Origin: Akkermansiaceae bacterium
Lineage (GTDB): Bacteria > Verrucomicrobiota > Verrucomicrobiia > Verrucomicrobiales > Akkermansiaceae
Direction of reading: 5' to 3'
DNA: 32,773 bases
Assembly (NCBI GenBank): GCA_903878115.1
Contig: CAIRGO010000152.1
Span: 1 to 32,773, forward strand
This document shows, piece after piece, positions 1-32,773 of this stretch (position 1 is its first letter; each line of letters begins with the position of its first letter). The position numbers and the translations under genes were made by a program. The notes under the pieces are model-generated. The model searched no databases and was not told the origin of the DNA. It saw only the letters and a program-made list of their open reading frames with translations.

Positions 1-1869
1 CAAACGAAAACGACTCTGCCTCGTTAGCTCGCGATTCTCTGGATCGCGCACTAACATTTCTGGCGTGGCCTCGGAGACTTGCCGATAGGTTTTGCTGGTG
101 ACCATCAATCGAACCATCTCCTTCACATTCCAGCGGCGATCCATCATTTCCATCGCCAGCCAATCGAGCAATGGCGCATTCGGTGGCATCTCTCCTTGTA
201 AGCCAAGATCTTCTAACGATTTACTCAAACCAACTCCGAAAAATAATTTCCAGATACGGTTGGCTAACACCCGGGATGTCAGTGGATTTTCACGCGAAAC
301 GATCCACTGCGCTAGGTCGAGACGATTTGGCTCACGGCCATCGAGTTTCGGTTGCGGCAGGTATTTCGGAAAAGCAGGCGTCACGATTTCACCTGTTTCA
401 TTTAAAAAATCCCCGCGCGGCAGGATTCGCACAGTCCGCTTACTAGGCGTGGTGGTGGTTACGATACATCGCTCGCCTGCGGACTCGATCTGTTTGATTT
501 TGGCCATCACCACATCGAGCTTTTGTTTGATTTCGATGAATTCGGGAGTCTTCGCTTTGTATGCGGCGAGCATCGTTTTTACTTCAGGTGCTTTCCACTC
601 CGTCGAAGGTTTTTCGATGATTGGTAGCCATGGTTCTTTTACTCCGGCATCGCGTTGTGCTTTGCCCCAGACCTCGATGCGCTGAAGTAATTCTGGAGTG
701 TTTTGATCATAGGATTTTTGCAATGGCAACTGTTCTGCTTCCAGCGTGGCATATAACTTTTGCTGCTCGTCACTGATGGCAAGGATTCCTTTTTCTGGAC
801 TGGCGATGATGCCCTCATTGATGTCGGCAAAAAACGCACCCATCGAGTAAAAATCTTTTGTGAGCATCGGATCAAATTTATGATCGTGGCATTGCGAGCA
901 CATCCATGTCTGCGCCAGCCACACGGTGCCCACCGCACGCACGCGATCTTGCATATAACGGGCTTCGTAATCTTTCGCCTGAGCACCACCTTCATCGGTG
1001 GTCAGTAGGAGTTTATTAAAACACGAACCAATCTTTTGTTCTAATGTCGCATTTGGCAATAAATCACCCGCGAGATGTTCGATGGTCATTTGATCAAAGG
1101 GTTTGTTTTGATTGAACGATGCAATGACATAATCGCGAAATGGCGAAACGCTGCGTGGTTTATCCGAATGATAACCAGCACTGTCCGCGTAGCGAACGAG
1201 ATCAAGCCACCACACCGCCATGCGTTCACCGTAGGCTGGTGCGTTGATCAATCGATCAACGAGTTTTTCATAAGCATCTGGCGAAGTATCATTGATGAAG
1301 GCATCCACGTCAGCAACGGGCGCGGGCATGCCGTGAAGGTCGGCATATAACCTACGAATCAAAGTGCGGCGATCCGCCTCCGCAGAGGAACTCAGACCCA
1401 GCTCGCGGTGACGTGCCGTGACCAAAACATCGATCGCATTACCTGCGGCAGCGGGAACTTCAGGCTTCGCGATGGGCAGATAGGCCCAGTGCATTTCGTA
1501 TTGGGCACCATCGGCAATCCATTGGCGGAATAGTTCTTTTTGCTCTTTCGTTAAACTCTTATGCGTTTTGGGCGGTGGCATGCACTCGTCGGGATCGGTT
1601 TCATTAATCCGAGCGATCAAGTCACTTTCCTCAGGCTTGCCCGGGACAATGGCAATTTCACCAGACTTCACTGGCTTTATCGCCTCTTCACGGATATCAA
1701 GCCGTAACCCAGCTTCCCGCTTGTTCGCATCGGGTCCATGGCAGGCAAAACATTGGTCTGATAACAAAGGACGAATGTGCCGATTGAAAGAAATTTTCTC
1801 TACCGCCTGGCTTGAAAAAGCAGACAACAAAAATAGGAACGGTAGATAAGGAAACACTCGCTTGCTCAT
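1..1869 (-). CDS. PSCyt1 / DUF1549 / DUF1553 exported cytochrome-type protein (3' end outside window)
   Basis: The frame is open from an ATG at 1869 down to base 1 (623 codons) with no stop, so the C-terminus lies beyond the window. Residues 1-22 form a signal peptide (MSK, then a hydrophobic stretch ending SSQA). A haem-c motif CFACH follows at residues 40-44, inside the planctomycete cytochrome (PSCyt1) domain. The DUF1549 region comes next (LDLVRYADSAGY, then [11 protein letters not shown]), and the start of DUF1553 is visible in the last part (RVLANRIWKLFFG). The family is exported, probably periplasmic or membrane-associated, and typically encoded next to a DUF1501 gene; its exact reaction is not known. 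The partner would lie to the left of base 1. It is clearly paralogous to the complete gene at 22976-25213, which is 745 residues long. It is divergent from purT across a 145-base gap. Confidence 0.9.
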   Translation of the reverse strand, partial: MSKRVFPYLPFLFLLSAFSSQAVEKISFNRHIRPLLSDQCFACHGPDANKREAGLRLDIREEAIKPVKSGEIAIVPGKPEESDLIARINETDPDECMPPPKTHKSLTKEQKELFRQWIADGAQYEMHWAYLPIAKPEVPAAAGNAIDVLVTARHRELGLSSSAEADRRTLIRRLYADLHGMPAPVADVDAFINDTSPDAYEKLVDRLINAPAYGERMAVWWLDLVRYADSAGYHSDKPRSVSPFRDYVIASFNQNKPFDQMTIEHLAGDLLPNATLEQKIGSCFNKLLLTTDEGGAQAKDYEARYMQDRVRAVGTVWLAQTWMCSQCHDHKFDPMLTKDFYSMGAFFADINEGIIASPEKGILAISDEQQKLYATLEAEQLPLQKSYDQNTPELLQRIEVWGKAQRDAGVKEPWLPIIEKPSTEWKAPEVKTMLAAYKAKTPEFIEIKQKLDVVMAKIKQIESAGERCIVTTTTPSKRTVRILPRGDFLNETGEIVTPAFPKYLPQPKLDGREPNRLDLAQWIVSRENPLTSRVLANRIWKLFFGVGLSKSLEDLGLQGEMPPNAPLLDWLAMEMMDRRWNVKEMVRLMVTSKTYRQVSEATPEMLVRDPENRELTRQSRFRL

Positions 1870-2014
1870 TGGTTGCGCTACATTCGTTCATTGGCGAGGA
1901 AATATCAAGTAAATCTCTTTTGGCAAAAAATGAATTACGCACACAATTCTCTTGTTTGTCCAGTAGCTCAAAAATTCCATTGCCCAAGCCAAGCCTCGCA
2001 GTTAGGATTTTTCC

Positions 2015-3199
2015 ATGGCAAATATTGGCACACCTTTTACCGATGGCGCGATGCGCGTGATGCTCTGTGGCTCTGGCGAACTCGGCAAGGAGGTCGCGAT
2101 CGAATTGCAACGCTACGGCGTCGAAGTTATCGCAGTCGATAGCTACGCCAACGCCCCAGCGATGCAAGTGGCGGATCGCTCACACGTCGTTTCTATGCTC
2201 GATGGCACTGCACTGCGCGCGATCATCGAAGCTGAGAAACCGCAACTCATCGTGCCGGAGGTCGAGGCCATCGCCACAGATACACTCGCTGCGATCGAGG
2301 CTGAAGGACTCGCCATCGTCATCCCCACGGCCCGCGCGACGCAGCTCACGATGAATCGCGAAGGAATCCGACGTCTCGCCGCCGAAGAGCTCGGCCTAAC
2401 AACTTCACCCTATCGCTTTGCGGCGACCGAAGAGGAATATCACGCCGCCATCGCTGAGATCGGGCTGCCATGTGTGGTGAAGCCGATCATGAGTTCCTCT
2501 GGCAAAGGTCAAAGCACATTGAAACGCCCTGAGGATATTCAACCTGCATGGGACTACGCCCAAAAAGGTGGCCGTGCGGGCAAAGGAAAAGTCATCGTCG
2601 AAGGCTTCGTCGAGTTCGACTACGAGATCACGCAACTCACCGTGCGCCACGTCGGCGGCACGTCGTTTTGCGAGCCCATCGGCCACATTCAAATCGATGG
2701 TGATTACCGCGAGAGCTGGCAACCGCAACCCATGAGCGACCTTGCCCGCGATAGAGCAAAAGAGTACGCCAAGTCCGTCACCGATGCCCTCGGCGGATAC
2801 GGAATTTTTGGCGTGGAGCTTTTTGTGAAAGGCGAGGAAATTATTTTTTCCGAAGTTTCGCCCCGACCACACGACACCGGCATGGTCACGATGATCTCCC
2901 AAGACCTATCGCAATTCGCCCTGCACGCACGCGCGATCCTTGGACTGCCCATCCCTGAAATTAGACTCCACGGGCCTTCGGCCTCGGCGGTGTTGCTCGT
3001 CGAAGGTGAATCAAAGTCGATCAATTACAGCAACTTAGAAAATGCACTCACCGAGCCTGACACCCAGATCCGCCTATTCGGCAAACCAAACGTCGCCGGC
3101 AAACGCCGCATGGGTGTAGCCCTAGCCCGTGCTACCGACATCGAAAAAGCCAGAGAAAAAGCAAGGAATGCGAGTGCTGCAATTCAGGTGAGTTTGTGA
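2015..3199 (+). CDS. purT: Formate-dependent phosphoribosylglycinamide formyltransferase (GAR transformylase 2)
   Basis: PurT makes formyl-GAR from GAR, formate and ATP in de novo purine synthesis, without folate. The 394 residues match the usual family length (about 390). The N-terminal fold begins with [12 protein letters not shown] (residues 15-26). The ATP-grasp core is visible as [14 protein letters not shown] (154-167) and the metal/ATP-binding segment [13 protein letters not shown] (278-290). The ATG at 2015 is supported by AGGA seven bases upstream (2004-2007). It stands alone, divergent from the PSCyt1 gene and convergent with the hydrolase gene at 3388-4368. The 188 bases after it hold no gene, only a weak inverted repeat (TGCTGG/CCAGCA) near 3212-3245. 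The coding sequence looks richer in G+C than the dcw genes, but I did not measure this. Confidence 0.96.
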
Positions 3200-3387
3200 G
3201 TAAACGATGACGGTGCTGGTTTCTAATGAGATTTTTCCAGCATCTTGAGTCCCAGTGCGGCGTCTCGCTAGCTATAGGCGTGGCAGAAAATCAAGCAGTC
3301 TGTCTAGATCCTTCTCTGCACCGCCTCGGGTGAGCGAGTCATGCGCTCCAACTTCGGGTGCAAGACTTGGGAATTAAGAGTCGCCGA

Positions 3388-4368
3388 TCAATCATTCACC
3401 CAATTAGCGATTTCTTTGGCGACATCGGGATGGTCGAGATAGCCGTATAGTTTATGGGGATTGGAACCGCCGGAGCCAGACCAAAAATTGTAAATCTTTT
3501 TATCGACGATGGATGACACAAAACCGCGCACAATCATCTCCCTGAAATCGTCTGCTAGATCTTCATCATGCGCTACGAAATCGTCTTTTGCTGCAAAGTT
3601 GATCCACTTGTTGATGATACCTGTGGGGTATTTGCCGTCTTTCCCCTCTGATGCGTCATAGAGATTATCCTGCACGCCTGGTTCCCCAAGTGGGCACCCG
3701 AGTGTAATCCATCGATTTACCTTTTTCCCACGCAGATGCGAATATTCGCTCATTCGGGAAAATTTCCATAATGTATCGTAACTAACAATACAGCCCATGC
3801 TGTGCGCTACCAGACAAACGTCAGCGTTCTTTTTCAAGGCACTTTCGAGAGGTTTCTGCAAACGAACACGCACGGCTGAGCCGACTGTCCGTTGCGTTAG
3901 ATAAGCCCCCATATCAGGAGTCGCAGCACGGATCACCCTGTCGCTTAGCCCGAGAAGATTCAACACACCACTCACCGCACTGGCCACATTGTCCACGACG
4001 CCCAAGTCCGTCACTTCTTTGAGCAACTTATTATAATCTGATTTGGTAAAATTTTTCCGAGCGAATAGACTCTTCAAATCGGCATCGTAACTTCCATCCA
4101 ATTCACATGGTGCATTTCCATGATCAGGATCACGACCTTTCAGTTCCTGCAGCACTTTCTTACCTGCCTTTACCATTTCTTCGTTGCTAATATCACCATA
4201 GTAGGCAAGTGAGAGCTTCACCTCTCCAGAACGTATTTTTGCGGCAGCTTCTGGTGATACTCGGCCAAGTCCATGCAAAATTGATTCTTTCACCAATCGC
4301 TTCTTTTCCCGCTCTGCAGGTTTTGTCGCACGTCCATGAATCACAATAAGATGCTTTGGCGGTGTCAT
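3388..4368 (-). CDS. Predicted alpha/beta-hydrolase (lipase/esterase-like), substrate unknown
   Basis: From the ATG at 4368 the protein begins MTPPKHLIVIHGRATKP. That is a typical first beta strand followed by the HG oxyanion-hole motif of alpha/beta hydrolases. Further on is VCLVAHSMGCIVSYD, a nucleophile elbow in the A-H-S-M-G form instead of G-H-S-x-G. A C-terminal histidine is plausible in LYGYLDHPD near the end. No signal peptide or membrane segment is seen, so it is probably cytoplasmic. The frame stays open to a TTG at 4455, which has AGGAG ten bases upstream (4466-4470). A 355-residue version starting there is the alternative; I prefer 4368 because the hydrolase fold begins right after it. 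It is divergent from the DUF808 gene. I do not recognise a specific family. Confidence 0.75.
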   Translation of the reverse strand: MTPPKHLIVIHGRATKPAEREKKRLVKESILHGLGRVSPEAAAKIRSGEVKLSLAYYGDISNEEMVKAGKKVLQELKGRDPDHGNAPCELDGSYDADLKSLFARKNFTKSDYNKLLKEVTDLGVVDNVASAVSGVLNLLGLSDRVIRAATPDMGAYLTQRTVGSAVRVRLQKPLESALKKNADVCLVAHSMGCIVSYDTLWKFSRMSEYSHLRGKKVNRWITLGCPLGEPGVQDNLYDASEGKDGKYPTGIINKWINFAAKDDFVAHDEDLADDFREMIVRGFVSSIVDKKIYNFWSGSGGSNPHKLYGYLDHPDVAKEIANWVND

Positions 4369-4545
4369 AATTAAGTTCACTAACACATATTCCGAATCAT
4401 CGAAAGAATATTTTTGACGACTGGACACTTGACTGGCTGGGATTTTTGCACCCAAGGTGTTGCTTCTCCTATGACGACTATTTCTCCTACTGATGGAATT
4501 TTCATGCGGCTTCCTATTCTTTTGCGCCTTACCCGCGATGTTGTC

Positions 4546-4554
4546 AAAGGAGGT
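4546..4554 (+). promoter_or_regulatory. Strong Shine-Dalgarno of the DUF808 gene
   Basis: AAAGGAGGT lies five bases before the ATG at 4560. It is nearly a perfect complement to the 16S rRNA tail. It stands out because most genes in this window have weak or no recognisable ribosome-binding site. Confidence 0.8.
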
Positions 4555-4559
4555 CGACT

Positions 4560-5522
4560 ATGACTTCTGGATTGTTTTCACTTTTGGATGACATCGCGGC
4601 TTTTGCAAAATTAGCGGCGAAGTCGATTGATGACGTGAGTGTTTTGGCGACAAAGGCCGGTAGTAAGGCGGCGGGGATTGTGATTGATGATGCGGCGGTG
4701 ACTCCGCGTTATGTCGTTGGACTTGCGGCGGACCGAGAACTCCCGATCATTGCGAAGATCGCCAAGGGATCGCTGAAAAATAAGATGATCATCTTACTTC
4801 CCGGCGCTCTGATACTGAGCTTATTGGCACCGTGGGTCATCACGCCACTGCTGATGGCAGGCGGGGCTTTTCTCTGCATGGAAGGCTATCATAAGGTGAT
4901 GGATCTGATACGTCCGGGTCATCATGCTCATGATGACGAAGCCGACGTGACACCGATGACCGCAGAGGAGCTTGAGGCGGCGCAGGTGGCTAGTGCTGTG
5001 CGCACGGACTTGATCCTTTCTGCTGAAATCATGGCCATTACGTTGGCAGGTGTGTCAGAATCACCGCTGTGGACGCAGGCTTTGGTGCTTGCAGTCGTGG
5101 GCGTGGGCATGACTCTGGTAGTCTATGGTGTGGTGGCTCTCATAGTGAAGGCGGACGATGCGGGCGTGGCTCTGGCGAAGTCCGGTGCAGGATTCATTCG
5201 CAAGGCGGGCCGCGCTCTGGTTCTTGGCATGCCCTATTTTCTCAAAACACTTAGCTTTGTGGGCATGGTAGCCATGCTGTGGGTCGGCGGTGGTATTCTC
5301 ATCCATGGTCTGCATGCACTAGGAGTGCATGGTCCCGAGAAAACGGTGCATCATGCGGCAGAAGTCTTTGCGGGTTTACTGCCTTCCGCCCATGCTTTCA
5401 TGGCTTGGCTTGGTGCAGCGGGTATCGCTGCGGTTGTCGGGTTAATCGTCGGTACAGTGGTTGATCCGCTAGTAAAGTATTTGCTGCAGCCGCTCTTCGC
5501 TCGTTTCAAGCGCAAGGCATGA
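4560..5522 (+). CDS. DUF808 (YedI-type) inner-membrane protein
   Basis: The protein opens MTSGLFSLLDDIAAFAKLAA. It then has the family's DDVSVLATKAGSKAAGIVIDD and DDAAVTPRYVVGL segments (residues 23-54) and ELPIIAKIAKGSLKNK, the signature of the DUF808/YedI family. Several hydrophobic segments follow: about 75-105, 150-195, 225-255 and 275-310. A histidine- and acid-rich loop (HHAHDDEAD, about 121-129) sits between the second and third groups. At 320 residues it is slightly longer than the E. coli protein of about 305. The biological role of the family is not established. The start is fixed by the strong ribosome-binding site at 4546-4554. A possible weak AT hairpin lies 30 bases after the stop. 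Confidence 0.9.
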   Translation: MTSGLFSLLDDIAAFAKLAAKSIDDVSVLATKAGSKAAGIVIDDAAVTPRYVVGLAADRELPIIAKIAKGSLKNKMIILLPGALILSLLAPWVITPLLMAGGAFLCMEGYHKVMDLIRPGHHAHDDEADVTPMTAEELEAAQVASAVRTDLILSAEIMAITLAGVSESPLWTQALVLAVVGVGMTLVVYGVVALIVKADDAGVALAKSGAGFIRKAGRALVLGMPYFLKTLSFVGMVAMLWVGGGILIHGLHALGVHGPEKTVHHAAEVFAGLLPSAHAFMAWLGAAGIAAVVGLIVGTVVDPLVKYLLQPLFARFKRKA

Positions 5523-5551
5523 TAAGCTGTCTCTTGGCCCATTCTACAAAA

Positions 5552-5569
5552 TTACTATAAATATAGTAA
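5552..5569 (+). terminator. Weak AT hairpin after the DUF808 gene
   Basis: TTACTAT (5552-5558) pairs with ATAGTAA (5563-5569) around a four-base loop. There is no clear U-tract, so its role as a terminator is uncertain. A second small hairpin, CGCAAG/CTTGCG with loop CCTCCA, lies at 5604-5621. Together these are the only structures seen in the 190 bases between the DUF808 gene and the next gene. Confidence 0.3.
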
Positions 5570-5712
5570 TAAGATTTCGTCTCTAGATTTTTTGTTGTGA
5601 TGACGCAAGCCTCCACTTGCGATGATAATCGAGAATGAAAGTTTTAACCCTTCGTGTTCTCATGAAACATTTTTCTTCTCGGTAACGTAACCAATTCATC
5701 CACAATCTACCC

Positions 5713-6756
5713 ATGAAAAAAATCGCTGGTTTTCTTTTCTTTCCTTTCGCCGTGTTTGCTCAAACAAATGGAATCGCAGATCCATCGCCGCAGCGTTATA
5801 CGTTTCAGGTGCGTGCTAGTGAGGCCGATCGTGAAGTAAAAGCACATCCGGAAATTGATTTTCTGTTAGAAAAAAATGGCAAGCCGATGGATGTGGAAAA
5901 TGCATCGGTCGATACTCGTGTGAAAGCGCAAGGGAAGTTAGTGATTTGGTTAATGGGTCATAATGACGAGCTTTTTAAGCACTGCAATTCTTATGGTTTG
6001 CATACCATTCAGGTGAGCTATGCGAATGGATGGTTCGGCAAATTGTACAGCGGCAATCCACCAGCAGATGATTTGTTTTTAAGCAACATTCGCCTAGAAG
6101 CCGCCACCGGTAAGGACTTTAGCAAAGCTGTCGATATTCCGTTAGCCGATGGCATGATGCAGCGTTCTCTCCGATTGGTGCAGTGGTTGGTGAAAAAAAA
6201 TCCGCAAGCACGCTGGGATGGGTTTCTTACGCCCGATGGAAAATCATTGCGCTGGGATCGGGTGATTATCTCTGGCGCATCACATGGATCAACCACCGCA
6301 GCTCGCTTTGCGAAATACCAACGCGTTGATCGCGTGGTGATGTTTTCTGGTCCACGGGATCAGTATGAAGTATGGCAATCGTTAGAATCGGCTACTCCCG
6401 CCAATCGGTTCTTTGGATTTTCTCATATCCTTGATGATGGTTGGAAAAATGATCATTATTGTCGCTCCTGGCAGTTGTTAGGGCTAAATGCTTTCGGGCC
6501 GATCACTGATGTGGATGACCATGCCGCCCCTTATGGAAATAGTCGAATGCTGATCACTCATGCCGATGTGAAAAATAATGCAGGAAGAGCGCATAGTTCC
6601 TCTGTGCCAGGAAGTGCTGCGGTAAAAAACGCCGCAGGAAAATTCATTCATGAAGATGTTTGGCGTTATTTATTTACCCATCCTGTGGATCAAGTGGGGG
6701 AAGCAGTACCCGCAGATGGCAATTGTACTTTGGATCAACGTGCGCTGATAAAATAA
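5713..6756 (+). CDS. Exported alpha/beta-hydrolase-like protein of unknown substrate
   Basis: A cleavable signal peptide is clear: MKK, a hydrophobic core of phenylalanines and leucines, then AVFAQ with cleavage likely after residue 16. The mature protein contains KLVIWLMGHNDELFKH, a strand with an oxyanion-type turn, and RVIISGASHGSTTAARFAK near residue 190. That second segment is a G-x-S-x-G nucleophile elbow (GASHG) following a hydrophobic strand. C-terminal histidines (HADVKNN, HEDVWRYLFTHP) could complete a triad. It is therefore likely an exported serine hydrolase of about 347 residues. It resembles proteins annotated as BPSS1187 family, but I hold that name only weakly. It stands alone between the DUF808 gene and the dcw leader, and no ribosome-binding site is evident before the ATG. 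Confidence 0.75.
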   Translation: MKKIAGFLFFPFAVFAQTNGIADPSPQRYTFQVRASEADREVKAHPEIDFLLEKNGKPMDVENASVDTRVKAQGKLVIWLMGHNDELFKHCNSYGLHTIQVSYANGWFGKLYSGNPPADDLFLSNIRLEAATGKDFSKAVDIPLADGMMQRSLRLVQWLVKKNPQARWDGFLTPDGKSLRWDRVIISGASHGSTTAARFAKYQRVDRVVMFSGPRDQYEVWQSLESATPANRFFGFSHILDDGWKNDHYCRSWQLLGLNAFGPITDVDDHAAPYGNSRMLITHADVKNNAGRAHSSSVPGSAAVKNAAGKFIHEDVWRYLFTHPVDQVGEAVPADGNCTLDQRALIK

Positions 6757-7096
6757 TCGCTGTGTTAGAATACACTTTTCGTTAGATGAGTTGACACGTT
6801 ATCTTATGAATTTGGCGCATCATTTTAGCGTTTAAAGCAAGCGTTTCGACGCGGGTTTTTCGTTTGTCTTGGTTTATGATTATTTGTAAAAATTGTGCGA
6901 AACTAGGCAAAGTCACCCACAAAAGTATTTAATTTAAATTAAATATATATACTTGCTTATATATATTTAACTGCTAAAATTACCCTGCATCCATTGTAGA
7001 ATGAACGAATTTTGCATTTCAGCGGATGGATAAAAAAAAGTATTATTTACGGAAAGAAATATGATTGACATCGTTTAATTACTAAGGTGTACTCGC
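6757..7096 (+). promoter_or_regulatory. 340-base AT-rich leader upstream of mraZ, no gene
   Basis: No coding frame is supported here. Near the left end a small hairpin GCGT-TTCG-ACGC (6841-6852) is followed by TTTTT (6856-6860) and may end the upstream transcript. Two overlapping AT-only inverted repeats occupy 6926-6970. TTGACA occurs at 6791-6796 and 7065-7070, but I see no convincing -10 box at the right distance from either. I looked for the tandem TGGG-type repeats that MraZ binds in other bacteria and did not find them. This must be the promoter region of the dcw operon, but the exact promoter cannot be named. Confidence 0.5.
6926..6970. repeat. Overlapping AT-only inverted repeats upstream of mraZ
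   Basis: TATTTAATTT followed at once by AAATTAAATA (6926-6945) is a perfect 20-base palindrome. Overlapping it, 6939-6951 (TTAAATATATATA) and 6958-6970 (TATATATATTTAA) form a 13-base inverted repeat around the loop CTTGCT. All paired bases are A or T. The site lies about 130-170 bases before mraZ. Confidence 0.85.
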
Positions 7097-7588
7097 GTGT
7101 GTCCAAGTGCACTAAATAACATGTCATTTGTCCTTCCTAAATATCACGGCTCTCAAGAGCACAAAGTGGATCCGAAATATCGGATGTCCATTCCTGTGGC
7201 TTGGCGTCCTGAGGATGGTGAGCAATTGATTCTACAAAAGCTTTCCAAGGATGGCATTCCGTTCATTCGCGCGCTCTCGGTATCGGCATTCGAAGATGCC
7301 GTGAATGCAATCAACAATCACACAAGTCGGACAGTGGGCGAAATACGTGAAGCGATTGCGTATCTTTATGAAACGATCTTAGTCGTCACTCTGAATGCGC
7401 AAGGTAAGTTACTGATCCCGAAAGACTGGAGCAATCAAGCCGGCATCGAAGCCGAATCAACCGTCAAACTCGTGGGTCGCGGCAATTACTTCGATATATT
7501 CAACGCAGCAGACCACGCGAAAGTCAGTGAAGCACAGGCCGCACGTGTAAGCGCATCGATGGCAGACATCGGAGTATTTTCTTCCTAA
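7097..7588 (+). CDS. mraZ: MraZ, transcriptional regulator at head of dcw cluster
   Basis: MraZ is a DNA-binding regulator with two SpoVT/AbrB-type half-domains that usually controls the dcw operon it heads. Here the first half-domain contains HKVDPKYRMSIPVAWR (about residues 22-37), and the second contains VVTLNAQGKLLIPKDW (about 97-112). The 163 residues are close to the usual 140-160. A GTG at 7097 is chosen because AAGGTG (7085-7090) lies six bases before it. The ATG at 7121 (residue 9) has no such site. The gene lies at the start of an uninterrupted same-strand run of cell-wall genes, after a 340-base leader. The next annotated start (rsmH) is 256 bases later, an unusually wide gap for this pair. 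Confidence 0.94.
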   Translation: MCPSALNNMSFVLPKYHGSQEHKVDPKYRMSIPVAWRPEDGEQLILQKLSKDGIPFIRALSVSAFEDAVNAINNHTSRTVGEIREAIAYLYETILVVTLNAQGKLLIPKDWSNQAGIEAESTVKLVGRGNYFDIFNAADHAKVSEAQAARVSASMADIGVFSS

Positions 7589-7687
7589 CAACATGCAAAT
7601 TTCATTTTACCATCCAAAATCTACTTCCCTACACCTGCGGGTGGCGGCGTGGATGATGTTGGTAAAAAACGACCACTTTTTGGCTGG

Positions 7688-7722
7688 GCGGCGAGAAGGG
7701 CAAGGGACGGCCCTTCTCCCGC
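7688..7722 (+). repeat. Palindromic hairpin element, copy 1 (between mraZ and rsmH core)
   Basis: GAGAAGGGC (7693-7701) and GCCCTTCTC (7710-7718) pair perfectly around the loop AAGGGACG (7702-7709). After one unpaired C (7692), four more pairs form between 7688-7691 and 7719-7722. It is preceded by TGGCTGGGCGG, which also precedes copy 2. Confidence 0.85.
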
Positions 7723-7844
7723 TATTCTTTTCCTATACGGTATCGTGCCTAACGCGCTTAGGACTTTTACCGAATTTTGCGAGTGCATCCATAACGCCCG
7801 CAAGCTTTTCGCACGCCACGGGCGAGCAGAGCGAAATCATTCTT

Positions 7845-8813
7845 ATGGCTGGGTGGGATGGGGAGCAAGGGACGGCTCCCCTCCCACCATATCATCTTCC
7901 CGTACTTCCGTTAGAAGTAGCTCAATGGATGAACGCTCAACCAGGAGAGTGCATCATCGATGGCACTCTTGGTGGAGGTGGGCATTCTGAAATTTTTCTC
8001 GAAGCAAAAGCAACAGTGCTCGGCATTGATCGAGATCCGCAAGCAATTGCACATGCATCAAAACGCCTACAACGCTTCGGTTTAGCATTCCAACCTTGGC
8101 AGGCAAATTATTCACAGATGGCAGATCATCCTGGACTTAGCGATGGTCGTAAAGCTGATGGAATATTGTTAGATATAGGAGTTTCCTCTCATCAACTGGA
8201 TAGTGCTGCGCGCGGATTTTCTTTTCAAAAAGATGGGCCTCTTGATATGCGCATGGGACCGAATGCACCACGCACAGCAGCAGAACTGGTGAACGAAGAG
8301 AGCGAAACAGAAATCATTCGCATCCTCAGAGAATTTGGTGAAGAGCCACAGGCACGCCGCATTGCGCAATTGATTGTGCAGCGACGAGCTGTGAAGCCAT
8401 TCACTCGCACGGGTGATCTTGCAGGCACCATCGAACAAGCGATCGGACGGCATAGCAAAACTCATCCTGCCACTCGAACGTTTCAGGCGATTCGCATGGC
8501 AGTGAATGAAGAACTGGCATTGCTTTCAAAAGCGTTAGACGCCTGCATTGCCTGTTTAAAACCAGGAGGACGATTGCTGGTGATTAGTTTTCATAGTCTT
8601 GAAGATCGTCTGATTAAACAGTTCATGCAGCACCGAGCACGAGCGACTATTGACGACCCGACTTGGCCAGCGCCGCGGGATAATCCGGAATACTACTTCA
8701 CCCTGCCGGTGCGAAAATCCATCAGTGCAGGGAAAACAGAACTCTCTCAGAACACAAGGGCCCGTAGCGCTAAGCTTCGGGTCGCCGTGCGTAATAATCG
8801 AACCACTTTTTAA
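7845..8813 (+). CDS. rsmH: 16S rRNA (cytosine-1402-N4)-methyltransferase RsmH (MraW)
   Basis: RsmH methylates C1402 of 16S rRNA using S-adenosylmethionine. The family opening HLPVLPLEVAQWM is at residues 17-29 and the SAM-binding loop GTLGGGGH at 40-47. GILLDIGVSSHQLDSA, GFSFQKDGPLDMRM, FQAIRMAVNEEL and GGRLLVISFHSLEDRLIK follow in the normal order. From the ATG at 7845 the protein is 322 residues, close to the usual 310. The same frame stays open back to an ATG at 7593, which would give 406 residues. That extra 84-residue part has no RsmH homology that I recognise and carries one hairpin element, so I chose 7845. Neither start has a good ribosome-binding site. Codons 3-15 come from the second hairpin element. 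It lies next to the FtsL-like gene, three bases away. Confidence 0.92.
   Translation: MAGWDGEQGTAPLPPYHLPVLPLEVAQWMNAQPGECIIDGTLGGGGHSEIFLEAKATVLGIDRDPQAIAHASKRLQRFGLAFQPWQANYSQMADHPGLSDGRKADGILLDIGVSSHQLDSAARGFSFQKDGPLDMRMGPNAPRTAAELVNEESETEIIRILREFGEEPQARRIAQLIVQRRAVKPFTRTGDLAGTIEQAIGRHSKTHPATRTFQAIRMAVNEELALLSKALDACIACLKPGGRLLVISFHSLEDRLIKQFMQHRARATIDDPTWPAPRDNPEYYFTLPVRKSISAGKTELSQNTRARSAKLRVAVRNNRTTF
7852..7888 (+). repeat. Palindromic hairpin element, copy 2 (start of rsmH)
   Basis: GGGGAGC (7860-7866) pairs with GCTCCCC (7875-7881) around the same loop AAGGGACG (7867-7874). After one unpaired T (7859), seven further pairs form between 7852-7858 and 7882-7888. The stem sequence differs from copy 1 but pairing is kept. 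The flank TGGCTGGGTGG matches the flank of copy 1. The element lies within codons 3-15 of rsmH as annotated here. Confidence 0.85.
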
Positions 8814-8816
8814 CTT

Positions 8817-9158
8817 ATGAACCAATCACGATCTGCTCCTCGTTCTTACAGATTTATCAACGGAATCATCGTTGTCGCCATCGGCATTGCAGTTGCCGGT
8901 GCCGTCAATTTCGTGACCTATCGGAATCAACAAATCCAGACCGCGCGCGATATTGAAAGCACAGAAAAACGCATCACTTCGCTCATGCAAGACGAAATCC
9001 CCAGCCTGCAAGCAGAGATCGAGCGTCAATTGATTCGCTATGATATCCGTGAAAAGTTGCGCCAAAATGGAAGCGACCTAGTTCCCACACCTACCGAGCA
9101 CTTAGAAGTCATCAATTTGGTAGATACATCAACCGCGTCAAAGAATAGCCGTCCATAA
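8817..9158 (+). CDS. FtsL-like bitopic membrane protein
   Basis: This small protein of 113 residues sits exactly where ftsL is found, between rsmH and ftsI. It has a short basic cytoplasmic N-terminus and one membrane segment (about residues 15-36, FINGIIVVAIGIAVAGAVNFV). A probable coiled coil follows (about 38-78, with ESTEKRITSLMQDEIPSLQAE) and then a short polar tail. That is the FtsL layout: a divisome protein whose periplasmic coiled coil binds FtsB and helps activate FtsW-FtsI. FtsL sequences are too divergent to prove identity by eye, so the call rests on layout and position. It is separated by two bases from ftsI. Confidence 0.75.
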   Translation: MNQSRSAPRSYRFINGIIVVAIGIAVAGAVNFVTYRNQQIQTARDIESTEKRITSLMQDEIPSLQAEIERQLIRYDIREKLRQNGSDLVPTPTEHLEVINLVDTSTASKNSRP

Positions 9159-9160
9159 TC

Positions 9161-11077
9161 ATGCTACGATCATTCACCGCCCGCTGCACCATGTTGTTCC
9201 TGCTGATTGCAGCAGGATTCAGCACGCTGTCGTGGAGATTGATCGATATTCAATATTTTAATCGCAAACGTTACGTAGAAGCAGCGAAAAATTTCAGCAC
9301 AACACGGACATTTTTGCCCGGTGGTCGCGGACATATTTTGGATTGTAATGATGAGTTGATCGCGCGGAGTGTTACGCAGGCAAAACTACGCGTGGATCGC
9401 TACGATTTAAATAATCCAGAACTAGCAGCCTATGCACTGGCATGGGATGAGCTGAGCACGCAAGCAAGTTGGAACAACCTAACAGATGAAGCCAAGCGCC
9501 GACAATTGCGTCCGCTAGTGAAAAAAATGTTAGCCACGGAAGATAAAGAAATACTCAAACGAAAGCATCTCGCCTATGCCATCGGGCATCTTGCTCCGGC
9601 TCTGCGCATCAAGCGTGAAGAGCTACGTGAACGCATTGAAAAAAATCCTTCAAGCATGTGGTTCGTTGTAGAGCGCAACATGGAAGAGGAGACGTATGAA
9701 CGAGTGCAAACCGCGATTGATGAGCATAAACTGCAAGGGTTTAGTTTGGAAAAAACCGCGCGCCGCAACTACGCATCACCAGAACTAGCTAGTCACGTGA
9801 TCGGTTATACGATCATTAAAGAATTTTCCTTCGCCAACGATTCTTTTGAAAAAGAAGTAGGTGTTTTTGGCATAGAGTCCGCCTACGAGAGCATTCTGGC
9901 TGGGAAAGATGGCTACCGCGTGAGTAGCACTAACGGAAAAGGTTTGCTCATCACACCAGAGCCAAGTGTGACGATGCCACCGCGTCCCGGGATGAACGTG
10001 CAACTCACGCTCGATATGGAAATTCAAAGTATCATTCAAGACGAGCTTGTAGCTGGTCTGAAGGAATATGATGCGCCACGTGGTTGCGTGATTGTGATGG
10101 ATCCGAAGACTGGAGGCATTCTTGGCCTTGCCAGTTATCCAACGTTTAATCTTAATACTTTAAAGGACATTGCCACGAACGGAACAAATTTTGCCACACA
10201 AATGGTCTATGAACCAGGCTCCACTTTTAAGGTGATCGCTGCCGGTGCTGCCTTCAATGAAAAACTAGTCACACCACAGACTCCTATTTACTGCCACAAT
10301 GGACTTCTCAAGCAAGGAACTCTCCAACTGAAAGATCACCACCCTTACGGCACATTAAGCGTGCAGTGGCTATTAGGAAAATCAAGCAATATTGGAGTCT
10401 ATAAAATTGCCTCGTTGGTAGGCATGCCACGATATTTCGATTATGTGAGAAACTTCGGATTCGGTCAAAAAACAAACATCGATCTCAGCGGTGAAGTGAA
10501 AGGACGCTTTCGCGAAACTGATAATCCTACCACGTTTTCCAGCATGACTTTCGGCTACGCGATCAATGTCACACCATTGCAAATTGCCTGCGCCTACTCA
10601 GCGATTGCGAACGGAGGGAAGCTATTGAAGCCACAGATTCTCAAAGCTGTGATTGCGAATGATGGCACTCCCATTCGCGAAGTCACGCCAGAAATCGTGC
10701 GTCAAGTAATGACGAAAGAAGCCGCCAGCAAAGTCCGCCAAAGTTTAGCAACAGTTGTGAGCAAACAAGGCACCGCCGAGTTGGCTGCAGTCCCTGGTTT
10801 TGAAGTTCTTGGAAAAACGGGAACGGCTCAAAAATTTAACCCAGCATCAGGGAAATACTATGATCATCGTTATACCGTTTCTTTTGCCGGCATGTTGCCT
10901 GCTGCTGATCCAGCTTTTGTCTGCATTGTTGTCATTGACGACCCACAAACCAATACTGTCTCGCGTTACGGCGGCACCATCGCTGCCCCAATCTTTGCCA
11001 AAGCATCGGCGCGTATTTCCAAACATCTAAATCTTATTCCTACGGAACCCGTAGTACCCAGCATCGTCGATCAATGA
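9161..11077 (+). CDS. ftsI: Septal peptidoglycan transpeptidase FtsI (penicillin-binding protein 3 class)
   Basis: FtsI cross-links septal peptidoglycan as partner of FtsW. The N-terminal membrane anchor spans about residues 8-26. The dimerisation domain starts with the class B PBP motif RGHILDCNDELIARS (56-70). The transpeptidase domain carries all three active-site motifs: STFK (354-357, catalytic serine 354), SSN (408-410) and KTGTA (552-556). The 638 residues are in the normal class B range, and no PASTA domain is present at the C-terminus. The stop overlaps the murE start as ATGA (11074-11077), so the two genes are translationally coupled. Its place after the FtsL-like gene and before murE favours FtsI over an elongation-type PBP2. 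Confidence 0.95.
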   Translation: MLRSFTARCTMLFLLIAAGFSTLSWRLIDIQYFNRKRYVEAAKNFSTTRTFLPGGRGHILDCNDELIARSVTQAKLRVDRYDLNNPELAAYALAWDELSTQASWNNLTDEAKRRQLRPLVKKMLATEDKEILKRKHLAYAIGHLAPALRIKREELRERIEKNPSSMWFVVERNMEEETYERVQTAIDEHKLQGFSLEKTARRNYASPELASHVIGYTIIKEFSFANDSFEKEVGVFGIESAYESILAGKDGYRVSSTNGKGLLITPEPSVTMPPRPGMNVQLTLDMEIQSIIQDELVAGLKEYDAPRGCVIVMDPKTGGILGLASYPTFNLNTLKDIATNGTNFATQMVYEPGSTFKVIAAGAAFNEKLVTPQTPIYCHNGLLKQGTLQLKDHHPYGTLSVQWLLGKSSNIGVYKIASLVGMPRYFDYVRNFGFGQKTNIDLSGEVKGRFRETDNPTTFSSMTFGYAINVTPLQIACAYSAIANGGKLLKPQILKAVIANDGTPIREVTPEIVRQVMTKEAASKVRQSLATVVSKQGTAELAAVPGFEVLGKTGTAQKFNPASGKYYDHRYTVSFAGMLPAADPAFVCIVVIDDPQTNTVSRYGGTIAAPIFAKASARISKHLNLIPTEPVVPSIVDQ

Positions 11078-12621
11078 AACTAAACGAACTTATCACCCTG
11101 ATGCAGCGCCCCGTTGTGGCAGGCCCTACGGATGTATCTGTCACTGCTGTCAGCGCCGATTCCCGTAAAATTCAGCCAGGCGTGATATTTGTCGCACTAA
11201 AAGGCACCAGCACAAATGGCAATGATTATGCCGAGCAGGCACTCGCAGCAGGAGCCGCGGCGATCATTTCTGAGCAAGCGCCACCAGCGAAGCTATCGAA
11301 CAAGAGCACCTGGATTCACGTGCCTAATGCACGCCACGCACTTGCACAGTGCGCCGTAGCTCTTGCCAACTATCCTGCCGCGTCGATGAAAATGTGCGGC
11401 ATCACAGGAACTAACGGAAAAACGACTAGCGCATTTTTGGTCCAGCATTTGATGAAGAAAGCATGGCACCGCGCGGGTATGCTCGGCACGGTGAAAATTG
11501 ACGATGGCGAAACAATTGTAACGGCCACCAGCACCACGCCCGACCCAGTAGAATTGCAGGAAATTTTGCGCCGTATGCTCGATCACGATTGTCGTGGCGT
11601 AGCGATGGAAGTGTCCTCTCATGGCATCGATCAACATCGCGTCACGGGCATTGCTTTTGACGCCTGTGTTTTTACAAATCTTACTCAGGATCACTTAGAC
11701 TATCACGGCACGATGGAGAAATACTTCGCCGCGAAAAAAGCATGGTTTGACGCACTTTCGATTGATCCACTGGGCAAACAGCCAATGGCTGTGATCAATC
11801 TCGATGATCCGTATGGTGCCGCATTGAAAGAAGCGTTAGATGGAAAAATGTTTCTCACCACATTTGGCTTTGGTGTGCATTGCGATTACCGCATCAATAG
11901 TTTACGCCAACGATCCAGCGGGATGGAATTTGAATTATCCTACAAAGGTCGTAAATATCTTGTTCGCGCTCCGTTTATTGGTCGATTTAATGCCTACAAC
12001 ATCACGGGAGCTCTTGCTGCAGCACAAGCATGTGGTATCCATTTAGCCGATGCTGTGCCAATGATGGCCGATGCTCCACAAGTGTCAGGACGCATGGAAA
12101 ATGTAGGCAATGCAGGAGGAGCGACAGTTTTTGTTGATTACGCTCACACACCTGATGCGTTAGAAAATGCCTGCCGCACGCTACGCGAACTAGAACCAGG
12201 ACGACTCATCACCATCTTTGGTTGCGGCGGAGATCGCGATAAGAAAAAACGCCCACTCATGGGAGAAATCGCGAGCCGCTACAGCGACTTCAGCGTGGTG
12301 ACTTCTGATAATCCACGCAGCGAAAATCCAGAAACAATTATTCGCGAAATCGAGTCTGGCATGACGGGCACCAATCGAATTGCCATCATTGACCGTGCGG
12401 CCGCGATCCATCAGACCATCGCGGCATCGCGCGCGGGTGATATTATTCTCATCGCTGGAAAAGGCCACGAAACCTATCAACAATTTGCTGATCGCACGAT
12501 TGATTTCGACGATAAAAAAGAAGCGATGAAAGCCCTGCGCGATCGAGTTGTAGAAGCCGCAAAATATCGTGCATCACTGCAAGATCGCCCCCCACGCAAG
12601 CCACGTAATAAAGATTTTTAG
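11074..12621 (+). CDS. murE: UDP-MurNAc-L-Ala-D-Glu:meso-diaminopimelate ligase MurE
   Basis: MurE adds the third stem-peptide residue to the cytoplasmic peptidoglycan precursor. The ATP-binding loop GTNGKTT is at residues 112-118. The substrate motif DNPR (412-415, followed by SENPETI) is the one that marks meso-diaminopimelate rather than lysine ligases. The N-terminal UDP-binding domain includes VSADSRKIQPGVIFVALKG. At 515 residues it is slightly long; the excess is a basic tail (RPPRKPRNK) at the C-terminus. It overlaps ftsI by four bases and is followed four bases later by murF. Confidence 0.96.
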   Translation: MKLNELITLMQRPVVAGPTDVSVTAVSADSRKIQPGVIFVALKGTSTNGNDYAEQALAAGAAAIISEQAPPAKLSNKSTWIHVPNARHALAQCAVALANYPAASMKMCGITGTNGKTTSAFLVQHLMKKAWHRAGMLGTVKIDDGETIVTATSTTPDPVELQEILRRMLDHDCRGVAMEVSSHGIDQHRVTGIAFDACVFTNLTQDHLDYHGTMEKYFAAKKAWFDALSIDPLGKQPMAVINLDDPYGAALKEALDGKMFLTTFGFGVHCDYRINSLRQRSSGMEFELSYKGRKYLVRAPFIGRFNAYNITGALAAAQACGIHLADAVPMMADAPQVSGRMENVGNAGGATVFVDYAHTPDALENACRTLRELEPGRLITIFGCGGDRDKKKRPLMGEIASRYSDFSVVTSDNPRSENPETIIREIESGMTGTNRIAIIDRAAAIHQTIAASRAGDIILIAGKGHETYQQFADRTIDFDDKKEAMKALRDRVVEAAKYRASLQDRPPRKPRNKDF

Positions 12622-12625
12622 TGAT

Positions 12626-13993
12626 ATGAAAACTCTCATTGCCATGCAGATTGCTAAGATCATCGGTGCGACAATTGTCGCCGGTGATGCAGAGGCGCTC
12701 GCATGTGCAGGAGTTTCCACTGATACACGCAACCTTCCCGCAGGCTGCATTTTCATTGCACTACGCGGTGAGAAATTTGATGCAAATACGTTCGCGCAAC
12801 AAGCGTTAGCCGCAGGAGCAACCGTTGCCATCGTCGATTATTGGCAATCAGAGGCACCGACCAAAGGCGCAGTTCTGTTAGTAAAAGACACATTGCTCGC
12901 CTTGCAAAAACTAGCCGATTGGTGGCGTGATCAGATATCGCTGCATGTCATTGGTCTCACTGGATCAAATGGGAAAACAAGTACCAAAGATTTCACAGCA
13001 GCAATTTTATCACAGCGATTTTTGGTCAATGCCACGCGCGGCAATCTGAATAATCACATCGGTCTTCCGTTGACGGTGTTAGCGACTACCCCCGAACACC
13101 AAGCGGCGGTGTGGGAAATGGGGATGAACCATACAGGAGAAATCGCGCCGCTTGTCGCCATCGCTCGGCCACAGATTGCGATCATTACTAACGTAGGATC
13201 TGCACATATTGAATTCCTCGGCTCGCGCGAGGCAATTGCGCGCGAGAAGGCATCCATCGCCGCAAATCTAACTGCAGAGGAAGTTTTGATCTTACCGCAC
13301 GATTGTGATTTTATGCCGCTGATTCGCAGTCTAACCGCTGCACGCATCATCACAACTGGGGGAGCTGATGATCATATTCGCGCAGAAAACATCCGCGACG
13401 AAGAAGGGCATGCTTGTTTTACCCTCCGCATCGGTGCGGAACAGCAGGCAGAAATTCGTCTCGGCGTAGCTGGAAAACACATGGTGGCGAATGCGTTGTT
13501 AGCAGCCGCCGCAGCAAATATTCTCAATATCTCGTTAGAAAAAATAACTGCTGGCTTGCATCAAGCATCTCTCACCAGTGGTCGTTTGCGCCGTTTTGTT
13601 TCTGATCAGATTACCGTATTTGACGATACCTATAATGCAAATCCTGAATCTATCATCGCGGGATTAGAAACACTTGCTCAGCAACAAATCTCTGCAAGCT
13701 CACATCGCTATGCCGTGCTTGGTCGCATGGCTGAACTGGGCGATCATGCAGAAGCAGCCGCGCGACAAGTGGGACAACATGCTGCCAAGCTAGGAATCAC
13801 TGTAGTTGCTGTTGGCGGAGGCGCGGAACTGATCGCGGCCAGTGCGGGCGATCATGCAAAACATTATTCTACTCGTGAAGCTGCGGCTGAATACTTGCAA
13901 CAAACCATTCATCCCGGTGATGCGATTCTTTTCAAAGGAAGTCGCACTTCTGCCATGGAATTGGTGATGAAACAACTTTTCCCTAACAACTAA
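12626..13993 (+). CDS. murF: UDP-MurNAc-tripeptide:D-Ala-D-Ala ligase MurF
   Basis: MurF adds D-Ala-D-Ala and completes the UDP-MurNAc-pentapeptide. The ATP loop TGSNGKTS is at residues 112-119. Other family blocks are VSTDTRNLPAGCIFIALRG near the N-terminus, NLNNHIGLPLTVL, WEMGMNHTGEI and the C-terminal FDDTYNANPES. The ATG at 12626 is chosen because the protein then begins MKTLIAMQIAKIIGA, like other MurF proteins, and starts four bases after the murE stop. The frame extends upstream to 12569 inside murE but without homology. It gives 455 residues, the normal length. Its stop overlaps the mraY start by one base (TAATG). Confidence 0.95.
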   Translation: MKTLIAMQIAKIIGATIVAGDAEALACAGVSTDTRNLPAGCIFIALRGEKFDANTFAQQALAAGATVAIVDYWQSEAPTKGAVLLVKDTLLALQKLADWWRDQISLHVIGLTGSNGKTSTKDFTAAILSQRFLVNATRGNLNNHIGLPLTVLATTPEHQAAVWEMGMNHTGEIAPLVAIARPQIAIITNVGSAHIEFLGSREAIAREKASIAANLTAEEVLILPHDCDFMPLIRSLTAARIITTGGADDHIRAENIRDEEGHACFTLRIGAEQQAEIRLGVAGKHMVANALLAAAAANILNISLEKITAGLHQASLTSGRLRRFVSDQITVFDDTYNANPESIIAGLETLAQQQISASSHRYAVLGRMAELGDHAEAAARQVGQHAAKLGITVVAVGGGAELIAASAGDHAKHYSTREAAAEYLQQTIHPGDAILFKGSRTSAMELVMKQLFPNN

Positions 13994-15186
13994 TGCTATA
14001 CTGGATCTATCAATATTGGAATGATGCATTTATTGCCGAAAAAAAACTCGGCACGCAAGGCTGGGCACACACATTTGATGTGTTGAACTTGTTTCGCTAT
14101 ATTACCTTTCGCGCTGCAGTAGCGTGCTTGTTAGCATTCACCGTTAGCATCATTGCCGGTCCACGAGTGATTCGTAAATTGATCTCACTCAAACTTGGTC
14201 AACCAATCCGCACAGCAGATGAAGTTCATAAACTTGCCGAACTGCATGGCGGAAAAATTGGCACTCCCACGATGGGCGGCGTGATGATTCTTGGCTCGGT
14301 GCTGCTGGCAACGATCATCTGCTCAAATCCTTTGAATCCTTTCGTCGCAGTATGCGCCTGCACCATGGGTGCCTGCGGGTTGTTAGGATTTTGTGATGAC
14401 TACAAAAAAGTAAAAGAGAAAAAATCCGACGGTGTTAGCAGCCGCACCAAACTATTTTGGCAACTCGTCATCGGACTGATTGCAGCCACTTTCATCTATT
14501 TCAAAAAAGAAATTTCTGGCCATGGCGATGCTTCATTTGGTTTTCAGTTAGGCGCGCATCCTATGAGCATCGATGCGATTTGTTTTCCACTTTTCAAAGA
14601 GCCGATCATGCATCTTGGTTGGCTCATCATCCCATTTTTTGCAATCATCATCGTCGGATGTTCTAATGCGGTGAATCTAACCGATGGCCTTGATGGGCTA
14701 GCGACAGGGTGCACGATTACCACGGCGTTGGCTTACTCAATCTTAGCCTATTTGGCGGGTCATTATTTTCTCGCCACCGATTATCTGGTGATACCACACA
14801 ATCAATACATTGGTGAACTTGCAGTTTTCCTTATGGCACTTGTAGGAGCGGGATTTGGTTTCTTATGGTTTAATTGTCATCCGGCGAAAGTTTTCATGGG
14901 AGACACGGGATCGCTCGCGATTGGCGGCGCAATCGGCACAGCAGCGATTGCAACGAAACAGGAATTGTTGTTAGTGATCATCGGTGGCATTTTTGTGATG
15001 GAAGCTATGTCGGTCATTCTTCAAGTCGGCAGTTTTAAGCTACGCAAAAAACGAATTTTCCGAATGTCTCCGATTCACCATCACTTTGAATTAGGCGGTT
15101 GGCATGAAAGTCAGGTGATCATCCGCTTTTGGCTTCTATCGATCATGTTCGCTCTTTTCGGACTAGCACTTTTAAAAATTCGATGA
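13993..15186 (+). CDS. mraY: Phospho-N-acetylmuramoyl-pentapeptide transferase MraY
   Basis: MraY transfers phospho-MurNAc-pentapeptide to undecaprenyl phosphate, making lipid I at the inner face of the membrane. Expected motifs appear in order: KIGTPTMGGVMIL (about residues 90-102), FCDDYKK with the paired aspartates (about 134-140), NLTDGLDGLATG, FMGDTGSLAIGG, and SPIHHHFELGGW with the family's triple histidine near the C-terminus. About ten membrane segments are visible. The 397 residues are longer than E. coli's 360; the N-terminus and the loop after the DDYKK segment are extended. It overlaps murF by one base and murD by four (ATGA, 15183-15186). Confidence 0.96.
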   Translation: MLYWIYQYWNDAFIAEKKLGTQGWAHTFDVLNLFRYITFRAAVACLLAFTVSIIAGPRVIRKLISLKLGQPIRTADEVHKLAELHGGKIGTPTMGGVMILGSVLLATIICSNPLNPFVAVCACTMGACGLLGFCDDYKKVKEKKSDGVSSRTKLFWQLVIGLIAATFIYFKKEISGHGDASFGFQLGAHPMSIDAICFPLFKEPIMHLGWLIIPFFAIIIVGCSNAVNLTDGLDGLATGCTITTALAYSILAYLAGHYFLATDYLVIPHNQYIGELAVFLMALVGAGFGFLWFNCHPAKVFMGDTGSLAIGGAIGTAAIATKQELLLVIIGGIFVMEAMSVILQVGSFKLRKKRIFRMSPIHHHFELGGWHESQVIIRFWLLSIMFALFGLALLKIR

Positions 15187-16481
15187 CACTTAAAGGAAAA
15201 AATATTTCAATCTTAGGAGCTGGGCGCAGTGGTCGTGCCGCAGCTGCACTCGCATTGCGTGAAGGCGCAGAGGTTTCGGTATTTGATGAAGCCGCTTCGA
15301 TTCAAGGGTTTGATGCGCGTGTGACGGTTTTTCCATCGACAAGTGTCGATCAAGGAATAGCCAATCAATGTGATCTATTAATTGTCAGCCCTGGAATTGA
15401 TACCTACGGGCCACTAGTTAAAGCATTTTCTCAACAAGCGAAAAAAGTTGTTGGGGAAATGGAGTTTGCATGGGGTTACTATCACGGCGATACCATTGCT
15501 ATTACCGGAACGAATGGGAAAACAACTACTACGGAAATAGTAAATCGAATTCTTAATGTGAGTGGCACTACCTGTGAGCCATGTGGTAACTATGGCACGC
15601 CACTGGCCGAAATAGTGATGATGGAAAATCCACCGGCTGCTATTGCTTTAGAAGCAAGCTCATTTCAGTTAGAGACAATTGTTACGTTCAAGCCTCTCGT
15701 CGCCGTTTGGTTAAATTTTGCCCCTGATCACATGGATCGTTATACTTCCGTAGAGCAGTATCACGCAGCCAAATGTCGTATTTTCGAAAATCAAGATGCC
15801 AACTGCACCGCCATCGTGCGCAAAGGCGAAAAGCTACCAGCACTAGCCGCGCAAGTGGTAGAATTTTCCACCGAAAGTGATACTGACTGGACTTCTAATG
15901 GCATCACAATCGAGCATCGCGGTGAATTGATCCTTCATACAGAACGCGATACTTGCTTGCGCGGCTTGCACAATGCAGAAAACATCATGGCCGCCATCGC
16001 AGCATGTGAAGTGCTGGTCAAACCGTTGAAACTGATCGAAGCATTTGATGGCTATGTACCGCCACCGCATCGCTGCGAATTGGTCCGCACTCTTGATGGT
16101 GTGGAATACTTGAACGATAGCAAAGCGACAAATTTGCATGCTTTAGAAAGCGCTTTGCGTTCGCAGACGCGTCCGGTCGTTTTGATCGCGGGAGGAAAGG
16201 AAAAAGGCCTAGACTACCAATCAGTGGTTCCTCTACTCAAAGCCAAAGCCATTGCCGCTGTCACATTTGGGCAAATCGCAGAACCTCTCGGCACCGTCTT
16301 TCAACATGCAGTTCCTACTACGATTGTAGTAAATTTGCAAGATGCGATCAATACCGCACGTAAATTAGCACCACGAGGCTCAACCATACTTTTTTCACCT
16401 GGCACTTCCTCGTTTGATATGTTCACAGGCTACGAGCAACGAGGAAATACATTTCGAACCATAGTAAACAATATTCTCTAA
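15183..16481 (+). CDS. murD: UDP-MurNAc-L-Ala:D-glutamate ligase MurD
   Basis: MurD adds D-glutamate to UDP-MurNAc-L-Ala. The N-terminal nucleotide fold starts at once with ISILGAGRSGRAAA (residues 8-21). The ATP loop GTNGKTTTT is at 109-117. The C-terminal domain has YLNDSKATNLHALESAL, which includes the family's DSKATN motif, and LIAGGKEKGLDY. The ATG at 15183 overlaps the mraY stop by four bases and gives 432 residues, the normal length. The frame continues upstream to 15129, but that part lies within mraY and has no homology. It is followed 12 bases later by the LysM gene. Confidence 0.95.
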   Translation: MTLKGKNISILGAGRSGRAAAALALREGAEVSVFDEAASIQGFDARVTVFPSTSVDQGIANQCDLLIVSPGIDTYGPLVKAFSQQAKKVVGEMEFAWGYYHGDTIAITGTNGKTTTTEIVNRILNVSGTTCEPCGNYGTPLAEIVMMENPPAAIALEASSFQLETIVTFKPLVAVWLNFAPDHMDRYTSVEQYHAAKCRIFENQDANCTAIVRKGEKLPALAAQVVEFSTESDTDWTSNGITIEHRGELILHTERDTCLRGLHNAENIMAAIAACEVLVKPLKLIEAFDGYVPPPHRCELVRTLDGVEYLNDSKATNLHALESALRSQTRPVVLIAGGKEKGLDYQSVVPLLKAKAIAAVTFGQIAEPLGTVFQHAVPTTIVVNLQDAINTARKLAPRGSTILFSPGTSSFDMFTGYEQRGNTFRTIVNNIL

Positions 16482-16493
16482 CAACACGCGCAT

Positions 16494-17309
16494 ATGAAAT
16501 CAAGCACACTACCGGTAAAACGTAAACCCACGAATAAGGGTATGTTCCGAAAAATTTATTCAAAAATTACGAACAAGCGTCACCCTGCTGCCACCACAGC
16601 TGATCCAGCTATGTTGACGGGAGATGTTCCCAACATGAACGTAGGTCGCGCACTAATTGTCATCGCGTTACTTCACGTCGTGGCCATCGCAGGGATTTTC
16701 ATTCATAAAAAATATTATGAATCACAAACTACTGACACAACAGTGACCCCGACCGTTGCCTCCACTCCAACGAAACAAACCATTATTGCAACTTCTCAAA
16801 ATACAGGATCGTCCACCGCGATCACAAGCATGATGGATTTGCCAAAAATTCAAGCGAACGACGAAAGACATATGGTATTGGCCAATGATACCTATGCATC
16901 AGTTGCGCGTAAGTGGAACATCAGTGAACAGGCATTGCGTGATGCTAATAACAGCGTGAATCTATGTTCTGGTCTCGTATTACGCGTGCCACCACGTGAA
17001 ATTGTAGCTCTTGAATCGGAGGAAATGAAAGCTCTTAGGGGCAATAATAGCGATCCTAACGGCACACCTGCTCCTAAAGCAGTATTGCTGCGTCCAGCAC
17101 TCAATGTAGAGCAACCTCCCCGCGCATTACCTATTGCACCAGGTGCCGCTGAGAGCACAGGGAAATATGTGGTGAAAAAAGGTGATACATTTTATTCGAT
17201 CGCTCGCAAGTATGGTGTTTCCTTGGGCGACCTAATGAAGTCGAATAGCACGATTAGCGAACGCTCATTAAGCACGGGAATGACGCTAAGAATCCCTGAT
17301 AAAAACTAA
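16494..17309 (+). CDS. Membrane-anchored LysM-domain protein in the dcw cluster
   Basis: The protein has a basic cytoplasmic N-terminus of about 50 residues and one membrane segment (about 51-72, GRALIVIALLHVVAIAGIFI). A threonine/serine-rich linker leads to two LysM domains, at about 125-168 (VLANDTYASVARKWNIS...) and 225-269 (YVVKKGDTFYSIARKYGVS...). The second is a textbook LysM; the first is more divergent and followed by a proline-rich linker. LysM domains bind peptidoglycan glycan chains, so it is probably an inner-membrane protein that touches the wall at the septum. No hydrolase or amidase domain is present. It lies between murD and ftsW and three bases before ftsW, so it is co-expressed with the division genes. 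Confidence 0.85.
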   Translation: MKSSTLPVKRKPTNKGMFRKIYSKITNKRHPAATTADPAMLTGDVPNMNVGRALIVIALLHVVAIAGIFIHKKYYESQTTDTTVTPTVASTPTKQTIIATSQNTGSSTAITSMMDLPKIQANDERHMVLANDTYASVARKWNISEQALRDANNSVNLCSGLVLRVPPREIVALESEEMKALRGNNSDPNGTPAPKAVLLRPALNVEQPPRALPIAPGAAESTGKYVVKKGDTFYSIARKYGVSLGDLMKSNSTISERSLSTGMTLRIPDKN

Positions 17310-17312
17310 GCA

Positions 17313-18464
17313 ATGAATCGTCTCGCAACAATATTCCTCATTATCTCAGTCGCTCTTCTTGTCGGCATGGGAATGGTGATGCTTGCGAGCACAAGTTATT
17401 GGGTGAGTGGCATCGAGCAACCGCACTTTCTCGTCAACAAGCAAGTGCGCGTATTAGCGCTGGCATTAGTCGGTTGTTTTGTTATCGCATTCTCAAAACC
17501 CGAATGGATGCGACGCACTGCACCCTATGTTTTTGTTCTCGGCGTTATCTTGTTATGCCTCTGCTACGTGCCGCACATCGGAGTGCGTGTCAATGGAGCA
17601 AACCGCTGGGTTCATTTCCCTGGGTTGCCGCAGTTCCAAGCATCCGAAATTGGCAAAATTACAACATTATTAGGACTTGCCGCATGGTTTGCTGGACGCT
17701 CTGCTGAAATCAGAACTTTCTGGAAGGGCTTTGCACTGCCTGGACTAATCCTTGCGGTGCCGACTATCTTAATTCTCTTTGAAAAAGACATGGACACCGC
17801 CATGGCGCTTGGACTTACAGGGTTTTTAGTTTTTGCCTGCATTGGTGTTCGACTTCGCTATCTTTTACCAATCATTCCGTGCGCTATGTTCATGCTCTAT
17901 GTCATGGTGCAACGTGATCCTACTCGTATGGAGCGTATCGACGCGTGGTTAAAGCTCGAACTAAATTTAAAAGAGTATCAGGATGTGAATCGTCAACAAT
18001 GGCGTTCACTTTTAGCATTTGGTAACGGTGGGGTCGAAGGACGCGGGCTCGGAAACGGCATCGAGAAACATGGTTATTTACCAGAGGCGCACACCGATTT
18101 TATTTTTCCCGTCATTGGTGAAGAACTCGGCTTATACTGCACCTTAGGTATTGTGCTGTGCTACATATGCTTTGGGATAGCAGGATTTATTATCGCTATG
18201 AACGCGCCAGAAATCTTTACCCGTACATTGGCTACTGGGCTAACATTGCTGATTCTCATTCCTGCATTCATCAATATCGCGGTAACCGTAGGGCTATTTC
18301 CCAATGCCGGCTTGCCGCTACCTTTCATCAGCTATGGCGGCACGAACTTGATGTTTTCACTCTGGTCAGTGGCATTACTATTTGCCATCAATCGAGTCTC
18401 ACTCAAATATGAAGCGATCGAAGTTCCTGATATGATTCCTACACCTGTGCCGATGAAATTATGA
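17313..18464 (+). CDS. ftsW: SEDS peptidoglycan glycosyltransferase FtsW
   Basis: FtsW polymerises septal glycan strands from lipid II together with FtsI. The 383-residue protein has about ten membrane segments and the SEDS signatures: NGANRWVHFPGLPQFQASEIGK (about 94-115), LAFGNGGVEGRGLGNG (234-249), LPEAHTDFIFPVIGEELG with the likely catalytic aspartate at 262, and GLPLPFISYGGTNLM near the C-terminus. Position beside ftsI, murD and mraY supports FtsW rather than RodA. It overlaps the next small gene by four bases (ATGA, 18461-18464). Confidence 0.94.
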   Translation: MNRLATIFLIISVALLVGMGMVMLASTSYWVSGIEQPHFLVNKQVRVLALALVGCFVIAFSKPEWMRRTAPYVFVLGVILLCLCYVPHIGVRVNGANRWVHFPGLPQFQASEIGKITTLLGLAAWFAGRSAEIRTFWKGFALPGLILAVPTILILFEKDMDTAMALGLTGFLVFACIGVRLRYLLPIIPCAMFMLYVMVQRDPTRMERIDAWLKLELNLKEYQDVNRQQWRSLLAFGNGGVEGRGLGNGIEKHGYLPEAHTDFIFPVIGEELGLYCTLGIVLCYICFGIAGFIIAMNAPEIFTRTLATGLTLLILIPAFINIAVTVGLFPNAGLPLPFISYGGTNLMFSLWSVALLFAINRVSLKYEAIEVPDMIPTPVPMKL

Positions 18465-18697
18465 CAGTAGAATATCAATCAGTCGCTTATCCTGTGGTGG
18501 AACTCACGTTGCCAAAATGGGGTGTGGTAAAAATATCTACGATCGATCTTTGTGAAAAACTGATTGATCAATCAGGTAACCCATTGTCAGAAGAAGCAGA
18601 GGAAATTGATGACGATATTTTCTTCTACGTTTCGTCAAAAGAAATCAAACTTCCGATCGATCAGTTAGCAAAAATTGTGCTGGCAGACATTCTTTGA
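18461..18697 (+). CDS. Small acidic protein of unknown function, last gene of the dcw operon
   Basis: This 78-residue protein is coupled to ftsW by an ATGA overlap, which argues that it is real. It has no signal peptide or membrane segment and contains an acidic stretch (EEAEEIDDDIFFYV, about 46-59). The opening VEYQSVAYPVVELTLPKWG and the ending IDQLAKIVLADIL look like folded beta and helix segments. I do not recognise a family. Its role could be related to division because of its operon, but that is inference only. It ends four bases from the convergent end of nth, so nothing else of the dcw cluster follows here. Confidence 0.7.
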   Translation: MTVEYQSVAYPVVELTLPKWGVVKISTIDLCEKLIDQSGNPLSEEAEEIDDDIFFYVSSKEIKLPIDQLAKIVLADIL

Positions 18698-18701
18698 TTT
18701 T

Positions 18702-19325
18702 TCAGCGGCAAAACAATTCAGTGCAAAGCATGCAAGTTTTTCCATTGCAACCGCGCGCCGTGCAGTATTCACGACCTGCAAAAATGATTTGTAAGTGAAG
18801 TTTGTTCCATCGGTCACGCGGGAAAAGTTTTTTAAGGTCAGTTTCCGTTTGCACAACAGATTTTCCGTTAGATAATTTCCATCGCTTCGCAAGCCGATGA
18901 ATGTGAGTGTCCACGGGAAACGCCGGCACACCAAATGCTTGGGCCATTACTACCGATGCAGTTTTATGCCCGACTCCAGGCAGCGATTCTAAGGCCTCAA
19001 AGTCTTGAGGAACTTCTCCCCCAAAAGATTCCACCAAAATACGCGACAGATCGACGATGGCCTGCGATTTCCGAGGTGATAGACCGCAGGGTCTGATAAT
19101 TGCCTTTACTTGCTCCACAGGTATGTCTTTCATCATGTTAGGATTATCTGCTAAGGCAAACAGTGCGGGCGTAACTTGGTTAACCCGCACATCTGTGCAT
19201 TGTGCCGATAGCAGTACAGCGATCAGCAGCGTGTAGGGATCTTTATGATCTAACGGAATTGGCGTTTCGGGGTATAGCTGATCGAGTCGATCTAACAAAT
19301 ATTGCGCTCTTTGTATCTTAGTCAT
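18702..19325 (-). CDS. nth: Endonuclease III (DNA glycosylase/AP lyase)
   Basis: Nth removes oxidised pyrimidines and cuts the abasic site in base-excision repair. The helix-hairpin-helix LPGVGHKTASVV carries the catalytic lysine (121), and VDTHIHRLAKRW carries the catalytic aspartate (139). DPYTLLIAVLLSAQCTD at the N-terminus is also typical. The C-terminus ends with five cysteines (YC, GC, TC, LC, FC) for the iron-sulphur cluster. Their spacing is C-x4-C-x4-C-x2-C-x4-C rather than the classical C-x6-C-x2-C-x5-C. The 207 residues are the normal length. It begins within the stop of cstA (ATGA overlap, 19322-19325), so the two are co-transcribed. Confidence 0.94.
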   Translation of the reverse strand: MTKIQRAQYLLDRLDQLYPETPIPLDHKDPYTLLIAVLLSAQCTDVRVNQVTPALFALADNPNMMKDIPVEQVKAIIRPCGLSPRKSQAIVDLSRILVESFGGEVPQDFEALESLPGVGHKTASVVMAQAFGVPAFPVDTHIHRLAKRWKLSNGKSVVQTETDLKKLFPRDRWNKLHLQIIFAGREYCTARGCNGKTCMLCTELFCR

Positions 19326-21373
19326 GGCGCATCATCCGTTATGGCAACGTATTCGCTCTCGTGCAATTGCGATACTTTACGCCCGCTCAAGATCAACCAC
19401 CACTCGCGAGCGCAGCCGATAAGAATTGCTGCGACAAGGAATAGGAACAAGGCAGTGATTGCCACATCGACTCGAGCATTTGTCAATGAGCGCTCAGCGA
19501 CTTTCAGCGCATCGGGTGATAGTCCACCAGCAATTTGTGCTTTCATTTTAGCAATCGCAGGAAGAAATCCCGCCGCTTTCGGTGAGAAAATTTTCATCCA
19601 TCCCGCAGTGAATGTCACTACGGTGAGAAAGATCATCGGAATCACGGTAATCCAGCAATAACGAACACGGCCCATTTTAATCAGGATCGTAGTGCCTAGA
19701 CAGAAAGCAATGACGGCAAGTAATTGGTTAGAGATACCAAAAATCGGCCAAAGACTTTTTGCAATACCTTCAGGGTCAATCGCACCTTGATAAAGGAAAT
19801 AGCCCCAGGCAGAAACTAACAGAAATGTCGCGGTGACATTCCCTGTGAGCGATCCCGTGTCTTTTAACTTTGGGACAAATGTGCCCAACAGATCTTGTAA
19901 AATAAATCGCCCTACTCGAGTTCCGGCATCGAGTGTTGTGAGAATAAATAATGCTTCAAACATGATCGCAAAGTGATACCACAGCGATAGCGCATCATTG
20001 CCTTTGAAAACTTTTTGAAAGATCACCGCCATGCCCACTGCAAACGTCGGCGCGCCACCTGCTTTACCGATCATCGTTGGTTCTTGTAAATCGGAAGCGA
20101 GTTTTTCCATTTCAGGAAGTGTCACAGCATACTCAGGTCCATAAGAATTAATTTTCGCGATTTGCTGCTCCACTACCACACGATTGCTAGGGTCAACCGG
20201 AGAATTGATCGCAAAATATTGACCTGGTGGTAATACTGATGCGGCAATGATCGCCATCAGCGCGACCAACATTTCCACCACCATCGCACCGTAGCCAACG
20301 AGTTTAATTTCTCTCTCTCGGGCTAACAATTTTGGTGTTGTGCCCGATGATATCAGTGCATGGAAACCGCTCACTGCGCCACAGGCAATGGTGATACATA
20401 CAAAAGGAAATACTGGACCAGGGACCACAAATCCAGAGCCATCGATGAATGGTGTCACAGCAGGCATCCGTAATTGCGGTGCTAAGAACACAATGAATAC
20501 TGCCAATACAGCCACCGTGCCGAGCTTCATAAAAGTGCTCAAATAATCGCGCGGTGCTAACAACATCCACACTGGTAATACACTAGCGGCAAAGCCATAA
20601 ATCATAATGATCCAAGCCAAAGTCGATGCATCAAGTGTCAGTGCTTGGTTCCATGACGGAGGCAAATATTTTCCTGCTACCACCGAGGCAAGTAAGCCGA
20701 TCACACCCAAAATGGAAACTGGAGTGACTGCCATTTTTCCTGATTTGATCGCAATACCCATGACAAATGCCAATGGGATCGTGCAACCAATCGTAAACAG
20801 TCCCCACGGCGAATGAGCCAATGCTTTCACCACCACCAAACCTAGCACCGCTAACAAGATTGTCATGATTGCCAGCAGGCTAAACATGGCGATCAGTCCC
20901 ACTACGGGATTGATTTCATCTTTCAGCATTTGACCTAACGATTTTCCATTACGCCGCATCGAGGCAAAGAGCACGATTGCATCATGCACGCCACCACCCA
21001 GAGCCGCGCCTATCAAAATCCACAAGGTCCCAGGCAAGTAGCCAAATTGCGCCGCCAACACTGGGCCCACCAATGGCCCCGGCCCAGCAATTGCTGCAAA
21101 GTGATGGCCAAACACCACCCATTTAGGTGTCGGCACGAAGTCCTTACCATCGGCACAGGTCACTGCCGCTGGTGCACGCATATCGTCGACCGTAAGAACT
21201 TTTGCCACTAACCAAGAAGCATAAAATCGATAGGAGACCGCAAACGTGCACACGCCAGCAATGACCAGCCATAGGGAGTTTACTGGTTCTCCGCGTGATA
21301 ATCCTGCTACCGCCACGGCACCAGCGCCTAACAAGGAAATCATTGTCCACAATACAATCTTCAGCAATCGCAT
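19322..21373 (-). CDS. cstA: Carbon starvation protein A (CstA), peptide/pyruvate transporter family
   Basis: CstA proteins are multi-pass inner-membrane transporters linked to peptide and pyruvate uptake under carbon limitation. The family's most conserved region is present: FGHHFAAIAGPGPLVGPVLA and GALGGGVHDAIVLFASMRRNGKSLGQ, here written GAALGGGVHD (about residues 88-155). Further on come SGFHALISSGTTPKLLARE and LDAGTRVGRFILQDLLG. About 16-18 membrane segments are visible over 683 residues, near the usual 690-700. The first membrane segment is at 8-26. It overlaps nth by four bases at its 3' end. The 122 bases before its start hold no gene and should contain its promoter; I could not identify one. 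Confidence 0.94.
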   Translation of the reverse strand: MRLLKIVLWTMISLLGAGAVAVAGLSRGEPVNSLWLVIAGVCTFAVSYRFYASWLVAKVLTVDDMRAPAAVTCADGKDFVPTPKWVVFGHHFAAIAGPGPLVGPVLAAQFGYLPGTLWILIGAALGGGVHDAIVLFASMRRNGKSLGQMLKDEINPVVGLIAMFSLLAIMTILLAVLGLVVVKALAHSPWGLFTIGCTIPLAFVMGIAIKSGKMAVTPVSILGVIGLLASVVAGKYLPPSWNQALTLDASTLAWIIMIYGFAASVLPVWMLLAPRDYLSTFMKLGTVAVLAVFIVFLAPQLRMPAVTPFIDGSGFVVPGPVFPFVCITIACGAVSGFHALISSGTTPKLLAREREIKLVGYGAMVVEMLVALMAIIAASVLPPGQYFAINSPVDPSNRVVVEQQIAKINSYGPEYAVTLPEMEKLASDLQEPTMIGKAGGAPTFAVGMAVIFQKVFKGNDALSLWYHFAIMFEALFILTTLDAGTRVGRFILQDLLGTFVPKLKDTGSLTGNVTATFLLVSAWGYFLYQGAIDPEGIAKSLWPIFGISNQLLAVIAFCLGTTILIKMGRVRYCWITVIPMIFLTVVTFTAGWMKIFSPKAAGFLPAIAKMKAQIAGGLSPDALKVAERSLTNARVDVAITALFLFLVAAILIGCAREWWLILSGRKVSQLHESEYVAITDDAP

Positions 21374-21495
21374 GCCAAACGCTAATAATCCACGGCATCA
21401 AGGGCAAGAAGCAAATCAGTCATGCAAGAGGATACGACTTACCAAGTGTTTTAGAAGGGAGTGTGGTCAATCAAAGAACGGATCTTTATCCCGAG

Positions 21496-22962
21496 TCACA
21501 CCAAAATATTTTTGATGACTTTCGAAGGTTCTACTCCTGTCAATTTCATATCGAGTCCTTGCGTTTTGTATGTGAGTTTTGTGTGGTCAATGCCAAGGCA
21601 ATGCAAGATCGTGGCGTGCAAGTCATGGGCAGTGACTGGATTTTCTGCAATGTTGTAGGAAAATTCGTCAGTCTTGCCGTAGCTGATTCCACCCTTAACT
21701 CCGCCACCAGCCATCCACATCGAGAAGCAACGAGGATGATGATCGCGGCCATACTGCGTTGCTGTGAGCTCACCCTGACAATAGACTGTGCGACCAAATT
21801 CACCACCCCACACGACGAGTGTTTCGTCAAGCAACCCTCGTTGTTTTAAGTCCTTGAGCAGCGCGGCCTGAGCTTGGTCCACGTCTTGGCATTGCAGCGG
21901 TAAATCCTTTACCACGCTGCCATGATGATCCCAGCCGCGATGATAGAGTTGGATAAATCGAACGCCGCGCTCGGCCATGCGACGCGCCATGAGACAATTG
22001 TATGCATAAGTACCAGGCTTGCGAACATCGGGACCGTACATGGTTAGTGTGGCTTCCGATTCATCCTTTAAGTCAGAAAGTTCTGGCACACTCATTTGCA
22101 TGCGGTAGGCCATTTCATATTGTGCAATGCGCGCTAATACTTCTTGATCATGATTTTTTTGTGACTCGCGGAAATTAATCTCTGAAATCATATCCAGCAC
22201 CTTACGTCGGTCATCGCGCTTCATGCCTTGCGGGTCATTTAAAAATAATACCGGATTTGCGGCTGCGCGAAATTGCACGCCTTGATGTTCGCCCGGTAAG
22301 AATCCTGCGCCCCAGAGGTGGGAAAAAAGTGCCTGCATCTGCCCTCGCCCTTGGCTGATCATTACGACGAACGCAGGTAAGTTCGCGTTAGCGCTGCCGA
22401 GGCCGTACGACAACCATGAGCCCATTGAAGGACGTCCTGGGATTTGGAAACCTGTCTGCATGAAAGTAACCCCTGGACCATGATTGATCTGCTCAGTCGT
22501 CATTGATTTAATCAAACAAATTTCGTTAGCCATCGCTCCGGTATGTTTGAGTAATTCAGAAACCCAAAGACCATCTTCTTGGTTTGGATGTTGCTGAAAT
22601 TTAAATATCGACGGTGCAATAGGTAATCCATTTTGCCCTGATGTCATGCCAGTGAGTCGTTGAGTCCCGCGCACTGATGCTGGCAGTTCTTTATGGAACA
22701 TGGCTTGCAAATCTGGCTTGTAATCGAAAGTATCAAGCTGCGATGGAGCACCTTCTTGATAGAGATAAATCACACGCTTGGCCTTAGGGGCAAAGTTAGG
22801 AAAACTGGGAGATGTTAGATCATGAGGCGGCGTGCTGGATAATTCTTCCGCCATCAATTGAGAGAGCGCAGTACCGCCAAGCATTCCCAGTCCTCCTGCT
22901 GACACTCCTTTGAGAATTTGACGGCGGTTGATGTTAAAAATATAGTCGTGTAGTGATTGCAT
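21496..22962 (-). CDS. DUF1501 exported protein (alkaline-phosphatase-like fold, Tat signal)
   Basis: DUF1501 proteins share the sulfatase/alkaline phosphatase fold and occur next to PSCyt1/DUF1553 genes in Verrucomicrobiota and Planctomycetota; their reaction is unknown. The N-terminus has a twin-arginine signal: NRRQILKG (arginines 13-14) followed by a glycine-rich hydrophobic stretch. Characteristic blocks are [41 protein letters not shown] and [21 protein letters not shown]. From the ATG at 22962 it has 488 residues and starts 13 bases after the stop of the PSCyt1 gene. The frame extends to a TTG at 23001, inside the previous gene. I prefer 22962 because it puts the twin arginines at the usual distance from the start. 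The pair is probably one operon. Confidence 0.93.
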
Positions 22963-22975
22963 GACTGAATAGTGA

Positions 22976-25213
22976 TTAGTTGCGAACCAGGGCGGCATCA
23001 AGATTTAACACCGTACTTGCCACCAGCATCCACGCTGCTAGCTCCGACGGATCAAGATCGACTGGTGGCGGTGTGTCACCTTGTGTTAGTAAGGTAGCTG
23101 CATCATTCGGAGCGGCACGGTAACGGGCAAGTAACACATTCAAGCCCTCGGTAAGAGTTTTTAGATCTGCTTCATCTGGAGTCCGCGAAGTAACGCGGCG
23201 GAATAAAATGGTTAGACGCTGGTCAGAAGTGGTGGCTTCTTTCATTGTTCTAGCAGCTAACAACTTGGCGCACTCTAAGAACTGCACGTCATTCATTACG
23301 GCCAGTGCTTGCAGCGGGGTGTTTGTTGGCGTTCTACGAACGATGCACCCTGTTCGATCGGGCGCATCAAAGATAGTCATCAGTGATGGTGGAGAACAAC
23401 GTTTCCAAAACGTATAAAGACTTCGGCGGTAAAGCGCGCCGTTTTTGCTCTGGATGTATTTTTTCGTATTACTTCCGCCATTGGAACGCTCCTCCCATAG
23501 CCCAGGTGGCTGATAAGGGAAAACTGGCGGTCCGCCGATTTCATGATTCATCAACCCAGATACGAATAGAGCTTGGTCGCGGATTTCCTCGGCGCTGAGT
23601 CGTTGGCGAGGAAAGTATGTTAACAGTCGATTCTCTGGATCTTTTGACGCGATCTCTGGACGAATCGTGGATGATTGTCGGTATGTTTCGCTTGTAACGA
23701 TGAGTCTAACAATATGACGCTGGCTCCATAGATGCTCGGCGTCTTTGCCCAGACGAAATTCCTCTGCCAACCAATCTAACAATTCTGGATGCGATGGATA
23801 GTCGCCTTGCACGCCGAAATCATCTACTGATTTCACAAGTCCAGCACCAAAGAACTGTTGCCAAAGTCGATTGACCGTTACCCGCGCGAGCAATGGATTT
23901 TTCGATGACACCAACCATTGTGCGAGACCTAAGCGATTTTCAGGGGTGACCGTTAGCGGCTCGCCTAGTACTTGCGGAATGTGGCGCGCGACGGGGCGTT
24001 TTTTGTCAGGTTGATCGTATTGACCACGTGTTAGAACAAATGTGGGCGTTGGCGCTGCGGCCTCCTGCATCACCATGACCTGCGCTTTAGCACCCTGCGG
24101 AACAAGCGGTGAAGCAATTTCTATCAATGGTGGGTAGGCAGCAGCTTTGTTGTTTTCAGCATGTTTCTCGGTGGTCGAATTAAAAAATGACTGCATGCTG
24201 TAAAAATCTTCCTGCTTGAGTGGATCAAATTTATGATCATGACAACGGCAACAATTGAACGTTAGCCCGAGAAATGCAGTAGCCACCGTTTGCACGCGAT
24301 CTGCTGCGTATTCATTAAGATATTCTTCGGCAATGGTTCCGCCTTCTGTGGTAATCAAATGATTGCGGCAAAATCCCGTGGCAAGATTTTGTTCTGGTGT
24401 CGCAGATGGCAATAAATCACCAGCGATTTGTTCTATAACAAAACGATCAAATGGCATGTCTTCGTTGAATGCCTTGATCACCCAATCACGCCACGGCCAA
24501 CCCGTTCGTAAGACGTCATGCAAATAACCATTGGTGTCGCCATAACGCGCCAGATCCAGCCATCGCACCGACATCCGCTCGCCGTAGCGTGGCGAAGCAA
24601 GCAGTCGGTCCACTTGTCGCTCATAAGCTCCCATTGCTTGGTCTGCTAAAAATGCATCTAGCTCCTCTGGTGTGGGAGGCAACCCTGTCAAATCAAGGCT
24701 AACACGACGCAGCAAGGTCTCCTTGTCAGCCTCAGCCGATAGAGTAAACCCAGCGGTTTTCATTTTCTCGATCACTAAGGCATCGATGGGAAGAATTCCA
24801 GAGCCACTGTTGATTACGGGGCGAACGGGTGGAACAAAGGCCCAATGTTTTTCATAGTCTGCACCACTTTGAATCCATTTGCCAATGAGTTCTTTCTCTG
24901 CAGTTGAGAGTGTTTTGTGTGATTTCGGCGGGGGCATCACTTCTTCTTTATCGGTCTCATTGATCCGCAGCCAAAGCTCGCTAGCATTTAAATTTCCTGG
25001 CACGATAACGACGGCGCCGCTTTTGCCTTTTCCATAGGCTCCTTCAGAAACATCTAAGCGCATATCTGCCTCCCTGTGTTTTGCATCAAAACCATGACAG
25101 GCAAAACATTTGTCTGAAAGGATCGGCCGGATGTCGCGATTGAATTGGATTTTATCGGCCGCCAGAATCGGCTTCAATAGCACGACTAGCAACAGAAAAA
25201 GATACTTAAACAT
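22976..25213 (-). CDS. PSCyt1 / DUF1549 / DUF1553 exported cytochrome-type protein
   Basis: This is a complete 745-residue member. A signal peptide ([17 protein letters not shown], cleavage near 19) precedes the PSCyt1 domain with haem-c motif CFACH at 36-40. DUF1549 follows, with [31 protein letters not shown] and [15 protein letters not shown]1553 comes last, with [46 protein letters not shown] and [17 protein letters not shown]. The arrangement and order are normal for the family. It is followed 13 bases later by a DUF1501 gene on the same strand. In other genomes such pairs often lie in polysaccharide-breakdown loci, but no sulfatase or glycoside hydrolase is seen here. The gene at 1-1869 is a paralogue. 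Confidence 0.94.
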
Positions 25214-25442
25214 CGACGGAGCATACTTATAATCAGAGAAAAATCTTTCATTCTGCTAGAAATTACACCCGCATATTTTCTCCTCATCTAACTAAAATAG
25301 AATGATGAAATCAATAAAGCAGCAGAATTTTCATGCTACCAAAGCTGTAGAGGTGGCGTGGTGAATTACTCGTAGGGTTTCTCCCCATAGCGCTATTCTT
25401 GAAAGATGCGAATTTAGGGCGCGATGTATCGCAGACAATATT

Positions 25443-25682
25443 ATGAAAAACAAATTAACAAAGATGATTCGAATCGGACTCTGCGCAGCAGCGCTTACAA
25501 CTATCTCTTGTACTGATGGACCCAATGCGCGTTCTGCTACTGCCATTGGCGCAGTAGGTGGAGCAGCCGCAGGTGGCGTCATCGCACATCAGAGTGGCAA
25601 CACCCCGGAAGGAGCATTAATCGGCGGAGGTCTTGGCGCGCTGGGCGGCAACGCCATTGGTGGACAAAATGATCGAAGATAA
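25443..25682 (+). CDS. Small glycine-zipper lipoprotein
   Basis: This 79-residue protein starts with a basic, then hydrophobic lipoprotein signal peptide ending LTTISC, with the lipidated cysteine at 23. The mature part is a glycine zipper: AIGAVGGAAAGGVIAH and GALIGGGLGALGGNAIGG (about 34-74). Such segments insert in or lie against the outer membrane, as in the OsmB/SlyB-type proteins. The ending QNDRR is polar. It stands alone, about 230 bases from the divergent PSCyt1 gene. That gap has no gene or clear promoter motif. The exact role is unknown; envelope integrity or stress is a guess from the family. Confidence 0.82.
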   Translation: MKNKLTKMIRIGLCAAALTTISCTDGPNARSATAIGAVGGAAAGGVIAHQSGNTPEGALIGGGLGALGGNAIGGQNDRR

Positions 25683-25924
25683 AATCGACGTTAAATTTTA
25701 CCTCCAAGGGAATTACGAAACAAAGCCCAAGGAAGACTCGTTGTCGGCGAGACTTCTTTAGGTTATCTACGGGACATGCGCGAAGCTGTTGAGTGCGAGG
25801 TAATTTATCCAAAAGTACACGCTATCCGGTTCAAGTAGAAGACGAATGTGAGCAATATCCGACCATGAGTAATAGGTTGTTCACCCCATAGACAGGAGTT
25901 GGCGCAGACTCATAATTAGTGCTC
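25683..25924 (+). other. 242-base gap before the ABC exporter; possible gene relic
   Basis: No complete gene is supported. One frame is open from 25695 to a stop at 25836-25838 (48 codons) but has only an internal ATG at 25776. It would read LRNKAQGRLVVGE..LGYLRDMREAVECEVI. This looks more protein-like than random but I do not recognise it. A second short frame, ATG 25669 to TAG 25761, overlaps the lipoprotein end and is probably chance. Confidence 0.3.
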
Positions 25925-26986
25925 ATGGCTAGCCCTAACGACGACATCCCTTCACTAGATGATAAACCCTCGCGCCGGGCCGTTATTGGTAAAACACTCC
26001 GGCAATTTTGGATCATCTCGAAGGCGTTCTTTGCGTCGGAACGACGGCGGAAAGCGCGCGGTTATCTCATTGCCTTAGTGAGCTTGTCGCTCGCCGTTGG
26101 AGCCATACAGGTCCTGATGAGCTATGCGGGGCGGGATTTCATGAATGCCATCGCGAAAAAAGACCCGACGGCCTACTGGCGGATGCTGTGGCTGTATCTC
26201 GGCACTTTCGCCCTTGCAGTGGTCATAGGGGTATACTACCGATGGGTCGAAGAACGTCTCGCCTTGCTCTGGCGCGAGTGGATGGCGCAGCACCTTACCA
26301 AGCGCTACTTCAACAATCGCGCCTACTATCGACTAAGGGGCTCGGAGAACATCGACAACCCCGATCAGCGGATCAGTGAGGATGTGCGGAATTTCACTGC
26401 TAACTCACTTTCCTTTCTCCTCATCAGCCTGAATTCACTCGTGACACTAATCGCGTTCGTGGGCGTACTTTGGGGGATCTCGGGCAAGCTTGTAGGTGTT
26501 TTAGTTGCCTACGCGGCGGTGGGCACGGCTGTGAGTATTCTCATCGGTCGACGTCTTGTGGGACTTCACTATCAGCAGTATGAAAAAGAAGCAGATTTCC
26601 GTTATGGCCTCGTCCGAGTGCGGGACAATGCGGAGTCCATCGCCTTTTACAGGGGCGAGAAACGCGAGCATCTCGACCTCTTCAATCGCCTCACCCGAGT
26701 GGTGGGCAACATGCGCAAGATCATCACCTGGAATCGAAACTTGGGCTTTTTCACAAACAGCTACAATTACGTCGCGCTCGTCCTGCCCGTTATTGTAGTT
26801 GCGCCGTTGTTCATGCGCGGGGAAGTGGAACTCGGAGTTATCACTCAGTCAGCCGGAGCCTTTGCTCAGGTTCTCGCCGCGATATCGCTCATCATCACTC
26901 AATTTGGTATCATTAGCGCCTATCTCGCTGGTGTCCAGCGTCTTGGCAGTTTGTGGGATAAACTCGATGAACACGATGCAGAATAA
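25925..26986 (+). CDS. SbmA/YddA-type ABC exporter, membrane half (followed by in-frame stop)
   Basis: This is the transmembrane part of a COG4178-type ABC protein (SbmA/BacA/YddA-like, fused permease-ATPase). A cytoplasmic N-terminus and membrane segments (about 45-68, 92-115, 175-205, 275-300 and 315-340) are seen. So are the family blocks GRDFMNAIAKKDPTAYW, LTKRYFNNRAYYRL, NPDQRISEDVRNF and EKEADFRYGLVRVRDNAESIAFYRGE. The last two are strongly typical of this family. The ATG at 25925 is used; a GTG two codons earlier is possible. The frame ends with TAA at 26984-26986. It then continues in the same frame through a second stop into the ATPase half. In related proteins the two halves are one chain of about 580 residues. 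Transport substrates in the family include peptides and vitamin B12-like compounds; here it is unknown. The G+C content looks higher than in the neighbours. Confidence 0.85.
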   Translation: MASPNDDIPSLDDKPSRRAVIGKTLRQFWIISKAFFASERRRKARGYLIALVSLSLAVGAIQVLMSYAGRDFMNAIAKKDPTAYWRMLWLYLGTFALAVVIGVYYRWVEERLALLWREWMAQHLTKRYFNNRAYYRLRGSENIDNPDQRISEDVRNFTANSLSFLLISLNSLVTLIAFVGVLWGISGKLVGVLVAYAAVGTAVSILIGRRLVGLHYQQYEKEADFRYGLVRVRDNAESIAFYRGEKREHLDLFNRLTRVVGNMRKIITWNRNLGFFTNSYNYVALVLPVIVVAPLFMRGEVELGVITQSAGAFAQVLAAISLIITQFGIISAYLAGVQRLGSLWDKLDEHDAE

Positions 26987-27016
26987 GAGCGCATCATCAA
27001 CGAGGCGAATTTATAG
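26984..27016 (+). other. Two in-frame stop codons in the linker of the ABC exporter
   Basis: TAA at 26984-26986 and TAG at 27014-27016 are both in the frame that joins the membrane half to the ATPase half. The codons between and after them still read as a normal linker: ERIINEANL, then LDDESRFIRLDKMTV. So there is no frameshift, only two nonsense codons 30 bases apart. Confidence 0.9.
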
Positions 27017-27052
27017 TTAGATGATGAAAGTCGTTTCATCCGACTCGATAAA

Positions 27053-27682
27053 ATGACAGTGCGTACGCCCGATGGCATGAAAACACTAGTGAAAGATTTA
27101 TCCTTTTATCTCCGGAAGCGCCAGAGCCTGCTCATCATGGGCGCGAGTGGCACAGGAAAAAGTTCAGTATTGCGCACCATTGCCGGTCTCTGGTCGAGCG
27201 GTTCTGGATCGCTTGAGCGACCGGCCTTGAGCGATCTGATGTTTCTCCCGCAGCGACCATATATGGTTCAAGGCAGTCTGCGAGATCAGTTGCTTTATCC
27301 CTACCCCGGTCGAGCGGTGAGTGACGAAGAAATCCACCGGATCGTGAAAGAGGTGAACCTCGACGATGTCCTCACCCGGGTCGATTGCGAACTGGATCGT
27401 GTCGTTGACTGGACGAATGTCCTTTCTCTCGGCGAGCAGCAGCGGGTGGCCTTTGCACGCCTTTTCTTGCACCCTCCCAAGTTCGCGTTTCTCGACGAAG
27501 CCACGAGTGCTCTCGATGAAGACAATCAGGATCGCCTCTATGCACTGCTGAAAAAATCGACTGTCGGTTACATAAGCGTCGGCCACAGCACTACCCTAAT
27601 CGAACACCACGAGCGGCTTTTAATACTCGACCGTTCAGGCAGCTGGGAGATTAAGGACAACCAACTTACCCTTTCCTCATAA
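27053..27682 (+). CDS. SbmA/YddA-type ABC exporter, ATPase half
   Basis: This is the nucleotide-binding part of the exporter that begins at 25925 and is in the same frame. From the first ATG after the stops (27053) it has 209 residues: Walker A GASGTGKSS (about 30-38), FLPQRPYMVQGSLRDQL as the Q-loop region, signature LSLGEQQR (about 124-131), Walker B FAFLDEATSALD (about 144-155), and the H-loop histidine in VGHSTTL. All catalytic motifs are intact, which is unexpected for an old pseudogene. No ribosome-binding site is seen before 27053. The domain therefore may be made by reinitiation, by readthrough, or not at all. The next gene starts 133 bases later. Confidence 0.85.
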   Translation: MTVRTPDGMKTLVKDLSFYLRKRQSLLIMGASGTGKSSVLRTIAGLWSSGSGSLERPALSDLMFLPQRPYMVQGSLRDQLLYPYPGRAVSDEEIHRIVKEVNLDDVLTRVDCELDRVVDWTNVLSLGEQQRVAFARLFLHPPKFAFLDEATSALDEDNQDRLYALLKKSTVGYISVGHSTTLIEHHERLLILDRSGSWEIKDNQLTLSS

Positions 27683-27815
27683 ATTCCACGATACCCCTCT
27701 TGACCATGCTGCAGATCATGACGCGCTATCCTTGGCGCATTCCATGATAGAAAACGAACTTTTCCGCCCATTGATTATGCTGGTCATCGGCGCAAAGGTA
27801 GATTTATCATCAGTC

Positions 27816-29108
27816 ATGCGCTACAAGGCTATCGATCCCCAATTGTTCATTAGAAATCGCGAGAAACTTCGCGCATTTTTACCACCTAACAGCATTGTCA
27901 TCGTGTTGGCGAATGATGTTTACCCGACCAATGCCGATGGCTCGATGCCTTTTAAGCAAAATGCCGATTTGTTCTATCTATGCGGCGTTGATCAAGAAGA
28001 TACCGCATTGATTTTGATGCCTGATGCGAAAGATCCGAATCAGCGAGAAATGCTTTTTGTCAAAGAAACCAGTGAGTATATTGCCGTATGGGAGGGGGAA
28101 AAACTTAGCAAAGAGCAAGCGCGTAGTGCCACCGGAATTCAGCGGATCGAGTGGTATTCATCTTTTGAGACGATGCTGCATCAATTGATTCCACAAGTGC
28201 AGCACATTTATCTAACGACAAATGAGCATCTTCGCGCCGTGGTTGTAGTAGAAACCGCGAATGATCGTTTCATCAAAAAATGCCAACACCGTTATCCTTT
28301 GCATCGGTATGAGCGTCTCGCACCGTTGTTGCATAAATTGCGGATGATTAAAGAGCCACAAGAAACAGCCATTATTCAGCGTGCTTGCAATATCACCGAG
28401 GCTGGATTTCGTCGGTTGTTAGGTTTTGTCAAAGCAGGAGTGGGCGAGTGGGAAGTAGAAGCAGAATTATTGCATGAATTCGTCCGTCGTGGTTCACGTG
28501 GCTTTGCTTACCAGCCAATTATCGGCAGTGGTAAAAATGCCTGCGTGCTTCATTACGTGAGCAATGAATCCGTGTGTAAAGATGGCGAGATGTTATTGTT
28601 AGATGTCGCCGCCGAGTATGCGGGCTACGCTTCTGATCTCACCAGAACCATTCCTGTGAATGGTCGCTTCACCGCGCGACAACGCGACGTGTACACATCG
28701 GTGTTACGGGTGATGCGCAGTGCAAATCAAATCTTGAGACCTGGGAATACGCCGATGGAATACCAAAAGCAGGTGATCGAAATCATGGAGGAAGAGTTGA
28801 TTCGCCTGAAATTAATCGATGCCAAAGAGGCGAAAAAACAGGGCCCAGAAAAACATTTGGTGAAAAAATATTTCATGCACGGCACCTCGCATCACATGGG
28901 CTTGGATGTACACGATGTAGCACCGCCGCACGAACCTTATGCGGAAGGCATGGTCTTCACCATCGAGCCAGGGATTTATATTCGCGAGGAAAATATGGGC
29001 ATTCGTTTGGAAAATGATGTCGTCATTGGCGCGACGAAAAACTTCGATTTGATGAGCAACATTCCGATAGAGATCGAAGATATTGAGCAACTCATGGCGG
29101 CACGCTAA
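27816..29108 (+). CDS. pepP: Xaa-Pro aminopeptidase (aminopeptidase P, M24B)
   Basis: This metallopeptidase removes an N-terminal residue next to proline. The M24 metal ligands are all visible: D263 (LLLDVAAEYAGY), D274 (SDLTRT), H359 (HGTSHHMGLDVHD), E384 (TIEPGIYI) and E399 (IRLENDV). The N-terminal aminopeptidase P domain contains NADLFYLCGVDQEDTALIL. From the ATG at 27816 it is 430 residues, close to the E. coli enzyme. The frame extends to 27732, but those 28 residues (FRPLIMLVIG...) have no family match. No signal peptide is seen, so it is cytoplasmic. The gene stands alone on the + strand, with a possible terminator ten bases after its stop. Confidence 0.92.
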   Translation: MRYKAIDPQLFIRNREKLRAFLPPNSIVIVLANDVYPTNADGSMPFKQNADLFYLCGVDQEDTALILMPDAKDPNQREMLFVKETSEYIAVWEGEKLSKEQARSATGIQRIEWYSSFETMLHQLIPQVQHIYLTTNEHLRAVVVVETANDRFIKKCQHRYPLHRYERLAPLLHKLRMIKEPQETAIIQRACNITEAGFRRLLGFVKAGVGEWEVEAELLHEFVRRGSRGFAYQPIIGSGKNACVLHYVSNESVCKDGEMLLLDVAAEYAGYASDLTRTIPVNGRFTARQRDVYTSVLRVMRSANQILRPGNTPMEYQKQVIEIMEEELIRLKLIDAKEAKKQGPEKHLVKKYFMHGTSHHMGLDVHDVAPPHEPYAEGMVFTIEPGIYIREENMGIRLENDVVIGATKNFDLMSNIPIEIEDIEQLMAAR

Positions 29109-29118
29109 AACGCATAAT

Positions 29119-29133
29119 CCGCTATTCCAGCGG
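29119..29133 (+). terminator. Possible terminator after the aminopeptidase gene
   Basis: CCGCT (29119-29123) pairs with AGCGG (29129-29133) around the loop ATTCC, and a T-rich stretch (AATTTTATATTT) follows. The stem is short, so this is tentative. No gene is seen between 29109 and 29253. Confidence 0.35.
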
Positions 29134-29253
29134 GCTAATTTTATATTTCTCTGCTGCACGTTCATTTTTCGCTTCTCTCCACTCGCGTATTGGGTGTTCG
29201 TGTAGTTTTTCTTTCCCAAGAGGTTATTTTCTGCTACCAATTTTCTTGGACTT

Positions 29254-29562
29254 ATGGAACTTATCGATCCTCATCTTTTTCGTCAGGATCCTCGGCTAAA
29301 ACATCAACTCAGTGCTGATGCAATTGCCGCTGCGCCGCAGGTTTGTTTAGGCATCGCACTGGAAAACCTCCAGCGCTGGGAAGACTGGGGCCGAACTCAG
29401 CGGGGACCGATCTGTGAATGGAGAGTCCATATTGAGAAAGCCAAAAAATCGTCCAGCGGGCTCGAGAGTTTGCTGCATTTTCTCCGCACCGCCGATCCTG
29501 ATGCTACTCCTTTGCTTTCCTGTTCACCCTTTGTTGGTCTGCCAACACCGTTCGCCACATGA
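29254..29562 (+). CDS. Small protein coupled to DUF6036-like gene, function unknown
   Basis: This 102-residue protein has no signal peptide or membrane segment. The middle reads LENLQRWEDWGRTQRGPICEW, then LESLLHFLRTADPDA and SPFVGLPTPFAT at the end. It overlaps the next gene by four bases (29559-29562), so the two are translationally coupled. Small proteins of this shape are found upstream of DUF6036-type genes, where they could act as the partner or antitoxin-like component. I know of no proven function. The first 30 residues (HLFRQDPRLKHQLSADAIA) look helical. Confidence 0.7.
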   Translation: MELIDPHLFRQDPRLKHQLSADAIAAAPQVCLGIALENLQRWEDWGRTQRGPICEWRVHIEKAKKSSSGLESLLHFLRTADPDATPLLSCSPFVGLPTPFAT

Positions 29563-30083
29563 CACTCAGCGCCCTGCAGCACTTGATTCGCTCTGCCCAG
29601 GCACTCGCCGAGGACACTCATTTGCTCGTTCTCGGTTCAGCCTCCCTGTTAGCCTCGTTTCCTGATCTCGGCAATCATGATGCCATCCTTTCAGCTACTT
29701 ACGATGCTGACCTGCTTCCTCAACCGTTTGAGGAACTCACTGCGATTATGCTGGACGAAGCACTTGGTGAGCAGCGAGCCTACTATCGTCGCTATGGTTA
29801 CCACGCTGATATTCTCCGCGCATCCATTGTCGATACGCTTCCCCAGGGCTGGACTGAACGGACGGTCGCCATCGAAGGAACGCAGGCCCACGCGTTGGAT
29901 CCCTATGATCTCGCGGCGGTGAAATTGCTAGTCGGTCGCGTAAAAGATCTTGAACTCGTCAAGCATCTCGTAAGCAGCAATCGTCTTCAGATTGACCAAA
30001 TCCAAGAACGGATCAATCTCCTGCCTATCCCTGTGGAAATGCATCCACGGATACAAAGCTGCCTTGCCGGGCTAGGGAAATGA
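29559..30083 (+). CDS. DUF6036-like nucleotidyltransferase-fold protein
   Basis: The 174-residue protein shows the layout of DUF6036/AbiEii-like proteins with a nucleotidyltransferase fold. It has HLLVLGSASLLASFPD (about residues 20-35, the strand and GS motif), then SATYDADLLPQPF with the acidic pair (about 46-58). GYHADILRASIVDTLPQGW follows at about 81-99, and DPYDLAAVKLLVGRVKDLELVKHLV at about 120-145. The last segment (D-L-x-x-x-K followed by K-D) is typical. The family contains toxin-like members and uncharacterised ones. It starts inside the stop of the previous small gene (ATGA overlap). Downstream it ends 20 bases from the convergent ketosynthase gene. Confidence 0.75.
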   Translation: MTLSALQHLIRSAQALAEDTHLLVLGSASLLASFPDLGNHDAILSATYDADLLPQPFEELTAIMLDEALGEQRAYYRRYGYHADILRASIVDTLPQGWTERTVAIEGTQAHALDPYDLAAVKLLVGRVKDLELVKHLVSSNRLQIDQIQERINLLPIPVEMHPRIQSCLAGLGK

Positions 30084-30103
30084 TAAACGTGAAGGGTTAC
30101 GGT

Positions 30104-31111
30104 TTATTGCAACGCTACTAATGAATTATGACCGCCTAGCGAAGCGGCGATTTTGTAGACGGGACCAGTGGCGTTTTGTTCGATTTCTGGCATTTGAAAA
30201 TTTTGCGGACAATGTAAGCCTGCGCGATTCGGTGGCAATTGTTGGTGGCGAAGAAATTCTGTTAGAATCACCGTTTCTAACAATGAACCCGCGCCGATAC
30301 CGTGACCAAGGAACGGTTTTAACAAATGTAAGGTTGGTTTTTGCTCTGGAAATGCCCGACATAGCACCGTCGTTTCTGCTTTACTATGAGACGCTGTACC
30401 CGTCGCATGTGGGCATAACGCCACTGGGGCGCCAAAACTCTCCACCGCTTGGGTGAGCAGTGCGGTCAATTGTCCGCAATCGGCATCGAGCGCCAACGGA
30501 TCACTCGCATCTGAATTTGCTAAATAGCCGATCATGCGCGGCACGCCATTTTGAACGCCACTTTCTAAGGTGAGAGCGGCAGCACATTCGGCAGGAAAAA
30601 TCCCCGATGTTTCAGGATGGTAGGGATCGTTACGATAATTTTTTGATAGAATTCCCGTGGCTGCGTAGCCATCTAACAAAATTTTTACCATGGGTAAATC
30701 AACCGCTACCACCAATGCTCGTGGGGCGATGCCGCATTGCAGATGCATCGCCGCCACTCCCATCGCATCGAGACCAGCAGAACATCCTGTCGATATAACT
30801 TGATAAGCGCCCTTGATCCCAAGCTCAATCGAGATCGCAGCAGCGGCCTCGCCGTGCATCGCATTGCTCGCAGCCATCAAAGGAAACGCACGTCTGCCGG
30901 GCCACGGTTGCAACCAACCTGCGGCACCACCGCGCGATGTACCAAGAATTAGCACCGCTTCGGCAAGCTCCGCGCGGGACCACCCAGCCTGAGCAATCGC
31001 TTGTCGCGCCACATGCAATGCCGCCATTGATGCAGGTGACCACTTACGATGCGTGAGCAATTTGCGATCTTGAATCCAAGCCGCAGGTAAAATCGGATCT
31101 GAATGATCCAT
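30104..31111 (-). CDS. Beta-ketoacyl synthase-like protein with missing standard start codon
   Basis: The thiolase-fold ketosynthase motifs are all present: nucleophile STGCSAGLDAMG (C110), CPHATGTASHSKAE (H235), LLKPFLGHGIGAG (K265, H270) and the C-terminal LGGHNSLVAL. Numbers count from the ATG at 31111. The family's N-terminal strand, SINGLGALSALGENL, lies upstream of that ATG in the same frame (about 31219-31175). The frame is open up to a stop at 31274-31276 but contains no ATG, GTG or TTG. The best-placed initiation codon would be ATC at 31231, giving 375 residues. So the annotated start lacks the first 40 conserved residues. It is a single, divergent ketosynthase with no other fatty-acid or polyketide genes nearby. 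An insertion sequence begins 98 bases upstream of 31231. Confidence 0.8.
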   Translation of the reverse strand: MDHSDPILPAAWIQDRKLLTHRKWSPASMAALHVARQAIAQAGWSRAELAEAVLILGTSRGGAAGWLQPWPGRRAFPLMAASNAMHGEAAAAISIELGIKGAYQVISTGCSAGLDAMGVAAMHLQCGIAPRALVVAVDLPMVKILLDGYAATGILSKNYRNDPYHPETSGIFPAECAAALTLESGVQNGVPRMIGYLANSDASDPLALDADCGQLTALLTQAVESFGAPVALCPHATGTASHSKAETTVLCRAFPEQKPTLHLLKPFLGHGIGAGSLLETVILTEFLRHQQLPPNRAGLHCPQNFQMPEIEQNATGPVYKIAASLGGHNSLVALQ

Positions 31112-31328
31112 GAGCTCGCCGATGGGTCGAAACGGAAATGCTCCCGCAAGGATGGCATGGTAATGATCCGTTAGATTTTCACCAAGGGCAGAGAGCGCCC
31201 CGAGACCGTTTATGGATAATGATGTTTGGATAAAAGTAGGATGGAGAGTGGGAAAAAATAATAGCGAACTATGCTACGAGGGAAATCAAAATTCAATCAA
31301 CGGAAAGAAATTTTTTGTTATTTGATTT
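31112..31328 (-). other. N-terminal ketosynthase coding remnant plus 50-base gap up to the IS
   Basis: Bases 31112-31231 encode, in frame with the ketosynthase, its missing N-terminal residues, but from a non-standard start (ATC). Bases 31232-31273 are still open. Bases 31277-31328 hold nothing that I recognise and end where the insertion sequence begins. Confidence 0.6.
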
Positions 31329-31344
31329 CACAGGCGTCCCATAG
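31329..31344 (+). repeat. Left terminal inverted repeat of the IS
   Basis: CACAGGCGTCCCATAG. The reverse complement of the right end reads CACAGCCGTCCCATAG, so only the sixth base differs. Confidence 0.8.
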
Positions 31345-31400
31345 CATTGAGTAAAAATGGGCTGGTGTTGAGTTGAAATCCCTGCCACTCGGTAGGGGTA

Positions 31401-32626
31401 ATGAATAACAAAACACCAACCCGCGCCAATGTAATTGTTCTCAAACAAATACTCAACTTCATTCCTCGCGGAATGATCAATCGCCTCGCTCTTGAGACGG
31501 GCGTGGAAGCTAAAGCCCGAACATTCAGCGTGCTGAGCCATCTTTCCGCGATGCTTTTTGCTCAACTCTCCCACGCCATCGGCCTCAACGATGTCTGCGA
31601 CTGGCTCCGACTCAAGTCTGCAGCACTAGCGCGTTTCGGCATCACTCCACCTTCCAAAAACGCTCTCTCCCACGCGAACAAGGGACGCAACTCGGAGTTT
31701 GTCTAAAAGCTGTTCTGGTCGGTGTTGAGGCATCTCCAGAATGCCAGTCCGAGCTTTTCCGCAGGGCGCAAGGCAAGGGTCTGCTGAGACGCTTCAAGGT
31801 CAAGATCCATGCGGTGGACTCCACGGTCATTCAGTTGGTGGCTAACTGCATGGACTGGGCTAAGCACCGCAGACGCAAGGCGGCGGCAAAAATGCACCTC
31901 CGCCTCGATCTGCATAGTTTCCTACCTTCTTTCGCGGTTGTGGACACTGCCGGCCAGCAAGATAATAAACGCGCCCGCGAAGTCTGCGCAACAATCCAAG
32001 CCGGTGAAATTGTCGTGTTCGACAAGGCCTATGTTGATTTCGATCACCTTAGCGATCTCGATGCCCGCGAAGTCTCGTGGGTTACTCGAGCCAAGGACAA
32101 CATGCAATACCGCGTCGTGAAAAATCTAACTAAGGGTCATAAGAACATCATGAAAGATCAAATCATCGCCTTACAAGGCAAACACAAGGGCGTGAAGCTA
32201 CGGCGCGTCGAGGCATGGGTAGAAGTAGATGATGCATGGCGCAAAATGGTTTTCATCACCAACAACATGGAGTGGAGTCCGAGTTCGGTGTGCGATCTCT
32301 ATCGCCGCCGCTGGGACATTGAGGTATTTTTTAAACAGGTAAAGCAGAGCCTTAAGCTCGGTAGTTTCCTAGGTCACAGCGCGAACGCGGTGAGATGGCA
32401 GGTTTACACCGCCTTGCTGGTCTATGTGCTGCTGCGATTCATGGCGCACCTATCAGATTGGGGACACAGCTTTACGCGGTTGTTTGCCGTTACGCGCTCG
32501 GCGCTGTGGGAGCGGATCGACTTATTGGCATTGCTGAAATCCTATGGGACAGCATCCGGACGATTTAAGGTTATCGGAGCACTCAATACCGCATGGTTAC
32601 CAGGGTATGCGCAGGTGAAAACGTAA
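31401..32626 (+). pseudogene. IS4-family transposase, broken by one stop and one frameshift
   Basis: The N-terminal part (31401-31706, 101 residues) looks like the DUF4372-type opening of IS4 transposases: LKQILNFIPRGMINRLALETGVE, then LSHLSAMLFAQLSHAIGLNDVCDWL. It ends with an in-frame TAA at 31704-31706. The same frame goes on (KLFWSVLRHLQNASPSFSAGRK) to about 31773. There a missing base shifts reading to the frame of the rest (GKGLLRRFKVKIHAVDSTV). The DDE residues are intact: D in AVDSTVIQL, D in VFDKAYVDF, and E in the Y-R-(3)-E-(6)-K motif (YRRRWDIEVFFKQVKQ). Restoring one base gives 409 codons, the normal size. With both lesions the enzyme should be dead. Confidence 0.88.
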
Positions 32627-32757
32627 TCTCATGGGACAGCATCGGCGCGCAATCTCAACGATCTATCGACCTTACCGTAAAAATTCGCAATCGGCATTCC
32701 TCAAAAAAACCTCTCAGGGCCACGTAGAATCAAGGCCTAGGACGCACCGTGCTTAGG

Positions 32758-32773
32758 CTATGGGACGGCTGTG
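32758..32773 (-). repeat. Right terminal inverted repeat of the IS (at window edge)
   Basis: CTATGGGACGGCTGTG, inverse of the left end with one mismatch. The 131 bases between the transposase stop and this repeat hold no gene. They include another copy of the ATGGGACAGC word at 32631-32640. Confidence 0.75.

Follow-up and report, generated by a model that had tools for sequence, protein, structure and literature searches.

Two hairpins within the rsmH reading frame

The stretch of DNA analysed here (the window, 32,773 nt from an Akkermansiaceae bacterium) carries two hairpins with different stems and the same loop at the junction of mraZ and rsmH, and it raises the question of what keeps such a pair in place. 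An earlier note, made on the letters alone, had proposed a mobile or a regulatory repeat family. Hairpin 1 (7687..7723, + strand; -27.1 kcal/mol, z -3.45) and hairpin 2 (7852..7888, +; -30.0 kcal/mol, z -3.62) refolded as that note had described them, with an identical 8-nt loop AAGGGACG (7702..7709 and 7867..7874, both +) and a single bulged base each, located on the 5' arm in both cases; each stem counts 14 bp, and the folding energies lie about 3.5 SD below those of shuffled sequences. The left flank common to both, TGGCTGGG(C/T)GG, was likewise recovered, as TGGCTGGGCGG at 7681..7691 (+), with one variable column among 18 copies from the genus and GCT-GGG codons in 18/18, and as the conserved TGGCTGGGTGG at 7846..7856 (+). 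Exact matches to GCAAGGGACGGC occur in the window at the two hairpin sites only, in agreement with the claim that the window holds no other copy. A U-rich tract, TATTCTTTTCC (7723..7733, +), comes after hairpin 1 and is AATTTTTTCC-like in the remaining species of the same genus.

What the earlier note had not reported is that both hairpins lie in frame within rsmH (mraW). The rsmH frame (7593..8813, +) begins with an ATG at 7593, 4 nt past the stop of the mraZ-like gene of the dcw cluster that lies directly 5' of it (7097..7588, +; ORF of 163 aa; Pfam MraZ, 24.7 bits with a cut-off of 23), and it is free of stops from there, across both hairpins, to the methyltransferase domain (7893..8789, +; Pfam Methyltransf_5, E=3.8e-95, residues 101-399). 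An N-terminal extension of about 100 residues thereby holds both hairpins, whose offset of 165 nt, or 55 codons, places them in the same frame: hairpin 1 translates to FLAGRREGQGTALLPL and hairpin 2 to LMAGWDGEQGTAPLPPYHLPV, the latter abutting the RsmH start YHLPVLP, with LMAGWDGEQGTAPLPP just ahead of this conserved motif. No Pfam domain was found in the extension, and the peptide looks disordered in the AlphaFold model, where pLDDT is below 50 for nearly all of residues 1-99. In 7/9 same-genus genomes (the window, at 7664-7669, and loci L011-L016), 6-10 consecutive A, read as Lys codons, precede hairpin 1 by a short distance and are a possible slippage site; L017 and L018 do not have this run.

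Downstream of rsmH, the cluster continues over 8817..11077 (+) with a small ORF without a Pfam match (8817-9158, +) and an FtsI/PBP-like gene (9161-11077, +). Deletion of mraW is tolerated in Verrucomicrobium spinosum, in contrast to most of the remaining cluster genes, which are essential there (PMC12283558); thus, the target of an element located at the start of rsmH could be the genes that follow. A second RsmH homologue lies outside the dcw cluster of the window's own genome (L158 1103-2206, -, G000:C164; 367 aa, 38% identity over the matched part), and two matches are also present in the other genomes of the genus. Given this second homologue, the dcw copy may serve a division-specific role.

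Conservation within the genus

Exactly two copies each were found at the mraZ-rsmH junction of the window's own genome and of 8/9 same-genus relatives; in the ninth (G002), the contig starts inside rsmH and does not include the junction. The spacing between the hairpins ranges from 81 to 165 nt, and every value is divisible by three. Among the 18 copies the stems diverge, while the loop and the TGGCTGGG flank are almost constant. Standard pairs occupy 98.1% of the stem cells, which represent fewer independent events than their count since some homogenisation has taken place between the copies of a genome, compared to 92.9% in shuffles and 53-66% when the stems are slid; double changes are found at 7/12 stem pairs, and 0/500 shuffles reach either value. 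The stems of the orthologous loci therefore stay paired, with no loss in the relatives of the kind that the earlier note had named as refuting, and the suggestion that selection acts on the folded shape was borne out. The partial homogenisation is seen in four species, where the two copies of a genome are nearly identical to each other but unlike those of the sister species (0-1 differences within versus 1-2 between).

A swapped pairing between hairpins 1 and 2, which would need interchangeable arms, was rejected because the copies differ in 5/9 species. In hairpin 2 of G006 (L016), the 5' arm now consists of some 16-17 consecutive G, and pairing with the C/U-rich 3' arm is still possible.

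A longer array in the sister clade

In the sister clade, comprising Luteolibacter, Haloferula and related MAGs, the same junction bears alternating hairpins of two types, A and B. In Luteolibacter pohnpeiensis (L040), Haloferula rosea (L043) and many MAGs, these hairpins occupy an rsmH N-terminal extension of about 100-350 codons. Type B, with the order TTTTCNTGGCTGGGCGG, stem, CTCGGGACAG, stem, is the homologue of the window hairpins, which belong to this type; in type A, the loop measures 17 nt and typically reads GCTYCTGGCTGGTTGTC, and the stem is composed of 7 bp and 6 bp with a 5' bulge between them. Each array holds 1-7 type A copies, the loops of which are mostly 105 nt (35 codons) apart, although spacings of 102-129 nt also occur. 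A type A covariance model, whose E-values are rough and whose hits within one array are not independent, detected 2-7 copies in 38/145 genomes of the family, drafts among them, belonging to only two genera, and the same two genera alone were recovered over 240 genomes of the order. The matches form one cluster per genome, also in closed genomes, with exceptions where a contig end apparently cuts the array. Arrays at or near contig ends were noticed in the drafts G059, G141 and G115, as expected if repeats break assemblies.

In the RsmH tree, the window's genus and the array bearers form a single clade (support 0.956) with no array-free member sampled; as far as the RsmH trees show, the array arose once. 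Wherever the junction could be read in a sampled species of the clade, the array was there, and no loss was seen. Moreover, the RsmH proteins of the array species are only 52-65% identical to that of the window, yet the loops are nearly invariant. In our estimation, the chances are evenly divided that the pair in the window is a short form of an array of structured RNA which is specific to this clade and lies in the translated 5' part of the rsmH coding sequence.

Evidence for selection at the RNA level

When the stem-pair changes between 12 sister pairs were counted, 75 kept the pairing (49 one-sided and 26 two-sided) and 28 broke it, compared to about 24 kept and 99 broken under random mutation of the same hairpins. 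In 10 sister pairs, with the loop set defined on one member per pair, the loops changed at 3/705 positions versus 604/5,355 elsewhere. Furthermore, the covariation score of type A is 0.413 versus 0.198 in shuffled data, a value reached by 0/500 shuffles.

An alternative is a tandem palindrome without a function of its own, expanded and homogenised by slippage, hairpin template-switching and gene conversion and tolerated because it stays in frame at a dispensable RsmH N terminus; template-switching is an established mechanism that could restore stem pairing without selection. Such a neutral origin would be in keeping with the wide variation in copy number and with the copies of a genome being often more alike than orthologues, as in the four species described above, and it is also favoured by the predicted disorder of the extension and by the dispensability of mraW in V. 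spinosum (PMC12283558). However, if the palindrome were neutral, the loop should be the first part to decay, whereas it persists nearly unchanged across the RsmH divergence reported above, and none of the sampled clade species with a readable junction has lost the array. We therefore regard a neutral palindrome as unlikely.

The U-rich tract behind hairpin 1 suggests a second alternative, namely, a transcription attenuator in which hairpin 1 and the tract would form a conditional intrinsic terminator when the leading ribosome lags, limiting rsmH and fts. In 9/9 same-genus genomes, the tract starts 1-3 nt past hairpin 1 and counts 5-8 T in 12 nt, and the dcw leader of Rhodobacter sphaeroides is under terminator control (UpsM, PMC5089854). 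On the other hand, a terminator scan makes no call at hairpin 1, and no long U tract directly follows the stem of hairpin 2 or those of the type A and B hairpins in the sister clade. In addition, any purely structural role, be it terminator, RNase barrier or ribosome slow-down, is insufficient because it covers the stems and not the invariant loops. We consider attenuation unlikely.

The array is almost certainly translated, as in-frame stops are absent from the 18,987 nt of array in 47 species, while the other two frames average 1.9 and 1.7 stops per array. Some species have no Met near the methyltransferase domain, so that translation would have to start far upstream, which is a caveat for any reading based on a translated array. 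It could be argued that selection acts on the peptide, a repeat with a function of its own and 35 residues per unit (FLAGR..LGT / VRAASGWLSAR), and that the nucleotide pattern is a by-product, and both the strictly kept frame and the recurrence of AGR, GT and GW residues in all species would agree with this. Nevertheless, synonymous positions are frozen against the codon use of the gene itself: LGT is coded CTC/GGG/ACA in 119, 120 and 122 of 125 cases (gene body, GGG 21% and ACA 9%), the AG of AGR is coded GCT/GGG in 48/48 (gene body, GCT 9%), GW is coded GGC/TGG in 151/153 and the QGT of the window's genus is coded CAA/GGG/ACG in 16/16. The extension also folds better than at least 149/150 synonymous-codon shuffles in 14/18 species, compared to 2/18 for a gene-body segment of equal length. 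Amino-acid changes outnumber synonymous codon changes in 9/10 sister pairs, and the extension peptide changes freely. Together with the low pLDDT and the absence of a Pfam domain, these data make a peptide repeat very doubtful.

The constraint acts on RNA structure and sequence: stem changes are compensated, loops and flanks are nearly invariant, the frame is kept and a single locus is involved. In particular, the near-invariant unpaired motifs are UGGCUGG and GGGAC, the latter within AAGGGACG or CUCGGGACAG. Their density is 11.7 per kb in the extension versus 0.11 outside it (mraZ, rsmH body, neighbours and part of the stretch upstream of mraZ). This roughly 100-fold difference also bears on the possibility of DNA-level binding sites, for instance, for MraZ, which is suggested by the position of the array next to mraZ and by the G-rich direct repeats TGGCTGG within it. 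Elsewhere in bacteria, MraZ is known to bind direct repeats that precede mraZ. Here, the loop motifs are also rare in the part of that upstream region covered by the count, and recognition of double-stranded DNA would not need compensating stem changes; binding at the DNA level is highly improbable.

As to mobility, the window's own genome (a draft of 4.41 Mb, 95% complete, in 331 contigs) yielded no further hairpin copy by exact motif, gapped pattern or a covariance model based on the 18 copies, so that the genome-wide covariance search proposed in the earlier note gave the outcome which that note had named as refuting a dispersed repeat family; one additional 12-mer match lies on another contig and is devoid of the TGGCTGGG flank. 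In a pattern search of 57 relatives, all the matches bearing a window-type hairpin are at rsmH, and the remaining ones look like chance. The RAYT-type gene that the note had proposed to look for does have candidates, two Y1_Tnp genes, but their contigs (C261 and C132) carry no hairpin copy. Hence, a REP/REPIN-like palindrome moved by a RAYT (Y1) transposase, to which the conserved-loop hairpin and the two Y1_Tnp genes could point, was rejected with practically no residual probability, as neither pattern nor covariance model revealed dispersed copies in the own genome or in 145 family genomes and the hairpins are always orthologous, in frame and confined to the mraZ-rsmH junction. Between the two branches left by the earlier note, the regulatory one, with RNA-binding sites, becomes the best reading, and the transposase-mobilised one falls.

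Comparison with known systems

The mraW RNA motif (RF01746), an Actinomycetales element (PMC2864571) observed in Corynebacterium (PMC3890552), is likewise a candidate structured RNA tied to mraW/rsmH, but it belongs to a different phylum, and the window hairpins differ from it in that they sit inside the coding frame and form arrays. No Rfam match, RF01746 included, was obtained at the gathering threshold or at a relaxed E<=1. The dcw 5' leader of R. sphaeroides (UpsM), with its intrinsic terminator and Hfq/RNase E processing, has also been proposed as an RNA element controlling the dcw cluster (PMC5089854). It is, however, located 5' of mraZ, whereas the array described here is 3' of mraZ and inside rsmH.

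RNAs of the CsrB/RsmZ type share with the array the many hairpins with an invariant G-rich loop, their GGA loops binding CsrA, the classical reader of such loops; they are, though, separate RNAs, while the array is part of an mRNA and has a second loop type, UGGCUGG, without GGA. CsrA itself was rejected as the loop reader since the csrA gene was found in 0/34 genomes tested, with control genomes being positive. Rickettsia palindromic elements are also palindromes within ORFs that keep the frame, but they are dispersed over many unrelated genes, different from the single locus occupied by the array. Finally, the REP/REPIN-RAYT systems (PMC3733652, PMC3116915) have in common with the hairpins the short, imperfect palindromes with conserved parts, whereas the present ones are neither dispersed nor extragenic and are orthologous in all species.

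No description of such an rsmH hairpin array emerged from the literature searched, and Pfam likewise contains nothing like it. A covariation-supported structure fixed at the head of a gene is what is expected of a structured cis-regulatory RNA, and it is what we found; its location in a translated frame, its tandem copies in variable number and its two alternating loop types are unusual for an RNA of this kind. Overall, the evidence speaks against a mobile repeat and in favour of an RNA control element that has not been described before and that is contained in a protein-coding sequence.

A putative recognition platform on the division operon mRNA

The invariance of unpaired UGGCUGG and GGGAC on variable stems argues for a sequence-specific recognition of single strands, and the arrangement of the hairpins in arrays suggests multivalent binding. 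On these grounds, we take as the most likely reading, with an even chance of being right, that the array acts in cis on the mraZ-rsmH-fts mRNA as a platform for multivalent recognition, through which the expression of rsmH and of the division operon behind it would be tuned, a reading in which the partner and the regulatory effect are what we infer from the observed constraint on structure and sequence. The loops would be read by a sequence-specific RNA-binding factor, which may be a protein, perhaps even RsmH, or else an RNA. Occupancy of the loops would control rsmH and the division genes that follow at the level of translation, stability or read-through. Ribosomes moving along the extension would repeatedly clear the hairpins and let them refold, which could tie the output to the translation rate. 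The number of hairpins per species, from 2 to >10, would be odd for a precise switch and counts against the recognition platform. More tentatively, and with somewhat less confidence than for the platform, these arrays might represent a new class of regulatory RNA, consisting of tandem in-frame alternating hairpins, freely variable in number but with every loop conserved, and presenting two invariant single-stranded motifs, which a clade-specific factor would read to set the output of the division operon.

Since searches are directed at the regions between genes, conserved RNA structures within bacterial coding sequences tend to be overlooked. The present array, fixed at the head of a division operon in a clade of about 50 sampled species, shows clear nucleotide-level constraint over a translated frame. 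It raises the testable question of which factor reads loops with UGGCUGG and GGGAC when CsrA is absent, and whether this reader links cell division to the translation rate or to the modification of ribosomes by RsmH.

Observations outside the clade

Excess folding of the rsmH N-terminal extension was found outside the clade in 2/18 loci, no more than in the gene bodies themselves, and is thus not general to the order. A lone R1 match in another genus (G066, E=0.0014) was treated as chance: the hairpin is G-rich but lacks the AAGGGACG loop, and the 2.7-kb stretch that contains it yielded no rsmH motif. In the rsmH N-terminal extension of L032 (G031), the short blocks TTTACTGGATAA and TGGAACACTGGAA recur about 180 nt apart at the mraZ-rsmH junction, and folding is unusually strong (z -4.6). 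At the mraZ-rsmH junction of G020, also outside the clade, two unrelated hairpins (L156 703-726 and 881-904; C1:264602-264625 and 264780-264803) share an identical 24-nt apex, CGGGATGACTTGGAGGGAGTCCCG, while their basal stems differ in sequence and compensate; the genome has no further copy, and the arrangement may have arisen here a second time, independently.
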